From NCBI RefSeq assembly GCF_019312595.1, contig NZ_JAHWDQ010000001.1, forward strand, positions 620,001 through 684,000: a stretch of 64,000 nucleotides of DNA. Direction: 5' to 3'. The translations under genes and the position numbers were made by a program. Positions 1 to 64,000 of the stretch are shown in pieces (position 1 is the stretch's first letter; each line of letters starts with the position of its first letter). The stretch comes from Zhongshania aquimaris. Lineage in GTDB: Bacteria > Pseudomonadota > Gammaproteobacteria > Pseudomonadales > Spongiibacteraceae. Under the pieces are notes generated by a model. That model was given only the letters and a program-made list of their open reading frames with translations, did no database searches and was not told the origin of the DNA.

Positions 1-1
1 T

Positions 2-370
2 CATTGGACGCTATTGAAATACCTGGGCCGAAACGACGTGCCCTTATTATTGCGCCCCACTGCGATGCGGCAATACCTGTTCTGGGGTTTACGCTTTCTA
101 AAATTCTACACTCCACAGCGTTTTGACAACGCCATGCGCACCAACTTTGCCTTGTCGTCATAAAGTCTGCAGCGCTTGACCGAAATGCACACCAAGCCGA
201 GTCTAGACTATGAGCACCGCACGACCGGTACCATGAAGGTTTTTCGCAGCCAGACTAGTTTCGACAGAGCGGCAAACGACTGTGAAAAACTGAAGGACTT
301 TGGGCTGTCGTTTGCCCTTACGAATCAACAGCCGGCATTGAACCTAGAATCAGTTCTGAACTGGCAATGC
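2..370 (+). pseudogene. Decayed D-amino acid dehydrogenase (DadA-like) fragment
   Basis: Read in frame from base 2, this stretch gives a FAD-dependent D-amino-acid dehydrogenase-like sequence. It has a hydrophobic WGLRFLKFY segment, then a TAA stop at 161-163, then in the same frame SLQRL, an RTTGTMKVFRSQ segment, FDRAANDCEKLKDFG and a closing LNLESVL. These resemble the DadA order of a substrate-domain helix followed by the beta-rich RGTLQLFR-type part and an EPAL-type motif. The premature stop, the missing N-terminal Rossmann region (outside the window) and the abrupt loss of similarity after about 370 all indicate a broken gene. A downstream TTG could restart 75 residues, but that piece has no FAD-binding site. 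The family call rests on remembered motifs, without alignment. Confidence 0.5.
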
Positions 371-380
371 TATCGGCATG

Positions 381-443
381 TCTCGACGTTGACAGAAAGC
401 TAATCTGCCGACCGAGTTATCCAGAGGTAGTGGCACAGTAGAC
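381..443 (-). pseudogene. 63-bp remnant of the 3' end of a WecA-like gene
   Basis: This segment matches bases 7807-7869, inside the 3' end of the intact WecA-like gene, at 53 of 63 positions without gaps. On the minus strand it reads LCHYLWITRSAD, a TAG stop, then LSVNVE. The intact gene reads LCSYLWITRSADQLSVKVE. The stop and the ten substitutions show an old, diverged and non-functional copy. It abuts the DadA-like fragment tail to tail. Confidence 0.75.
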
Positions 444-939
444 GCATTAAGCGCAACGTCAAGATCGCTGACATGCCATTGGGAGCCAAGGTATCGCGCA
501 GCGCCTGAACGTCATAAGGCTTGCGACTATAATTAACGGCTTTCACCACTCCATCTAACCAACACCTATAGCTCTAACGGTACAACGTTGCAGCGTTTAC
601 ATTTGCTTGCAAGACTCGATCTCTAAAAATATCTTGTCCGCCGCCGCGAGGGTGATGTATAGGAAGGCTATGAACTAAACAGCAACATAACGGCTAGCTT
701 TAGTATTTCTTTGCTCACGACTCATTTCATGTCATCGCCTTAGCCCAAGTCCGCGCAATACAGACCAAGGCGATCGCAAATAAAATTAGCCGCCATCTGG
801 CCCGCATCTAGCCGATATCATCAACACAAAATGACCGAGTCTAAACCTTTTATAACGTGACATTCCCATTGGGGACGGCGAGTATAGAGACTATAAGAAT
901 ATCAACGTACAGCATAAGATAGTTGAGGGGAGAAGCAAT
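444..939. other. Gene-free stretch with possible transposase scrap
   Basis: No credible gene is visible. On the minus strand around 457-534 a short reading resembles the C-terminal part of IS5-type DDE transposases (SRKPYDVQALRDTLAPNG, compare the YD..ALR..L...G pattern). It continues in frame into the WecA-like remnant, which suggests a rearranged junction. The transposase idea rests on about 25 residues and is weak. The last 40 bases hold the strong ribosome binding site (GAGGGGAG) of the following acylase gene; its promoter presumably lies in 800-930. Confidence 0.3.
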
Positions 940-3393
940 ATGCGTATTCACGCGTTAATTATTACCTGCATCAGCCTATTAATCGTGAGCGGCTGCGGCG
1001 GCGGAAGTAGCTCTCGCGGCGCGGATAGCGGCAATGGTGGAGATGGCAACGCTAGCCCACAGTACAACGTGGAAGTGCGTCGCACATCCTTCGGCATCCC
1101 TCATATCAAGGCCAGCAATTACGCCAATATGGGCTACGGCTACGGCTACGTTCATGCACAAGACAACCTCTGCATTCTGGCTGAAGACCTGTTAACCATT
1201 CGCGGTGAACGCGCCAAATATCTGGGCCGCGACGGCACTTACACCATTGTGGCTAATGGCTCCACAGCCAATAACGTTGATTCAGATTTCTTCTGGAAGT
1301 TCATCGCCACCGATGAAGCCATCGCGCCACTAAAAAACAGTGATCAACAGGCGATCGACGCCACTGAGGGCTTCGTGGCTGGCTATAACCGCTACGTGAA
1401 AGAGCTTAACGCTGGCGAGCACCCCGGTCGCCATTTGGCGTGTCGCGATGAGGCCTGGCTTACGAAAATAACCGCGGACGACATGTTCCGCCGATACTTT
1501 CGGCTTACGCTGCTGGCCAGCTCATCTGTGTTTGTAAATGAGGTCTCTCAGGCCAAACCACCGGGGCCAGACAATCTGCCCCTTCCCGTTGACCTGGACG
1601 ATATTCTCGCACTGGACCCCGGGGCCTTGCCGCTCTCAGGCGGACTACCTATTGGCAGTAATATGTATGCGCTAGGGCCCGATGCCGTCAGTGAAGAGTC
1701 CCTGCTATTGGGCAATCCACACTTTCCGTGGACAGGCACCGAACGCCTCTATTTAACGCACCTAGAACTACCCGACGCTGAGATTATGGGCGCATCCTTA
1801 TATGGCGTGCCTGCGGTATTAATCGGTTTCAATGAGCATTTTGCCTGGAGTCATACCGTCTCCACCGCCTACCGCTTTACTTTTTACGAACTGACCCTGA
1901 ACCCAGCAGACCCCACCCAATACCTCTATGACGGCGAAATGCGAGATATGGAGTCGAGCGAGGTATCGATCGACATCTTAGAAGACGACGGCACAAGTAC
2001 TAGCGAAACCCGCACATTGTATCGTTCGCATTACGGCCCCATGCTTGAACTCGCGGTCTCCGGTGTACCAGTGCTTGAATGGTCCCCCCTTAAGGCGTAT
2101 ACCCTGCGCGACGCAAATGCTGAAAACGACAGTCTTATGAACCAGTTTTTTAGCTGGAACAGGGCGCAAAGCTTTGAGGAGTTTGTTGACCTGCACGGCA
2201 GTGTTCTCGGCGTACCGTGGGTCAACACCGCCGCCACTGGCCCCGGTAAACCAGCCTATTACGGCGATGTCACTGTCGTCCCCAATGTCTCTGATGCCAA
2301 GGTACAGACCTGTGGTGCTCTGCCCTTACAAGCCGTGCTGGGACAGCTAATGCCCGGCTTACCCATCCTCGATGGCTCGCGGTCAACCTGCGAATGGGAC
2401 AGCGATGAAGACGCTCCTCGGCCGGGCATTTTTGGACCGGCAAATCTCCCCAAAATCACTCGTAATGACTGGGTCCACAACTGCAACGACAGCTACTGGA
2501 TCAGCAATCCTGCAGAACCACTGACTGGCTTTGCCGCCATCATTGGCGATGAAGGTACCGAGCGCACCCTGCGCACCCGGCTGTGTATGCAGCAAGTCAT
2601 CAAACGTCTGGATGGCAGCGATGGCCGCCCCGGCGACCGCTTTGATTTGGAAACATTGCAGGAAGTCGCGCTGGACAGCGCCGTTCTATCTGAGCAGCTT
2701 GCACGCCCGTCGTTGCTGAGCAGCTATTGTGCCCTGCCGTTGCCACTGCTAAGCACCGGGGGAGCACCGGTAGACACCAGCGCGGCTTGTTCAGTACTCG
2801 CGACGTGGGATGGCAAAAACAATCTAGATTCTGTCGGCGGGCATATCTGGCGTGAATTCTGGCGTAACACTGGTGGACCGTTGCCGATCGCCACCCCTAT
2901 CGATGACCTGCTGTGGTTAACGCCGTTCTCCGCTAGCGACCCAGTTAACACCCCCGCCAGCTTGAACGTACTCAATCCCATTGTGGCCACCGCCTTCGCC
3001 GATGGCATACAGAAAGTCCTCGATTCATCCTTCGAACTAGATACACCGATGGGCCAAATTCAGCACTCGGGAGTGCACGATAGCATCATCCCCATCTTTG
3101 GCGGCGAAGGCTTCGAAGGCTCATTCACCATTGCCAACGCGCGTAGTGGTGGACTAGAAGAAGACGGCTACAACATCACTTATGGCAACAGCTACATCCA
3201 AACTGTTACATGGGATAATGCCGGTAACCCAGTTGCCGAGGGCTTCATCACCTACTCCCAATCTGCCGATCCAGCCTCGCCGTATTATAAGAATATGACC
3301 GAGGCCTATTCCGCCAAGCAGTGGATCAAATTCCCCTATTTAGAAGCAGATATCGCAGCAGACACCGTCGAAACACTTAATTTATCGGAATAA
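940..3393 (+). CDS. Penicillin acylase family (Ntn-hydrolase) lipoprotein
   Basis: The protein belongs to the penicillin/acyl-homoserine-lactone acylase family (S45), amidohydrolases that cut themselves into alpha and beta subunits. It opens with a lipoprotein signal (LLIVSGC lipobox, Cys19) followed by a Gly/Ser linker, so it should be membrane-anchored, probably periplasmic or outer membrane. The alpha part carries the family segment FGIPHIKA and YGYGYVHAQDNL near residues 50-80. The autocatalytic site is visible as PIGSNMYAL, placing the N-terminal nucleophile at Ser240. The beta part continues with LLLGNPHFPW and NEHFAWSHTV. The length of 817 aa is normal for the family. A GAGGGGAG ribosome binding site precedes the ATG, and a terminator follows. 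The gene stands alone. The substrate (AHL, cyclic lipopeptide or beta-lactam) cannot be told from sequence. Confidence 0.9.
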   Translation: MRIHALIITCISLLIVSGCGGGSSSRGADSGNGGDGNASPQYNVEVRRTSFGIPHIKASNYANMGYGYGYVHAQDNLCILAEDLLTIRGERAKYLGRDGTYTIVANGSTANNVDSDFFWKFIATDEAIAPLKNSDQQAIDATEGFVAGYNRYVKELNAGEHPGRHLACRDEAWLTKITADDMFRRYFRLTLLASSSVFVNEVSQAKPPGPDNLPLPVDLDDILALDPGALPLSGGLPIGSNMYALGPDAVSEESLLLGNPHFPWTGTERLYLTHLELPDAEIMGASLYGVPAVLIGFNEHFAWSHTVSTAYRFTFYELTLNPADPTQYLYDGEMRDMESSEVSIDILEDDGTSTSETRTLYRSHYGPMLELAVSGVPVLEWSPLKAYTLRDANAENDSLMNQFFSWNRAQSFEEFVDLHGSVLGVPWVNTAATGPGKPAYYGDVTVVPNVSDAKVQTCGALPLQAVLGQLMPGLPILDGSRSTCEWDSDEDAPRPGIFGPANLPKITRNDWVHNCNDSYWISNPAEPLTGFAAIIGDEGTERTLRTRLCMQQVIKRLDGSDGRPGDRFDLETLQEVALDSAVLSEQLARPSLLSSYCALPLPLLSTGGAPVDTSAACSVLATWDGKNNLDSVGGHIWREFWRNTGGPLPIATPIDDLLWLTPFSASDPVNTPASLNVLNPIVATAFADGIQKVLDSSFELDTPMGQIQHSGVHDSIIPIFGGEGFEGSFTIANARSGGLEEDGYNITYGNSYIQTVTWDNAGNPVAEGFITYSQSADPASPYYKNMTEAYSAKQWIKFPYLEADIAADTVETLNLSE

Positions 3394-3425
3394 ATTTTAC
3401 GACATCGGCAGCCGTCTGAAGCACC

Positions 3426-3455
3426 AGCCGTCGGAGATCCACCCGACGGCTTTTT
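3426..3455 (+). terminator. Rho-independent terminator after the acylase gene
   Basis: A 9-bp perfect stem (AGCCGTCGG at 3426-3434, CCGACGGCT at 3443-3451) with an 8-nt loop runs into TTTT. It lies about 30 bases after the acylase stop codon. Confidence 0.85.
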
Positions 3456-3456
3456 A

Positions 3457-4436
3457 CAGTAGCCTAACATTGAGCTGTCCCCAATAAACGCATCCACCGC
3501 CAGTTAAGGACCAAACTCCAAAGGTTTACGGCAAATTGACAAAAATCAAAGTTGAGAACGATGGCAGTAATAATGAATAGCTGGGGATTTGAAGATGAGT
3601 GAACGTATAATCTGGACCTTAGTCTGGGTACCGCAAGGTCCCTGAGATTTGAGGCTGAGATGGGTCTGCCAAGACCTCCAATATCGGGTACACACCGTTC
3701 CCTTCGAAAATCGCGCGTCCCACCATCTCTGACATTAACAGTTTGAGCAAGCACCATCTTACCGCGGAGAGCTCACGCTTGCCTGCTGCACCTAGCGCAA
3801 AATCCACCACGCGAATACCAAGCGATACTGGTAGCGAATCGCAAACTCCGCAACGGATTATTGCAACTCTCAAATCTATTGAGATGCTCGCTCTACCTTG
3901 ATGGTTTTTGCAGACTTCCGAAAAACAAGATAACGGCCTTACCCACTGGATGAATTCTCGCCGTCAACAGCTGGAAAGTGTTCTGGGCCGGCACTCGCAG
4001 CAGACCGTTTCACCGCTGCTATTGATGACCGATGTTTTGCACCTGGCCAAGCTTCGCTTTTTTTGCCCCCGTCTAAGAACCGAAGCTTACGCTCCAAGCG
4101 TGCCATTAATCGGCCAAAAAGCTTCCACCGATCAAGTAGCGCATTCCTCTCCAACCTGCCTCACTGTGTTAAGGTGTCCCTCAAGCGAAGGTGGCAGACA
4201 GGAAATAATACTCAGCGGTAAGCTATTGATCAGCTTTGAATAACCACTGCACCGAGCGAACCATCTATTTTACAAGAAGGATAATTTTCCGGTTTGCCGG
4301 TGCCTGCCGAGGCAAGAGTCCTTAAAGCGAGAATATTTACACAATCAACTCGTCGATGATCGCGATGGCGGCAAATTGAACGCCATAGCGCCGGCAATGA
4401 AGCTTGTCGGCGGAAATACTGGCGCAAACAACTTAC
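3457..4436. other. About 1 kb without a convincing gene
   Basis: Several open frames of 60-110 codons exist on both strands, but they overlap one another, have no ribosome binding sites and no recognisable motifs. I see no RNA gene and no complete mobile element. The stretch looks like decayed sequence, in keeping with the pseudogene pieces at the left edge of the window. Confidence 0.5.
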
Positions 4437-4721
4437 CTAGTTCACTCGATCGTGGCGGAAACTGCGACGTGTTTTATCGACGGGTTCACCCTGCACTTCT
4501 TCAAATGCCGCAATTTCGGTCTCAGCAACAGTATTGCGCTCTAAATAAGGGCGATATTTATCAAGGCGACGCTCCCCAGCATTTTGGCTGATCGCAGTTG
4601 GCCCCAAAGCAGATTCCTTTTCATAGGACAGTTCGGTCAGAAATGGGGGTTTGGCCTGAACCGAGACGGCAAATAATGCGCTCGCAGCGAGTACGCCAAA
4701 AAGTTTAACCGCTTTCATCAT
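4437..4721 (-). CDS. Small secreted protein, unknown function
   Basis: A 94-residue protein with a clear Sec signal peptide: MMKAVK, a hydrophobic core, and an AVSVQA cleavage site before KPPFL. The mature part of about 70 residues is charged and ends in a basic tail (KTRRSFRHDRVN). It has no cysteine and no known motif. A strong GAGGAG ribosome binding site sits just before the tandem ATGATG start, which supports a real gene. It stands alone between two gene-poor stretches. I do not recognise the family. Confidence 0.65.
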   Translation of the reverse strand: MMKAVKLFGVLAASALFAVSVQAKPPFLTELSYEKESALGPTAISQNAGERRLDKYRPYLERNTVAETEIAAFEEVQGEPVDKTRRSFRHDRVN

Positions 4722-4978
4722 TACAGCTCCTCTTTACTTGGTAACAGCTGGCATTATAGGTGCTGAGCCATTGATTCGCTTATAGATTGCGCGGTAATTG
4801 GTGATAGGTTTTAGTGATCACGTGCAGACACTATCTCAAGCATTTTTTGTGGCCCTACCGACTCTGACTGATAGCGGGCCACAAGTTCCTAATTACCACT
4901 TCTGTTGTTTGGCCTCATAATTGCAACTCCCCTACTTAAATGACCGGTGATCGCTGGAAATGCAGTGGTGGTGGATTT

Positions 4979-5545
4979 ATGAGTAATATAGATAGCAATA
5001 ATCAAAGTCTTAGTGCAGCGAATTGCACCCGGAAGGTACTGATCCTGCTTTCAGCGCTCTTTTTTAGTGCAAATTCTCTCTCGGAGGAAGCGTCCTCCGC
5101 CATAGTTACGCCCTCAACCGCACCCGCGACAGAAATTCAATTAGTTGAAAAAGACACCGATGTGTTTTACCTGGAAGCCAAACTGGGCAATAGCGCTGCA
5201 TCCGAATTCCTTTTTGACACCGGCTCAGGATACCTGGCCATCAATGTAAAAGTTCTTGACCGCTTGAAGTCAGAGGGTGATGCCCAATACCGACGCTCTA
5301 TTCGCGCCCGGCTAGCCAGCGGCGCAATCAATTCGCTCGCGGTGTATTCCATTGCCAGTTTGGATTTGGGCGGCGGATGTGTGCTGCACGATGTGGAAGC
5401 GGCCATACTGCCAGGCTCCACCCGCAACATTTTGGGAATGAATGTGCTCAAAATGGTGGACAGTTTTAGCGTCTCCTTTAAACCCGCCAAACTGGTATTG
5501 AGCGGTTGCGGTCAGCCTGCTCCTGAGGTTGTTGCAACGCTGTGA
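4979..5545 (+). CDS. Periplasmic retropepsin-like aspartic protease domain protein
   Basis: The protein has an N-terminal hydrophobic signal segment (VLILLSALFFSANSLS) and then a single retropepsin-type domain. The catalytic motif FDTGSGYLAIN and a later ILGMNVLKMVDSFSVSF segment match the D[TS]G ... hydrophobic-hydrophobic-G (flap and ILG) pattern of clan AA clusters such as TIGR02281. Two further cysteines (GGCVLHD and LSGCGQ) could pair in the periplasm. The length of about 189 residues is typical of single-domain bacterial retropepsin-like proteins, which act as dimers. An upstream ATG at 4940 is in frame but has no ribosome binding site; the ATG at 4979 follows GGTGGTGG and is preferred. 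No partner gene is adjacent. Protease activity is inferred. Confidence 0.7.
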   Translation: MSNIDSNNQSLSAANCTRKVLILLSALFFSANSLSEEASSAIVTPSTAPATEIQLVEKDTDVFYLEAKLGNSAASEFLFDTGSGYLAINVKVLDRLKSEGDAQYRRSIRARLASGAINSLAVYSIASLDLGGGCVLHDVEAAILPGSTRNILGMNVLKMVDSFSVSFKPAKLVLSGCGQPAPEVVATL

Positions 5546-6080
5546 AACGTTCTGTTATTTAAACGCAATTCAGATCTACCAATAAAATAGCGAACAAATC
5601 TAGCGCTTAAGTGGGCTTATTTTCACATTCAAAAAATCATCCCTGGAAACAAACCCGCTCAGTGTAAAAGGCAGTTTGCTAGCTGCATTGTAGCCGATCC
5701 GAAACACTGGCTTACTTTCCGTTTTTAACAAGAGAAGCTACCACCGATTTAGGCTTTTGCAGCAACAACACGCACATGAAATCACTTTTCAATAGCGCAA
5801 TAGAGGGCCTAAGCCTCGGTCGACAACTCAATAATGCTGACTCACCTTGTCGTCATACGTTGATGGATTTTACAACTGTACGCAAACTCAGGCAGTGCGA
5901 ATACCAAACTGATAATCTACGAACACCTAGCCGCTTAACATGTGTCCGTCTTATCGGATGACAGTCATGCAAAAGACGCGCGACCGGGTGGTACGTTGGA
6001 AAAGAAGCGCAATATATATAAAAATACTACATCTGAAGTGTTTCAAAAACCTCGCAACCCGATTTTAGAATTAAAAGTAA
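5546..6080. other. Gene-free stretch
   Basis: No reading frame here has a ribosome binding site, a signal peptide or a recognisable motif. No tRNA, repeat or hairpin terminator with a T-run was found after the preceding gene. Confidence 0.5.
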
Positions 6081-6275
6081 TTGGTGCAACATCTACTCTT
6101 TTCGATCGCAGTTTCGTTCTTGTTTTCTTGCAGTAGTATCCGAGCCGATGCCAGCCAGCTTACTCTCTATACCGCTCATCTCCGTCAAAATGGAAAGGAT
6201 CCGTCACAAGAAAGGAGTTTTGATCATATTGAAGAACCAAAGGCACAAACTTTTTCCCAAGGAAATGAGTCTTAA
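6081..6275 (+). pseudogene. Possible N-terminal remnant of a solute-binding protein
   Basis: This short frame has a good signal peptide (LLFSIAVSFLFSCSSIRADA) followed by SQLTLYTAHL, the kind of first strand seen in periplasmic family 3 solute-binding proteins. It then loses resemblance and stops after 64 codons. It lies directly upstream of a membrane diguanylate cyclase, where such sensory binding proteins sometimes occur. It may be the stub of a decayed gene, or a genuine small secreted peptide. The evidence is slight. Confidence 0.25.
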
Positions 6276-6434
6276 AAAAATACTGGGTTGCAATACAAGA
6301 CCTAAGCATGACAAGTACATCTTTTTTTCATTGCTTCTTAGTGGTGAGAGAATGATCTTTTGCTAAGCTGAAGTTAGTGGAAACAATAAATATAAGCTCT
6401 GCTGAGCCGACCAACTCATATACAGGCGTTTACA

Positions 6435-7595
6435 ATGGATATGATCCGACTTTTCGACATTCGCACCATATTTTTATTGTTGCCGCTCACCGCCATGCTT
6501 CTAGGACTCGTACTCTGGCTCGGGCCTAGGCGCGATCGGAACGAAGGCTTGCAACGCTGGATTATTGGCCTCGTCTGCGTGGGGGTATCATGGTCGCTGA
6601 TGGCAACGCGTGGGCATCTCCACCCTGCAATATCAGTCGCCTTTGCCGATGGATTGATGGTGGCCGCGCTGTCTGCACAGGCCGGCGCATTTTATGAGTT
6701 TAAATATCAACGCCCACCCTCTCGCATGACATTAATACCTGCCGTCGTTCTATTTCTCATATTCCTCACCACCCCGCTGAGCTACCGCACGTACTCCCTT
6801 CTCGGCTCCTTCACGATCTCTGTACCGCTGCTGATAATGGGATATCTTTCTTGGGGGCTAGGCAAGACCGCAGCAAGAATTCCGATGGCAGTATTTTACA
6901 CATTAGGAGGATTTCTACTTCAAGCACGGGCATTACATATCTGGTTTTCAACAGAAACTAACTTAAATTTTTTTACCGCGCACCCTCTGCACGTTCTCAC
7001 CTTCTTGAATTCGTTTGCCATGACCATCAGCGGCAGTATCGGCTTCCTAGAATTACAACGCTGGCGAGCCGAAAAAAGCATTCGGCACTATGCCATGCAT
7101 GACGACCTTACCGGCCTTTTAAACCGACGTGCGTTCTTTAAACTCGCGCAACGGGAACTGGGCCGTGCCAAACAAAAACACTCAGCAATGGCTGTTATGA
7201 TGCTTGACATAGACCATTTCAAACGGATCAACGACAATTACGGCCACTTTACCGGCGACATAGCGCTAATCGAAATAGCCAATGCATTTCACCAATGTTT
7301 ACGAGAAGCAGACCTGCTTTGCCGGTCGGGCGGAGAGGAATTTATGGTCCTTCTCGTGGGTGTATCAAAAGAGTCAGCTTTAGAAATTGCTGAACGTATT
7401 TGTGACAGCGTAAGTAAGCTGAAAATAAAGGGGGTGGAACACGCCGTCACACTGAGCATCGGCCTCACTATGTGCGATGCTTCTTGCGATAAATCAATTG
7501 ACGAAGGGTTGCAAAAAGCTGACGAAGCGTTATACAAAGCAAAACATAGTGGCCGCAACCGAGTTATCGTAGCAGAGGAGAACCTCGAACGTTAG
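6435..7595 (+). CDS. Membrane-bound diguanylate cyclase (7TM-type sensor + GGDEF)
   Basis: The enzyme would make the second messenger c-di-GMP from two GTP. The first 210 residues form about seven hydrophobic membrane segments with short loops, a putative integral sensor. From about residue 220 a complete GGDEF domain follows, beginning DDLTGLLNRRAFF and containing DIDHFKRINDNYGH. The active-site signature is SGGEEF (GGEEF at about residue 298), which is compatible with activity. READ, five residues before it, is an inhibitory I-site (RxxD), so product feedback is likely. The domain closes with ADEALYKAKHSGRN. No effector or two-component partner is adjacent; two other c-di-GMP genes occur at 47.9 and 50.3 kb. 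Confidence 0.92.
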   Translation: MDMIRLFDIRTIFLLLPLTAMLLGLVLWLGPRRDRNEGLQRWIIGLVCVGVSWSLMATRGHLHPAISVAFADGLMVAALSAQAGAFYEFKYQRPPSRMTLIPAVVLFLIFLTTPLSYRTYSLLGSFTISVPLLIMGYLSWGLGKTAARIPMAVFYTLGGFLLQARALHIWFSTETNLNFFTAHPLHVLTFLNSFAMTISGSIGFLELQRWRAEKSIRHYAMHDDLTGLLNRRAFFKLAQRELGRAKQKHSAMAVMMLDIDHFKRINDNYGHFTGDIALIEIANAFHQCLREADLLCRSGGEEFMVLLVGVSKESALEIAERICDSVSKLKIKGVEHAVTLSIGLTMCDASCDKSIDEGLQKADEALYKAKHSGRNRVIVAEENLER

Positions 7596-7613
7596 AACTG
7601 AAAGTGCTTGCCA

Positions 7614-7642
7614 TCGCCCAAACAAACTGCGCGTCTGGGCGA
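7614..7642. terminator. Hairpin between convergent genes, possible terminator
   Basis: A 7-bp stem (TCGCCCA at 7614-7620, TGGGCGA at 7636-7642) with a 15-nt loop lies between the diguanylate cyclase gene and the end of the converging wecA-like gene. No T-run follows on either strand, so termination is uncertain. Confidence 0.35.
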
Positions 7643-7762
7643 CATAGCTCCATTCTGAGGATGAACTAAGAATATATGCATCAAATGGAACAAGCTGTAG
7701 AGGCCCCAGAAGAAGCCACCACTTTGCCATGCACCTTATAACAACGAACTTAGTACAGAATT

Positions 7763-8833
7763 TTAAGCACTTTTACGAGCGTAACGAGTAGACAGTGACA
7801 GTAATTTCTCGACTTTCACAGAAAGCTGATCTGCCGACCGTGTTATCCAGAGATAGCTGCACAAAAAACCCAAGTAGATAACAAACGCCACCCACTCAGG
7901 GAGATTACTTTGAACTAGCTTTACCCCAAGTAGAGCAAAAAGCAGGGTACTTAACTGCAACACAAACGCCACACTGTTAGTCGACATACCCGCATCTTTT
8001 AAAATGTGATGCATATGGTCTCTGCCCGCCAATGCAGGAGAGCGCCCTGCTAGTCGCCTACGGACAATTACGCCAGCGGTGTCAAACAAGGGTATACCGA
8101 GTAGATACAGTGCCGTTATTGGATGAATCACACCGCTTTGCGCTAGGTCGATCATTATCCAAACGACGGCGAAACCTAGGGCGCCGCTGCCCGCATCACC
8201 TAGAAAAATTCTCGCTTTACTATTCCAAGGAAAACGTGAATTGAAGAGCATAAAGGCAAAAAGTGACGCCGAAATGACGGCAGTTACCAGCGCCTGAATT
8301 TCCAAGCCAGCCTCAGCAGAGAGAAAACACATGATCAACATCGGAATAAAAACCATACCCGACGCAAGCCCATCGAGACCATCGATAAGGTTGAGTGCAT
8401 TGATGCCGCTTGCGACAGCAAACATGGTTGCACCCAAGCCCATTAGGCCAAGGTAAACTACCCCAAGTCCGAGCAAATCCCCCAAAGACGACAGCACATT
8501 ACCAGCGACGAGAGCCATCATTAAGCCAGCCAGCATATGAGCGATGAAGCGAACCCGATAGTCTATGCCGAAACGATCGTCAAACAGCCCCAGCGCGACA
8601 ACTACAGAGCTGATTATGGGTAGCCAGAAATAAGACGAGTCCCAGAATGAAGGAACCAGCAACAATGCCAACATACCAATTTGAATGGCCAGCCCGCCAA
8701 CAAGAGGAGTCGGTTTAGTATGCTGCTTACGCCCGCCGGGATGATCTAACAAGCCGATAAGCGGGGCAAATTTGATAAGTAAAAACAACGAACCAAAACA
8801 CAGCGAGAACGCGACGAGTACAATCTCAGTCAT
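7763..8833 (-). CDS. wecA: WecA-type undecaprenyl-phosphate sugar-1-phosphate transferase
   Basis: This integral membrane enzyme of the MraY/WecA family would start the repeat unit by moving a HexNAc-1-phosphate (probably GlcNAc-1-P) from its UDP-sugar onto undecaprenyl phosphate at the inner face of the membrane. The 356-residue protein has about eleven membrane segments. The family motifs are all present: GLFDDRFGID near residue 86, NLIDGLDGLA near 153, IFLGDAGSG near 213 and GRDHMHHIL near 275. It is the last gene of the minus-strand polysaccharide locus, 150 bp after the Wzb-like gene. Transfer of GlcNAc rather than another HexNAc is inferred. A degenerate copy of its last 60 bp occurs at 381-443. 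Confidence 0.9.
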   Translation of the reverse strand: MTEIVLVAFSLCFGSLFLLIKFAPLIGLLDHPGGRKQHTKPTPLVGGLAIQIGMLALLLVPSFWDSSYFWLPIISSVVVALGLFDDRFGIDYRVRFIAHMLAGLMMALVAGNVLSSLGDLLGLGVVYLGLMGLGATMFAVASGINALNLIDGLDGLASGMVFIPMLIMCFLSAEAGLEIQALVTAVISASLFAFMLFNSRFPWNSKARIFLGDAGSGALGFAVVWIMIDLAQSGVIHPITALYLLGIPLFDTAGVIVRRRLAGRSPALAGRDHMHHILKDAGMSTNSVAFVLQLSTLLFALLGVKLVQSNLPEWVAFVIYLGFLCSYLWITRSADQLSVKVEKLLSLSTRYARKSA

Positions 8834-8985
8834 AGTCCACCTATATATTTATTATTATTGCTCTTTTAAGAATTCCAGCTCTAGAGGCAGAGACTCAAGT
8901 TCCCAAAATGCTTGGATAAAGACATAGTAACTGCGATCAGGGTATTAATAAAGTTACAATTTGTCACTTTTGTGACACATATCGC

Positions 8986-9420
8986 TTATAAGGCGAGCCT
9001 TTCAGCCCAATATTGGCAGCCTTGGTCGATCAAATCGAAGCTCTTGCGGTAGATATCGGGGCTTAAACCGATAGGATCAGCAACCTCCAGTTCTTTTCTG
9101 CCAGAAACCATAACAATACGGCCGGCAACCGCAGGAAATCTGTCAACAATCCAGGTTTGATGACGAGCCTCCATTACCACCACTAAATCATGTTGATAGA
9201 GCAAGCTACGAGTAAGTTGAGTTGCTATATGCTCTTGTAGATCCACACCTCTTTCACGTGCAATTTGAGCCGTTAGTGTGTCAACACCATGTCCGAGCAC
9301 CGCTGATACGCCGGCAGATGACACAATCATTTCTGGCATCTGACGCTTGATAAAAGCCGCTGCGTAAGGGCTTCGACAAATATTTCCAGTACAAACCAGA
9401 ATCATACTTTTGAACTTCAC
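8986..9420 (-). CDS. wzb: Low-molecular-weight protein-tyrosine phosphatase, Wzb-like
   Basis: A 144-residue arsenate-reductase-fold phosphatase with the P-loop VCTGNICRSP (Cys-x5-Arg) near residue 10 and the general-acid motif ADPIG near residue 114. In polysaccharide loci such enzymes remove phosphate from the C-terminal tyrosines of the Wzc autokinase, and cycling between the two states controls polymerisation. A Wzc-like kinase lies 2.2 kb upstream in the same transcription unit, which supports this role. The start overlaps the stop of the preceding ligase/polymerase gene by 4 nt, so translation is probably coupled. Confidence 0.92.
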   Translation of the reverse strand: MKFKSMILVCTGNICRSPYAAAFIKRQMPEMIVSSAGVSAVLGHGVDTLTAQIARERGVDLQEHIATQLTRSLLYQHDLVVVMEARHQTWIVDRFPAVAGRIVMVSGRKELEVADPIGLSPDIYRKSFDLIDQGCQYWAERLAL

Positions 9421-10886
9421 TCGCTAGCACCTCTTTCCGGCACGCGCGCTGATTCGCGCTGAATAAAGCAGGTGAACGGAAGCGCCATTATCGCGACTAG
9501 AGTAAAAGCGATTCCGGGGATCTGAAGATTGAAATCAACCGTACTATGGATCCCGAGCACAAGCAGTGAAAGGAGCGAGGCAAACGCCGCCCCACACACC
9601 AATCTGTTCTTACGCTTTGCCATAAGGATCACACTACGTATAGCGCTTGTTGCGGCAAGACCGGCCAGAAAAAACGCCGCGACACCTACTTCAATCAAGA
9701 ACTCCATATAATCATTGTGTGCATGATCAAAATAGTAGACGAGTTCGCTAGGTCGATAGGCGGGAAACACAGCATAAAATGATCCTAAGCCCGAACCTAA
9801 GGGCCAGAAATCCCGCGCCATTGCAAGTAAATGAGGAAATACAACAACTCGAATTTCTTCATGTAAAGACGTTCGCGCAATGCGGTCAACAACCTCCGCG
9901 ACACCAAAAACATTTCCGACAAGCCATAGATCCACCAGAAAAAAGGTAATTAAAATAAGAGCGGCTCGCAGAAATAATTGCCGCTCCCTAAGGAAAACAT
10001 AAAGTAAACCGATTACTGATAGGGCGGAAAAGAACGCTAGGTTTGCTCCCCGTGAACGACTAAAAATTAAGCCAACTAGAATGACACTAACAAAAATGCG
10101 ATTTCGAAAAGTATCACTCATGAGAAACTCGATTAACGCCCTCGCCCGGTGTCGCCAACTGCTTACTTGACTTGACGTCAAACTAGATAAGATCAGTCCA
10201 ATTCCCGTAGCACCACACAGCGACAGATATGCGCCATAATGGTTTCTATTTACAAAGGTTCCGGTTGCCACCTTCAATGGCGAAGCCTGTTCGAAAAACC
10301 AACCTACCTCAAGGCCTGAAAAAAGAAAAAACACGCCATAGGCAGCCTGAAAAACCCCCGAAACCACAATCGCAGACATCATTAACTTAAGTCGTTTATG
10401 ACTATTGACCAATAGTAGTACCAGTAAAAAATTACAGAAATAACTAAATGTTTCCAAAAGATGAAGGACAGAATCACCTCGTGACACCGAAATATACACC
10501 TGTTGAAAAGTCTCTCCTGTGTAGTTAAAAGCCTCTTGATAAAGCGCTAATTGCCGTGGGAAGTATTGGATCGCAACTGAGTCAGGTAAGGGAATTATCT
10601 GTACGACCAGACAGCACAGCCAACAGACCCACAACACAAGAGGCAGTATCCAACTTCGTGCTAAGTTACTGACTCGAACCCTCGAAAACGCCCATAAAAG
10701 CAACCAGAGTGCCAGAATCAAGAAACATAATGACTCGGCAATCGATAGCACCCACAGTCTGTTCGCACCCCTGACTAGAGGAAAAGAAACCAATAAGAAA
10801 ATATAAAGACCAAAAAGGAAGCCATCGGCACCGGAGAACGCACCTGCGTGGCTAGAGCGCTCCCATTTCGACGGGTATGACTTCAC
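9417..10886 (-). CDS. O-antigen ligase/polymerase family membrane protein
   Basis: A 489-residue integral membrane protein with about eleven to twelve hydrophobic segments and a large periplasmic loop. The family Wzy_C/WaaL signature is visible: FVNRNHYGAYLSL in one loop and DHAHNDYMEFLIEVG near residue 390, preceded by GSGLGSFYAVFPAYRP. Members either polymerise or ligate undecaprenyl-linked glycans. It starts with GTG in a TAGTG overlap with the previous gene, so the two are translated together. A second, different polymerase-like protein is encoded at 19.0-20.5 kb; this one, next to the export genes, could be a ligase or a second polymerase. Confidence 0.8.
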   Translation of the reverse strand: MKSYPSKWERSSHAGAFSGADGFLFGLYIFLLVSFPLVRGANRLWVLSIAESLCFLILALWLLLWAFSRVRVSNLARSWILPLVLWVCWLCCLVVQIIPLPDSVAIQYFPRQLALYQEAFNYTGETFQQVYISVSRGDSVLHLLETFSYFCNFLLVLLLVNSHKRLKLMMSAIVVSGVFQAAYGVFFLFSGLEVGWFFEQASPLKVATGTFVNRNHYGAYLSLCGATGIGLILSSLTSSQVSSWRHRARALIEFLMSDTFRNRIFVSVILVGLIFSRSRGANLAFFSALSVIGLLYVFLRERQLFLRAALILITFFLVDLWLVGNVFGVAEVVDRIARTSLHEEIRVVVFPHLLAMARDFWPLGSGLGSFYAVFPAYRPSELVYYFDHAHNDYMEFLIEVGVAAFFLAGLAATSAIRSVILMAKRKNRLVCGAAFASLLSLLVLGIHSTVDFNLQIPGIAFTLVAIMALPFTCFIQRESARVPERGASE

Positions 10887-11545
10887 TATGACGACGCCTT
10901 GCTAGCGTTGAGGGACCCCGGAGTTCGCCCCTGTTTTGCCCAGCGCTTACAGACATCGCGACTATACGTCGAGACATCATAAAACCGTCGACACAGCATC
11001 CTCTCTCGCTTGTACTTCTGCACTAGCTCAAAAACCCTTTTTGACTGAGCCCTATTTTTTAACAAAAATCGAATGTCCTCGGAATAAATATCATGCAAGT
11101 CCGCAGAGAGCCGATACCAATTCTCAATCGCAAAATTGGCATAGTAAAAGTGGATAGCAATTTCGTTAGGACCGAGAACTGCTAAGCGAGATCGTATTTC
11201 CTGAAGGCGGTGATTCGAATTAAGATTACTCAAATCAGCCTGACCCGCAAGAGCCCAGGCGTAAGGCCACGTCGGTCTAAACACTATTGCTTTGCGAATT
11301 GCGCTATCTGAGTGGCTTCCCTCCCCACGACTAAGTGATGCGTAATGCCAGTAATCAGCTGCCCACGGATTAAGTGAGATGGCCTCAGCGACAACGCGCG
11401 AAAATGACGACGCCGAAATCCTACTCTCTGGTTTGTGAAGATAAGTCGTATAGATTTCGGCTAGCGCAATACGACCAGAAATAAAAGCCGTAAGTATCAA
11501 GGCAAAGAACGCAGTTAACGAGAAAATAATCTTGATTAATTTCAA
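10886..11545 (-). CDS. Membrane-anchored TPR-like protein of the polysaccharide locus
   Basis: A 219-residue protein with one N-terminal membrane segment (about residues 5-28) and a soluble periplasmic helical part. Two segments (AISLNPWAADYWHYASL and AIVFRPTWPYAWALAG) resemble tetratricopeptide repeats, with NP/RP and W/Y/A spacing. It overlaps the following O-antigen-ligase-type gene by one base. Small TPR-like proteins are often encoded beside Wzy_C/ExoQ-type genes and may act as partner or scaffold. No catalytic motif is seen, and the exact function is unknown. Confidence 0.6.
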   Translation of the reverse strand: MKLIKIIFSLTAFFALILTAFISGRIALAEIYTTYLHKPESRISASSFSRVVAEAISLNPWAADYWHYASLSRGEGSHSDSAIRKAIVFRPTWPYAWALAGQADLSNLNSNHRLQEIRSRLAVLGPNEIAIHFYYANFAIENWYRLSADLHDIYSEDIRFLLKNRAQSKRVFELVQKYKRERMLCRRFYDVSTYSRDVCKRWAKQGRTPGSLNASKASS

Positions 11546-11611
11546 ACTGAATCACCAGCAGTTTGCAAGTGCATTAGAACCACATAAGCACGACGGCGAA
11601 TCAAAGTAACG

Positions 11612-13804
11612 CTATTGCCCGTAGTAACCTCGGCCATAATAGTAGATATCTTGCCCTTTCATGGCACGTCGATGATCAACTCGATTCAATACCTGCCCTA
11701 ATAAAGGCGCGTTAATTTGACTAAATCGGCGATGAAGTGACGAAACAATTTTCGCCGCGGTACTATCGTACTTAACAACCAACAAAACGCCGTCTGCATA
11801 TTTCGCTAGTATAAAACTATCACTTACAGGAACGCAGGGGGCCGAATCTATTATTATTCGATCGTAATATGTCGAGACTGATTGCAATAGCTTTATAAAG
11901 CGAGGATTACTCAAAACCTGGCTAGGACTATTACCAATATCACCAACCGATAAAAACTGAAGATTTTCAGACACTTTCTGCACCGCGTCCTTGAACGTAG
12001 CCGTCTCCTGCAAAATCTCACCCGTACCTACGTGGTTAGCCTTTAGGTCCAAGTATTTAGCTAATTTAGGCTTCCTAAAATCAGCATCTATCAGCAACAC
12101 TTTCTCAGACTCAGCAAATGCATAGGCTAGATTGAGCGCAATACTACTTTTGCCCTCTTCTTCCAGCGCCGACGTCACCAGAATACGTTTACGACTCTTA
12201 TCAAAGTCCGACAACACAATTCCCGTGCGAATGCTTCTGATGCCTTCAGAGAAGGAAGATCGCGGATTCTCGAGTAACATTTTTGAAACAGACGCGGAAA
12301 ACAAGCCCTTGCTTACATTGGGAATACTCGCAAATACAGGTACGTCCGAGAGCAATTCCAGTTCTGCTGTAGATTTTATAGAGGTGTCAAAATGACGCCG
12401 TAAAATCGCAAGCCCTATCCCCGCTATTAATCCCAGAATGATAGCGTATACAACACTTTTTCTTTTACGAGGCAAGTATGGCTTTTCAGGCAATATTGCT
12501 TCGTCAACAATTTGTGCCTTTAGGGCGCGGAAGTCACCGGCCAGATCTGTTTCCTTAAACCGCTTTAGCATTGCGTCATAAAGATCGCGATTCGATTCTG
12601 AATCACGAGTAAGCATTTGTAGCTTGTAGCCCTTCCTATCAAGTGAGCGAATATCTGTTTTTGTAATACTCACCGCTGATGACAAGGAGTTCACCATTTC
12701 ATTCGCGACATTAAATTCGCTACGAATTCCCCTCGCTGCATTTTTAAGCTGATTTTCAAACGCCGATTGCGCTTCGTTCAGTCTCGCTTGCGCCTGAATC
12801 ATCTTAGGGTGCTTGTGTTTATATCGGGTCTGAACATCGCTCATATTCTGCTGGGCGGCCAAGTAGCCCTCTTTCGTTTTTCGAACGAGATCATTACTTA
12901 ATAGCGCTGGCAAATTCTGTAGTTCTAGTACATTGCCCCTCGCTTTTACAATCTGTTCATAGGTATTACGTAGCAGCGTCGCTCGACGTTGAGCCTCTCG
13001 TAGCCTTTGTAAATTGTCGTTCAGCTCATCTTCGAGGACGCCGCGCCCCCCTCGTACATTTACAAGATCTTGATTTTCGCGAAAACTCTGTAGTGCGCTT
13101 TCAGATTCAACCAGATCATCGCGAATAGTACCTAGCCTTTCATTCAACCAATCAGTAGCGCGTTTGGTGGCATCGAACTGAGCTTCAAACCCGCTATTGA
13201 TATAAACAGTAACGAGCGCGTTAGCCGCTTCCATCGCTAGCGCAGGATAAACTGACAAAAAATGTATATTCACGATCTGGGTCATCGCCACCGGCTCGAC
13301 TACCGTGGACGCCATGAACTGGTCGACAAATTCCCGCCGAAGCGTCAGGTCGGTGCTTTCAGCTATAGCTGGAGCGGCGATTTCCGCATTCAAGTCACCG
13401 AGTTCAAAAGGGAGGTATTTTTCTACCCACTTCAACCAATTCCGGCGCTCTTTTTTTTCTGGAAGAAAGTTCGGATATTGGGACCAATCTATCTGATCGA
13501 CAACCTTTTGCGCCAAAGAGCGAGATTTGAGAACCGCAATCTGAGTCGCATAATAGCCTTGGGTTGCAGAACCCGTATCGTAATTTTCACCAACGCTCTG
13601 CACACTGCCCTGCCTAAATTCGATCTGCAAAGAACTGGTGGCGCGATATACAGGCGTCTTAATGGAAACCAGCACGATTGAGATCAATGCGAAGATCAAA
13701 ACAATACCAGCAATATTCCACTTATATTCCAGCAGTTCTCTCAATTGGAATATAAGGCTGTTATCTTCGTCTTGTAGCGTAGGGTTGCTCAATTCTTGTG
13801 GCAC
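11612..13804 (-). CDS. wzc: Wzc-like polysaccharide co-polymerase and tyrosine autokinase
   Basis: The protein controls chain length and export of the polymer. It has a cytoplasmic N-tail, a first membrane helix at about residues 32-50, a Wzz-type periplasmic part with long coiled coils (about 60-430) containing the GNVR-type region, and a second helix near 448-465. The C-terminal BY-kinase domain has Walker A LEEEGKSS near 548, Walker A' LLIDADFRKPK near 573 and Walker B IIIDSAP near 651. The tail carries the tyrosine cluster YYYGRGYYGQ, the autophosphorylation target removed by the Wzb-like phosphatase. It starts with GTG directly after the stop codon of the OPX gene, so the two are coupled. 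At 730 aa it is full length. Confidence 0.93.
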   Translation of the reverse strand: MPQELSNPTLQDEDNSLIFQLRELLEYKWNIAGIVLIFALISIVLVSIKTPVYRATSSLQIEFRQGSVQSVGENYDTGSATQGYYATQIAVLKSRSLAQKVVDQIDWSQYPNFLPEKKERRNWLKWVEKYLPFELGDLNAEIAAPAIAESTDLTLRREFVDQFMASTVVEPVAMTQIVNIHFLSVYPALAMEAANALVTVYINSGFEAQFDATKRATDWLNERLGTIRDDLVESESALQSFRENQDLVNVRGGRGVLEDELNDNLQRLREAQRRATLLRNTYEQIVKARGNVLELQNLPALLSNDLVRKTKEGYLAAQQNMSDVQTRYKHKHPKMIQAQARLNEAQSAFENQLKNAARGIRSEFNVANEMVNSLSSAVSITKTDIRSLDRKGYKLQMLTRDSESNRDLYDAMLKRFKETDLAGDFRALKAQIVDEAILPEKPYLPRKRKSVVYAIILGLIAGIGLAILRRHFDTSIKSTAELELLSDVPVFASIPNVSKGLFSASVSKMLLENPRSSFSEGIRSIRTGIVLSDFDKSRKRILVTSALEEEGKSSIALNLAYAFAESEKVLLIDADFRKPKLAKYLDLKANHVGTGEILQETATFKDAVQKVSENLQFLSVGDIGNSPSQVLSNPRFIKLLQSVSTYYDRIIIDSAPCVPVSDSFILAKYADGVLLVVKYDSTAAKIVSSLHRRFSQINAPLLGQVLNRVDHRRAMKGQDIYYYGRGYYGQ

Positions 13805-14374
13805 TTAAAACAAGCCTTCTTCAATTATCAATGTATCACCCGGTGCTACTTTGGAATCCAGCCCCACCGACAACCGCTTCTTATTGTCCGACCCTTCCGG
13901 TACTAAAAACATATTTCTCTTAGATGCCAGCTGAGTAAAACCACCCGCCAGAGTTACTGCTTTTTGCACCGTTAATCCTGGAATATACGGATAACCACCA
14001 GGCTTCTTCACTTGTCCGTTTACATATACTGGTCGATATTCCACAACTGAAACACGAACATCAGGATCCACTAAGTAATCCCGTTCTAAACCGGTGTATA
14101 CAAGAGACTCAAGCTTTTGGACCGTAACGCCCGCAACACGGATATCACCGAGAAACGGGTAACTCAAAATTCCGTTTTCTTCCAAGCGAAATTTAATAGT
14201 AAGTTCGCTCTCTCCATATACACTTATCTCAATTAAGTCGCCGGGACCCAGCACATAACTCGCTGTATCCCTAGGAGGAACGCCCTTCTCTGCAGCGTGA
14301 AGTTGAGGTGCTACACAGATTAAAAAAGCAAAAACAACCAGAAGAAAATCTAGTTTACTAGTAAATCTGAACAT
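13805..14374 (-). CDS. Short polysaccharide export (OPX) protein, Wza-related
   Basis: A periplasmic outer-membrane polysaccharide export protein. A signal peptide (cleavage about QLHAA) is followed by the Poly_export domain (YVLGPGDLIEISVYGE ... GILSYPFLGDIRVAG) and one SLBB-type domain (VYVNGQVKKPGGYPYIPG). At 189 aa it is only half the length of E. coli Wza. It has no lipobox cysteine, no repeated SLBB domains and no C-terminal amphipathic helix to cross the outer membrane. It therefore fits the short OPX type, which depends on a separate beta-barrel porin; the next gene upstream encodes such a barrel. It is directly followed by the Wzc-like gene with no spacer. Confidence 0.9.
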   Translation of the reverse strand: MFRFTSKLDFLLVVFAFLICVAPQLHAAEKGVPPRDTASYVLGPGDLIEISVYGESELTIKFRLEENGILSYPFLGDIRVAGVTVQKLESLVYTGLERDYLVDPDVRVSVVEYRPVYVNGQVKKPGGYPYIPGLTVQKAVTLAGGFTQLASKRNMFLVPEGSDNKKRLSVGLDSKVAPGDTLIIEEGLF

Positions 14375-14395
14375 AGGTTATTTCACACTTCCTAT

Positions 14396-15607
14396 TTAGT
14401 ATTTCCAAGAGAGGCCCAGAGTAAAATACTGCTTATCAAACTCTCGGATACCAAACGACGAATCACGATCGGTATAGGTATATTTTGAATAGAGCGTGGC
14501 TCGCCGGGTCAGTAAGTAATCTAGCGACAAAGACTGACTAAGCACATCATCCTCTCTTTCACTATTTTCAAAAGTGATATTTGCGTACTGCAGTTTGTAT
14601 CGCGCTATAAACTTTGCACCGAGCGACTGCCGCCACAAAAGTGAATATCGTTCTATATTAAGAAAGCTAGAGTCTAAAATATAACTCTCTTCAGTTTGCC
14701 TGCTAGTGCGGAGCTCAAATTGGCTTGATGTTCTTGGCCGCCAGTCTACTGCGACGTCCCAATCTAGCGCAGAAAAATCCTCATAAGCTGATGAGTCGGG
14801 TTCACGTCCTAGATAGCCAATAAACACTCTGCCGCTAGTTTTAGCTGTCGCCCGCCATATCGCACCAAGTGCGACTCGCGTCTCGGTTGCGTCCCTAGCC
14901 GCCAGGCCCGGAGAGGTGTCCGGGTATTCTATATTTCCTACACTGGCACGAACCGCTAATGCTGATTTCGGACTATTGTTATATGTCAGCAAAACCGTAT
15001 GGGCGTCAAAATCGTAATCCAGAAACTCGGTACCCAATTCTCTATTGGTATCATAGTTCTTCGAGGACACATCAAAATTATATTCTAAATTAACAAGCGC
15101 TTCCTTTGCTCCGAATCGATAATGGAAATTCCCTGAGTCTAGAGTGAATTCATCAAGTTCCCGATCAATATCACTCAAATCCCTCGTTCGCCGCGTGCCA
15201 AACGCGTCATGGGACTGCGTATTATTAAGCCTGAATCCAAGGGTATTTCGAGAATTTGCTTCATAGTCGAAGCTAAAGTCCACCTCGCTATCGGCAAAAT
15301 CATCCAAACTGCCATTATCGTAGTCACTGACAGCGCCTTCGACTTTCAAGTTAAAACTCGTTTTTTGAATTAATCCGCGCAATTCGAGCTCAGGGTAAAG
15401 AATCGCCCCTTGAACGCTTTCTTCATTTTCCGCAGTCCAATAAAAATTTGAATCGGACACGGCTTCAATGGCAATCGCTGGGTAAGCTCGCAACCACGAA
15501 CTAAGCTCCATGCCTCCGGTATTTTCGACCGCCCACGCTGACGAACTCATACATATAGATAGTGCAGTGCAACTATAAACACTGGCGTTTAAAAAATTTC
15601 GGATCAC
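14396..15607 (-). CDS. Outer-membrane beta-barrel protein of the export locus
   Basis: A secreted protein of about 400 residues with a signal peptide ending SSSAWA. The mature part alternates short amphipathic strands and polar turns throughout (for example NTLGFRLNNTQ, ALVNLEYNFDV, RATLYSKYTYTD) and ends in a strand with a terminal aromatic residue (LGLSWKY), the mark of an outer-membrane barrel. It resembles the BBP2-type barrels found in exopolysaccharide operons (EpsL/WzpX-like). It probably supplies the outer-membrane pore for the short OPX protein encoded 22 bases downstream. I chose the GTG at 15607, which follows AAAGG and gives a normal signal peptide; the frame is open 15 codons further upstream. 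Confidence 0.78.
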   Translation of the reverse strand: MIRNFLNASVYSCTALSICMSSSAWAVENTGGMELSSWLRAYPAIAIEAVSDSNFYWTAENEESVQGAILYPELELRGLIQKTSFNLKVEGAVSDYDNGSLDDFADSEVDFSFDYEANSRNTLGFRLNNTQSHDAFGTRRTRDLSDIDRELDEFTLDSGNFHYRFGAKEALVNLEYNFDVSSKNYDTNRELGTEFLDYDFDAHTVLLTYNNSPKSALAVRASVGNIEYPDTSPGLAARDATETRVALGAIWRATAKTSGRVFIGYLGREPDSSAYEDFSALDWDVAVDWRPRTSSQFELRTSRQTEESYILDSSFLNIERYSLLWRQSLGAKFIARYKLQYANITFENSEREDDVLSQSLSLDYLLTRRATLYSKYTYTDRDSSFGIREFDKQYFTLGLSWKY

Positions 15608-15672
15608 AATTGACAACCTTTTCTCATCCAGCAACACAAGGAAACAGACCATTCACCACCATCGCTTTCTGG

Positions 15673-16344
15673 CTATGATGGGCTAGCTGGAGGATCAGGA
15701 AATATAAGATCCAGAATAAAATCAATTAACCCCTGTCCACCGGAAGGCTCGCCTGGATTCCCTGGATTATCTGGATTACCTGGATTCCCTGGATTCCCCG
15801 GATTCCCCGGATTCCCCGGATTCCCCGGATTCCCCGGATTCCCCGGATTCCCCGGATTCCCCGGATTCCCCGGATTCCCCGGATTAGACCCGTTATTCTC
15901 AGATATACGGGCATTGCTATTCAAAACACCAGGCTCTTTAGTCGCGCTACCAATACTAACTTTGAACCGTTTATCTATTCGGCTTAATTGTGTAAGTACA
16001 GATTGGAAGTACGCTGATTCTTTCGAATTGTTTGCCATCGTAGACTGCGAATTTCCAATTATCACATCCACAACTTCAGCAGTGTAGAAGTCAAAAAGGC
16101 CTTGCAGAAACTCAGGCAATAGAGGAGATTCTCGCTTTACGAGCTCAACTATTATAATTTCGCTATTAGTCGCAGACGCCCCGCCTAGTTCGAGCAAACT
16201 TTCAACACGGGTCGTATTTTGCTCGTCAGCAAGTATAGATGCCAGCTCTGCCCTAGTCTGCTCGGAGTCATCAGACGCAGCCAGAGAAACAGAAGCGCCT
16301 CCGAAAACAAGTAGGATTGATGCCAAATAAAGTCTAATTTTCAT
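15673..16344 (-). CDS. Secreted protein with Asn-Pro-Gly tandem repeats
   Basis: A protein of about 223 residues with a Sec signal peptide ([19 protein letters not shown]), a helical middle part of about 120 residues without known motif, and then a stretch of about fifteen tripeptides, mostly Asn-Pro-Gly. It ends in a short hydrophobic and proline-rich tail ([18 protein letters not shown]). The repeats would form an extended, flexible linker or collagen-like rod. It is the first gene of the downstream, assembly half of the polysaccharide locus, directly before the beta-barrel gene, so it may act at the cell surface in polymer secretion or anchoring. The family is not recognised. ATG at 16344 is used; a GTG lies two codons upstream. 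Confidence 0.7.
15752..15886 (-). repeat. 9-bp tandem repeat, about 15 copies, coding for Asn-Pro-Gly
   Basis: Fifteen consecutive 9-bp units lie inside the preceding gene. Read on the plus strand most are GGATTCCCC, with about ten near-identical units in the centre and diverged ones (GGATTACCT, GGATTATCT) at the 15752 end. Because the unit is a multiple of three, copy-number change would lengthen or shorten the protein without frameshift. The sequence homogeneity suggests recent expansion by slippage. Confidence 0.95.
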
Positions 16345-16575
16345 AAGCACGCCACATTTCGTTATTTATTCATTATTTTCGAGTGTCGCTATCAGCCAAG
16401 AGCTTTCTTATTACTGACTACGACTTAAATTTACACGTAATTGAAATTAAGTGCAATTGTATAAACAGGAACATTAGATGGCACTTTGAAGGCATTTTCG
16501 TGATTTTTCGCCGCTTTTATCACTCTAATTTCGCTATGATCGCAGAAACGTATGTGTCATTGGCATAAAAACGAC

Positions 16576-17835
16576 CTAAGTAATTTCAAGCCTTAGTTCC
16601 GTTAGTACAGCCTCCCACTGTGCTAATGCCGCACTGAACGAATACTTATCAGATGCAAACTGAGACGCGTTCTTTTCAGCTTGAATATACGTCGCACTTC
16701 GCAAACTCATATCACTGACGTAATCTTTAATGTCATCAAAATTATCCAGCTCAAAAGCCCTGCCAAAACCATTCTCATCAAGGATTCTAACGACCTCACT
16801 GCTTCTGTCACCTACAAATACAAAAGGCCGACCAACAGCAATGATGCCGTATACCTTGCTCGGGACGATAAAATCCGACATACCTGCTTGTAAAGTAACA
16901 AGATGCAAATCAATGACGGAAAGACTGTCAGCAAGATGTAGGCGAGACTGATAGGGCATAAACATAACATTAGTCAGATTCGAAGCAGCACATTCGGCTT
17001 TGAGCAAGACCATTCCCGCACCTCCGCCGATAAAAACAAAGCTCACATCGATTCTATCGCTGAACGTAACCGCCAAATCGTGCATCCATCTCCAGTCATG
17101 GGCCCGGCCAAGATTCCCTGAGTAACCGACAACGAACTTTTCATCTAGGGACCATGACCTCCTTAGTGAATTATCCCTTAGAGCAACGGGCTTCACTCCT
17201 TTTGGCCCCCAATTTGGTATTACCTTAATTGTCGATTGGGAAATGCCTCGCTGCGCCAAATAAGAAGACATACCTGCGCTAATCGCTATATTCAACACTG
17301 CGGCCCTGCAGCTCCAATCCCTAAGGGAGCGCAAAACAATTGCAAGATAACCATCGTCAGATAGACCCAGCACGCTTAATTGGCTAGCTACCTCAGGAAA
17401 CAAATCCTGAAACCAATTTACTTGCTTAGCCTTCTTAATTGCTAACACTGGAGCCAGGAAAACGCCTAATAATGGCGGATCTGTCTTAACGACAACAATG
17501 TCGCCCTTTTTCGCCCTCAGGCTCACACGCAATAGAATCGAACAATAGAAACTAAAGTAATCTATCAAACGACCAAGCAACACACTTCGCCCAAAATTGG
17601 TGGACCAAACCCGCTCCACACTAACGCCATTGATAGTTTCCTTTGACGACAATACATTGCCTTTACCTAGATCAACACTGTCGTCGTAACGACGATTACT
17701 GCACAGTAATAGAACTGAATACCCCTTTGCACTCAATTCAAACGCGAGATCCGAAAGAAGCTGACTTGTAGCCGAGTGGTCAGGATAAAAATACCTGTTA
17801 ACAAACACTATTTTCCGATTATTATTATTGTGCAC
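16576..17835 (-). CDS. Glycosyltransferase family 4, WcaI/WbuB-like
   Basis: A 419-residue GT-B glycosyltransferase. The N-terminal half begins IVFVNRYFYPDHSATSQLLSDL, the typical opening of WcaI/WbuB-type GT4 enzymes, and has VNWFQDLFPEVASQLSVLG. The C-terminal donor-binding half has VVGYSGNLGRAHDW, FIGGGAG and VPSKVYGIIAVGRPFVFVG, where the E-x7-E signature is replaced by a lysine/tyrosine form, as is usual for this subgroup. It would add one sugar to the lipid-linked repeat unit at the cytoplasmic membrane. It starts with GTG 9 bases after the next upstream gene, as part of the operon. Donor and linkage are not predictable. Confidence 0.85.
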   Translation of the reverse strand: MHNNNNRKIVFVNRYFYPDHSATSQLLSDLAFELSAKGYSVLLLCSNRRYDDSVDLGKGNVLSSKETINGVSVERVWSTNFGRSVLLGRLIDYFSFYCSILLRVSLRAKKGDIVVVKTDPPLLGVFLAPVLAIKKAKQVNWFQDLFPEVASQLSVLGLSDDGYLAIVLRSLRDWSCRAAVLNIAISAGMSSYLAQRGISQSTIKVIPNWGPKGVKPVALRDNSLRRSWSLDEKFVVGYSGNLGRAHDWRWMHDLAVTFSDRIDVSFVFIGGGAGMVLLKAECAASNLTNVMFMPYQSRLHLADSLSVIDLHLVTLQAGMSDFIVPSKVYGIIAVGRPFVFVGDRSSEVVRILDENGFGRAFELDNFDDIKDYVSDMSLRSATYIQAEKNASQFASDKYSFSAALAQWEAVLTELRLEIT

Positions 17836-17844
17836 AAATTAGCC

Positions 17845-19044
17845 TTAGCGCTTACTGGAGACAGATGCATAGTAGACATCTTTGAGACCTGCCGCCATTT
17901 CTTGAAGCGAGAACCTTCTCAACGCGCTTTTCTCAGCTGCAAGGATCATATCTCCGTGAACGGTGTCATTAATCAATAATTCAATTGCGCTTGCCAATGC
18001 GTTCTCATCCTCCGACTTAAACACAATTCCGCAACCATCGGCTTCGATAATTTCCGCCGCACCAACTTGATCACTTGCGATAACAGGGCAGCTGTGCAGA
18101 ATCGCCTCTGCAACCACATAACCAAAATTCTCACTTTGTGAGGGCAAAATGAGACAACGCGCTCTTTTAAGTAAACCGGCGACGCGATCCGGCGCTTGAA
18201 ATCCAAGCCAGGATACTTGTTGCTCAACACCCGCAAGCTTACACAGATTCTTAAGTTGTATCGTGTATGAAGACTCTCCTTCACCCACAATATAAAGACC
18301 CACTTCCTTACCTTTAGCCTTTAACTTTGAAATCGCATTGAACATCAGCGGGATAGATTTTATAGGCTCTAGCCTTCCTATAAAGATGAAATAATCTGAA
18401 TCGGAAGATCCACCAGATGACAATGTATCATCAACCTCAGTTGCAAACTGACTAGCAGGCTTTACCGCAGGCGCGACCAAATAAGGCTTTGCCGCTATAG
18501 ACAATCGCTTTACAGAGTCCAACTCGAGACCAGACGAGACAACAAACGAACGCACGCCTTTGAGCAACGGCGAAACCATAAAATCGAAATATATACGATT
18601 CATCACAGATGACTTTCTTGCGATATCAATCGCTGGCAGCGAGAGTGCTCCATGCGGCGAACAAACCAGTGGTTTTCGCGAAATTAGGCTGGCTAGCAAA
18701 CATATAATAAAATGGATATCAGTGACACCATGAATATGAATGATGTCATATTTTTTTTTAGGCAAAACTAAGCGAAAAAGAAGTTGGCACGCCTTGATAG
18801 CTTTATACTGCCTACCAGTTCGAAACCTTTGCGATCGATAAGCCTCAAAAGATTCCTTTGAATCAAGCAAGGCATCAAACTGAAGATCGAGATGCTCAAT
18901 AGTTATAAGCGATTCTTTTAAGACATCGAGATAACTTGATACACCGCCACCGGCTCGCACGTCTGACCAACGCGAAACATGCATAACAGACAATGGCATA
19001 TGCAAAGAATCAGCGCATGAATTTATCGCGCCGTCACTAACCAC
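17845..19044 (-). CDS. Glycosyltransferase family 4
   Basis: A 399-residue GT-B enzyme. The N-terminal domain has RAGGGVSSYLDVL and DIIHIHGVTDIHF, and the C-terminal domain has FIFIGRLEPIKSIPLMFNAI, LYIVGEGES, SWLGFQAPDRVAGLL and SENFGYVVAEAILHSCPVIAS. The last matches the E-x7-E motif of retaining GT4 transferases (EA and nearby acidic residue). It acts on the lipid-linked intermediate. The GTG start overlaps the end of the Wzy-like gene by 8 bases. An internal ATG at 18999 is a possible alternative start; the conserved part begins at MHVSRW, close to it. Confidence 0.87.
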   Translation of the reverse strand: MVSDGAINSCADSLHMPLSVMHVSRWSDVRAGGGVSSYLDVLKESLITIEHLDLQFDALLDSKESFEAYRSQRFRTGRQYKAIKACQLLFRLVLPKKKYDIIHIHGVTDIHFIICLLASLISRKPLVCSPHGALSLPAIDIARKSSVMNRIYFDFMVSPLLKGVRSFVVSSGLELDSVKRLSIAAKPYLVAPAVKPASQFATEVDDTLSSGGSSDSDYFIFIGRLEPIKSIPLMFNAISKLKAKGKEVGLYIVGEGESSYTIQLKNLCKLAGVEQQVSWLGFQAPDRVAGLLKRARCLILPSQSENFGYVVAEAILHSCPVIASDQVGAAEIIEADGCGIVFKSEDENALASAIELLINDTVHGDMILAAEKSALRRFSLQEMAAGLKDVYYASVSSKR

Positions 19045-20452
19045 TGCGCAAGGTCTTCCAACGTCGGAACAGCAAATTGTAGCCTTGTACCAAGGTATAA
19101 ATAGCTACCAAAATCAATCCTACAATAAAGATTTCGCGCATTGCGCGCAGGCCGACAAATAGCACCATCACAAAGATACCATACACTATGACGCTTTCAC
19201 GACCTGCACCTTGCCTTAAAATACGATTCCCCAGAGATGCTAAAAAAGAAAATAATATTCCACCTGCAAATACTACAAGATTTCCACCGATCAGGTAGAG
19301 CTCGCAAACAGCCGAACAAGTCCAGTTCCAGCCCGCTGCGCGTCCAGCACCTAGGTACTTAGTAAAATCGATAACATTATACGTTGGCTTTCCTGGTAAA
19401 ATCGACCCTGGGATGCCTGATCCAACAATTGAGTAAATACCTGTAAAGCCGGTATGAGGCTCAAGTTCAGGTACAATATCTGAAAGCATAGAAAAAAACT
19501 GGAAATTCCTATCAACATGAAAAACCTCTCCATCGTCGTCAGTACTAAAGATAGAAATTTCCCCATCAATTACACGGCCAATCCCATGATTTCTTACCTC
19601 AAGCATGAATTGCATGACAGACATTAGGAAAAATAATCCAAACAATGCCTTTAGGACCTTTACGCCGTTCAGCGGTTGATTGAGAGAAAGCCAGACAAGC
19701 ATACTCGCGCCACCTATAATACCGAGCTGTCGGCGCCCTCCTGCCTGAACCAACACCAGCACAAACAGAACGCACAAAAACAGGGACACTATCGCTTGCC
19801 AATTGAGTTGTCTTTTATAATGGATGAGCAGTACGGTAAGAGGAAAAACAAGATAGCCTAGTAATCGTAATCTTATTAAGATCGTGTCCCAAGAACCAAA
19901 ATCAACCCCGCGCCAAACTGAATACCAGCGAGGCGCGAGTATGCCATCAACGAAGCATTCGACATTTAATCCACATACAAAAATCACTCGCATCATACCG
20001 AGAATAAAACAAACAAGAATGGCAGGAAAAATATATGCCTCAATTGGAAATTTCTTTATAAGACCTTTATTCGGCGATGTTTCTTTATTCCAGAACCCAA
20101 TACCCAACAACAACCCGAATGCGAACAAAGATATAGAGACTAAAGTGTTATGTACACCATCGTACGAGGCAGGAAACACAGTAAATCCAGGCTGCAAGAT
20201 ATCAATTAACAACCAAAAAAATACACCTACCAATAGCAGCAATTCAACACGAAATATCTGATTAATATCCCGGGAACAAGCAATAAAAACAGGACCCAAC
20301 AGGGCAATAGTTAAAAATATACCTGATACCTGAAGCGCCCCCGCACTTTGGACATTAGACTCTGGAAGGAAATATATCGCCAACAGCGCCCCAAGAGCGA
20401 GGACCACAAGATCAACGGCATTAAAATTCCGCACTTTATCGAAGGACGACAC
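19037..20452 (-). CDS. wzy: Wzy-like oligosaccharide repeat-unit polymerase
   Basis: A 471-residue integral membrane protein with about twelve hydrophobic segments and one larger periplasmic loop (about residues 290-380) containing EVRNHGIG, HTGFTGIYSIVGSGIPG and GRAAGWNWTCSAVCELYLIGG. This topology and the RN.G ... EL.L.GG pattern are those of O-antigen/capsule polymerases of the oligosaccharide repeat-unit type. It would join lipid-linked units in the periplasm after Wzx flipping, under control of the Wzc-like protein. It overlaps the downstream GT4 gene. Wzy proteins vary greatly in sequence, so the call rests on topology and context. Confidence 0.75.
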   Translation of the reverse strand: MSSFDKVRNFNAVDLVVLALGALLAIYFLPESNVQSAGALQVSGIFLTIALLGPVFIACSRDINQIFRVELLLLVGVFFWLLIDILQPGFTVFPASYDGVHNTLVSISLFAFGLLLGIGFWNKETSPNKGLIKKFPIEAYIFPAILVCFILGMMRVIFVCGLNVECFVDGILAPRWYSVWRGVDFGSWDTILIRLRLLGYLVFPLTVLLIHYKRQLNWQAIVSLFLCVLFVLVLVQAGGRRQLGIIGGASMLVWLSLNQPLNGVKVLKALFGLFFLMSVMQFMLEVRNHGIGRVIDGEISIFSTDDDGEVFHVDRNFQFFSMLSDIVPELEPHTGFTGIYSIVGSGIPGSILPGKPTYNVIDFTKYLGAGRAAGWNWTCSAVCELYLIGGNLVVFAGGILFSFLASLGNRILRQGAGRESVIVYGIFVMVLFVGLRAMREIFIVGLILVAIYTLVQGYNLLFRRWKTLRSG

Positions 20453-20490
20453 TTATTGGCACACCCATTTACTCTTAAATACCTTATAAA

Positions 20491-21585
20491 TCACGAGACC
20501 AATTCCTGAAGAATCTCATCCCACGTTATTACTTCATCGTATTTTTTTACATAACCAGTGGCACCATCCGGCGACGCTCCCGATTCATAGCGACCAACGG
20601 CATCCACAATTGATTCAGTTAAATAAGGATCAAACCAGTATACATTGCAATAATCACCAGCGGCCTCCCTGGCGTACGGGAGATCAGGAAGTAATACTGT
20701 TTTCTCGAGCGCTACAGCTTCACTAATGGGCAAGCCCCAGGACTCTAAAGTCGATGGGAAAATTAGGGCCTTACACCCCGCAAGACGACTGAGAGTCTCA
20801 TCTCGAGACAATCTTCCAAGAAACCTAACATTCTCACAAGTATTCTTTGCGCAAAATTTCTGAATCGCCTGCGAAATTCGATTCTCATTTCCAGAGAGCG
20901 TTAAATCGAGCGTACTCTTTGGCACAGACTTAAAAGCATTTACGAGCGTCATATGATTTTTGAATACGCGCGGGAAAGCAGGGTAGAAGAACGAATCTGA
21001 CTTAACCGCCTTCGCATGGAAATTACCGCGACTTAAATCAAAATGTGGACGTGCGACGAGAATACAATTTCGATTCGTATAGCTTTGAAAGAAATCACCA
21101 AACCAGTGTTGTTGAACAATGACCTTTTTGTTTTTCCTAATACCTAGCCTATATATGTACTTGTAAAGCAGTGAAACAATATAAAGTCGGGGCGCTAAAA
21201 AAATATGACGTATATTCAATTTTAAAAAGACGACGGCATTATGGCAATATACTGCCTGCCGAGATGCAAAGACATTGGGGGTAGTATCGTGTAAAGAAAG
21301 CCATAGAAAGACATTTACATAACCTGCACTCAATTGCCATCTCTTAAACCCGATATACTCATAGTACAAACGAAAAAGCCATGACCTTCGACTGAGAGGA
21401 AAAGAAACAAATTCTATACCCTCAATACCTTGATAACTATCCGCCACATCTTGAGACACCAAATAGACGATCTTGTATTCATTTTCAATCTTGCGAAAAT
21501 GATTTATGGACTCGTCAAGTATTGTGCGCATTCCGCCATCAACAATATTGATAGCGGATACCACAATTACTCTTCCATCCTTCAA
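20491..21585 (-). CDS. Glycosyltransferase family 4
   Basis: A GT-B fold transferase of about 364 residues. Visible are VSAINIVDGGMRTILDE at the N-terminus, KVIVQQHWFGDFF in the middle, and in the C-terminal domain FFYPAFPRVFKNHMTLVNAF, VRFLGRLSRDETLSRLAGC and FPSTLESWGLPISEAVALEK, with the E-x7-E type motif (ESWGLPISEA). It belongs to the wbnF/mannosyl-type GT4 group. The start is TTG immediately after the stop of the sulfotransferase gene (zero spacing); a GTG seven codons downstream has a better ribosome binding site (GGATGGAAGAG). The donor sugar is unknown. Confidence 0.85.
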   Translation of the reverse strand: MKDGRVIVVSAINIVDGGMRTILDESINHFRKIENEYKIVYLVSQDVADSYQGIEGIEFVSFPLSRRSWLFRLYYEYIGFKRWQLSAGYVNVFLWLSLHDTTPNVFASRQAVYCHNAVVFLKLNIRHIFLAPRLYIVSLLYKYIYRLGIRKNKKVIVQQHWFGDFFQSYTNRNCILVARPHFDLSRGNFHAKAVKSDSFFYPAFPRVFKNHMTLVNAFKSVPKSTLDLTLSGNENRISQAIQKFCAKNTCENVRFLGRLSRDETLSRLAGCKALIFPSTLESWGLPISEAVALEKTVLLPDLPYAREAAGDYCNVYWFDPYLTESIVDAVGRYESGASPDGATGYVKKYDEVITWDEILQELVS

Positions 21586-22221
21586 TTACTCGCCCAACCG
21601 TATTGTAGGTGACTGGTAGTCAAACATCTTAATGTCATCACGAAAGAGATGCTCTATTTTTGACGACGTTCTATCACAGTAATAATCGACAAAATCACCT
21701 CTTCGTGTAACATTCTTCTGCGGTAACACTGTGTCCACGCCTAATTTTTCACACACAAGATTGAAGTCTGCTTCTATAGTTTCGAACTTGCCTATATAGT
21801 CAACCAGCAACTCACCAGATTCGTCGACCAAAAAACTGCGCTGAGTCTGAACACTTTCCTCATTCAGACTCATTATGTATTTTTCAAAGCTTCCCAATGC
21901 ACAGAGGCGCCGATGCTGTGGGTGAAGCTTATGACTTGTAATATAATGATATAGCGACACTTGCCAGTCCCATGGGTTCCTTACAAATGCAAATTTGAAA
22001 TAGCGGTCAAACCGGTCGTCGTTTAACCAGTATGCCCTGACATCTCTCGCAGTTGCGTGGTCCGCAGGTGCAGAAGCCAATCCCATCACATAAAGTATTC
22101 GACGCGGTGTTATACGGCGAAAAGTGACATCGGCGTACGGGCGCAATGCCGACCGAACACTCGTTCCCGCCACTTTATAAATATGAATAAACACAAACTC
22201 TTTTGAGTGAGAAATGATCAA
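21586..22221 (-). CDS. Sulfotransferase family 2 protein
   Basis: A 211-residue PAPS-dependent carbohydrate sulfotransferase-like enzyme. The 5'-phosphosulfate-binding loop reads FVFIHIYKVAGTSVRSAL near residue 10, with the family's K-x-G-T/S core, and the 3'-phosphate motif reads FAFVRNPWDWQVSLYHY near residue 77. IGKFETIEADF and the C-terminal QKNVTRRGDFVDYY also fit the family. It would place sulfate on a sugar hydroxyl of the repeat unit or polymer. It is one of two sulfotransferase-like genes in the locus. Start is TTG after a GGGAG box. No PAPS-synthesis genes are in the window. Confidence 0.85.
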   Translation of the reverse strand: MIISHSKEFVFIHIYKVAGTSVRSALRPYADVTFRRITPRRILYVMGLASAPADHATARDVRAYWLNDDRFDRYFKFAFVRNPWDWQVSLYHYITSHKLHPQHRRLCALGSFEKYIMSLNEESVQTQRSFLVDESGELLVDYIGKFETIEADFNLVCEKLGVDTVLPQKNVTRRGDFVDYYCDRTSSKIEHLFRDDIKMFDYQSPTIRLGE

Positions 22222-22244
22222 AAAAATCTCCCAGTTTATAATTA

Positions 22245-22640
22245 TTATTTCATGAAACTAATTTTTTCAATCGTAGCAGTTGTTGAAATAGATGGCGTTC
22301 TCTCCAAATAGACCACGTCACAAACATTGCCATATTGATCAAAGCGACCTCTCCAGTCATCCCCCATAACAAGGACATCGGCACCATGCTCCAAGATATA
22401 CTTCTCTTTGTCCTCTAATGAAAACTCAAGAAATACGCTAGAGACGCACTTCAATGCTGAAATTATTTCTGAACGCTCAAGCTGCGTAAACACAGGGTAT
22501 CTATTCTTCTTCTCGAAATTCAGTCTATCCGTTGATACCCCAACTATTAACTCGTCACCTAGCGCCTTCGCGCGCTGCAACAAACGAAGATGCCCCACGT
22601 GAAACACATCAAACGTACCAAAAGTAATTACTCTACGCAT
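22245..22640 (-). CDS. tagD: Glycerol-3-phosphate cytidylyltransferase (TagD-like)
   Basis: A 131-residue nucleotidyltransferase that would make CDP-glycerol from CTP and glycerol 3-phosphate. It shows the catalytic HxGH motif in GTFDVFHVGHLRLLQRAK, the LIVGVSTD segment, and the C-terminal RTPSISTTATI signature (RTxGISTT type) of the TagD/GCT group. It could instead be a related ethanolamine- or ribitol-phosphate enzyme. ATG at 22640 is chosen because it gives the family's length and matches its N-terminus; the frame extends five codons upstream from a TTG. It sits two genes from a CDP-glycerol glycerophosphotransferase-like gene, which supports the substrate. Confidence 0.85.
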   Translation of the reverse strand: MRRVITFGTFDVFHVGHLRLLQRAKALGDELIVGVSTDRLNFEKKNRYPVFTQLERSEIISALKCVSSVFLEFSLEDKEKYILEHGADVLVMGDDWRGRFDQYGNVCDVVYLERTPSISTTATIEKISFMK

Positions 22641-22642
22641 TC

Positions 22643-23575
22643 TTAGCCGTTCCAATCTTCATTCATGCTAGCCAGATATATCTGCGTTTTCTGGCTTGCA
22701 AACAAAGCACCTATATAGAATTTATAATATGACAGCTTGAATGGCATGCTAAAGAATGCTTCCTTCATAAACCGTCTTGAAGAGCCCACATTACCTGTAG
22801 CAAGGTACAAGCGACTACAGGTGTAATTCAACAAAGCCCAAACTTTCTTGTTCTTGATCAGATTCTCTTTATTGAATGTCAGGATATCAGAAAGCGCATG
22901 CGCAAATAAGGCGCGATTTTTGGTCAGACTATCCTCGCCCTGCGGTGACAAGACCATCCAGTCCCCGACAGCGATGACCCTATTATCTTTCGATAGCCTT
23001 AACAACAAGTCATAGTCTTCCCAAACCGACAAGGACTCCCGAAATCCGCCCGCGTCACTCAACAGCTTGGCCGGTAAAATCCAACTTTGAACATATGCAC
23101 TGCGCATAGCAGCGACGGTATTGTAATCTAAATACCCTTTCGTCAAACGTTTGTCAGGGCAATACTGGATTACTTTCTTGCCACAAACCCGAATCACTCT
23201 ACCGATCACCAACGTCTTATACTTCTTAACGAGCGCAAATTGAGCTTTAAGCTTACCTGGCAACCAAAGATCGTCACTATCTTGAAATGCAATATACGGC
23301 GCTTTGGCATTGGCAATACCCGTATTTCGTGCTGCGGCCACGCCACCATTCCTTGGGCGTCGGATATATACCAATCTTGGATCATTAAATAAAGCAAGTT
23401 GTGACTCGACATCCACCTCTGAGCCATCGTCTACAATTATCAGCTCAAAATTAGTAAATGACTGATTCAAAACCGAGAAAATGGCATCGCGAACGCCATC
23501 AATCCGATTATAAACCGGCAATATCACGCTAATTTCAGGTACCGGCTTCAGAGAACTACTTTCATTTTTTTTCAC
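22643..23575 (-). CDS. Glycosyltransferase family 2
   Basis: A 310-residue GT-A transferase of family 2. The nucleotide-sugar-binding part has ISVILPVYNRIDGVRDAI, FELIIVDDGSEVDV (first Asp pair), GGVAAARNTGIANAKAPYIAF and the metal-binding QDSDDLW motif near residue 95. The acceptor region has FRESLSVWEDYDLLLRLSKD with the catalytic ED. It ends three bases before the ATG of the TagD-like gene, so both belong to one transcription unit. Start is GTG. It would transfer a sugar from UDP- or dTDP-sugar in the cytoplasm. Confidence 0.9.
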   Translation of the reverse strand: MKKNESSSLKPVPEISVILPVYNRIDGVRDAIFSVLNQSFTNFELIIVDDGSEVDVESQLALFNDPRLVYIRRPRNGGVAAARNTGIANAKAPYIAFQDSDDLWLPGKLKAQFALVKKYKTLVIGRVIRVCGKKVIQYCPDKRLTKGYLDYNTVAAMRSAYVQSWILPAKLLSDAGGFRESLSVWEDYDLLLRLSKDNRVIAVGDWMVLSPQGEDSLTKNRALFAHALSDILTFNKENLIKNKKVWALLNYTCSRLYLATGNVGSSRRFMKEAFFSMPFKLSYYKFYIGALFASQKTQIYLASMNEDWNG

Positions 23576-23597
23576 AATGCGTCCAAAAAGTTGGCCA

Positions 23598-24755
23598 CTA
23601 CAAATTTACGGAGCTTAAGATTATCTCACACCCATTAACTGCAGACTGATTAACCAGTAGCTCCCTAGCTATATCATCCGGGGGGATCGCCATTTCACCT
23701 GACGAGACCGCTTGAAAATAAGCAGCAACGGACTCACGATCGCTCAATGTATAGCACTCTCGCTGTCCTTCAACTAGACGGTAGGGAAACAATAATCCGC
23801 GCTGATAAGATTCAGCATCATAGCCAACAAGACCTATCGGCTTAGCTGTCCCCAAGCAATCTATAATAATTGATGAAACATCAGACATAATGCCGTCGGA
23901 TAAGGAAACCAAGTCATAAAGTTGCATTCCCGCTTTTTCCCATTCGCTACTCTTCAACAGTAAGACATTATCAAAACTCCAAACTCTTGAATCATTATTC
24001 AACGAATCGTTCTTGTGAAGCTTAACTATGACAATGGTATTACTCATGCCCGCTTCAAAATTAAGAAAATTAAGCATGTCTTCATCTAGGTCATCTAAAA
24101 AACTGGGCGAATGAACGGAATTATACTTATCTCGAAAACTAGGCAACCAAATAACAATCTTTTTATTAGCAGCACTAAAGTAACTGCTTACTAAATCCCT
24201 GCTTATATCAGGAAAAATATTGCCCTTTAATACCTCACAGCGTGGCTGCTCACACAAGACGACATCACGGACATCGACCTTAAAAACTGAAGAGATTATA
24301 TACTGGAAGAACACAGTCGAAGCGACGAATCTAGATCCGTAGGGAATATTCTCTAACTTCCTGGCATTATCTAGCACACCTATTCTCTTGATCGGCATAC
24401 CATGCCACAAATTCACCAGCACCCTCGCCGTGGTCGGCTTTAGATATCGATATACTGTGTGTGAATAGAAAATCGTCCCGCAGCTGAGCATACATAAGAA
24501 GGAATAGATACTTTTTCGCGGCAAGACCACCAGTGTATGTTCTCCGCAGTTATAGTTCTCAAAGTCACGCTTTATACGCTGTGCCGTGTCTTTATCACTA
24601 GCGATCCATACATGTGTAACATTATCGCGATGCATCAATATATATTTATACATATAGAATGCGTTGTCAGTATAGTCAGGCTCGCTATAGTAGCCGATAC
24701 GGCTTTTCCACGTAGGCACAAGAAATTGGACTATACGACTAAGCCATTTCATCAT
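23598..24755 (-). CDS. CDP-glycerol:polyol glycerophosphotransferase-like protein
   Basis: A 385-residue protein of the TagB/TagF family, which moves glycerol phosphate (or a similar polyol phosphate) from a CDP donor to a glycan or polyol acceptor. Visible motifs are NLWHGMPIKRIG near residue 130, IVIWLPSFRDKYNS near 200, NTIVIVKLHKNDS near 255, LVSLSDGIMSDVSSIIIDC near 295 with the conserved SD..S..D, and KPIGLV. Such enzymes are best known from wall teichoic acids of Gram-positive bacteria but also occur in Gram-negative capsules. The TagD-like gene two positions downstream can supply CDP-glycerol. Confidence 0.88.
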   Translation of the reverse strand: MMKWLSRIVQFLVPTWKSRIGYYSEPDYTDNAFYMYKYILMHRDNVTHVWIASDKDTAQRIKRDFENYNCGEHTLVVLPRKSIYSFLCMLSCGTIFYSHTVYRYLKPTTARVLVNLWHGMPIKRIGVLDNARKLENIPYGSRFVASTVFFQYIISSVFKVDVRDVVLCEQPRCEVLKGNIFPDISRDLVSSYFSAANKKIVIWLPSFRDKYNSVHSPSFLDDLDEDMLNFLNFEAGMSNTIVIVKLHKNDSLNNDSRVWSFDNVLLLKSSEWEKAGMQLYDLVSLSDGIMSDVSSIIIDCLGTAKPIGLVGYDAESYQRGLLFPYRLVEGQRECYTLSDRESVAAYFQAVSSGEMAIPPDDIARELLVNQSAVNGCEIILSSVNL

Positions 24756-24808
24756 TTACACGCCATATATATGTTACACGGGTTATTCGCCACGATGATA
24801 TCCAGCAT

Positions 24809-25504
24809 CTACTTAGTCATCTCGGTCAATTCAACGTAAAGTTGATTTGCCCGTTTTCGCCATATCGAGTCGCCAAGATCTATAGTATCGTTCATGCGCT
24901 CAGCGTCTGGCCTCGCGACGTGGCTTGCAAGCCCCTTAGATACCCTAGTGTTAATACCATCGATTTCCTCAAAAACTCGACTTATGTTTTCTGGGCTCGA
25001 AATAAAACTTCGATAGTTCATATCGAATTTTTCATTTACTTCACAAATAATCGAACCAAAATCAGCAATCACATTTTCAAATTTCGCAATTACTACGTCA
25101 TCCAAAGTCGAAGATACTAAATTGTAAAAATCAAAGTATCTCTCAAAGTGATCCGTTGGGCAGTTGGAGCTTTGGCGGATCATAAGCGATCGCACCGCGT
25201 CGTCTGGGTTCCTAATTAATACCACCACAGGCTTTGATAGTTTAACCGCCGCCAGAATTTGGGCCTCTGAATGAATATGGTGTGCAACTTCAATTTTGCT
25301 ATTTTGCGCACTACGGAACGCCACAACAGAAAACGTATTTGCACTACGGGGAAAGCCCTCGATTACAAGCTCAGTAGTAGGCTTAAACAGGCACTCCTCT
25401 CTAACCTCGCGACGAAAGGCAATTTTAGAATAAGCAAAATACAGCGCAGGGCTGCGTCCTAGAATGCGCTTAATTTTATTCTTTAAGGAAAAATTTGCAC
25501 GCAC
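24809..25504 (-). CDS. Sulfotransferase-like protein
   Basis: A 231-residue protein with the two PAPS-binding signatures of sulfotransferases: VIEGFPRSANTFSVVAF near residue 46 (5'-PSB loop) and PVVVLIRNPDDAVRSLMIRQ near residue 93 (3'-PB motif). The rest is diverged from the family-2 sulfotransferase at 21.6-22.2 kb, so the two are not recent duplicates. It may sulfate another position of the polymer. GTG start, two bases after the preceding stop codon in a tight operon arrangement. Confidence 0.75.
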   Translation of the reverse strand: MRANFSLKNKIKRILGRSPALYFAYSKIAFRREVREECLFKPTTELVIEGFPRSANTFSVVAFRSAQNSKIEVAHHIHSEAQILAAVKLSKPVVVLIRNPDDAVRSLMIRQSSNCPTDHFERYFDFYNLVSSTLDDVVIAKFENVIADFGSIICEVNEKFDMNYRSFISSPENISRVFEEIDGINTRVSKGLASHVARPDAERMNDTIDLGDSIWRKRANQLYVELTEMTK

Positions 25505-25506
25505 AA

Positions 25507-26457
25507 CTATATCTCAATTCCGAGCATGCGCTTGTATTTCGCAATTTTCTTCTCAAGCCGCCACCCAAATGACTCAGGAAAGAGACGCACGACAATGTTT
25601 TCGATACTAACGCCCTTTACACTTGAATCAGCCCATTCTAGTGAAGCGAGCAAACGCCTGAACTCACCGCGAAACGGATGCTTGCATCGATAGTGGTCAG
25701 GTTTATAGTGGCTAATAAAATGCACTACCACCGGTGATTCCCTCGCCTCTTGCAAGGCTTCAGGGGAGAAGAACATTTCGCTGCCCTTCATTTCATAAAT
25801 TGAATTCTGCGCATTCCATTTCGGCTCTAGCGGCTTCCACAAGCCCTTGAATACAATGTTCAGGATATTCTGATCAGGGAGGTGCAACTCCGTGGAATTA
25901 CGCACGCAATCTATAAGCCGCTGTCCGTAGTTACCCTCCCGCCAATGATGGAGGTCCATCAAAATCACACCGGAGTTAAAATATTCACTCTCTTCCACGC
26001 ATATCGATCTCAAAAAGTGTCTATTCATATACGGGTATATTGGATTATGAACGGCCGCTATTGGCATTCCTTCAAGATCCATACCCCACATGTCAGAAAT
26101 ACTACCGCGAATAATGATATCAACGTCTAGGTATAGCACTCTTTGGATACTAGGAAGAATTTCGGCTAAGAACAGTCTGTACCAAGCTAGCTTTCCGAAT
26201 CTTCCAATTTCTGGAAACTGATAATAGTTATGGGAATCAATATTATAGCTATAAAAGTTGGCTTTACTCCTAGATGCTATTACCGATAACTTCTCTAAAT
26301 CTAACGAGTTCACACTATCATCATGCAAAAAATGAATGCTGATATTGCTACGCGCATTGTGCAGCAGTAATGAACTAAGCATGACTGCTGCGTAGTGCAA
26401 ATATCCTTTATTAGCCGCACAAGCGACATGCATCGTTTCAGTCAATGTCGTAATCAC
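25507..26457 (-). CDS. Glycosyltransferase family 8
   Basis: A 316-residue GT-A transferase of family 8 (LPS galactosyl/glucosyltransferase, glycogenin fold). It shows MHVACAANKGYLHYAAVMLS at the start, FGKLAWYRLFLAEIL and the metal-binding DxD in VLYLDVDIIIRG near residue 105, EYFNSGVILMDLHHWR near 160, LPDQNILNIVF near 195 and VVHFISHYKPDH near 250. All catalytic elements are there. The GTG start overlaps the stop of the methyltransferase gene by 4 nt (GTGA). An ATG eight codons downstream is an alternative. Confidence 0.9.
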   Translation of the reverse strand: MITTLTETMHVACAANKGYLHYAAVMLSSLLLHNARSNISIHFLHDDSVNSLDLEKLSVIASRSKANFYSYNIDSHNYYQFPEIGRFGKLAWYRLFLAEILPSIQRVLYLDVDIIIRGSISDMWGMDLEGMPIAAVHNPIYPYMNRHFLRSICVEESEYFNSGVILMDLHHWREGNYGQRLIDCVRNSTELHLPDQNILNIVFKGLWKPLEPKWNAQNSIYEMKGSEMFFSPEALQEARESPVVVHFISHYKPDHYRCKHPFRGEFRRLLASLEWADSSVKGVSIENIVVRLFPESFGWRLEKKIAKYKRMLGIEI

Positions 26458-27473
26458 ACTCGTTCGAACAGGTAGAAACTATCAAACACGCCAACAATGT
26501 CTCGTACTGCCTTATCGCCAAAAACAAATTCACTCTTCTTCAGCGAGTAGCCCGCGTCTATAATCAATTGCAGATAATCTTTGCGCGCACCATCTCCTTC
26601 GTTTGTTAAAAATCCTTCCTCCTCATTAGGTACGATAAAAAGATAAGGTATTTCTAATGCACTGACCTTATCTACCCACCACTGCACAGCCTGAAGCTTG
26701 CATTCTGAAAAGCTATGGATATTCACAGCTAAATCAAATGAATACTTTGTTAGCTCACCAGCATCCACATCGTCTAACGGAACTGCTTTGCAGGTATTAT
26801 CAAGGCCTCGGTAGTTTAAATAGTAATCACATAGAAAAGTACTTTCGGGGATAGCATCAACACAGATATAATTTTTCGTACTAGCTAATGCGCTAGAAAA
26901 ACGATGTGCGAATCGACCATATCCAGCACCTATGTCTAAAACGTTAATACTTGAAAGAGAGAAGATATCTAGATTTCTTTGCAGAAACGAAATTTCAAGA
27001 ATCGAGTCTAATAGATCCCTGGACACCATCGGATAATCTGGATATTCATAATGCCAACATCCAAAATCGCCATCTTCCACTAATATTCCTAGTAATTTTT
27101 CTGAATCTACGCTTTCTACATACTTCAAAAATATGAAATATTTTAGATAGGTAATTTCCTCGCCCTTGCGATAATGCCACACATATGGGCTATCACCTCT
27201 AAAATAGGCAAGATTTGTATTTATAGTACCTTGTGCTCGCTCACCCCATTGAGAGTGCACCGACGCAGGGATGTCTAAACTGTCATACCGCTTTCGCAGC
27301 TCTGTTAACTTAGGATTATTGCTAGTTAACTCTTGTTGCAAACTTATTGGAACTGGCTTTTTGGGATCATAGGCCAAGCGCATTCTCTTTCGAGTCAAGC
27401 GATCTTCGGCAACTACTCTATACGCCCTTTTTACCCCGCCAATTTTACCTCTAATATAACGCGATACATTCAC
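26454..27473 (-). CDS. Putative sugar O-methyltransferase
   Basis: A 339-residue SAM-dependent methyltransferase of the putative sugar O-methyltransferase type often found in polysaccharide clusters. An N-terminal region of about 175 residues with YFRGDSPYVWHYRKGEE precedes the Rossmann domain. Motif I is INVLDIGAGYGRFAHRF near residue 180 and the acidic end of the next strand is YICVDAIPES. FDLAVNIHSFSEC corresponds to the post-motif II region. It would methylate a sugar hydroxyl of the repeat unit. Overlaps both neighbours by 4 nt (GTGA), so it is translationally coupled. Confidence 0.8.
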   Translation of the reverse strand: MNVSRYIRGKIGGVKRAYRVVAEDRLTRKRMRLAYDPKKPVPISLQQELTSNNPKLTELRKRYDSLDIPASVHSQWGERAQGTINTNLAYFRGDSPYVWHYRKGEEITYLKYFIFLKYVESVDSEKLLGILVEDGDFGCWHYEYPDYPMVSRDLLDSILEISFLQRNLDIFSLSSINVLDIGAGYGRFAHRFSSALASTKNYICVDAIPESTFLCDYYLNYRGLDNTCKAVPLDDVDAGELTKYSFDLAVNIHSFSECKLQAVQWWVDKVSALEIPYLFIVPNEEEGFLTNEGDGARKDYLQLIIDAGYSLKKSEFVFGDKAVRDIVGVFDSFYLFERV

Positions 27474-28288
27474 CCGACAATGCCTCCAAAAATATTCCTA
27501 GTTGTCGTCAACCAATACCAACTGAGTAGCAAACCCAAGCGACCTTTTTTAATAGAAGAACTTTTTATACATAATGCGTCCATCGTATCCTCGTAGTATC
27601 GATACCCGTGCCCCTGAATTATTTTTCGACACTCTCTTCTATCCTCATCACTTAAATGGAGGTGTTCATATATCAAAAGTCCCGGCTTTACTTTGTCGAA
27701 ATTAATCGCTTTGATAATTTCGTAATCGTATCCCTCAGTATCTATCTGAAGAACATCTATTCTCTTAACGTCATACAATTCGCAAAAATCATCGAATGTT
27801 AAGGTATCTACTTCGGTTTTTATTAAGCGCTCTTCTATATCAGGAATTAAGTACTTATGACTCAACACGACTTCTTTACGGAAGGATCCTAAGGCGTCGT
27901 ACAATCTGCGCTCTTCAGCTAGCTTGGCATCTTCCTGCAAGTGCCAAAAATCCGCTTTGCCGCTTTGATCTGATATTGCGACATTGGCGAACTTAACTCT
28001 GTGTTTTAAATGATCCTTATTTTTAATCAATCTATTAAAAACATAAATGACGGGCTCAACCATCACGCCACGCCATTCATTCTGCTCAATAACCCTCTGA
28101 AAAGGGTCTTGTTGATCGCCGTCATTGACGCCAATCTGTACAAAAAAATCACGCTGATTGGATTTGGAGTATCTCGCAATTATCTTCGGCTTAATATCAA
28201 GTATTTCAGGAGATTTCCGTTTTATAGATCGATAAACATATCTACTGAACTCAAACTTTTTTAGAAACTCACGAAAACGAATTCGCAT
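27470..28288 (-). CDS. FkbM family methyltransferase
   Basis: A SAM-dependent O-methyltransferase of the FkbM type. The fold markers are DFFVQIGVNDGDQQDPF (motif I), WRGVMVEPVIYVFNRL, HRVKFANVAISDQSGKADFW, VDTLTFDDFCELY and RIDVLQIDTEGYDYEIIKAI, the last being the typical FkbM strand. ATG at 28288 is used because it follows AGGA at a good distance; the frame is open eleven codons further to a TTG. Likely role is O-methylation of a sugar of the polymer. It lies 22 bases after the flippase gene and overlaps the next methyltransferase gene. Confidence 0.88.
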   Translation of the reverse strand: MRIRFREFLKKFEFSRYVYRSIKRKSPEILDIKPKIIARYSKSNQRDFFVQIGVNDGDQQDPFQRVIEQNEWRGVMVEPVIYVFNRLIKNKDHLKHRVKFANVAISDQSGKADFWHLQEDAKLAEERRLYDALGSFRKEVVLSHKYLIPDIEERLIKTEVDTLTFDDFCELYDVKRIDVLQIDTEGYDYEIIKAINFDKVKPGLLIYEHLHLSDEDRRECRKIIQGHGYRYYEDTMDALCIKSSSIKKGRLGLLLSWYWLTTTRNIFGGIVG

Positions 28289-28310
28289 AATTTTTCCTAT
28301 TCTCATGCCA

Positions 28311-29810
28311 TTAGCGCCCAAGGGCTAAGCGGCCAGACAACTGAAATAGTAGCGATTTCAGCATAGTTGATTTTCGAAACACAAAAACCAAGCACATCAA
28401 GTAGATTATTGCGAATACAATAGTTGCAATACTTATGGAAGCAAGATTATTTTTTACGTTAATACTGTTAAGTAACAGACTTGTCGCGCCGCCGGACAAT
28501 ATGGATGACATGACTACCGGTGCCAATGAGCACCATAGTTGTTTAAACGTCGCCTTAGATTTTCTAAAAGCCAGCTTCATACAAGGATAAGTTAGGACAT
28601 ACATTCCCAGAACATATGAAATAGCCAAGCCAAGCCCACCCCATTGAACACCAACTATTAATAGCAGTATTAACGTACTCCATCCCCCTAGCCCCCAAAG
28701 CATCATGCTTTTTGTGTCACCGTTAGACATATACAACCAACCACTACTTGCACATATTGCCTGCGGTATCGCTGCCAATGAAATAATTTCAAATATTGCT
28801 ATAGACTCCTTCCAGCCGTCACCCAATATGATCATTACAATCTGCGGTGCACAGAGAAAGCATAAGGCGCCTAGTGGCGCCATTAAGAGAATCTGCATTT
28901 CCAGCGTATCAAAGTAGCTCCTTCTGTATTGTTCGATATTTGATTTAAGCTTTGCCAAAATTGACGGCACAACAGTAATGAGTGGCGCCGTAATCAAACC
29001 AGTGGCTAGGCCATACAATGCAAAAGCTCTACCATATAATCCAGCCTGCTCCGCACCAAACTGGCTACCTAGCAATACGCTATGTATATGCATAGCCACG
29101 TATCCCATAATCGAGAAAACTGTCAGCCAGCCACCAAAGCTGATCATTTTACGTATATTTTCATCAAAAGAAGGTCTCTCCAATTTAAAGCTACCGGCGA
29201 CCCAGCCAAGCAAGGATTTCGTCAACGTTGTTAGAAGTAATCCAATGGTAAGTGCCCAGTATTCATGACCAGAGAATGCCAGAGCAATTGCGACACCTTG
29301 GCCGAAAATGACTGCTGTTAGGTTTATCTTTGCGAGGGATACAAATCTCAAGCTACGGCGTATTAATGCTAGATGCTGAGCTCCTAAAGCACTGAAAATA
29401 AAATTCAGCGATAGAGCCATTGCGATCGGTACGATTTCCGGATTATTGTAAATTTCACCTACTAAGGGGGATAACTGTGTGGCAATTACGGTCGCGGCTG
29501 CACCGAATAGAATATTAATTCCGAGTATGGCCGTAGATTGCGAATCGCTCAAATTGTCCACTCTAACCGTGGCGGCTGAAAGACCAAGATCTTGCACAAT
29601 TGAAGCTACGCCAAGAATAGCCATCACCATAGCGATAATTCCGAAGTTATCGGGCGCTAGTGCTCTCGCTAAGATCGCCATACTGACGATTTGCACGACA
29701 AGAACCGCAGCATTACTTGCCGCAGTCACCAACCACAGTTGGGGCATATTTTGGCTTGCCGCCTCAAGTGGCTTCTTGATTTGTCCATCACGCATCACTT
29801 CGCGCACCAC
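28311..29810 (-). CDS. wzx: Wzx-type oligosaccharide flippase
   Basis: A 499-residue polysaccharide transporter of the MOP/PST superfamily with about fourteen membrane segments. The N-terminal part has AILARALAPDNFGIIAMVMA and GLSAATVRVDNLS, typical of lipopolysaccharide/capsule flippases of the WzxC type, and the middle carries GSQFGAEQAGLYGRAFALYG. It would flip the finished lipid-linked repeat unit to the periplasm, feeding the Wzy-like polymerase. GTG start, immediately after the stop of the TylF-like gene; an ATG five codons downstream is an alternative. Confidence 0.9.
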   Translation of the reverse strand: MVREVMRDGQIKKPLEAASQNMPQLWLVTAASNAAVLVVQIVSMAILARALAPDNFGIIAMVMAILGVASIVQDLGLSAATVRVDNLSDSQSTAILGINILFGAAATVIATQLSPLVGEIYNNPEIVPIAMALSLNFIFSALGAQHLALIRRSLRFVSLAKINLTAVIFGQGVAIALAFSGHEYWALTIGLLLTTLTKSLLGWVAGSFKLERPSFDENIRKMISFGGWLTVFSIMGYVAMHIHSVLLGSQFGAEQAGLYGRAFALYGLATGLITAPLITVVPSILAKLKSNIEQYRRSYFDTLEMQILLMAPLGALCFLCAPQIVMIILGDGWKESIAIFEIISLAAIPQAICASSGWLYMSNGDTKSMMLWGLGGWSTLILLLIVGVQWGGLGLAISYVLGMYVLTYPCMKLAFRKSKATFKQLWCSLAPVVMSSILSGGATSLLLNSINVKNNLASISIATIVFAIIYLMCLVFVFRKSTMLKSLLFQLSGRLALGR

Positions 29811-30623
29811 TCACACTAGCTTCTGCGCTATTCGTCCAGCATAGTCGATTCTATGGAGCAGCGGTCGGATTGCGCCAAGTTCTGAAAAGTACTCCTCAAC
29901 AGCCACTTTCGCTCCTTCCCAATGTCCGTAATCGTCAACAATCAGTATCCCGCCTCTACTCAACCTAGGATAAAGGTGTATCATTTCGTGTTTAGTAGAC
30001 TCGTACCAGTCTGTGTCTAGCCTTAGTATTGCGACTTTATCTGGCGCCACCTCGGGAATCGTATCTTCAACTTTGCCTTTTACAAAATGAAGTTTTTCCT
30101 GCGGATACCCCGTGTCGAGAATAAGACTTTTAACGAGGTCTTCATTAAAGATGTCTGCGTTAAAATAATGATCGTAAAGGCGCTCGCCGTCTGCCACCTT
30201 CCCTAAAGCTTCCAGCGCATTATCATTGTATTCAGAAACATCCTTTTCTGTCGGTTGCGACATACCTTCGAATGTATCGTATAAATATATTTCTCTGTCA
30301 TTGCAGCCAAGAGCCTGCAACTGCAAAATCATCGCAAGGATGGAGCCGCCCTTCCAGACTCCACACTCTACAAATGCACCATCTATATCGGCATCAACAA
30401 CATGCTTTACTGAGTTCAGCAACGATTCGATTCTCAGCTCACCAGTCATGGTATAAGCGTTAACCCTATCAATTATCTCTCTGCTTTGTGGCAACATATC
30501 CGTTATCACGCCGACAGGTGGATAAACATGTCGCTTCAAGCCAAGCGAATGTAGAATTTTCTTTTTGACTGATTTAGGAAGCAATTTTTTTATAGTTTTT
30601 AGTGCCACGAATAGAAATCCCAA
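29811..30623 (-). CDS. TylF/MycF family O-methyltransferase
   Basis: A 270-residue class I methyltransferase of the TylF/MycF family (macrocin O-methyltransferase type), metal-dependent sugar O-methyltransferases. Key segments are TGELRIESLLNSV, GAFVECGVWKGGSILAMIL (motif I), EIYLYDTFEGMSQPT, KLHFVKGKVEDTIPE, AILRLDTDWYESTKHEMIHL and GGILIVDDYGHWEGAKVAVEE, including the metal-binding aspartates (LDTDWY and VDDYGH). It probably methylates a sugar hydroxyl of the repeat unit or its precursor. TTG start 9 bases after the acyltransferase gene. Confidence 0.9.
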   Translation of the reverse strand: MGFLFVALKTIKKLLPKSVKKKILHSLGLKRHVYPPVGVITDMLPQSREIIDRVNAYTMTGELRIESLLNSVKHVVDADIDGAFVECGVWKGGSILAMILQLQALGCNDREIYLYDTFEGMSQPTEKDVSEYNDNALEALGKVADGERLYDHYFNADIFNEDLVKSLILDTGYPQEKLHFVKGKVEDTIPEVAPDKVAILRLDTDWYESTKHEMIHLYPRLSRGGILIVDDYGHWEGAKVAVEEYFSELGAIRPLLHRIDYAGRIAQKLV

Positions 30624-30632
30624 TAGTACAAA

Positions 30633-32528
30633 TTACATTTCAGCTATTTTTTTGCCAATTTTTGAAGAAAGCTTACGTCCGATAAAGATCGCTCCTTCCT
30701 CTGTTAAGTGCGCGTAATCCCAAGACAGCGGGACGCGCTTATTTGATATATCCGAAAACGCTAGACAACTGCCAGCTTCGCAAAGTAGATCTATCAAGGA
30801 ATAAAACTCGACATCACTTCGCCTAGCCGCGTCTGCAACCTTCGATTCAGCATCTAGCAACTCCGGCATGAGTGTAACCTCTTGCCACTCATCAATCGAC
30901 GAAAGATCAACACCCTCTGCACGCATTTTCCTAGCAATGCTGTGCGGAAGGTCTGGCCTCCACCAAGGCAGAGGGCCAAGGACGATGACCCGGCGCCCAG
31001 TCGCCTTTATCCTATTAATAGTAACTTCAAGTTTTTCCGGCCAGTTTTCTGCATCCTTATAGCCATACCAACTTGCCATTAATATGACTTTATCTGCAGA
31101 TGATTTTTCTATTAGAGAAAATATCGCGTCGTTATTTGCCCTGCAGCTTGGGTTATACCTAGATATAAGATCGAGAATAGGTGGGCATGCGGCGACAGTA
31201 TATTGCTCTGCAACTTCACCGCCCCAGACTTCGTTCAAACCAGGGAATATTGATGCAGCATGAGAATCACCCCACAACAACCACTCTTTATTATCCTCCG
31301 GAGCACACTCTTCCGGGAACTTACCGATAGGCTGATTTGGCATTAAAAAACATGGATATTCATTTGCCTTATAGTATTTGGCGTAATCCAAAACAGACAG
31401 TTCGGCGTCATTCCAAAGCAGGGTATCTAACTTTCCTGATGTGCCAAGCACCCCCAGCGGTAAAACCACAAATGTTGAGACTAAGGCAGACTGCCAAACT
31501 CGACGCGACGAAATGATCGCCTTATGGCGAAAGGGCGTTTCAATATACTTCCAAGTAAAGTAAGCCAACACACCGGAAACCAAACACATTCCTAAGTACA
31601 ACAATCTATTCGACTCGTCATAGCCGAGTATTCTAGCGCCGGCAAAAAATGGGTTATGCCAAAGATACAAACTGAAAGACATCAAGCCAACAAACACAAG
31701 TGGTTTACTACGCAACACATAGCCCGCGATCGTGTTACCGCCGCCATACATAATGATCAAGAACGTTCCTACTGAAGGTAACAAAGCATTATATGATGGG
31801 TAAAGCATGCTGCGATCAAGGAAAAAGACTGCGCCACAAATCATCATTAGGCCGATAAAAGAGAGCAAATTATTTTCGTTGGACTCCCCTCCTTTGGAGT
31901 AAAGCAATACCGCGGCTATCGCACCAATAAACAATTGCCAAGCCCTAGTAGGCGCAAAATAGAAGTTAGCCTTTGGATACAGTGGCCCAGCCCATATGGA
32001 AAAAAAGAAGGCCAATATCGTTATAACGACGACAATCTTCAACATATGTTGTCTGAAATACTTAAAAGCCACGTACAGTGCTAACGGGTAAAAAATATAG
32101 AACTGCTCTTCAACTGCAAGACTCCAAGTATGCAGCAAAGGCATTTGCTCAACGGCCACACCAAAGTAGCTACCTTGATTAAAGTAGAAAATATTAGATA
32201 CAAAGAAGACCACCGACAGAAGGCTTTTAGAATACTCCTCCATTTGCTCAGGCGTCAGGATCAGCGCAAGACCAAAGCTACTCAAAAATAGTATAGTATA
32301 CAGCGCGGGCAATATTCGTCTTACCCGGCGTTCATAGAAGTTAACCAATGAAAATCTGCCGTCTTCCTGTTCGCGAAGCAGAATAGTAGTTATCAAAAAC
32401 CCGCTGATTGCGAAAAAAAGATCAACGCCGACAAAACCACCAGAAAACCCTGGGGTATGGGAGTGGAAAAGTAGTGCCAATAGTACCGCTACGCCGCGCA
32501 ATCCATCCAAATCTTTACGATAAATCAT
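30633..32528 (-). CDS. Acyltransferase 3 with C-terminal SGNH domain (OafA-like)
   Basis: A 631-residue membrane O-acetyltransferase. The N-terminal half (about residues 1-350) is the ten-helix acyltransferase-3 domain with YRKDLDGLRGVAVLLALLFH, FSGGFVGVDLFFAISGFLIT, FYERRVRRILPALY and HTWSLAVEEQFYIFYPL. The C-terminal half is a periplasmic SGNH-type domain with LLWGDSHAASIFPGL (block I) near residue 418 and WDYAHLTEEGA (the D..H dyad) near the end. Such fused proteins acetylate O-antigen or capsule sugars. ATG start; separated by about 110 bases from the Fcl-like gene. Confidence 0.92.
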   Translation of the reverse strand: MIYRKDLDGLRGVAVLLALLFHSHTPGFSGGFVGVDLFFAISGFLITTILLREQEDGRFSLVNFYERRVRRILPALYTILFLSSFGLALILTPEQMEEYSKSLLSVVFFVSNIFYFNQGSYFGVAVEQMPLLHTWSLAVEEQFYIFYPLALYVAFKYFRQHMLKIVVVITILAFFFSIWAGPLYPKANFYFAPTRAWQLFIGAIAAVLLYSKGGESNENNLLSFIGLMMICGAVFFLDRSMLYPSYNALLPSVGTFLIIMYGGGNTIAGYVLRSKPLVFVGLMSFSLYLWHNPFFAGARILGYDESNRLLYLGMCLVSGVLAYFTWKYIETPFRHKAIISSRRVWQSALVSTFVVLPLGVLGTSGKLDTLLWNDAELSVLDYAKYYKANEYPCFLMPNQPIGKFPEECAPEDNKEWLLWGDSHAASIFPGLNEVWGGEVAEQYTVAACPPILDLISRYNPSCRANNDAIFSLIEKSSADKVILMASWYGYKDAENWPEKLEVTINRIKATGRRVIVLGPLPWWRPDLPHSIARKMRAEGVDLSSIDEWQEVTLMPELLDAESKVADAARRSDVEFYSLIDLLCEAGSCLAFSDISNKRVPLSWDYAHLTEEGAIFIGRKLSSKIGKKIAEM

Positions 32529-32642
32529 AGTTATTTTCAGGCCAATATTATTAATTTATTATTCTTGACTCAGGGCGACAGCATAACGGTGTTGTAACAA
32601 CAATGCTTGCCGCTTCGCATTTTCGTAATCACTTTCGATCAT

Positions 32643-33383
32643 TTACGCGCATAATTGCTGGGCTCCTGGGACGTACAACCAAGCTAAACTCTTACGTACT
32701 TTTGTCGGATCGCAATGCAACGATACAACTTCAGCCGATCTAAAATACTCAGCGCCGGATGACTCAACTAGCCCAACCTCGTCAAAACATGTGTAAGCAG
32801 CCCCAGATAGCCCGCGAGCCAAGACGGGAATGGCACGAGCATTCTCAATGTGATAATTGTCTCCCGCACCATATAAATTGTATGGCATTACGCGCCGATA
32901 ATCTAAGCCGTGACTATCGCCGTGCTGTTGCGTGTAGCTCTCACAAAGTTTTATACCTGCAATTTTCGCAACGGCATACGCTTCATTAGTACTCTCTAGC
33001 GGCCCGCCTAATAACGAAGACTCCAAAATTGGCTGGGTTGTTATTCTGGGATAAATGCAGCTAGAGCCAAGAAAAAGTAATTTCTGTACGCCGGATTGAA
33101 ATGCCGAATGAATGACGTTAGTTTCGATCATCAGGTTTTGATAGATAAAATCAGCTGGATAATGACTATTCGCGAATATTCCTCCGACTTTTGCTGCGGC
33201 CATATAGACTTGAGAAATATTGTTTTCAGCAAAAAAAGAGTGCACGGCAACCTGATCGCATAAATCGAGCTGCGATTTATCCTTCGTAAGGATGTCTTTT
33301 TCTGCTACGCCCGTCGCAAGTAGCTCACGAACAATCGCCGACCCAACCATTCCTGCATGGCCAGCAACATAAACCGTATTCAT
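32643..33383 (-). pseudogene. Chimeric remnant: GDP-L-fucose synthase head with GDP-mannose dehydratase tail
   Basis: Residues 1 to about 190 of this 246-residue frame are a good GDP-L-fucose synthase (Fcl). The NADP motif [38 protein letters not shown] (catalytic Ser) and [15 protein letters not shown] (Tyr, Lys) are all present. After IPVLARGL the Fcl sequence, including the WGSG.P.REFLHVDD region, is missing. The last 47 residues (32646-32786) instead match the C-terminus of GDP-mannose 4,6-dehydratase (Gmd): [32 protein letters not shown]. Normal Fcl has about 310-320 aa, so the substrate domain is lost. The protein is unlikely to make GDP-fucose. ATG at 33383 follows AGGTGA. It is the first frame of the polysaccharide operon. 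Confidence 0.8.
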
Positions 33384-33691
33384 TATTATTATCACCTATT
33401 CCAAGGCACCAACTGGAATAAGAGCCTTAAATCGTCCCCAAAATACCTTACTTCTCTTGCATTAATGCGACGAGGAGATAATTCTGCGGGCTTGATATGC
33501 GGCGCTCAATGCAATTTGCCACGTCTTGGATCTATTCTAACGACCGTACCAGAGCTCAGCACGTAGAAACTACCTCTAATACACAAATAAATCAATATTG
33601 AGTCCTTGCGCAATGATATTAACTCCGCAGCTGATAGTTAGCGCTTTCGTCGCATAACTCATATCGCCATGTAAATCTAAAGTAATTACAC
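33384..33691 (-). other. Leader region upstream of the polysaccharide operon
   Basis: About 300 bases without a gene between the helicase gene and the first frame of the minus-strand polysaccharide locus. It should hold the operon promoter; AT-rich segments such as TATTGATTTATTTGTGTATTAG around 33575-33600 on the minus strand are candidates, but no clear -35/-10 pair stands out. A JUMPstart-like core lies at 33547-33555. Confidence 0.4.
33547..33560 (-). promoter_or_regulatory. JUMPstart-like element, ops part not evident
   Basis: On the minus strand the bases GCTGAGCTCTGGTA include the nine-base core GCTCTGGTA of the JUMPstart consensus found in leaders of RfaH-controlled polysaccharide operons. 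It lies about 165 bases before the first ATG, the expected place. The downstream ops octamer GGCGGTAG is not seen in its usual position, so RfaH control is uncertain and a chance match is possible. Confidence 0.3.
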
Positions 33692-35977
33692 TTAAATACC
33701 CCACCACGTAGGTAGAAGTGATCGCACTTTTTTCCAAGCATAGCGGGCGTCAATAAGCTCGATAACGCCACGATCTTCAGGTGTCCGAATCAAGCGCCCC
33801 GCCGCTTGTATTACCTTTTGCAAGCCTGGGTATATATAAGTGTAGTCATAGCCCCTACCGTAGCGCGCTTCTAGGCGCTCCCTTAGTACCTCATGAAATT
33901 CATCGTGTGGCGCTAATCCGAGTGTCGCGACAAATACCCCAATCAGTTTATCGCCGGGTAAGTCGATACCTTCACCGAACACGCCGCCCAGCACCGCAAA
34001 AGCGACACTTGGCGCGGTATCACTAATATCACTTATAAATTGTTCACGCTCAAATGGCGGCATGCCTGGAGTCTGGCGCAGTAGTCGCAGCGCCGGCGCC
34101 AACGTCCCCAACCGTTTATAGACAGTATTGAGGTAATCAAAGCTGCTTAAATACACCAAGTAATTACCGGGCTTTGCCTTATATTGCGCAATAATACGCG
34201 CGCAAATTGGCACCAATGAGTCTTCGCGATCGTGGTGCCTGGTACTAATGGTTGTTACCAGTCGTAAGTCGATTTGCTCTTTCGCAAATGGGCTTTCAAT
34301 GTCAATAAAGTTAGTGGTCTGCGGCAAGCCCAAAAGATCTTGGTGGTAGCCCGCAGGTGACAGGGTCGCAGAAAACAGAATCGTACTTACGGCATCGATG
34401 AAACGCTGTGCGAGATGGTCGGCTGGTATCAGGTTGTCGATGAGTAGTTTTGCGCTGCCCGGCTTTGCTCGCACACTGCCAGCAAAGGTTTCAAACTCCA
34501 AGGTACACAGGGAATGCTCATCAAATTTATCTGCAAGCCGCAAGAATCCCAGTGCCGTAAACAGTACATTCTGTACTTCTGCGGCAGCAGGGTTGTCGGT
34601 GAGGTAATCTGTAATTGCTGAAATTAGGCCGTAAAGCGCCGTATTTAAATCCTCCGGCACGGACTTTAAGTAGTAGCGACGTTGCTCAATATCTTCATCG
34701 CTATCCAGGAAGGGGCGAATCATTGACGCCCAAGCGATTTCAAGTTCAGACATGGGTTTGAGTAGTGGGGCCGGCACTTTGCGTATGCCATAGAGCATTT
34801 CCGCTTCACCCAAGGCAATGCTATACATCCCTCGTGCGCGATCAATTAGATTATGCGCTTCGTCGACTAGCGGCATTACCCGCCACTCATTGGCGATGGT
34901 TAGGCTGTATAGCAGTGCAAACTGGTCGTAGTAATGGTTGACGTCAGCCACGACCACATCGCACCAGCGCGCCATTTCCTGCGCGAGGAAATAACGGCAC
35001 ACATTGTGTTCGCCGGCGATGCGGCGAAGTGTGCTTTGAGTTAAAAACCCCTCTTCGACTGCCTGCTGTCGGGCAGCAGGTAAACGGTCAAAAAAGCCCT
35101 TCGCTAGTGGGCAGGAGTCACCATGACATGCCTTATCCGGGTTGTCGCATGCTGCCTCTCTCGATGACAGCTCAAGCACTCGCAGCGGTAAGCTCAAAGA
35201 TTGCGAATCTAGAATTATTCGCAAGCCATCCAGCCCTAATTTGCGCCCCGTATTGCGATTGGTCAGGAAGAATACGCGATCCAACTCCACCTCAGGCATC
35301 GCCCGTAAGGCGGGAAACAACACCCCCACGGTTTTGCCAATGCCCGTTGGCGCTTGCAGTAATAGCGGCACAGCGTTCTTGGCAGACAGGTATACCACTT
35401 TCGCCAGTGAATGTTGGCCCGCTCTAAATTCTGGATGAGGAAAGCTCAGCGCAAGTAGGGCATTGTCTCGAGCTTCTCGATGCGCAGTCTCCTGCTTCGC
35501 CCAACTTATATAACACCGACAAAGCTCTTCTAAATAATCCTCTAATTCAGTCGCCTCAAACGTAATATCTTCAGTGGTTTCCAGCTCATCGCGCACTTCG
35601 AAATAGGTCAGTCGCAATGCGATACTGTCTCGCTTATCGCGTTGACAAAGCAGCGCACCATAGACTTTGAGCTGCGCCCAATGCAAATCGCGACGACCCG
35701 GGCCAATACGGTTTACATTACCGCGATGGGTTTTGATTTCCTCTAAAAAGCACTCTTGTTGATTGGCATAATAGCCATCTACGCGACCGCTCACTTCCAA
35801 GCCGGCGCATTGCCCCTTGAGCGCATATTCGGCGACGTAGGGGTCGGGGCGGCGCTGCTGCACCGCAACATGCCCCATCATGCCCTCTTCAGACGTCGGC
35901 GCGGGGGTATAACGAAACTCTAAACTTCCGGTGCGAGCAGCGAACTCGCACAGCGACCTAACTGACACTCGCATCAT
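33692..35977 (-). CDS. PD-(D/E)XK nuclease-like / XPD-DinG type DNA helicase
   Basis: A superfamily 2 helicase of the Rad3/XPD/DinG group, with an extra N-terminal nuclease-like part. Residues about 1-190 contain GRVDGYY ... CFLEEIKTHRG, the D ... ExK pattern of PD-(D/E)XK (Cas4/RecB-like) domains. The helicase has Walker A LLQAPTGIGKT near 211 and DEAH box PLVDEAHNLIDRARGMYS near 372. Four cysteines (ACDNPDKACHGDSC and NVCRYF) are suited to an FeS cluster as in XPD. C-terminal motifs include ILFSATLSP, SFDYLNTVYKRL, GVFGEGIDLPG and QAAGRLIRTPEDRG (motif VI). ATG at 35977 overlaps the FAN1-like gene by 4 nt (ATGA). The pair suggests a joint DNA repair role. Confidence 0.88.
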   Translation of the reverse strand: MMRVSVRSLCEFAARTGSLEFRYTPAPTSEEGMMGHVAVQQRRPDPYVAEYALKGQCAGLEVSGRVDGYYANQQECFLEEIKTHRGNVNRIGPGRRDLHWAQLKVYGALLCQRDKRDSIALRLTYFEVRDELETTEDITFEATELEDYLEELCRCYISWAKQETAHREARDNALLALSFPHPEFRAGQHSLAKVVYLSAKNAVPLLLQAPTGIGKTVGVLFPALRAMPEVELDRVFFLTNRNTGRKLGLDGLRIILDSQSLSLPLRVLELSSREAACDNPDKACHGDSCPLAKGFFDRLPAARQQAVEEGFLTQSTLRRIAGEHNVCRYFLAQEMARWCDVVVADVNHYYDQFALLYSLTIANEWRVMPLVDEAHNLIDRARGMYSIALGEAEMLYGIRKVPAPLLKPMSELEIAWASMIRPFLDSDEDIEQRRYYLKSVPEDLNTALYGLISAITDYLTDNPAAAEVQNVLFTALGFLRLADKFDEHSLCTLEFETFAGSVRAKPGSAKLLIDNLIPADHLAQRFIDAVSTILFSATLSPAGYHQDLLGLPQTTNFIDIESPFAKEQIDLRLVTTISTRHHDREDSLVPICARIIAQYKAKPGNYLVYLSSFDYLNTVYKRLGTLAPALRLLRQTPGMPPFEREQFISDISDTAPSVAFAVLGGVFGEGIDLPGDKLIGVFVATLGLAPHDEFHEVLRERLEARYGRGYDYTYIYPGLQKVIQAAGRLIRTPEDRGVIELIDARYAWKKVRSLLPTWWGI

Positions 35978-37737
35978 GGCGCGTCTTCCCAACGTATTTC
36001 TGCCACGGAAACTGGCAAACCCGCTGCAAGCATAGTCTCTATCCAAAGCCGCTGGTGATCTTGTAAACGATCCCCCGGGCCTTTGACCTCTACAAGTTGA
36101 TACGTATGTTGATTTAGATTAAACACGATTAAATCAGGCATGCCGCGGCGGTGGTTACGCAAATCACTTAGCAAATGGCGAAACACCAGCTCAAGGTGTT
36201 CAGCGGGAATATAGGTTAGCGCGTGCTCCAATAAAGATCTCGGCAATGACGGCCAATGTATCAGTGTGCAAGCAATGCCCTGCTTCGCATCCCAACACGC
36301 CAGCATAGCGGAGCGATACTCACCGGTCTCAAGGAGGCTTAATCTCGCATCAATTTCTCGCTGTCGTAGCACTGCAAAATCAGACCGAAACAGATCCGCA
36401 GGCCCCGCTTGGAAGGGATGAAAGAACGCACCAGGAAGCGGCGCATAAAGTACGGGCCACATCAATAAAGCAAAGAGACCCGTAAACAAGGTGTTTTCAC
36501 AATACGCGCCAACAACACCCGCCTCTTTTGCAAACTCATTTAATGTCGCCAGCTCCACACGGTCTTCGCCTTTCACCAATTGAAAATGATGAGTGGGGAT
36601 TATTGATTTAACTGGAGCGGCAGTTGCCAACTTGATCTTACGTCGCAGCCGGTGGGCAATGCGAGAAAGGTGTAGCCGTGGCTCAGGGCGACGAATGTTT
36701 AATAGGGTGTTTTCTAGCTGTACGAGCATCACTTCGATATCGTTGCGGGTCTTTTCCTGCAAGCGATATAAACGCACTTGAGCTTCATCCAGAGAATTGT
36801 TCGAATAAATGTGTATTGCCAATTCCAGATCGCCCATTCGCTCGGTCTGCTGTGCGAGTTGAAACATCATGCGTTGGCGCCGGTGCTCAAGCCACGGGTT
36901 ATCTAACTGATTGGGACAGTCACGCAAAATATCGGCGACCGGTTCTTCTTCAAAAAGCCTCACCTGACATTGGTGAATCGCAATATAGTCATCCAACTCC
37001 CGCCGTGATTTAAAAGCGCGGGACTGCGAACTAAACTCGACCGACTCATAGCGCTGATGTCCGAGCTCAGCAAGAACAAACTCCGACCAGTCTTGATACA
37101 GATTTCCAAAGAACATCAGCCGCACCCGCTCCAAGAGTGCACCGTTTCTCAAGCCGACAATGTGTATTGCACTATCTGACCACCAGTCACGAAGAATACG
37201 AGGCCCCCGCTCCTCGCCTAACTCCAGAAGCGGATCAAGTAATTCGGACTTGCGAATATTTTTTGCAAAACCATACCCAGCATCGGACAGCAAAGTGTGC
37301 AACTCCGCGCGACGACACAATCTATACAATTCAGGGGCATCAAGGTTAGGCTCTAGATCCACCCAGTCAGATTGCGCAAGCTCGTGCAATGCGTCGTCGA
37401 TCGAGGGGATTTCATCGTAAGCCAAGGTATCACGGCGGAACAACTCGCCCTTGCGCATAACTAGACGGGTAACTATTGCTTGCCCTGCTTCCGATTGATT
37501 CAACAACTGCACTAGTAGCGCCCGCTCATCGTGCAAGAGTAAATCCGCGTGATGAGCTAAAACCCAGCGAATCACCGTTTGAAAGTTTTCTAAATAATAG
37601 AGCGGATTGCTAAGTGATGCGCTTTGCAAGGCGGGCACCGCTGTCGAAGCTATTGCTATGCTATTTTCCTCATCACTATTGGGTGCACACATTAATTGGC
37701 TAGCCAAACGTTTAGCTTCTCTTGGATTATCGTCCAC
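35974..37737 (-). CDS. FAN1-like VRR-NUC structure-specific nuclease
   Basis: A 587-residue bacterial relative of the Fanconi-associated nuclease FAN1, which cuts flapped and cross-linked DNA. The N-terminal region has YYLENFQTVIRWVLAHHADLL and FRRDTLAYDEIPS, followed by a SAP-like and a helical TPR-like middle (WLEHRRQRMMFQLAQQTERM ... AIHIYSNNSLDEAQVRLYRL). The C-terminal VRR-NUC domain shows HRRGMPDLIVFN near residue 532 and YQLVEVKGPGDRLQDHQRLW near 549, giving the PD..ExK..Q catalytic pattern. GTG start. The downstream helicase gene overlaps its stop codon by 4 nt, so nuclease and helicase are co-translated. Length fits bacterial FAN1. Confidence 0.9.
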   Translation of the reverse strand: MDDNPREAKRLASQLMCAPNSDEENSIAIASTAVPALQSASLSNPLYYLENFQTVIRWVLAHHADLLLHDERALLVQLLNQSEAGQAIVTRLVMRKGELFRRDTLAYDEIPSIDDALHELAQSDWVDLEPNLDAPELYRLCRRAELHTLLSDAGYGFAKNIRKSELLDPLLELGEERGPRILRDWWSDSAIHIVGLRNGALLERVRLMFFGNLYQDWSEFVLAELGHQRYESVEFSSQSRAFKSRRELDDYIAIHQCQVRLFEEEPVADILRDCPNQLDNPWLEHRRQRMMFQLAQQTERMGDLELAIHIYSNNSLDEAQVRLYRLQEKTRNDIEVMLVQLENTLLNIRRPEPRLHLSRIAHRLRRKIKLATAAPVKSIIPTHHFQLVKGEDRVELATLNEFAKEAGVVGAYCENTLFTGLFALLMWPVLYAPLPGAFFHPFQAGPADLFRSDFAVLRQREIDARLSLLETGEYRSAMLACWDAKQGIACTLIHWPSLPRSLLEHALTYIPAEHLELVFRHLLSDLRNHRRGMPDLIVFNLNQHTYQLVEVKGPGDRLQDHQRLWIETMLAAGLPVSVAEIRWEDAP

Positions 37738-37970
37738 ATTAATAGCAAAGCTCGCTGGCGCCTTTTAGTTTTCCCATCGAAACATACACAAGCTCGCCAA
37801 GGCAATAAACGGAAGCTAGGCGAGCGTATGGTTTTAGAAACTTTGAGAATTATCGATTACGAGTGCTGGTCCACTGCGGGTGGGACGGGATTATAAACAG
37901 GGTTTAATGAGTGCCATCCCCCGTTAATGGGGTAGAGCCTAGAGCCGGGCGTCATAGCCAAATCTAAGAC
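37738..37970. other. Intergenic stretch before the tRNA terminator
   Basis: About 230 bases with no gene, repeat or recognisable RNA. It separates the converging tRNA transcript from the start of the FAN1-like gene and should contain the promoter of the nuclease-helicase pair. Confidence 0.4.
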
Positions 37971-37972
37971 AT

Positions 37973-38005
37973 AAAAAAACCCAGACTAAAGGTCTAGGTT
38001 TTTTT
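37973..38005 (-). terminator. Terminator downstream of tRNA-Arg
   Basis: On the minus strand, just after the tRNA, a hairpin (CCTAGAC, loop, GTCTGGG, with one mismatch) is followed by TTTTTTT. A matching A-run on the other side makes it symmetric, so it could also end plus-strand transcripts. Confidence 0.75.
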
Positions 38006-38027
38006 ATATAAGTCAAAGACTTATGTT

Positions 38028-38104
38028 TGGTGCGCCCGGCACGATTCGAACGTGCGACCGCCTGGTTCGTAGCCAGGTACTCTATCCAGCTGAGCTACGG
38101 GCGC
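38028..38104 (-). tRNA. tRNA-Arg (anticodon ACG)
   Basis: A complete cloverleaf is visible on the minus strand: acceptor GCGCCCG/CGGGCGC, D-arm GCTCAGCTGGATAGAGT, anticodon stem-loop CCTGGCTACGAACCAGG with anticodon ACG, and T-arm with GTTCGAATC. The discriminator A and an encoded CCA end the gene. The length is 77 nt including CCA. A terminator follows. No integrase or direct repeat is seen nearby. Confidence 0.97.
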
Positions 38105-38252
38105 TTCAGGCTGCGTACTATATGGAAGCGGGCTTGCCCTGTCAACGACTTATATCAATATATTGTGAATTTCCTAGGGTTGTTCAAAAATTCACCAACA
38201 TATTGATATATAAGCCGATTACGTAATAAGCCCCCTCTTCCAATGACAGTAT

Positions 38253-39275
38253 TTAGTCAGCTAACTGCCCAGGTGTTAGCAGGTAGTGACCTACAAACCA
38301 CTCCTGCCCCCCGCGATAAGCAAACAACTCCGAACAGGCAAGCATAAACATGCGCCAGCGCTGGTATTGCACTTTGGGGTTGGGTGCGTCTTTTAATATT
38401 TCAAGCGCTTGGGCTTTGTTGTCATCCAGCTTTTCTAACCATGCCTCTAGTGTTTTGGAATAGTGCTCGCCGTTAACTCGCCAGCTATCGACCATGCGCA
38501 TATGTTCTGAGAAATGCATTAGCGTATCGAAGGCAGGCATTTGACCGCCGCTAAAGAAGTGGTCGGTCATCCAGCCACCATCAAAGGGATAATGCAGGTA
38601 GGCGTGACAAAATATGTGAACGAACATGAGGCCATTTGGCTCTAGCCACTGCGAGACGCTGGCAAGCAGATCGCGGTAGTTGCGAACGTGCTCCAACATC
38701 TCAACAGTAACAAGTCGATCAAAACGGGTATCTAGGCTGAGATCCCCAACATTGCAGGTAATGACCTTTATATTGCTCAAACCGCGCTTTTGCGCCTGAT
38801 CTTCTATAAATAGACGCTGGCCCGAGGAGTTCGACACGGCGGTAATATGCGCATTGGGATAGCGCGCCGCAGCCCAAAGAGTAAAGCTGCCCCAGCCACA
38901 GCCAAGATCGAGAATTTTCTGACCATCGGCCAACTGCGCTCGCTCCGCATACATCTCTAACATCGCCTGCTCTGCATCGGCGAGGCTGTCGCAATGCTCA
39001 TCCCACCAGCAGCTACTGTATTTAAGGCAGGGGCCAAGCATAAGTTCAAACAAGGCCGCGGGCACTTCGTAATGCTGGGCGTTTGCATCTGTGGTATTGA
39101 TCGCTATTTCCGAATGGCGCAGTTCATCGCGAAATTGTCTGCGGCGGACTTCGTTGCTATTTAAATCATCGCTGGCTTCCTGCACCAGGCGATCCGCTAG
39201 CTCTCGGCGAATCCCCCGCCGGAGCAGCACGTCAGGTACCAAGCCGCGTTCGGCAAGTATGATTGGGTCTATCAT
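38253..39275 (-). CDS. Cyclopropane-fatty-acid-synthase-like methyltransferase
   Basis: A 340-residue SAM-dependent methyltransferase related to CFA synthase and to coclaurine N-methyltransferase-like proteins. It has HYEVPAALFELMLGPCLKYSSCWW, the CFA-type entry, then KILDLGCGWGSFTLWAAARY (motif I) near residue 125, ITAVSNSSGQRLFIEDQAQ, and VTVEMLEHVRNYRDLLASV with the E.LEH block. The C-terminus (FMLACSELFAYRGGQEWFVGHYLL) fits the family. It may modify unsaturated fatty acyl chains or another small acceptor. ATG at 39275 is chosen because GGAG lies six bases before it; a GTG five codons upstream is also in frame. Single gene. Confidence 0.85.
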   Translation of the reverse strand: MIDPIILAERGLVPDVLLRRGIRRELADRLVQEASDDLNSNEVRRRQFRDELRHSEIAINTTDANAQHYEVPAALFELMLGPCLKYSSCWWDEHCDSLADAEQAMLEMYAERAQLADGQKILDLGCGWGSFTLWAAARYPNAHITAVSNSSGQRLFIEDQAQKRGLSNIKVITCNVGDLSLDTRFDRLVTVEMLEHVRNYRDLLASVSQWLEPNGLMFVHIFCHAYLHYPFDGGWMTDHFFSGGQMPAFDTLMHFSEHMRMVDSWRVNGEHYSKTLEAWLEKLDDNKAQALEILKDAPNPKVQYQRWRMFMLACSELFAYRGGQEWFVGHYLLTPGQLAD

Positions 39276-39362
39276 GGTTAACTCCGTCACTGAGCGATTC
39301 GCTTTATTAGCGTTTTTACGATTCGATACCGAATACGGATCTTGGCAGACAATATTTTTGAC

Positions 39363-39390
39363 AAAAAAAAAGGGCCTACAATCGGCCCTT
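39363..39390 (-). terminator. Rho-independent terminator after the CoA-transferase gene
   Basis: On the minus strand AAGGGCC, a 7-base loop and GGCCCTT form a perfect stem followed by a run of T. It ends transcripts of the gene at 39513-40646. Confidence 0.9.
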
Positions 39391-39512
39391 GCTAAACCTT
39401 GTCCTAAAGCAGTGCTCCTTCAAGGTAATCAGTTAGAGTTCAGTTTGCCTGTCTGCTTTCGCAGCAAGGCGCCCTGGACCTCTGAATCCCGACTTATTAC
39501 CTTGAAGTAGCG

Positions 39513-40646
39513 CTAGGTTAAAACCCCATCTGCTCGCAGCGCCGCAAGCGTATCGCTGTCGTAGCCAGCAAGCGATGCCAATATGTCGTCAGTGTGGCTG
39601 CCAGGTCGCGGTGCTCCCGCTTGCACAGTCGGCACGGTACGACTGAACTTGGGGGCAGGCCCAGGCTGAATTTCGCCATTCACTTCAATAAAGGAATTTC
39701 TCGCGACGTTATGTGGGTGTTTTGGCGCCTCTGTCATCGACAATATAGGTGCAAAACAGGCGTCAGTGCCTTCGAGTAGTTCACACCATTGGTCGCGGGT
39801 TTTGGTTTTAATAATAGCAGCAAGCTTTTCTTCCAATTCAGGCCAGCGAGCCGAATCCATTTGCGGCTCAAAGCTGTCATCTAACTCTAGTTTCTCTTTT
39901 AAAATGTGATAGAACTGAGGCTCGATAGGGCCAAGTGAAATGTGCTTAGCATCACTAGTTTCATAGGTTTCATAGAAGTGCGCGCCAGTATCCAGCAAAT
40001 TAACACCACGCTTATCAGCCCATACATTCTGATTAAAGAAACTGTACATCATATGCATTAAAGCAGCGGAGCCTTCTACCATAGAGGTGTCAACCACCTG
40101 ACCTTTACCACTGCGGCTGGCCTCCAATATTGCAGACACCACACCAAAGGCCAGGAACATACCGCCCCCGCCAAAATCACCGACCAAATTAAGTGGTGGC
40201 ACTGGCTTATCGCCATCTCGCCCCATTGCATGAAGCGCTCCGGACAGCGAGATATAGTTAATATCGTGGCCCGCGGCATGCGCCATAGGGCCCGTTTGCC
40301 CCCAGCCTGTCATTCGTCCGTAAACCATCTTGGGATTACGCGCGGCGCAGTCATCAGGACCAATACCTAAACGCTCAGCAACACCTGGCCGAAAACCTTC
40401 AATCAAGGCATCCGCAGATTCACACAGCTTTAGTACTGCCTCTATTCCACGCGGGTCTTTTAAATTAATGGCAATCGATTTTTTACCGCGCTCGCTAATT
40501 GTATTAGCCACCGGCTTGCCTACCGCAGCAGATTTACGGGTAATAGAGATAACCTCTGCGCCCATATCGGCAAACATCATTCCCGCGAATGGAGCCGGCC
40601 CTAGCCCCTCAATTTCTATAATTCGTATTCCGGCAAGTGGTCCCAT
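39513..40646 (-). CDS. Family III CoA-transferase, alpha-methylacyl-CoA racemase type
   Basis: A protein of about 377 residues of the CaiB/BaiF family, closest in pattern to alpha-methylacyl-CoA racemase, which inverts 2-methyl branched acyl-CoAs during breakdown of branched lipids or sterols. Visible are GPLAGIRIIEIEGLGPAPFA, GMMFADMGAEVISI, KSIAINLKDPRG, LIEGFRPGVAERLGIGP, VYGRMTGWGQTGPMA and HDINYISLSGALHAMGRDG. The catalytic Asp of the racemases lies in the GHDINY motif and is present. ATG at 40646 follows AGGA; the frame extends nine codons upstream to a TTG. Neighbours do not show a pathway; a crotonase gene lies 16 kb away. Confidence 0.9.
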   Translation of the reverse strand: MGPLAGIRIIEIEGLGPAPFAGMMFADMGAEVISITRKSAAVGKPVANTISERGKKSIAINLKDPRGIEAVLKLCESADALIEGFRPGVAERLGIGPDDCAARNPKMVYGRMTGWGQTGPMAHAAGHDINYISLSGALHAMGRDGDKPVPPLNLVGDFGGGGMFLAFGVVSAILEASRSGKGQVVDTSMVEGSAALMHMMYSFFNQNVWADKRGVNLLDTGAHFYETYETSDAKHISLGPIEPQFYHILKEKLELDDSFEPQMDSARWPELEEKLAAIIKTKTRDQWCELLEGTDACFAPILSMTEAPKHPHNVARNSFIEVNGEIQPGPAPKFSRTVPTVQAGAPRPGSHTDDILASLAGYDSDTLAALRADGVLT

Positions 40647-40843
40647 ATCTTTTCCTGTCCATCCCTTAATCAATAGGCTCGGCTATTGGCCGATTATTAT
40701 ATGTTAGCTTTGCTACCTGTTTATTTCAGTTAGGGTATAACGAATCGTCCAAGCCAGCACCGCGCTATTCTGCACGCTTAGCACTGCTTAGGGAACCGTC
40801 AAAGGAATTCGATATCGGCTTTAGGCGCCACGATATTACTGGC

Positions 40844-40872
40844 CCAAAGTGAGAGGCCGCAAACTAGCGGCC
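40844..40872 (-). terminator. Possible terminator after the TonB-dependent receptor gene
   Basis: On the minus strand GGCCGC, TAGTTT, GCGGCC form a short perfect stem, about 20 bases after the receptor stop codon. The following TCTCACTTT is only partly T-rich, so the call is tentative. Confidence 0.4.
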
Positions 40873-40892
40873 TTAGCTGGCTTTAGGAAGAT

Positions 40893-42992
40893 TTAGAAGC
40901 GGAATACAAATCCGGCGTAAGCTGAAGGAGGCTCGCCGGCATTAAATATCGCAGAGTCAGCAGCGACGGTATCAACCACGCTGTGAACTGACACATATTC
41001 TTCATCAGTGATATTGCGAATATCGAGATACACCTGCCATGCCTCGCGATTTACACCAAGGCGGAATCCCAGCAAGGTATAGCTATCAATAGTGAATGAG
41101 TTAGAAAAATCCGCATAGCGCTCATCAACCACATCAAAGGTCGGGCCAGCATAAAAGCCGTTGTCATGGCGGTACATTATCTCGCCGTGAACGACATATT
41201 TAGGTGCTGCAGGAAAGCGGTTGTCGCCATAGGTCGTATCGCCATCAAAAGAAAACTCATTGACGGTGACGCTAACTAAAGGCTCAATCCTGGCGGTGTG
41301 GGAAATAGCAAAACTTGCATCAATTAGTGCCTCAACACCTGCGTGAACAGTATCATCGACATTGCTGGTGACACTGGTACCCGGTGCACTGGGGTCGTCT
41401 TGCGACAAGATTTCATCTTCAATCAACGCGTAATATAGAGAAACGTCCCAGCGCCAAAAGTTATCGTGACCAAACTCGTGGCGTCCTCGGCTCCCTACCT
41501 CAAGGACCTGTCCCTGCATAGCATCTAGTGTTGCGCCAGAAGCGCTGACCTCGTCTTCGAGCTCAAAATTAGTAGGCGCTTCATAGAGCTTGCTAAGATT
41601 ACCAAACACCTCAATATCGTCGCTCCATTGGTATATGGCACCAACCCGAGGGTTGAAACTGTTGTAATCCTCGGACGGGTTACGCAAGGCACCGGAGCTC
41701 ACCGAGGTATTGCGCACGTCGCGTTCTGTAGAGATCGCTTGAACACCATAAACCAACGTCCAGCGCTCGCTAAACTGCCAACGATCCATCACGAAAGTTT
41801 CCAGGCTTTCAGCGCTATTATCAACAATCGTCGTCAGACCATTCCTCATACCGCCGTCATTGCGGTAGTTGCCGCCCTCAACTTTGTTTTCGCCCCAGTT
41901 CACGCCCGCCAATATCGAGTGATCACCCAGCGTGTGGCTGAAGCGCAGCACGACACCTTGATCCTGATGCTTGGTATCGATCAGCAAGCTAAAAACCTCG
42001 ACGGGTTGGTCAGGACCGGGACCATCAAAGTCCACTAAAACCTTATCAACAATCGGGTGGAACAGGTGCTGATTTTCCCGATACACGCCCATTTCGAGCT
42101 TACTATTGTCGCTGAGTGTGAATGTCGTCTTATTCGCAAAACGCCGCGTATCTACATCTACTTGAAAATTACCCGACTCCGCCGTCGCGCCTGCCTGATC
42201 AGGGTCAGCGGCAAATTCTGCTTCAGTCAGTGCACCCGCCAACTCTTCATCATTTTTTATATAAGTAAAGAAAAAGCGTGATTCAATATTCTCGCTTAGC
42301 TGCCAGCCTAAATTGGCGTACACACCCTTGCGCTCACTTTCATTGTGATCTCGATAACCATCGCGCTGCTTTTTCTCGAGGGTGACAAGCCCATCGACGG
42401 ACTCGCTTAACACCGAGCCCAGGGTTAGTCGTGCTTGCTTTTGTCCAAAGCTACCAAAGCCGAGGAACAATTGCTTAGCGTCCGAGTTACGCGCCGTGGG
42501 TGTAACGAAATCAATGGCGCCACCCAAAGTACTGGCGCCATACTTTAACGCATTTGCACCGCGCGCAATGCTCGCGTAACGGCTAGCTAGGGGGTCAATT
42601 ATACGATTGTGGTTATTGCCGTCCGCCGTGGTAACCGGCAAGCCATCTTGTAACAGCTTAATACCGTTCATATCGTAATTAGTGGCATCAAGATTCGATC
42701 CGCGACTAGAGAAGAAAATACTGTCGCTGCCACTGGTGCTGGCGGACCATACACCGGGAATGTATCGAAGTGCGTCCGCCAAATTTCCGGTATTGCGCTC
42801 CATAAGCGACGCACTATCTAGAACCGACACGCCGCCCGGCGTTAAAGACTGCTCTACTTGCAAGCTGGTACCCAGCTCATGGTCGCGAACTAAAACCTCT
42901 TCCATCTGTGCATGTTCGGCAAACACACTAAGGGGAAGCGCCGCAGAAAGTAGTATCGCCGCGCCTGTTTTATCCAATGGAAACAGCTTCAT
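40893..42992 (-). CDS. TonB-dependent outer-membrane receptor
   Basis: A receptor of about 699 residues, resembling ferric-siderophore/FecA-type transporters. The signal peptide ends SVFA. The plug has EEVLVRDHELGT, then LADALRYIPGVWSASTSGSD, FFSSRGSNLDATNYDMNGIKLLQDG and ARGANALKYGASTLGGAIDFVTP. The 22-strand barrel ends with YAGFVFRF and the C-terminal aromatic. It imports a ligand, probably an iron complex, using TonB energy. No Fur box was recognised upstream, and no transporter or siderophore gene is adjacent, so the ligand is unknown. ATG at 42992 gives a proper signal peptide; an upstream in-frame start at 43058 would put 22 extra residues before it. Confidence 0.92.
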   Translation of the reverse strand: MKLFPLDKTGAAILLSAALPLSVFAEHAQMEEVLVRDHELGTSLQVEQSLTPGGVSVLDSASLMERNTGNLADALRYIPGVWSASTSGSDSIFFSSRGSNLDATNYDMNGIKLLQDGLPVTTADGNNHNRIIDPLASRYASIARGANALKYGASTLGGAIDFVTPTARNSDAKQLFLGFGSFGQKQARLTLGSVLSESVDGLVTLEKKQRDGYRDHNESERKGVYANLGWQLSENIESRFFFTYIKNDEELAGALTEAEFAADPDQAGATAESGNFQVDVDTRRFANKTTFTLSDNSKLEMGVYRENQHLFHPIVDKVLVDFDGPGPDQPVEVFSLLIDTKHQDQGVVLRFSHTLGDHSILAGVNWGENKVEGGNYRNDGGMRNGLTTIVDNSAESLETFVMDRWQFSERWTLVYGVQAISTERDVRNTSVSSGALRNPSEDYNSFNPRVGAIYQWSDDIEVFGNLSKLYEAPTNFELEDEVSASGATLDAMQGQVLEVGSRGRHEFGHDNFWRWDVSLYYALIEDEILSQDDPSAPGTSVTSNVDDTVHAGVEALIDASFAISHTARIEPLVSVTVNEFSFDGDTTYGDNRFPAAPKYVVHGEIMYRHDNGFYAGPTFDVVDERYADFSNSFTIDSYTLLGFRLGVNREAWQVYLDIRNITDEEYVSVHSVVDTVAADSAIFNAGEPPSAYAGFVFRF

Positions 42993-43127
42993 AGAATGGT
43001 CCGACTCACGCACTAAAAAAAGAAGCCGAATTTTATGGGGTAACACAGGGTGTGCCAATGCGGCAAATCGTCGCAGCTAAACAAGGTTCGCAGATATTTC
43101 AACGCTGCGTTTGCACCTATTACCTAG

Positions 43128-43159
43128 AAAAAAGCCCCTACCTGAAAACACGGAGAGGC
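43128..43159 (-). terminator. Terminator of the marR-emrA-emrB operon
   Basis: On the minus strand, about 35 bases past the EmrB-type stop codon, GCCTCTCC and GGTAGGGGC form an imperfect stem (one bulge, one G-U pair) followed by TTTTTT. Confidence 0.6.
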
Positions 43160-43192
43160 AACACTCTGCAAGAGCAAGGGTTTTAAAGAAGT

Positions 43193-44749
43193 TTAATCCA
43201 TCACCGACTCATGACCACTCTCGTCCAGCTTACCCGGCCGCAATAACAGGATTAAGGGAATAGCGCATAGCACACCAATCGCCATGTAGTGAAAGTCACC
43301 GAGCATACCAATTACCGCCGACTGCCGTTGCAGCTCCACTTCTATGCTAACCATGGCATTCACGCTATTAACGCCGGCAAAGGAATCCACATATTTTATC
43401 AGCGCTGGATTGAAAGGGTTAATATTTTCCACTAACACAGAGTGAGCCATTTTTGTCCCATAATCTTGGTAAGCAAATGCTAAGGCGATACCAACGCTAC
43501 TGCCAACATTCCGTAACAAGCTAAATAAAGATGTGCCCTCGCCGCGATACTTTGGCGCCAATGTCGAAAAGGTCACCGCAGAGAGCGGTACAAATATAAA
43601 TCCAAGCCCTAAGCCCTGAACTAGGCCACTATAGATTACTTCTTGAGCGCCAACGTCTAAATTAAATGTCGACATCCAAGACAGCGCGATCGCCAACAGC
43701 AACATGCCAAAGAAAATGGGGAGACGGGCGTCAACTCGGTTCAGTATATAACCGGATATTTGCATCGCAATCATGGTCCCAACGCCACGCGGCATCATTA
43801 CCAAACCAGCGGTAATGACAGGGTAGCCTTGAAGTCGTTGTAAAAACGGCGGCAGTAAGGCGAATGTCGAAAACAACACAACACCCAATATGGCGATAAG
43901 GACCAATCCCCCAACCAAGTTCCGATCCCTAAACAACTGTGGCGGTATAAACGGCTTATCCGTTGTCAATGTATGGGTTATAAACAAGTAGAACGCCGCA
44001 ATCGCGATACCGCATTCAATAAGAATTTCTGTGGACTGGAACCAATCTAAACTTTGTCCGCGATCCAACATTAACTGCAAGGCGGCAATGGCAACACTCA
44101 AGAACAAAAAGCCAGAAAAATCCATCGGCTCAGCGCGAAGTGATTCAACATCCGGATCTGGCAGAGCTGACTTTAGGGCAAAAAAGGTGGCAATACCGAT
44201 AGGCAAATTAATATAAAACACCCAGCGCCAACTATAATATTCAGTGAGCCAACCACCCAGCGCGGGTCCAAGAATAGGGCCAATCATTACCCCAACACCC
44301 CAAGCCGCCATTGCCGCCCCTTGTTTTTCTGGGGGGTAGCTATCTAGCAGTGTGGTTTGCGATAAAGGGACTAAAGCCGCACCAAACACACCCTGCAACA
44401 ATCTAAAGAAAACGATCTCGCCAAGACTGCTAGCCACGCCACACAACATTGAGGCGACGGTAAATCCGACGATAGCAATCAGAAATATACGTTTTACGCC
44501 ATAACGATTAGCCAAATACCCAGTAGGCGTTGTCGCGATAGCAGATGCGACAATATACGAGGTCAGCACCCAAGCAACCTGCTCCTGAGACGCCGACAAA
44601 CTGCCCTGCATATGGGGCAGCGCCACATTGGCAATGGTCGTATCTAAGGCCTGCATCATTGTTGCAGCCAAGGTACCAAAGGTAACTAAACCAGTCGCAC
44701 CAACCGCAACAGCGGGAACACTGGCTCGTATTGTATTAGTGCTACTCAC
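43193..44749 (-). CDS. emrB: EmrB-type DHA2 family multidrug efflux permease
   Basis: A 518-residue major-facilitator drug:proton antiporter with fourteen membrane segments. It shows the DHA2 motifs LDTTIANVALPHMQGSL in helix 1, WVLTSYIVASAIATTPTGYL (motif A region with RYG), and GVMIGPILGPALGGWLTEYY (motif C). It works with an EmrA-like adaptor, and presumably a TolC-type channel encoded elsewhere, to carry hydrophobic drugs out. It starts with GTG directly after the stop of the emrA-like gene. In the same operon the MarR regulator comes first. Confidence 0.93.
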   Translation of the reverse strand: MSSTNTIRASVPAVAVGATGLVTFGTLAATMMQALDTTIANVALPHMQGSLSASQEQVAWVLTSYIVASAIATTPTGYLANRYGVKRIFLIAIVGFTVASMLCGVASSLGEIVFFRLLQGVFGAALVPLSQTTLLDSYPPEKQGAAMAAWGVGVMIGPILGPALGGWLTEYYSWRWVFYINLPIGIATFFALKSALPDPDVESLRAEPMDFSGFLFLSVAIAALQLMLDRGQSLDWFQSTEILIECGIAIAAFYLFITHTLTTDKPFIPPQLFRDRNLVGGLVLIAILGVVLFSTFALLPPFLQRLQGYPVITAGLVMMPRGVGTMIAMQISGYILNRVDARLPIFFGMLLLAIALSWMSTFNLDVGAQEVIYSGLVQGLGLGFIFVPLSAVTFSTLAPKYRGEGTSLFSLLRNVGSSVGIALAFAYQDYGTKMAHSVLVENINPFNPALIKYVDSFAGVNSVNAMVSIEVELQRQSAVIGMLGDFHYMAIGVLCAIPLILLLRPGKLDESGHESVMD

Positions 44750-45895
44750 TTACCGCTTCTCGGCAAGGAGTGCCGTATCGGATGACGTACCAGTTTCGCC
44801 GTGCTTTTTGCGACCAAAAAGCGCCAATAGTGATTTCATTCTTTCGGGCACGCCGGTATCAACCTTTACACTAACACTCAAGCCTGCCCTCAACAGCGAC
44901 TCGTGTTGATGGTGCTCAAGCGCTAGCCGAACCGGTAGGCGTTGAACAATCTTTACCCAATTCCCTGTCGCATTCTGTGGGGGTAGTAAAGCAAACTCCG
45001 CCCCGGTGGCCTGTGCAATACTTTCTATCGTCGCTCGCCACGTCTCTCCTGGGTAGGCATCGATTTCAATTTCTGCCTCTGCACCCAATGTTAGCTTCGC
45101 CAACTGATCCTCTTTAAAATTTACGACCACCCAGGGATTATCGTGGGCAACAACACTAATTAATGGCAATCCCGGCATCGCGTATTGCCCCTGCGGCGGC
45201 ACTTTCGACGCAATACCTGAAATTGGCGCACGCAATATACAACGCTCAAGATTAAGTTCCGCTTTCTCTAGCTCTGCATGGGCCGCCATCACCGCTGGGT
45301 GTGCTTCGATGTCCAAATCATATTTGCCACCTAGTTGCACCAAGGTTTCTGCACTGTCACTTACGAGTTTATTAACAGTATTTCGAGCCACATTTAAATC
45401 GCGCTGCGCTTGATCTAAGGCAGTACCAGAAGCCATGCCCCGCTGGTGTAAATCACTAATTCGGTGCAGTTGCTTATTAGCGAACTCGAAGTCGTCTTTT
45501 GCCGCCGCTAAACTAGACTGCTTTTGAACATACGCTGCTTTTAACGATTCAATGCGCATATACGCCTGATCAAGCTCAGCTTGCGCATCATGGAGCTCAA
45601 CCTCAAAAGCACGAGAATTAATTTTTAATAATATGTCGCCGGCCTCAACGTACTGGTTTTCCTTAACACTCACAGAGGATATATTGCCGCTGATTTCAGC
45701 ACCTACATTCACCACATCTGCCTTTATGTAAGCATTATCTGTCGTGACATAGCGGCCACCGAAAACAAACACATACACCGCGATAACAATGGCAAACACA
45801 GGAACAACAAGAAAAAGACGGTGGCGCAAACGACGCTGTTTTTCTGCTGTCTCTGCCGCAATGAACTCATGTGACGCTTGATCTTGATTATCCAT
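44750..45895 (-). CDS. emrA: EmrA-type HlyD family efflux adaptor
   Basis: A 381-residue periplasmic membrane-fusion protein. An N-terminal membrane helix (about residues 27-45, LFLVVPVFAIVIAVYVFVF) is followed by the first half of the lipoyl domain (YVTTDNAYIKADVVNVGAEISG), an alpha-helical hairpin (about 100-215), the second lipoyl half (LRAPISGIASKVPPQGQYAMPG) and a beta-barrel with NFKEDQLAKLTLGAEAEIEIDAYPG. It links the EmrB-type pump to an outer-membrane channel. It overlaps marR by one base (TAATG) and touches the permease gene, so all three are co-translated. Confidence 0.93.
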   Translation of the reverse strand: MDNQDQASHEFIAAETAEKQRRLRHRLFLVVPVFAIVIAVYVFVFGGRYVTTDNAYIKADVVNVGAEISGNISSVSVKENQYVEAGDILLKINSRAFEVELHDAQAELDQAYMRIESLKAAYVQKQSSLAAAKDDFEFANKQLHRISDLHQRGMASGTALDQAQRDLNVARNTVNKLVSDSAETLVQLGGKYDLDIEAHPAVMAAHAELEKAELNLERCILRAPISGIASKVPPQGQYAMPGLPLISVVAHDNPWVVVNFKEDQLAKLTLGAEAEIEIDAYPGETWRATIESIAQATGAEFALLPPQNATGNWVKIVQRLPVRLALEHHQHESLLRAGLSVSVKVDTGVPERMKSLLALFGRKKHGETGTSSDTALLAEKR

Positions 45896-46392
45896 TACAC
45901 ATCTTCCTTGCTAGACCGCGCTGACGCGGAGGCTTTTACATCAGCTTTAGTAGTATTATCGGTATTACAAAAATTCATTTTTACTCGAAGTAATAGCTCT
46001 TCAAACAGTTGAGCCTCGGCAGCACTGAACCCCGCGAATGCGACCGCTCGCGTCTCAGCCGCAATCACATTTAGCTCCTCTAATAAGGGTTCCGCCTTGC
46101 TGGTTAAAAATAAGCTAACTGCTCGGCGATCTTGTTGCCGCCGCTCACGAAGAACCAAGCCCGCTTTCACAAGGCGATCAACACTCTGCGCGACGGTAAC
46201 CGGGTTCACATCAAGTTGCTCGGCAAGATTGGCTTGATTAATGCCAGGTTCGCGCGACAAATTAAGCAAAGTTTGCCATTGAGGCTGGGTGAGGTTTAGG
46301 TGCTGGGCGCGACGTCGAAAATCCATTCTAAGAATTCGAGAGGTGTCCGCCAAAATCGATGCAGCAATTTGTAAGTGATTAGTGCTTTTCAT
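45895..46392 (-). CDS. MarR family transcriptional regulator of the efflux operon
   Basis: A 165-residue winged-helix regulator. The DNA-binding part is LTQPQWQTLLNLSREPGINQANLAEQLDV with recognition helix NPVTVAQSVDRLVKAGLVLRER and wing QQDRRAVSLFLTSKAE, the typical DRR motif of MarR proteins. It is the first gene of the operon with the EmrA and EmrB genes, and should repress it until a drug or phenolic ligand binds. Three 15-bp repeats directly upstream of its start are good operator candidates, which implies autoregulation. Confidence 0.93.
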   Translation of the reverse strand: MKSTNHLQIAASILADTSRILRMDFRRRAQHLNLTQPQWQTLLNLSREPGINQANLAEQLDVNPVTVAQSVDRLVKAGLVLRERRQQDRRAVSLFLTSKAEPLLEELNVIAAETRAVAFAGFSAAEAQLFEELLLRVKMNFCNTDNTTKADVKASASARSSKEDV

Positions 46393-46408
46393 TTTGCCAT
46401 ACTAACAA

Positions 46409-46453
46409 ATAGATAGGCACCTATTCAATAGCCACCTATCAAATAGATACCTA
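46409..46453 (-). promoter_or_regulatory. Three tandem 15-bp repeats, probable MarR operator
   Basis: Seen on the minus strand, three consecutive 15-bp units read TAGGTATCTATTTGA, TAGGTGGCTATTGAA and TAGGTGCCTATCTAT. Each carries TAGGTNNCTAT, and the third is nearly a perfect palindrome (ATAGGTGCCTAT). The block ends 16 bases before the marR ATG, overlapping the expected promoter and leader. The position and half-site symmetry fit binding of several MarR dimers. Confidence 0.7.
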
Positions 46454-46587
46454 CCCAGTAATCCACTAGTTTATAATTTTGGGCTGCAAAAATAATCACC
46501 ATGTTCGGCGCCGCTGGCTCGGAAAATAGCTATCGCGCAGACTACACTGACAATTTCATGCAACGAGTGACATTGCGTAGGGAAGTG

Positions 46588-46612
46588 AAATTTCCCGCCG
46601 AAGCGGGAAAAT
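46588..46612 (-). terminator. Terminator after the CBS-domain gene
   Basis: On the minus strand TTTCCCGC, a TTCG tetraloop and GCGGGAAA form a perfect 8-bp stem, followed by TTTCACTT. It lies about 15 bases after the stop codon of the CBS-domain gene. Confidence 0.75.
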
Positions 46613-46625
46613 TAACGTTAGAAAC

Positions 46626-47189
46626 TTAGCGATGTAAAGACGATAGATATAACTCGGCAAACTTTGGTGGTTGCTGGATAGAAATATCCATTTTCAATTT
46701 ACGCGCTATATCACTGGCTGAAATGACGCCTCGAATCTGGTGTTTTTCTCTCTCAACCACCAAGCAGTGCTGGTGGCCAGACAGTTTAAGTACCGATAAC
46801 ACATCAGCGACAGTCATCAGATCGAGATCGGCATAATCAAACACCTTTAGGTCTTGGCGCTTGCGCATCATATCCGCAACCTGGAGTTCGTCACGATTAT
46901 AGCCTTTAGCGACTTTCTTGATGATTTCGCCATCGCTTAAGTCTTCAAGCGCAATTACGCCAAGGAATAGGCCCTGCTCATCAATCACCAACTTCAGGCG
47001 CACATGTGATCGCCGCATCATGTTTTCGGCCTCTATTGCGCTGCTGCTAGCTTCAATAACGAGTGGCTCGTGTTCTGCAAAATCAGTAAATATGACTTTT
47101 GCGGATGAGCCGCTGCTAATTTTTTGGAAATTTTCAGGATGAACCAACTGATCTATCTGATCAGCATCATACAAATCAAAATGTCTCAT
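46626..47189 (-). CDS. CBS-domain pair protein
   Basis: A protein of about 187 residues with two CBS domains, which usually bind adenosyl nucleotides and sense energy state. The first domain lies near residues 40-100 (EAENMMRRSHVRLKLVID, FLGVIALEDL), the second near 105-175 (VADMMRKRQ, VADVLSVLKLSGHQHCLVVE, IRGVISASDIARKL). No enzyme or channel domain is attached. ATG at 47189 (MRHFDLYDAD) is preferred over a start 13 codons upstream because it removes a poorly structured extension. The gene stands alone with its own terminator; its target is unknown. Confidence 0.8.
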   Translation of the reverse strand: MRHFDLYDADQIDQLVHPENFQKISSGSSAKVIFTDFAEHEPLVIEASSSAIEAENMMRRSHVRLKLVIDEQGLFLGVIALEDLSDGEIIKKVAKGYNRDELQVADMMRKRQDLKVFDYADLDLMTVADVLSVLKLSGHQHCLVVEREKHQIRGVISASDIARKLKMDISIQQPPKFAELYLSSLHR

Positions 47190-47252
47190 GAGATATTTAC
47201 TCTGAATAATAGAACTGAACGCCAGCAATTAAGCGGCAGACGATGTTTTACT

Positions 47253-47540
47253 TCAGAGGTCTAGTGGGGGGGCGCGAATAGAGGTATTGCCAAATAGGCG
47301 TTTAGAGTACGCACGAGCAAGCGGTGTGAGGGCTCGGCTCTCTAGTACATAAAAAGGAGCTACTGGGCTACGCTGAGCAGACAGTGTAAATACTAAGTCG
47401 GCGGTCTCCGATAGCCCGGAATCGACGTCGACAACATCCCCGACAGTGTTCGGAATAGTATTTACTGTATGACGCGAATTATCTGCCAGTGCAAACGTGC
47501 ACAGCAAAAAAAGCATCATGGAAAATACAATTCGTAGCAT
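47253..47540 (-). CDS. Small secreted protein, unknown function
   Basis: From the ATG at 47540 the frame encodes 95 residues with a clear signal peptide (LRIVFSMMLFLLCTFALA) and a mature part of about 75 residues without known motif (VGDVVDVDSGLSETADLVF, RALTPLARAYSKRLFG). The frame is open 32 codons further upstream but that part lacks signal-peptide character. The ribosome binding site is weak. It lies 63 bases upstream of the CBS-domain gene on the same strand and may share its transcript. The family is not recognised. Confidence 0.5.
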   Translation of the reverse strand: MLRIVFSMMLFLLCTFALADNSRHTVNTIPNTVGDVVDVDSGLSETADLVFTLSAQRSPVAPFYVLESRALTPLARAYSKRLFGNTSIRAPPLDL

Positions 47541-47888
47541 CAGGGGCTCGATAAGATCGGATACGATACCAAACAAACAAGTTTGATCATAACGAGATGC
47601 GGGATTCTTGCCTACGTTTAACGGCAAAAATAACAACTTTTAAACTCCAGCACTTGCTCTCTAGCGCCAGACTATCGTTTACTGCCTAGCTAACACTCTG
47701 TCGGCAAAAGTGCTAAGCAGACTTGTGATAAATATAAATTGCATTAAAAATCATGAACTTAGAATCCTGCATAACGCTAAGCCATACCAAGCGATGACTC
47801 GATGGCCGCCCTCAGGTATATTTACTTGATTGCAATACCGACAACGATATCAGCATCTTCATTGCGTTGATCCGAATAAAAAGGACTT

Positions 47889-48977
47889 ATGGATACTATC
47901 TACTATCTCGAAAGCTGCATTGTGAGTAACGGTATACCCCAGCGAATTGTGCTAGATAAGCTGCCAATGACCATTGGCCGCAGCACAGACTGCGATGTCG
48001 TCGTAAATAGTGCCTCACTATCTCGTATCCACGCCCAAATTGATTACCAAGACGGAAAGGTGGTCCTTAAGGATTTAGCAAGCACCAACGGCTGCTTTGT
48101 GAATCATCAGCGTATTGAAAGCAATACAGACATCCAAATCCAGGTCGGCGATATCGTCCATTTTGCCGGAATAGAATATTGCACCAAGGTCGAACAAGAT
48201 ACAGATGACGATGAAGACCACACCCGCATTAGCATGCAAACCCTACCAAAACATTTTGCGGTGAAAAGTAAGGAGTTTGCAGAGTTATTAGAACAGCAAC
48301 TTGTCACAACGTTTCAGCAAATCATTACCTCCCGAAATGGCGATGTGTACGCCTACGAACTGCTTGGCAGAGGCAAACACCCGGCCCTGGGGGCCAGCCC
48401 GTATGAATTATTCAAAATCGCAGAGTCGCTTAATAAACAAATTGAGCTAAGCGTGCTGTTCCGCCGGCAAGGTTTTATACAGGCAGAACTCGCAGGAATC
48501 GACAAGCCACTGTTCTTTAACTCCCATCCTGAAGAGTGCCATAACCCGGACAAATTGCTCAAAGAATTAACCGAGCTTCGCAAGCTGCACCCCAGCCTAA
48601 CGTTATTTTTCGAAGTCCATGAAGCCGCAGTGACCGATATCGGCGCCATGGTAGAAATTCGCAACGGTTTAAGTGCGCTGAATATTGGCCTTGCCTACGA
48701 CGATTTTGGCGCTGGGCAGGCTAGATTACGCGAACTGACGGAAGCGCCACCCGATATAATTAAATTCGACATCAGCTTGGTGCGCGGCGTTGGCAACAGC
48801 GAGTCACCACGGTATCGATTGCTCGCATCGCTAAATAGACTCGTCCAAGAAATGGGCATAGCAACGTTGGCCGAAGGCGTAGAAACAGAAGAAGACGCAG
48901 CCGCCTGCAAAGAAATAGGCATAGATTATTTTCAAGGGTATTTTTATGGCCGCCCTGCGGCAATAATCGCCGACTAA
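47889..48977 (+). CDS. FHA-EAL protein, putative c-di-GMP phosphodiesterase
   Basis: A 362-residue soluble protein joining two signalling domains. The N-terminal FHA domain (about residues 20-95) has MTIGRSTDCDVVV, ASLSRIHAQI and LKDLASTNGCFVN, the Gly-Arg, Ser-x-x-His and Asn-Gly residues needed to bind phosphothreonine. The C-terminal EAL domain (about 130-358) has YELLGRG (ELL variant of the EAL motif), FFNSHPEE, FFEVHEA, YDDFGAG, KFDISL, AEGVETEED and YFQGYFYGRPA. The metal- and catalytic-site acidic residues and the general-base lysine appear kept, so c-di-GMP hydrolysis is likely. A phosphorylated partner could control it. Preceded by an AAGGA ribosome binding site. Confidence 0.9.
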   Translation: MDTIYYLESCIVSNGIPQRIVLDKLPMTIGRSTDCDVVVNSASLSRIHAQIDYQDGKVVLKDLASTNGCFVNHQRIESNTDIQIQVGDIVHFAGIEYCTKVEQDTDDDEDHTRISMQTLPKHFAVKSKEFAELLEQQLVTTFQQIITSRNGDVYAYELLGRGKHPALGASPYELFKIAESLNKQIELSVLFRRQGFIQAELAGIDKPLFFNSHPEECHNPDKLLKELTELRKLHPSLTLFFEVHEAAVTDIGAMVEIRNGLSALNIGLAYDDFGAGQARLRELTEAPPDIIKFDISLVRGVGNSESPRYRLLASLNRLVQEMGIATLAEGVETEEDAAACKEIGIDYFQGYFYGRPAAIIAD

Positions 48978-49153
48978 TTAGATTTAATCTCTGCATGTCA
49001 TTTAGACACTTTCGGCGGCAACATCCGGGTACACCGCAATATTGCAAGCATTGAGCTAGCTGCACCAAGTACGCTATGGTAAAGCCCACTTTTTATATCC
49101 GCAGTAGTTACCGGCACACTGATTTTGTGCACACATTAAAACTGGAGCAATTA

Positions 49154-50206
49154 ATGATTCAATCTAAAGGCTATGCTGCAAGTACTGCTACATCGCCACT
49201 GGCACCTGTCGACTTCGATCGTCGTGAACCGGGAAGTCAAGATCTTGTGCTAGAACTCCTGTATTGCGGTGTTTGCCATTCAGATATCCACTATGCGCGG
49301 AACGAATGGGGAAGCAGCCGTTTTCCGATCGTACCAGGGCATGAAATGGTCGGCAGAGTAACTCGCGTTGGCGATCAGGTAAGTGACTTTAAGGTCGGCG
49401 ACCTTGCCGGCGTAGGCTGTATCATTGACTCCTGCCGGACATGTACTCCCTGTGAAGATGGCGAAGAACACTACTGCCAAAAAGGCGTCACCATGAGCTA
49501 CGGTAGCAAAGAGCGCAAGGATAGCAACGTCATCAGTCAGGGCGGGTACTCAACAAATTATGTCGTCGATGCCGATTTTGCCCTGCATATTCCAAGTACA
49601 CTCGATCCTAAGGCAGTTGCCCCGCTGCTCTGCGCAGGTATTACAACTTGGTCGCCATTGCGGCGCTGGAAAATTGGCCCTGGCATGAAAGTCGGCGTAG
49701 TCGGTTTAGGTGGACTTGGGCACATGGGACTAAAATTTGCCCATGCCTTTGGTGCAGACGTCACCTTATTTACGACCAGTGAATCCAAAGCTGCGGACGC
49801 AAAATCATTGGGGGCACATAATGTCATCATCTCCACTGACGCAGAGGCGATGAAATCTGCGCGCGGCTTCGATTTTATACTGGACACCGTCTCCGCACTA
49901 CACGACATCAATCCGTATTTATCAGCATTAAAACGCAACGGTACGCTATGCCTAGTGGGCTTGCCCGATCAGCAGCTCGCCTTTAAACCGGGGCTGATAC
50001 TCAGCAACAAAGTGATCTCTGGATCCTTTATCGGAGGTATAAAAGAAACTCAGGAAATGCTGGAATACTGTGGAGCACACAATATCGTTTCAGAAATTGA
50101 ATTGATTGATATCGCGGAAATTAATAAGGCCTTCGACCGAGTTGTAAACAATGACGTCAAGTACCGCTTTGTAATTGATCTTGCCACTCTCAAAGCCGAC
50201 AGTTAA
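49154..50206 (+). CDS. Zinc-dependent NAD(P) alcohol dehydrogenase, YahK/CAD-like
   Basis: A 350-residue medium-chain dehydrogenase that would interconvert aldehydes and alcohols with NADP(H). The catalytic zinc site is seen in LLYCGVCHSDIHYARNEWG and FPIVPGHEMVGRVTRVGD. The structural zinc cysteines are in DSCRTCTPCEDGEEHYC. The coenzyme site is GVVGLGGLGHMGLKFAHAFG near residue 180. The pattern is that of the cinnamyl-alcohol/YahK aldehyde reductase group. ATG at 49154 follows GGAG and matches the family N-terminus; the frame is open for 26 more codons upstream without support. Single gene, convergent with the REC-GGDEF gene. Confidence 0.92.
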   Translation: MIQSKGYAASTATSPLAPVDFDRREPGSQDLVLELLYCGVCHSDIHYARNEWGSSRFPIVPGHEMVGRVTRVGDQVSDFKVGDLAGVGCIIDSCRTCTPCEDGEEHYCQKGVTMSYGSKERKDSNVISQGGYSTNYVVDADFALHIPSTLDPKAVAPLLCAGITTWSPLRRWKIGPGMKVGVVGLGGLGHMGLKFAHAFGADVTLFTTSESKAADAKSLGAHNVIISTDAEAMKSARGFDFILDTVSALHDINPYLSALKRNGTLCLVGLPDQQLAFKPGLILSNKVISGSFIGGIKETQEMLEYCGAHNIVSEIELIDIAEINKAFDRVVNNDVKYRFVIDLATLKADS

Positions 50207-50256
50207 AAGCACGCTTTTGCTCGCCTCCTTCCTTGAAAAATGCAGGGGGCAGCAAA

Positions 50257-51210
50257 TTAAACTGAGGCACCCTCAACACGATTCCGTCCACCTTCCTTCG
50301 CTTTATACAGTTGAGAGTCAGCAGCAGAAAGCAAACTACTCAAATCACGCTCATCAGGAATAGTACACGCCACACCAACACTAATCGTGACTCGATCCGC
50401 AGTATCAGAATGCGCGTGGGGCAAGGCGAGCTTGAATAATCGCTCGCGGATCGCCTCAGCTTTCTGCATTGCGCCTTCTAAATTAGTCTCAGGCATCAAA
50501 CAAACAAACTCTTCACCACCATAGCGAGAAACAATATCGCGCCCTCGCCACTCATTCTCTTTAAGTGCTTTAGCAACGGCTTTTAAGCAAGTATCGCCTT
50601 CCAAATGTCCGTAGTGATCGTTGTACTTTTTGAAGTGGTCGACATCAATCATAATGACAGAGAGCGGCTGCTCGGCACGACGGCAGGCCCGCCACTCAGC
50701 CTCAATTCTTTCATCAAATCGACGCCGATTGGCTATCCCCGTCAAACCATCAACGGATGCTAACTCACGCAATGCGTCCGCTTGAACTTTTAACATGAGA
50801 TGTGTCTTAACGCGGGCTTTGACCACGGCGGGATTCACGGGCTTGCTAATAAAGTCTACTGCGCCAACTTCTAAACCCAGGGTTTCCTCTTCAGGGCTAT
50901 CTTGTGAGGTCACGAAGATAACAGGGATATCTTGGCTCTCCGGCTCGGCCTTTAGCGCTCGGCAGACCTCGATCCCATCCATATCTGGCATAACAACATC
51001 AAGTAAAATTAAATCTGGCTTTTTTTGCTGACACACTTCTAGTGCCTGCTTGCCACTAGTCGCCATAAACACTTCACAACTAGCACTAAACACCTGATAT
51101 AAAACCTGAATATTCACCGGCTGATCATCAACAATCAACAATTTCGGTCGCTCAGGGTATGACATACCCGGCACGACATCTGACGGGAATAAGGGCTTGC
51201 TATCACTCAT
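50257..51210 (-). CDS. Response regulator diguanylate cyclase (REC-GGDEF)
   Basis: A 317-residue c-di-GMP synthase controlled by phosphorylation. The receiver domain (about residues 22-137) has LLIVDDQPVNIQVL, the phospho-acceptor in PDLILLDVVMPDMDG, FVTSQD and DFISKPVNP. The GGDEF domain follows without a long linker (VDGLTGIANRRRFDERI, MIDVDHFKKYNDHYGHLEGD). The signature is YGGEEF near residue 230, with RGRD as I-site upstream. It lies 56 bases downstream of the hybrid histidine kinase gene on the same strand, which makes that kinase the probable phosphodonor. Confidence 0.93.
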   Translation of the reverse strand: MSDSKPLFPSDVVPGMSYPERPKLLIVDDQPVNIQVLYQVFSASCEVFMATSGKQALEVCQQKKPDLILLDVVMPDMDGIEVCRALKAEPESQDIPVIFVTSQDSPEEETLGLEVGAVDFISKPVNPAVVKARVKTHLMLKVQADALRELASVDGLTGIANRRRFDERIEAEWRACRRAEQPLSVIMIDVDHFKKYNDHYGHLEGDTCLKAVAKALKENEWRGRDIVSRYGGEEFVCLMPETNLEGAMQKAEAIRERLFKLALPHAHSDTADRVTISVGVACTIPDERDLSSLLSAADSQLYKAKEGGRNRVEGASV

Positions 51211-51266
51211 AATGAATGCCTAATAAAAATGTATTTAATAAAAATCTGCGCCTATAATTAAAGGGT

Positions 51267-54200
51267 CTACGACGCCAATATAGTATTTAGAATCTCTGCC
51301 GCCTTGGCAAAGTCTAACATTGCGATCGCATCGTCCAATGCCACCGCCTGTTCACCATAACCCGCCAAGCCTGGCTTTAATTCCGCATGCACTTCCATTG
51401 CCCGCATATTACTTTCCTTCAATAGACTCAACAGTGATTGTAGCTGATCAGAATCCACCGCCACCTCATCTTCAATAACCGCGTCAGCCGCATCAGCAAT
51501 GGGGTACAGTGTATTTGCAAGATCCAGTAAAACCTTGCAGGCTTGCTGTAACAAACCATCACCCCTGATCAATATAGTTTCAATAACGGAAGCTTCAACC
51601 ACGCTTTTGGCAGCAACCTCTGCCTCCGATATGCACGCCGCCAAGGCCTGCGCACCCAATGTACCGGACACACCGCGCAAGGTGTGCAACTCTCGGACGA
51701 CAGCGGGTCGGTTATTCTTGCGTAGCAAGCTCAATACGTTTTGAATATCGTCGCTGTGCCGACTTGCAAACATGCGCGCCTGGCTTGCATAAAGCTCACG
51801 ATTATTACCCATCCTCAGCAAAGCTTCTTTAAACGAAAACCCTGCTGGCGCCGACGGCAACTCGCTTGTATCCAAGCTCACTTTGGCCGTCGTGGCAGAC
51901 GAGACATCTTCCTGACGCCCGCAGGCTTTAAGCAGGGCACTAACCAATTCCGCTAGCTCAAAAGGCTTGCCGATATGATCGTTCATGCCCACCGCTAAAC
52001 ATGCCTCTTTGTCAGCAGGCATCGCGTTAGCTGTCATCGCAATGATAGGCAAGTGCTTAAGACCTAAGTTCCCGCGAATTTCCTTGGTCGCTTCATAGCC
52101 GTCCATCACCGGCATCTGTATATCCATTAACACCACATCGAAAGGCCGCACCGCATTTCGGATGCAATCTAAACTAATTTTACCGTTGTCGGCGACCTCT
52201 ACTTCAGCGCCCTCAATCGCGAGTAGCTCTCGCGCAACTTGTTGATTGGTTACATTATCTTCGACTAATAATATTCTCATTCCGGCAAGCGCATTTTTCG
52301 CCGTTTGTGCATCACTCTTATCATCGCCGCTCGAAATTGGCTTACCGGTCTGCGTATCGACTACTGAATTATAAATATCAGAGGCGGTGACCGGCTTCAT
52401 TAGAAACCCATCAAGCGGAGACTGCTCGGCATCCACACGCTGATCGAATACTTCCTTAGCGTGGGCAGTCACCATTACTAAGCGGGGCAAGCCTACCGTT
52501 AACTGTAAAGCTCGAATCGCCTGTGCTGTTTGCCAGCCATCCATAACGGGCATCATCCAATCTATAAACGCAATATCGAAATGTTTTCCGTTTCTGATAC
52601 TTTCCTGAATCAACCCCAACGCGGCTTCACCAGACTCAGCCTCGAGAGAGCTCCAGCCAAAAGATTCGCAAATACCAGCAATGATTTGTCGCGCGCTGCT
52701 ATTATCATCAACAATTAAAATATGCAAATTCCGATATTTGGGCGCAGGTGTTCTTCGCTCAGCCTCGAGCAGCTCTTGATCCTGAACCTTGTCGACAATT
52801 AAGGAGAAGGAAAATGTACTTCCTTTGCCCAATTCACTTTCAACTTCAAGCTCGCCACCCATTAAGCGAATGAGACGCTGGCTTATTACCAAACCTAAAC
52901 CCGTGCCGCCAAAGCGTCGATTGGTACCAGCCTCGGCTTGGGTGAACGATGCAAAAACTCGTTTTTGCTGCTCATTTGTCATACCTATGCCAGTGTCGCG
53001 CACACTGAAACCCAGCACCAAACTCTGCGCGCGCTCATGCTGAACCGATAGTGATAATATTACCTCGCCCCGCTCTGTAAACTTAACCGCATTACCAGCA
53101 AGATTTATCAAAATCTGCTTCATACGCAGGGCATCGCCCAAGACCATTTTGGGAACGGCGGGATCAATATCGAATAGAATTTCAACATTTTTATCATTGA
53201 GATTCATGCTGAGAATAACAGCAATATCACGCAGCACATCATCGATAATAAGCGGGCGAACATCGAGAAGTAATTTACCTGCTTCTATCTTAGAAAAATC
53301 GAGTATGTCATTAATAATACCCAGCAGTGCCTCAGCGGCACCGCTGGCTTTACGAACGTAATCGGACTGCCGATCAGTCATCTCGGTATATTTCAATAAA
53401 TTCAGCATACCCAGTACCGCATTCATTGGCGTGCGAATTTCATGACTCATATTCGCCAAAAATTCGCTCTTTGCTTTACTGGCTTCTTCCGCTATGCCCT
53501 TGGCGCTTTCTAACTCTTTCTGCTGCTGCTTATGTACGGTTAGATCCCGCGCTATCCCGAGGTAGCCAATTACTTCGCCATTATTTCCGTACAAAGTATT
53601 GCTCTTTAGCATGACCGGAAATTTGGAGCCGTCCTTGCGAACAAAAGTCCACTCGCGCTCGTAGTTAACATCACTAGAGATCTGCTTGCCTACGCCGCCG
53701 GCTTTGTTCAAGCGTTCCAACTCAGGCTGTATCTCGGACGGTTCAAATAGCACCCACATCGGCAATTTATTAACAACTTCATCGGCCTTATAACCCAGCA
53801 TTCGCTCTGCTGCGGGATTGAATAGCGTAATGGTGCCATCTGTACGATTTGTAAAAATAGCGTACCCGGCATTACTTAAAATTCCATTCTGCAAAGCAGA
53901 TGCAGCCTGAAGCTCACTAGTTCGCAACTCAATTTGCTGCTCTAGGTTCTCATTCAAATTCTGCAATTGTTCTTGCGCTGATTTCATATCAGAAATATCA
54001 CGAATGATATTAGCGATACCAAATACTTCTCCATCCTCGCTCTTCAAAGGCGAAGCTGTAATTGCAACATCTATTAAGTCACCGTTTAGCTGACGTCGCT
54101 GAGTGACAATATGAGGAACAGTTTCACCACTGACAACGCGGTTATAAATTCCGCGTTCTTCAGCCAAAAGCGAATCGGGAACAATAAGATCTATCATTTT

Positions 54201-55412
54201 CTTGCCAAGTGCTTGCTTGGCGGTATAACCAAACATTACCTCCGCGGCGCGATTCCAGCTTTGGACAATACCATCTATAGATTTACTCACTACGGCATCG
54301 TCTGTGCCGTCCACAATAGCCGCCATCGTCGCATTCTGCTGTTCCGCCTGTGTTCGACGGCGAAGATTCGCTGCAACAAGGTACACAAACATCAGGGTTA
54401 AAGTAATAAACCCGAATAAAATATAAAGATTAAATAATCTGGCTTTTGCAACTGCAGCGGCAATAACTGTATCTGGCGCGGTTACCACCAAATCTATCGC
54501 GCGGTTACCGTCATAGGCAATCTGACTGAGTATCGCGTGGGTAATTTGACCATTATCTAATCGGATAAATGCAGCGTCGGTATCGTCATCTCCCGTGCTG
54601 AATTCATCAGACCAACGATAACTATTACCTAACTCAAACCCAAAGGTCTTCTCTTCATTTGGGTGTAATAGAAACTCGCCATCGCCATTGAGAAGGTAAA
54701 TATTTTCATTTTCATCTAAGTCGGCACTCAGGGTGCGAAATATTTCCGTCATATTTAGATTAATGACTAGAATGCCAAAAACGCTCAAATTTTGATCGAA
54801 AATTGGAGCCGCCAATCGAAGTGTTGGTATATGGGGAACTTCTATCTCACCGTGCTCACGATTCAAATTAATGTCTGAAACATAAACTTCACCAGGTCGG
54901 CGATTTATCGCGTCTTGAAAATAATCTCGCTCTGATTTTTGCTGCAAGCCGCTCGACTTAACTTTTTGAATACGGCCATTATTTCGATCTACCCGCACAA
55001 GTTCACGGCCACCGTCTGCAAGGCCAATATAACGCACCTGCATGACTGAAGGATGCGTCTCTAAATAAGCAGCAAATATTTCCTGCAAGCGTTTAGACCA
55101 CAGCTCGGTGCTGCTGTCTTCTTGTTTATCTACCCCGGCATTTTGACTAGCACGAATAATCCCCGCAATCGGTGGTGTACCGGATAAAAAATAGACATCT
55201 TTCCGCAAGCGTTCAAGAGAGGCTTGTACCGCATTGCTTTTCGCTACAGCTATGTTGTCTAGATAATTCTCTAGTGCCTGAACTTGATTATTTCTAACTT
55301 TGCTATCGGAAATAGGAATCATCACGGTAGCAGCCACGACAAAAACCAATAGAACAATGAATAAGTATCGCCAGGGAAACCTTGTTATTTTGGATTTATA
55401 GCCTTTCAACAC
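51267..55412 (-). CDS. Hybrid sensor histidine kinase (Cache-PAS-PAS-HisKA-HATPase-REC-REC-HPt)
   Basis: A 1381-residue membrane sensor. Two membrane helices (about 14-32 and 325-348) flank a periplasmic double-Cache-type sensor containing VRYIGLADGGRELVRVDR. Then come two PAS domains (about 360-480 and 505-625), HisKA with FLANMSHEIRTPMNAVLGML near 656, HATPase with DTGIGMTNEQQKRVF and GGTGLGLVISQRL, a first receiver near 900 (HILIVDDNSSARQI, FIDWMMPVMDGW), a second near 1047 (ILLVEDNVTNQQVA, VLMDIQMPVMDGYEA) and a C-terminal HPt with LHTLRGVSGTLGA near 1240. This is a full phosphorelay in one chain, ready to pass phosphate to the REC-GGDEF protein encoded next. GTG start. Confidence 0.93.
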   Translation of the reverse strand: MLKGYKSKITRFPWRYLFIVLLVFVVAATVMIPISDSKVRNNQVQALENYLDNIAVAKSNAVQASLERLRKDVYFLSGTPPIAGIIRASQNAGVDKQEDSSTELWSKRLQEIFAAYLETHPSVMQVRYIGLADGGRELVRVDRNNGRIQKVKSSGLQQKSERDYFQDAINRRPGEVYVSDINLNREHGEIEVPHIPTLRLAAPIFDQNLSVFGILVINLNMTEIFRTLSADLDENENIYLLNGDGEFLLHPNEEKTFGFELGNSYRWSDEFSTGDDDTDAAFIRLDNGQITHAILSQIAYDGNRAIDLVVTAPDTVIAAAVAKARLFNLYILFGFITLTLMFVYLVAANLRRRTQAEQQNATMAAIVDGTDDAVVSKSIDGIVQSWNRAAEVMFGYTAKQALGKKMIDLIVPDSLLAEERGIYNRVVSGETVPHIVTQRRQLNGDLIDVAITASPLKSEDGEVFGIANIIRDISDMKSAQEQLQNLNENLEQQIELRTSELQAASALQNGILSNAGYAIFTNRTDGTITLFNPAAERMLGYKADEVVNKLPMWVLFEPSEIQPELERLNKAGGVGKQISSDVNYEREWTFVRKDGSKFPVMLKSNTLYGNNGEVIGYLGIARDLTVHKQQQKELESAKGIAEEASKAKSEFLANMSHEIRTPMNAVLGMLNLLKYTEMTDRQSDYVRKASGAAEALLGIINDILDFSKIEAGKLLLDVRPLIIDDVLRDIAVILSMNLNDKNVEILFDIDPAVPKMVLGDALRMKQILINLAGNAVKFTERGEVILSLSVQHERAQSLVLGFSVRDTGIGMTNEQQKRVFASFTQAEAGTNRRFGGTGLGLVISQRLIRLMGGELEVESELGKGSTFSFSLIVDKVQDQELLEAERRTPAPKYRNLHILIVDDNSSARQIIAGICESFGWSSLEAESGEAALGLIQESIRNGKHFDIAFIDWMMPVMDGWQTAQAIRALQLTVGLPRLVMVTAHAKEVFDQRVDAEQSPLDGFLMKPVTASDIYNSVVDTQTGKPISSGDDKSDAQTAKNALAGMRILLVEDNVTNQQVARELLAIEGAEVEVADNGKISLDCIRNAVRPFDVVLMDIQMPVMDGYEATKEIRGNLGLKHLPIIAMTANAMPADKEACLAVGMNDHIGKPFELAELVSALLKACGRQEDVSSATTAKVSLDTSELPSAPAGFSFKEALLRMGNNRELYASQARMFASRHSDDIQNVLSLLRKNNRPAVVRELHTLRGVSGTLGAQALAACISEAEVAAKSVVEASVIETILIRGDGLLQQACKVLLDLANTLYPIADAADAVIEDEVAVDSDQLQSLLSLLKESNMRAMEVHAELKPGLAGYGEQAVALDDAIAMLDFAKAAEILNTILAS

Positions 55413-55907
55413 CCGGCACTCCCACTCGTATTAAGCACAAATTTACATTTATGGCGCAGCGTAGCTAAATACATAAAAATCCGCACCAGTGACAATATAA
55501 CTCAGTATATTAGCGCTCTCCGAGGCTAAAGTCTCACTTAGGAGATCAGGGATGTCGACTCACACAATATTAAGAAGTGCAGCGATTTGCTGGAGGTTCA
55601 ATCCATTCCTGAATAACTAGGATGATTTCGAGATGGCTAATGAGATTGCTTGCTAAGGGAGTGAATACAAGTAGTGGAGATCAGCGGTCACGGCCCGCTT
55701 CCATGCTTGTAGAGAAACTTTGTCTGCGCAGTACGGGTCAGGAATGACCTTCGGTACCACCAACTGCTGGACGCTTGCGCTGGATTATCGGCAGATTTAC
55801 CTGCTAGGCCATATAGAGCCTAATTCTGGTGCTAATGACTGCCTTTACGGATGCTGGACTCTATATATTATCTCTGCCGCAGGGCATATAAGATAAGCTT
55901 GGTGACA
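55413..55907. other. Gene-free stretch of about 500 bases
   Basis: It separates the histidine kinase gene from the DUF6482-like gene on the same strand. Open frames on the plus strand (for example from 55552) are short and interrupted by stops. Fragments look faintly protein-like but cannot be assigned. The kinase promoter should lie near 55430-55520. No RNA gene or repeat seen. Confidence 0.4.
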
Positions 55908-56198
55908 TTATGCCAAGGCAATCTTCATATCTGGCTCTACTGCTGACTCAATGCCTATCATTTCATCGTAAGCTGAATGATGAACTAAAAACGCTTTTAC
56001 GCCGCAGCCATTTTCGAGTAGTACAGATTTGATATCGCCAACACTGCGTCGGCTTAGCGGGCTATTATCCACCTCGTATACTCTTAGAAGCTTTCCCTCC
56101 AATGCTACATAGGCAGCATATAGCCCACCTTCGATAGATCTTACTTCCACTTCGCGTATTGGCAAGGCGGCTAATTGATCTGTAAAAACTTTAGTCAT
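55908..56198 (-). CDS. DUF6482-like small cytoplasmic protein
   Basis: A 96-residue protein from the ATG at 56198, which has GGTGA just upstream. It contains REVEVRSIEGGLYAAYVALE, GKLLRVYEVDNSPLSRRSVG and VKAFLVHHSAYDEMIGIESA, the pattern of a small protein family of marine and pseudomonad gammaproteobacteria annotated as DUF6482, whose function is not known. The frame is open upstream to 56375, but the added residues form an implausible extension with a hydrophobic patch. No partner gene is adjacent. Confidence 0.7.
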   Translation of the reverse strand: MTKVFTDQLAALPIREVEVRSIEGGLYAAYVALEGKLLRVYEVDNSPLSRRSVGDIKSVLLENGCGVKAFLVHHSAYDEMIGIESAVEPDMKIALA

Positions 56199-56460
56199 TT
56201 TTTCACCCATTATTATTTGCGTGAGGGATGCCACACATATTCCAGAACACAAACACAATATCCTTACGCTAACTCGGCAGTAACGGATCCATTTGTATTC
56301 TGCCGCGGCTACTAGCGCCATACTGTTATCTATGATTAGCAAGAACAAGGCCAGCTTATATTCGGCCTCTGACACTTATTTTCGACATCACACATGAGGG
56401 CTAGGTTTCAATAACTTTGATATAATTTTCAATTTATTCCTAACATGGAAACAAGAAACA

Positions 56461-57276
56461 ATGTCTGAGCAACCCACACTAAGTGACGCCACATTAACTG
56501 TCACCAATCGTTACGCCACCCTGCGCTTTGAACGCGACGATGTGCGAAATGCGCTAACCGGCACCGCACTGATCGACGATCTGTGCGCCACAATAGCCTG
56601 GGCGAATGCGAATAAGGAAATATCATGTTTAATACTCACCGGAGCAGGCTCAGCCTTCAGCTCCGGTGGTAATGTAAAAGACATGCGCGACAAAGTTGGC
56701 ATGTTTGGCGGTAGCTCAAGTGAAATCAGCGAAAGCTACAAGAACGGGATTCAACGTATTTCTAGGGTCATGCACAGCGCGGAAATTGTCACCATAGCGG
56801 CCGTAAATGGCGCCGCTGTCGGCGCCGGATTTGACCTTTGCTGCATGGCGGACTTGCGCATTGGCTGCGAAAACACGCGCTTCGGCGAGACGTTCGTCAA
56901 CCTGGGCATCATTCCCGGCGATGGCGGCGCATGGTTCCTACAGCGCTTGGTTGGCTATCAACGTGCAGCGGAGCTTACATTCAGCGGCCGCATCATTGAC
57001 AGTGACGAAGCGCTAAAACTAGGACTGTTACTTGAATGTGTACCAAAAGAAACACTCATCGCGACAGCTGAGCACTACGCCAGTGAATACGCAAGCAAAC
57101 CGCCGCAGGCACTGCGAGCCACCAAGCGCTTAATGAAGCTAGCTCAGCGTCAGGAACTAGGGGACTTTCTCGATGTTTGCGCCGATGTTCAAAGTCAATG
57201 TCACCACACCAACGACCATCAACGCGCACTTAACGCCTTCTTAACGAAGACCACTGCGCAATTTGAGGGCAATTAA
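56461..57276 (+). CDS. Enoyl-CoA hydratase/isomerase (crotonase) family protein
   Basis: A 271-residue crotonase-fold enzyme that would hydrate or isomerise an enoyl-CoA. The CoA-binding and oxyanion region reads LTGAGSAFSSGGNVKDMRD near residue 60, the second oxyanion loop AAVNGAAVGAGFDLCCMADLRIG near 120, followed by RFGETFVNLGIIPGDGGAWFL with Glu and Asp at positions used by hydratases and isomerases. C-terminal RATKRLMKLAQ fits. The start ATG follows a weak ribosome binding site (GGAAAC). It stands alone and converges on the ycgB gene. The exact substrate is unknown. Confidence 0.92.
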   Translation: MSEQPTLSDATLTVTNRYATLRFERDDVRNALTGTALIDDLCATIAWANANKEISCLILTGAGSAFSSGGNVKDMRDKVGMFGGSSSEISESYKNGIQRISRVMHSAEIVTIAAVNGAAVGAGFDLCCMADLRIGCENTRFGETFVNLGIIPGDGGAWFLQRLVGYQRAAELTFSGRIIDSDEALKLGLLLECVPKETLIATAEHYASEYASKPPQALRATKRLMKLAQRQELGDFLDVCADVQSQCHHTNDHQRALNAFLTKTTAQFEGN

Positions 57277-57306
57277 TGTAGATTGCACCGAAATATCGTA
57301 TAGCAA

Positions 57307-57340
57307 CTTGCCACCGACTTATTGTTTCAATGGTGGCAAG
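57307..57340. terminator. Stem-loop between convergent genes
   Basis: A perfect 9-bp stem (CTTGCCACC at 57307-57315, GGTGGCAAG at 57332-57340) with a 16-base loop lies between the crotonase and ycgB stop codons. No clear T-run follows, so it is a possible bidirectional terminator or mRNA-protecting structure. Confidence 0.45.
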
Positions 57341-57343
57341 CGC

Positions 57344-58861
57344 TTAGGCGGGATTCACTTCTATTTTATCCACCACACCACGGCCCTCTTCAAATATCTC
57401 CATGGTAACCGTAAAGCCCCACAAGCGACTGAGGTGCTTCAGCACTTCACATGCATCCTCGGTGAGAGGTCGCTCGCGAAGTTGGTTGTAGCGCAGTATT
57501 AAAGAGCGGTCACCCATATGCTCGTAGCGCACTATTTGAATATCAGGTATCAGTACGTCACGGTTATATTGCTTGGACAGCAAGCGCCGCACCTCGCGAT
57601 AGCCAGCCTCATTATGAATCGCCTCTACTCGCAAATGATCTTCCTTGTGCTGATCTGCGATGGCAAACAGGTGAAATTCACGAATTAATTTTGGCGACAA
57701 ATACTGGCCGATAAAGGATTCGTCTTTGTAGTTGCGCATGGCGAAGTCCAATACCTCTCGCCAATCCTTGCCGGCAATATCGGGGAACCAAGCGCGATCT
57801 TCGTCATCGGGTTCTTCACAAATACGACGAATATCCTTCATCATCGCAAAGCCCAGTGCATAGGGGTTAATTCCTGAATATCCAGGATGATCAAAGCCGG
57901 GCTGCATTACCACATTGGTGTGAGACTGCAAAATCTCAAACATAAAACCGTCGTCAACCAAGCCGCGATCGTACATGGTATTGAGCAAGGTGTAGTGCCA
58001 GAAGGTTGCCCACCCTTCATTCATCACCTTGGTTAAACCTTGGGGATAAAAATACTGTGCAAGTTTGCGAACAATCCTGACAATTTCGCGCTGCCAAGGC
58101 TCCAATGTGGGTGAGTATTTTTCAATGAAATAGAGAAGATTTTCCTGCGGTTCCGGCGGAAAGCTACGCTTCTTCTTTTTAGCACCGGATTTATCTACCG
58201 CTTTTTGCGGCAGGGTGCGCCAGATATCGTCGTATTGTTTCCAAGCGTGCTCTTCGCGCTCGTGCTGGCGATGCAATTCATCCTCCGCCGACAAGGGCGA
58301 GGGACGATGAAAACGATCCACCCCGTGATCCATTAAGGCATGACAAGCATCTATCGTTTCTTCTACTCGCTGCTCACCGTAGCGCTGTTCACAATCAAAG
58401 ATATATTTACGCGCGAATACCATGTAATCGACAATCGCGTCGGCGCTAGTCCACTGTTTAAATAAATAATTGCCTTTAAAGAAAGAGTTGTGACCGTAAC
58501 AGGCATGGGCAATAACCAGCGCCTGCATCGGCATGCTGTTATCTTCCATTAAATAGGCTATACAGGGGTCAGAGTTTATCACTAGCTCATAAGCCAAGCC
58601 CCTCATGCCTCGACGGTATGCCTCCTCGTTTTGAATAAACTCTTTACCGTAACTCCAATGGCTGTAACTGATGGGCAAACCAACTGAAGCATAAGCGTCG
58701 AGCATTTGTTCAGAGGCAATAACTTCTATTTGATTTGGATAGGTGTCTAAGCCGTATTCCTTGGCAATGACTGCAATTTCTTTGTCGTAACGCTGTAGCA
58801 ATTCAAAATCCCAATCGCCACCGTGAGATAAAATAGTGTCACTTCGTTTTGCTACCGTCAT
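57344..58861 (-). CDS. ycgB: SpoVR family protein (YcgB)
   Basis: A 505-residue protein of the SpoVR/YcgB family. Recognisable segments are GLDTYPNQIEVIASEQMLDAY (residues about 35-55), SYSHWSYGKEF, YELVINSDPCIAYLMEDN, ACYGHNSFFKGNYLF, KVMNEGWATFWHYTLLNTMY and QPGFDHPGYSGINPYALGF. The conserved histidines and glutamate (for example NEGWATFWHY) look metal-binding. In enterobacteria it is co-regulated with yeaG and yeaH under RpoS and nitrogen stress, and the same order is kept here. Its start overlaps the yeaH-like stop by 4 nt (ATGA). Biochemical role unknown. Confidence 0.95.
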   Translation of the reverse strand: MTVAKRSDTILSHGGDWDFELLQRYDKEIAVIAKEYGLDTYPNQIEVIASEQMLDAYASVGLPISYSHWSYGKEFIQNEEAYRRGMRGLAYELVINSDPCIAYLMEDNSMPMQALVIAHACYGHNSFFKGNYLFKQWTSADAIVDYMVFARKYIFDCEQRYGEQRVEETIDACHALMDHGVDRFHRPSPLSAEDELHRQHEREEHAWKQYDDIWRTLPQKAVDKSGAKKKKRSFPPEPQENLLYFIEKYSPTLEPWQREIVRIVRKLAQYFYPQGLTKVMNEGWATFWHYTLLNTMYDRGLVDDGFMFEILQSHTNVVMQPGFDHPGYSGINPYALGFAMMKDIRRICEEPDDEDRAWFPDIAGKDWREVLDFAMRNYKDESFIGQYLSPKLIREFHLFAIADQHKEDHLRVEAIHNEAGYREVRRLLSKQYNRDVLIPDIQIVRYEHMGDRSLILRYNQLRERPLTEDACEVLKHLSRLWGFTVTMEIFEEGRGVVDKIEVNPA

Positions 58862-60084
58862 ACCGACTCCTTCTGAAACAACTCACGCAGCACCGGGTAA
58901 ACATCACTCCGATCCATAACAGTGCTCATTGCAAAGGTTTCATCGCGAATCTGACTGTAAGCAGCAGCCAGCGGCGTAATGGTAGACGGACTATCAGGCA
59001 CCTCAACATAGGCAAAGTATTTGCACCACGGCAGAATATCCTTGTTCAGCCGCATCGCGCTGCGCTGTGGGTCGCTACCGAAGGCATCGCCATCGGAAAC
59101 TTGCGCACCGTAGATATTCCATTGATTTGGCTGGTAGCGCTCTTGCTGAATTTCGATCATCAGATTTAAGGCCGACATCACCACCGTGCCGCCGGTTTGG
59201 GGGTCGTGGAAAAACGCGTGCTCGTCGACTTCTTCCGCGTTTGAGGTATGACGAATAAATACCAGCTCAACCTTCTCGTATTTGCGACTCAGGAAGAGAT
59301 ATAGCAGTGTGTAAAAGCGCTTTGCCAAATCCTTTTTTTGTTCTGACATCGACGCTGATACGTCCATCAAACAAAACATCACCGCTCTGCTGATAGGTTT
59401 CGGCTCTTTGACACGGTGGCGAAATCGAAGATCGTATTCATCTAAATACGGGATGCGGGCAATGCGCTGCTCCAGGGCTTCAATATCTTCTATTGCAGCC
59501 CCAGATTGTTTTAACTCCTCAAGCTCTCGCTTTAAAGGCGCTGCCAGCGCTATGCGGCGCGCCATGGCATTTTTAACCGAACGCGGCACCGACAGGTTTG
59601 CCGGCACGCCACTTGGTGTATAGCCTGCACGACGGTAGGTAAACTGCTGAGAATCGCCGAACACATTCCGCGCCAAACGAGGTAACTCAAGATCGTCGAA
59701 AAACAAATTCATGAACTCTTCTTTGGAAAGAGTAAACATGAAGTTATCCTGGCCTTCTTCGCCCTGACCTTCACCACCGCCTGAGCCGCTGCCGCCACCG
59801 CCGCCAGATTTGGGTTTGGCAATCATGTCGCCGGTATTAAATTCCTTATTGCCGGGGTGAACCATTTCTCGGTCACCACCCCGGCCAATACGAAACCTTG
59901 GCTCAGAAATGTCCTTTACCGGAATACCAACCTCGCCACCGCGAGACATATCAGTGATCGAACGATCAGCTACAATATCGGCAACCGATCGTCGCAATTG
60001 CTCTTTGTACCGCTTGATGAATCGCTGGCGATTCGTCGCGTTTTTATTGCGATCATTCAGGCGGCGGTCAATAATCATTGACAT
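58858..60084 (-). CDS. yeaH: YeaH/YhbH family protein (DUF444, vWA-like)
   Basis: A 408-residue DUF444 protein. It begins MSMIIDRRLNDRNKNATNRQ, typical of YeaH, has a Gly/Ser-rich low-complexity stretch near residues 94-108 (SGGGGGSGSGGGEGQG), and a vWA-like domain with MIDAS motif VMFCLMDVSASMSEQKKD near residue 245 and THRE-like GGTVVMSALNLM later. It is the middle gene of the yeaG-yeaH-ycgB operon and probably acts with the YeaG kinase in the starvation response. It lies 30 bases after the yeaG gene and overlaps ycgB by 4 nt. Confidence 0.95.
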   Translation of the reverse strand: MSMIIDRRLNDRNKNATNRQRFIKRYKEQLRRSVADIVADRSITDMSRGGEVGIPVKDISEPRFRIGRGGDREMVHPGNKEFNTGDMIAKPKSGGGGGSGSGGGEGQGEEGQDNFMFTLSKEEFMNLFFDDLELPRLARNVFGDSQQFTYRRAGYTPSGVPANLSVPRSVKNAMARRIALAAPLKRELEELKQSGAAIEDIEALEQRIARIPYLDEYDLRFRHRVKEPKPISRAVMFCLMDVSASMSEQKKDLAKRFYTLLYLFLSRKYEKVELVFIRHTSNAEEVDEHAFFHDPQTGGTVVMSALNLMIEIQQERYQPNQWNIYGAQVSDGDAFGSDPQRSAMRLNKDILPWCKYFAYVEVPDSPSTITPLAAAYSQIRDETFAMSTVMDRSDVYPVLRELFQKESV

Positions 60085-60114
60085 ATTACGCCCCTTCTAC
60101 AAACGGTCGACTAA

Positions 60115-62037
60115 TTAACCTGCCTTCCTGACGCGCAGATACCACTCAGACAACAAACGCACTTGCTTAGGCGTATAGCCTTTCTCCACCATTCGCGTAA
60201 CAAAGTTTTCGTGCTTTTGCTTGTCTTCAGCCGAGGCTTTGGCATTAAACGAGATGACCGGCAACAGCTCTTCGGTGCTAGAGAACATTTTCTTCTCTAT
60301 CACTTCGCGCAGTTTTTCGTAGCTGGTCCAGCTTGGGTTGCGCCCCTCATTCTGTGCCCGTGCCCGCAATACAAAATTAACAATTTCATTACGGAAATCT
60401 TTGGGGTTCGCAATCCCTGCAGGTTTCTCAATTTTTTCCAACTCGCCGTTCAAAGTACTGCGGTCAAAAATAGCACCGGTTTCAGGATCGCGATAATCCT
60501 CATCCTGTATCCAGTAATCCGCAAAGGTGACGTAGCGGTCAAAAATATTTTGACCGTACTCTGAGTAGGATTCCAGGTACGAGGTTTGTATTTCCTTGCC
60601 CACGTATTCGGCGTAGCGCACTGCCAGCCAACCTTTAATAAACTCAAGGTAAACGCGCTGAGTATCCTCGGGTAATTGTTCACGCAAAATGCGCTGTTCC
60701 AGCACATACATGAGATGCACAGGGTTGGCTGCAATTTCCGAGTTATCGTAGTTGAACACCGCCGACAAAACCTTAAAGGCAAAGCGTGTGGACATGCCGT
60801 TCATGCCCTCATCAATACCGGCGTAATCACGATACTCCTGAAAGGACTTAGCCGCGGGATCAGTATCTTTTAAGGATTCGCCATCATAGACCCGCATCTT
60901 TGAATAAATGCTGGAATTCTCCGGCTCGCGAAGCCGTGACAACACTGAAAATTGCGCCAGCATTTCCAAGGTCCCCGGCGCACACGGCGCACTGGCCAAA
61001 GAGCTGTGACGGAGTAGTTTCTGATAAATTTTGACCTCTTCAGAAACCTGCAAACAGTATGGCACTTTGACGATATAGACGCGGTCAAGGAATGCTTCGT
61101 TGTGTTTGTCGTTGCGAAAACTCTGCCACTCTGATTCGTTGGAGTGAGCCAAAATGATACCTTGGAAAGGGATGGCCGAAAAACCTTCCGTGCCTTTGTA
61201 GTTACCCTCTTGAGTCGCTGTTAACAAAGGGTGGAGCATTTTAATGGGCGCTTTGAACATCTCCACAAATTCGAGCAAGCCTTGGTTAGCCAAACACAGA
61301 CCACCGGAGTAGGAATAGGCATCCGGGTCGTCTTGAGCAAAGGCTTCCAGCTTGCGAATATCTACCTTACCAACTAGGGTTGAGATGTCCTGGTTATTTT
61401 CATCACCGGGCTCAGTCTTAGTGACCGCCACTTGCTTTAACACCGACGGCTGAACTCTCACCACACGAAACTTGCTTAAATCACCTTCGTATTCTTCCAG
61501 ACGCTTAATTGCCCATGGTGACGATAAGCCTGTGAGGTAGCGCTGAGGAATACCGTACTCTTCCTCCAACTGTTTACCGTCGCGAAGGGGATCAAATAGG
61601 CCCAGGGGCGACTCGTTAATAGGTGAGCCCTTTATGGCGTATATAGGCGCCGCTTCCATCAGCTTTTTTAAGCGCTCAGCGATAGACGATTTACCACCGC
61701 CCACTGGCCCGAGTAAATACAGAACCTGCTTACGCTCCTCCAAGCCCTGTGCTGCGTGTTTGAAGAAGGCGACGATCTGGGCGATGACATCTTCAAGCCC
61801 ATAAAACTCTTCAAAAGCGGGATATCGAGGAATGAGGCGATTAGAAAATATGCGCGATAAGCGCGAGTCTTTGCGCGTGTCAATTAGCTCAGGCTCACCA
61901 ATGGCGGCGAGCATACGCTCAGCGGGGGTTGCGTAAGCAAGGGGGTCTTGACGGCAAAGGTCAAGATAAGCCTCTAGGGACATTTCTTCGTCACGCCCCT
62001 TCAGGTATTGCTCACGAACATTATCAAGTATGCCCAT
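60115..62037 (-). CDS. yeaG: PrkA-type serine protein kinase (YeaG)
   Basis: A 640-residue protein of the PrkA/YeaG family. The N-terminal AAA-like domain has VLYLLGPVGGGKSSIAERL (Walker A, about residue 116), AIPFQGIILAHSNESEWQ and DRVYIVKVPYCLQVSEE. The C-terminal part (about 380-640) is the PrkA kinase-like domain with STRFAFKVLSAVFNYDN and QDEDYRDPETGAIFDRSTLN. In E. coli the protein is induced by nitrogen and carbon starvation and is described as a kinase. First gene of the stress operon; ATG start. About 400 bases without a gene lie upstream. Confidence 0.95.
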   Translation of the reverse strand: MGILDNVREQYLKGRDEEMSLEAYLDLCRQDPLAYATPAERMLAAIGEPELIDTRKDSRLSRIFSNRLIPRYPAFEEFYGLEDVIAQIVAFFKHAAQGLEERKQVLYLLGPVGGGKSSIAERLKKLMEAAPIYAIKGSPINESPLGLFDPLRDGKQLEEEYGIPQRYLTGLSSPWAIKRLEEYEGDLSKFRVVRVQPSVLKQVAVTKTEPGDENNQDISTLVGKVDIRKLEAFAQDDPDAYSYSGGLCLANQGLLEFVEMFKAPIKMLHPLLTATQEGNYKGTEGFSAIPFQGIILAHSNESEWQSFRNDKHNEAFLDRVYIVKVPYCLQVSEEVKIYQKLLRHSSLASAPCAPGTLEMLAQFSVLSRLREPENSSIYSKMRVYDGESLKDTDPAAKSFQEYRDYAGIDEGMNGMSTRFAFKVLSAVFNYDNSEIAANPVHLMYVLEQRILREQLPEDTQRVYLEFIKGWLAVRYAEYVGKEIQTSYLESYSEYGQNIFDRYVTFADYWIQDEDYRDPETGAIFDRSTLNGELEKIEKPAGIANPKDFRNEIVNFVLRARAQNEGRNPSWTSYEKLREVIEKKMFSSTEELLPVISFNAKASAEDKQKHENFVTRMVEKGYTPKQVRLLSEWYLRVRKAG

Positions 62038-62445
62038 CTTTGCAATCTCCTTCTGTGCTGTACTTTGACGCCGATCTATACCGTTTTGGGACTTAAATCA
62101 GAACGCCTTAAAAGTGTGCAAGCATCTTTACTCTACTCTGATACGTAACTGCCATCCAGCTGGTTTATCAATAATTAAGATAAAAATATTAAAAAATAAT
62201 TTACGCTATCTAAACAAACGACTGCTTCGCATCATGGTAAAAATAATCCTGCGGATAAGAAAACTTAGCCATCTTGGATACTACCTATTCGCGCGCACGA
62301 TGTGCGTATACCCGCCTAGCAAGCTCTGCCATTTACGCAGAAATACCTTGACCTCATACAGGGCGATAACGTGCCAAGCACAGCGCTATTTTCCCAATTA
62401 CCACGCCAAGTTAAGGCACATCCAAGCTTCATTTAACAATCACTA
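62038..62445. other. Promoter region of the yeaG operon, no gene
   Basis: A plus-strand frame of 111 codons exists (62114-62449) but it has no ribosome binding site, odd composition (many Lys, Ile, Leu, Arg, Cys) and runs into the stop region of the opposing SDR gene, so I do not call it. The yeaG promoter should be within about 150 bases of 62037. No clear sigma-54 (GG-N10-GC) element was identified. Confidence 0.4.
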
Positions 62446-63150
62446 CTAACTCTCAATCTGCCCCAGGTTGGCGTGTAACACACTGCCATTTATCACCGGG
62501 TTTTGAGAGCAGAAATAAAGCGTCTCGACTATTTCGCTCGGATCAATCAAACGACCGTAACTCACCATTCCCGTTATCGCCGCCATCACCGCCGGATCAT
62601 CACCAATATTGCCACGCAACATGGCGGTATCGGTAAAGCCGGGACAGATACACGCGGTGTGTATACCAAGCCCCACTAGGTCTTGGGTAGTCGCTCGCAT
62701 CAGACCAACAACGCCATGTTTGCTGGCAATATAAGAGGCACACCCGCTAACGGCCTTTTCACTAAGTGTAGACCCCATATACAAAATGGCCGAACCCGGC
62801 TTCATTAACGGAATCAACAAATTATTCAACTGCTGCGGCGCCACCAAATTTACTTGCAGCACGTCGGCAAAATTTTCCGCCGATAAATTTTTCACCGTAT
62901 CGCTGTCGTGACGCGCCGCATTGTGCAGCAGCACAACTTGGTCAGCGCCAGCTGCGACGGCCGTTATAGCGTCAATGCAATTATCCAGCCAATCGCGCTT
63001 TTGCATATCGACACAAAGCTGCGTCACCCCATCCAAGTCAATTGGCCGACGAGATAAATTAACAATTTGATAGCCTTCTGCCATAAAACGCTTAGCGCAA
63101 GCAAAGCCGATACCCTGGCTGCCGCCACTCAAAATTAAAACCTTAGTCAT
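62446..63150 (-). CDS. Short-chain dehydrogenase/reductase next to a PTPS-like gene
   Basis: A 234-residue classical SDR. The cofactor site reads VLILSGGSQGIGFACAKRFM, with NLSRRP suggesting NADPH preference. Further motifs are VVLLHNAARHD (NNAG-type), the catalytic Ser in ILYMGSTLSEKA, and the Tyr/Lys pair in CASYIASKHGVVGLM, then ICPGFTDTAML. The overall short length and context recall sepiapterin reductase-type enzymes, but no substrate can be read from the sequence. It lies about 125 bases downstream of the PTPS/QueD-like gene on the same strand, so both probably belong to one transcript. ATG start. Confidence 0.88.
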   Translation of the reverse strand: MTKVLILSGGSQGIGFACAKRFMAEGYQIVNLSRRPIDLDGVTQLCVDMQKRDWLDNCIDAITAVAAGADQVVLLHNAARHDSDTVKNLSAENFADVLQVNLVAPQQLNNLLIPLMKPGSAILYMGSTLSEKAVSGCASYIASKHGVVGLMRATTQDLVGLGIHTACICPGFTDTAMLRGNIGDDPAVMAAITGMVSYGRLIDPSEIVETLYFCSQNPVINGSVLHANLGQIES

Positions 63151-63274
63151 AAAATGAACTCACTACTGAAATTTACGCAATAGATGCCAAACGGGATACC
63201 GATCGTCCAGCCCCGTGTGTGATCGATGCACTATAGAATTTAGCGTAGGTAGAGAAATACTCGCATCACCGTGC

Positions 63275-63772
63275 CTAATCTCGGCTCCAGCTCGCGGATC
63301 CCCACTGCCCCGGACCTGATGACACCTTCATCACCAATTCGCGAATCTCGTTGCCCTCAATAAAGGGCGCGTCAGTGAGTAACAGCTCCAGTATATAGCG
63401 GGCAAATTCTTCTACCGTGGTATTGCGCACTGGCAACAGGAGGGTATCTGACTTTAAGAAGGGTATTTCTTCACCGTTAAACGCTGCAATATAAAAGTCG
63501 CCACTCTCAACAACTCGCATATAGGGCGATTCGGCAGGCAACAAGGTGTATTCATCCAGGCTCGCGCACAGTTTTCGCAAGCGTGATTTGATTTCGACAT
63601 AGCTAAAACACATGCCGTTGTCACCAACATCCGCGGTAAGTAACAAACTGACTTTAAAATTATGGCCGTGCAGACGCTCGCGGTCCGTCGCCGAAAAAAT
63701 GGTAAAATGGGCACCCGAGAACTTTAGATCTTCTTTGCAAATTTCAATGCTGGTGTAGGCTTTTACAGGCAT
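63275..63772 (-). CDS. PTPS/QueD-like protein with altered active site
   Basis: A 165-residue member of the 6-pyruvoyl/6-carboxy-tetrahydropterin synthase family. The zinc histidines are kept: LKFSGAHF and ERLHGHNFKV. The catalytic cysteine that sits four residues before the HGH motif in QueD is Arg here. The LDHH motif reads LDEYTLLPAES, so the catalytic His is lost. The C-terminal Glu of the K-E-T segment is replaced in LVMKVSSGPGQWGS. It is longer than QueD (about 120 aa) by an insertion around FYIAAFNGEEIPFLKSDTLLLP. It should bind zinc and perhaps a pterin, but the usual reaction is unlikely. ATG at 63772 is used; a GTG three codons upstream is possible. Confidence 0.8.
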   Translation of the reverse strand: MPVKAYTSIEICKEDLKFSGAHFTIFSATDRERLHGHNFKVSLLLTADVGDNGMCFSYVEIKSRLRKLCASLDEYTLLPAESPYMRVVESGDFYIAAFNGEEIPFLKSDTLLLPVRNTTVEEFARYILELLLTDAPFIEGNEIRELVMKVSSGPGQWGSASWSRD

Positions 63773-63899
63773 TACACTCACTATTCCTTATACGGTCATT
63801 ATTGTCGCTATCAAGTGACCGACTCACCGAATTACGTTGGCGACGGCCTAAGATATTTAGAGACCTCAGCATAACGTCACGAGCGAAGCCTTGCACCCC

Positions 63900-64000
63900 T
63901 TAGTTATTGGAATCCGCGATTGACGCCAGCACCTTCGCCAACAGCGCCGTCTCGTCTAAACCGCTGCCATCGACGGTAATATCCGCATAGCGGCGATAAA
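63900..64000 (-). CDS. C-terminal end of an unidentified protein (cut by window edge)
   Basis: The last 33 codons of a minus-strand gene are visible: YRRYADITVDGSGLDETALL, then AKVLASIADSNN and a TAA stop. The YADITVDGSG strand followed by a helix resembles the C-terminus of small P-loop kinases of the shikimate/gluconate kinase type, but the piece is too short for a firm call. It lies 128 bases upstream of the PTPS-like gene in the same direction. Confidence 0.5.
   Translation of the reverse strand, partial: YRRYADITVDGSGLDETALLAKVLASIADSNN

Follow-up and report, generated by a model that had tools for sequence, protein, structure and literature searches.

Layout of the locus

The window analysed here, a stretch of 64,000 nucleotides from Zhongshania aquimaris, contains on its minus strand an open reading frame (32643-33395) of 250 codons counted from a GTG at 33395. 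Translation probably begins at an ATG (33383), which is preceded by AGGTG and gives 246 codons up to an in-frame TAA. PDB and profile matches confirmed, at the level of sequence, the chimeric Fcl-Gmd frame proposed in a preliminary description of this DNA: GDP-L-fucose synthase (Fcl) accounts for it up to about residue 192-198, and the C-terminal end of GDP-mannose 4,6-dehydratase (Gmd) for what follows (Table 1). The Gmd reading continues for 27 codons beyond the TAA (32645-32643), up to a stop of its own (32561-32559), and no frameshift was found over the 274 codons. The whole is called the remnant below, in keeping with the reading that we consider probable.

Table 1 Features of the remnant and its flanks (positions in the window)
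Feature	Position	Strand	Basis or observation
Acyltransferase gene (SGNH domain); opens the cluster and is the first intact gene downstream of the remnant	30633..32528	-	
Stop where intact Gmd has its C-terminus	32559..32561	-	Gmd alignment
Gmd C-terminal end, residues 200-274, decayed; same frame as the Fcl part	32562..32786	-	
In-frame TAA, inside the Gmd part	32643..32645	-	Open-frame reading and genome search
Junction, residues 193-199	32787..32807	-	Convincing match to neither the Fcl nor the Gmd family
Fcl part, residues 161-192	32808..32903	-	6/15 conserved columns broken, one of them the catalytic His, replaced by Arg183
Fcl part, residues 1-160	32904..33383	-	1/74 conserved columns broken; Ser107, Cys109, Tyr136 and Lys140 present
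Gap separating the remnant from the conserved helicase, at the upstream limit of the apparently acquired block	33396..33691		

A polysaccharide cluster lies downstream on the same strand and runs from the acyltransferase gene (30633-32528) to a WecA-like gene (7763-8833). One GT4 gene of the cluster weakly resembles WcaI, a colanic-acid fucosyltransferase (136.5 bits against a cut-off of 276). The neighbouring acyltransferase was uninformative as a means of tracing a related cluster, its best other match being 39% over residues 1-493. The cluster also includes a 225-aa frame (15673-16350, minus strand) with GNP triplet repeats (GNPGNPGNP...) near its C-terminal half, which give it a collagen-like look.

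Upstream of the remnant, at 33692-37737 on the minus strand, a gene for a DEAD_2-type helicase overlaps one for a FAN1-like VRR-NUC nuclease. In the gap between remnant and helicase (33396-33691) no sigma-70-like site was found on the minus strand; the promoter scan gave two sites, both on the plus strand, against 3.1 in shuffles. Orthologues of the helicase occur in nine of 17 other genomes of the genus, with part of the nuclease beside the helicase in the fetched stretches. None of these nine relatives has the polysaccharide cluster within about 16 kb of the helicase, and the sole match to a cluster gene near it is a small phosphatase (26%, at two loci, L111 and L112). The seven cluster genes nearest the remnant have a GC content of 0.385-0.444, compared with 0.497-0.523 for three genes on its other side; two distal cluster genes have values of 0.452 and 0.486. 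Because the cluster is missing beside the helicase in all nine relatives and its nearest genes are lower in GC, the remnant apparently sits at the edge of an acquired block. The preliminary description had called the site the exchange point of a sugar cassette; its position at such an edge agrees with this, while exchange of a fucose cassette at that point is a further step that these data may suggest.

The Fcl head

The 246-residue frame matched the NCBIfam model for GDP-L-fucose synthase (NF047922) over residues 3-203 with 277.8 bits (E = 1.3e-82), and E. coli GDP-fucose synthetase (PDB 1bsv) over residues 3-195 (E = 5.2e-69). The resemblance to the enzyme thus covers the NADP part and reaches from residue 1 to about 192. 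Similarity ends near residue 195-203, so the substrate-binding lobe is incomplete; most of that lobe is gone, and the score falls below the curated cut-off of 500 bits that a whole GDP-L-fucose synthase would reach.

The roles of the Ser/Thr-Tyr-Lys residues and of the Cys in GDP-L-fucose synthase, and that of human His186 as the general acid in epimerisation, are taken from PMC12362431. Catalytic-residue numbering and lobe limits in the remnant were mapped by us from the human enzyme (GFS). The reduction residues and the Cys base are unchanged (S107, C109, Y136 and K140), and the preliminary description was right that Ser, Tyr and Lys are intact (Ser107, Tyr136 and Lys140). It overlooked the loss of the catalytic histidine: the conserved residue aligned with E. 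coli position 179 is Arg183 in the remnant.

The Gmd tail

Within the 246-residue frame the Gmd model TIGR01472 matched weakly (E = 0.076). When the tail beyond the TAA was read with X in place of the stop, it aligned without gaps to chain residues 308-370 of 372 in GDP-mannose 4,6-dehydratase (PDB 1db3; E = 1.4e-7) and reached E = 4.5e-5 with TIGR01472. A genome search with TIGR01472 also recovered the place unaided, noting one TAA inside it. Residues 211-274, 27 of them past the TAA, align well to Gmd, and two pieces of the tail each outscore all of 2000 shuffles; a short extra piece at residues 200-208 is reached in score by 8 of 2000. The tail is therefore Gmd, as the preliminary description stated, but longer than the roughly 47 residues it gave, since it runs 27 codons past the TAA. 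The likeness consists of these last 64 residues, gapless across the in-frame stop; about four fifths of the enzyme is missing, and the 22.8 bits obtained, over the last 45 model positions only, compare with a cut-off of 415 for a whole Gmd. Head and tail were compared with 59 Fcl and 44 Gmd proteins kept after length filters. The tail breaks five of 17 near-invariant columns (conserved at 97%), whereas no intact Gmd among the 44 breaks more than two.

Other assignments were tried around the tail. One global alignment pairs it with the Fcl C-terminus, but profile and PDB matches point to Gmd. A further Gmd piece at residues 191-199, hinted at by the Gmd alignment, scored no better than shuffles. 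The gap before YFR was given no weight, as it measures 17 residues against long-loop Gmd and about five against the short-loop Gmd of genomes G375 and G197. The Gmd proteins of two fcl-gmd loci in these genomes (L129 and L130) have a 13-residue loop before YFRP, compared with 24-26 residues in most others fetched.

Intact pair and relatives

The preliminary description suggested searching the genome for intact gmd and fcl, and a gmd-fcl pair was found 1.27 Mb away on the same contig. Its Fcl is 63% identical to the remnant head, too distant for the remnant to be a recent duplicate of the genome's own pair. Past local use of GDP-fucose, thought probable in the preliminary description, is at most a possibility here; with an intact pair elsewhere, redundancy could explain the local loss.

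The best identities found were about 66% for the head and about 42% for the tail. Gene order, read within each fetched locus only, was gmd-fcl in 56 of 84 rows and fcl-gmd in 11, with no gmd seen beside fcl in 17. In the three best-scoring Fcl matches of the order after self (G217, G375 and G197; 64-65%) fcl precedes gmd, as it does in four of the six best named loci (L037, L038, L039 and L041). The named locus with the best E-value (L036) and the two loci with the highest plain identity to the head (L040 and L119) are gmd-fcl. A four-residue insertion just ahead of the DYR motif is present in the head, in six of ten readable fcl-gmd rows and in eight of ten readable rows without a seen gmd, compared with three of 37 readable gmd-fcl rows, the rows not being independent and 27 of the 84 being unreadable. 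In the tree the head was unplaced within a 50-row group that excludes the genome's own Fcl, and the end branch of the full head was long (1.22 against a median of 0.24). In the G197 cassette fcl overlaps gmd by four bases. The flanks of the nearest fcl-gmd loci gave weak, generic matches to genes of the window. Since the closest Fcl relative is just about 66% identical, the ends of any deletion are unreadable.

Search for other copies of the fusion

Across 390 genomes of the order, matches were obtained in 82 genomes at 93 places (counted by hand from the listing), and none of the 92 other places matched beyond query residue 210. Frames of 314-421 aa were present at 91 of them, two with one internal stop; the last, in G103, is a stop-containing piece of 175 aa. 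All 46 loci in a collection of named genomes have full-length Fcl. No relative of the fusion was found in viral contigs, and among the best five of 78 phage records and the best 25 of 342 plasmid records, 29 of the 30 matches stop at or before residue 211. The phage match extending to residue 234 (H2) consists of two intact genes, gmd and then fcl, and apparent long matches at L051, L052 and L053 likewise proved to be neighbouring intact gmd and fcl. A DNA search of 21 genomes of the family gave, besides the remnant's own place, partial matches only (64-75%). No fusion of this kind was described in the literature searched, which comprised titles and abstracts with few subscription papers.

Conserved full-length homologues with the same domain order, which the preliminary description named as the mark of a real protein family, were thus absent from the genomes searched. 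A conserved new chimeric family was rejected on these counts, no second fusion occurring at the 92 places in 390 genomes and all 46 named loci being full length.

Other damaged or unusual loci were seen. In an fcl-gmd locus of G252 (L171, contig C29, 14144-15244) fcl is split by a TAG, and G103 has two fcl places with an internal stop (C64:827-1327 and C281:8927-9493), one of these places being an N-terminal piece of just 175 aa. In this order, fcl seems to have been lost repeatedly. An unannotated phage-labelled contig from human faeces (L186; MT836247.1, 5778-10446) carries apparently intact, adjacent gmd and fcl.

Uneven wear along the frame

Conserved Fcl columns were defined as those kept in at least 90% of 81 relatives, the long-branch rows L019, L022 and L080 having been left out of the 84. 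The remnant breaks one of 74 such columns in residues 1-160 but six of 15 in residues 161-192, where none of the 81 relatives breaks six. The best change-point lies before residue 164 (likelihood ratio 18.2); three of 5000 permutations gave one as large, and the highest of 31 control rows was 11.2. At the decay rate of the back half, 22-30 of the 74 columns in the head would be broken. The even decay along the frame expected of a pseudogene was therefore not seen (1/74 against 6/15), and simple neutral decay would not explain the conserved front part. Segments 66-75 and 107-132 belong to the substrate lobe and have none of their 22 conserved columns broken though the lobe is lost, while residues 161-176 have two of ten broken.

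The front is not slow-evolving in general. In a tree of residues 1-160 its end branch is the longest (0.49; next 0.44, median 0.14), a length that would suit a divergent but working Fcl. Decay begins about 30 residues ahead of the Fcl-Gmd junction, a point that the preliminary description overlooked. Under long neutral decay the chance of no frameshift over 274 codons would be 0.004-0.07 at assumed indel ratios of 0.1-0.05, and 0.34 at a ratio of 0.02, which makes the absence somewhat unlikely.

Predicted structure and activity

AlphaFold2 gave the remnant a mean pLDDT of 70.0. Values of at least 90 were reached by 85 of the 246 residues, which makes the nucleotide-binding part confident in much of the model; residues 206-246 fell below 50 and the tail is predicted to be unstructured. 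The intact Fcl of the same genome, modelled with the same relatives as alignment, had a mean of 92.2 without any low stretch. Judging from sequence and model together, GDP-fucose synthase activity of the product is very unlikely: no GDP-fucose would be expected from a protein that lacks the catalytic His and most of its substrate lobe and retains just the C-terminal end of Gmd.

Origin of the remnant

The locus shows a broken frame (the in-frame TAA), the loss of an essential residue (His) and missing lobes. It is most probably a dead chimeric gene remnant of an fcl-gmd cassette, a known kind of thing. Gene remnants are common at the edges of polysaccharide clusters, and here too partial sugar-nucleotide genes lie beside an apparently acquired block; this case differs in that two genes are fused in frame, with front and back unequally worn. 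We infer a deletion of about 1.2 kb in the cassette, which took away roughly 130 codons from the end of fcl and 280 from the start of gmd and joined what was left of the two genes in frame. Redundancy with the second gmd-fcl pair would be the reason that the loss was tolerated. Fusion by deletion between neighbouring genes, as the preliminary description proposed, is probably correct, the top-scoring relatives in the order carrying fcl before gmd and the four-residue insertion of the head being shared with six of ten readable fcl-gmd rows but three of 37 readable gmd-fcl ones. Against it stand the gmd-fcl loci with the best E-value among named loci (L036) and with the highest plain identity (L040 and L119).

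The order and direction of the two parts suit a simple deletion in a G197-like fcl-gmd cassette, where a single event suffices, and the Gmd part still ends where its own stop stands. An origin by recombination between fcl and gmd genes that were unlinked or foreign is for these reasons unlikely, even though no fetched gene is close to either part (head about 66%, tail about 42%), so that a common cassette origin is only probable. An assembly or sequencing artefact might be suspected for a fusion known from one genome only, but it is highly improbable: the contig surrounding the place measures 1.93 Mb, the genome is listed with 100% completeness and 0.7% contamination, and neither part equals the genome's intact copy (63%).

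The conserved front could also mean that a short protein is alive, its NADP-binding Fcl part under selection and its tail free, for example pairing with intact Fcl in a dimer or serving to bind a ligand or partner. The single broken column among 74 in residues 1-160, the ATG with AGGTG upstream and the confidently modelled nucleotide-binding part (85 of 246 residues with pLDDT of at least 90) fit such a protein, and it is the lack of any frameshift over 274 codons that keeps it in consideration. Selection on the NADP lobe, however, should spare residues 161-176 and relax 66-75 and 107-132, the reverse of the two of ten and none of 22 columns found broken; the modelled tail is unstructured and no homologue of the fusion was found in the genomes searched. 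We regard a live protein of this kind as improbable, and would say the same of a young in-frame fusion that is now a real protein, with a truncated fucose-synthase fold conserved over 160 residues and selected for a role other than making GDP-fucose, for instance pairing with intact Fcl and tuning it.

For the dead remnant, the uneven wear would be accounted for if the frame were a mosaic with parts of two ages. An older fcl'-'gmd piece, already decayed, would have acquired its present 5' end from an fcl still working at the time, through a later exchange or deletion within fcl around codon 160. We hold this with about half confidence, and favour it because of the change-point near residue 164 and because none of the 22 substrate-lobe columns before residue 133 is broken.

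Significance

The picture of the GDP-fucose pathway in this organism is unchanged, as the pathway is intact elsewhere in the genome. What the remnant shows is how a sugar cassette wears away where it borders a polysaccharide cluster, and it can be read as the fossil of fcl and gmd genes from a lineage other than that of the pair which the genus itself carries. Only the unequal wear might come as a surprise to a specialist; running along one frame, it offers a small, testable case of the history of a mosaic pseudogene.
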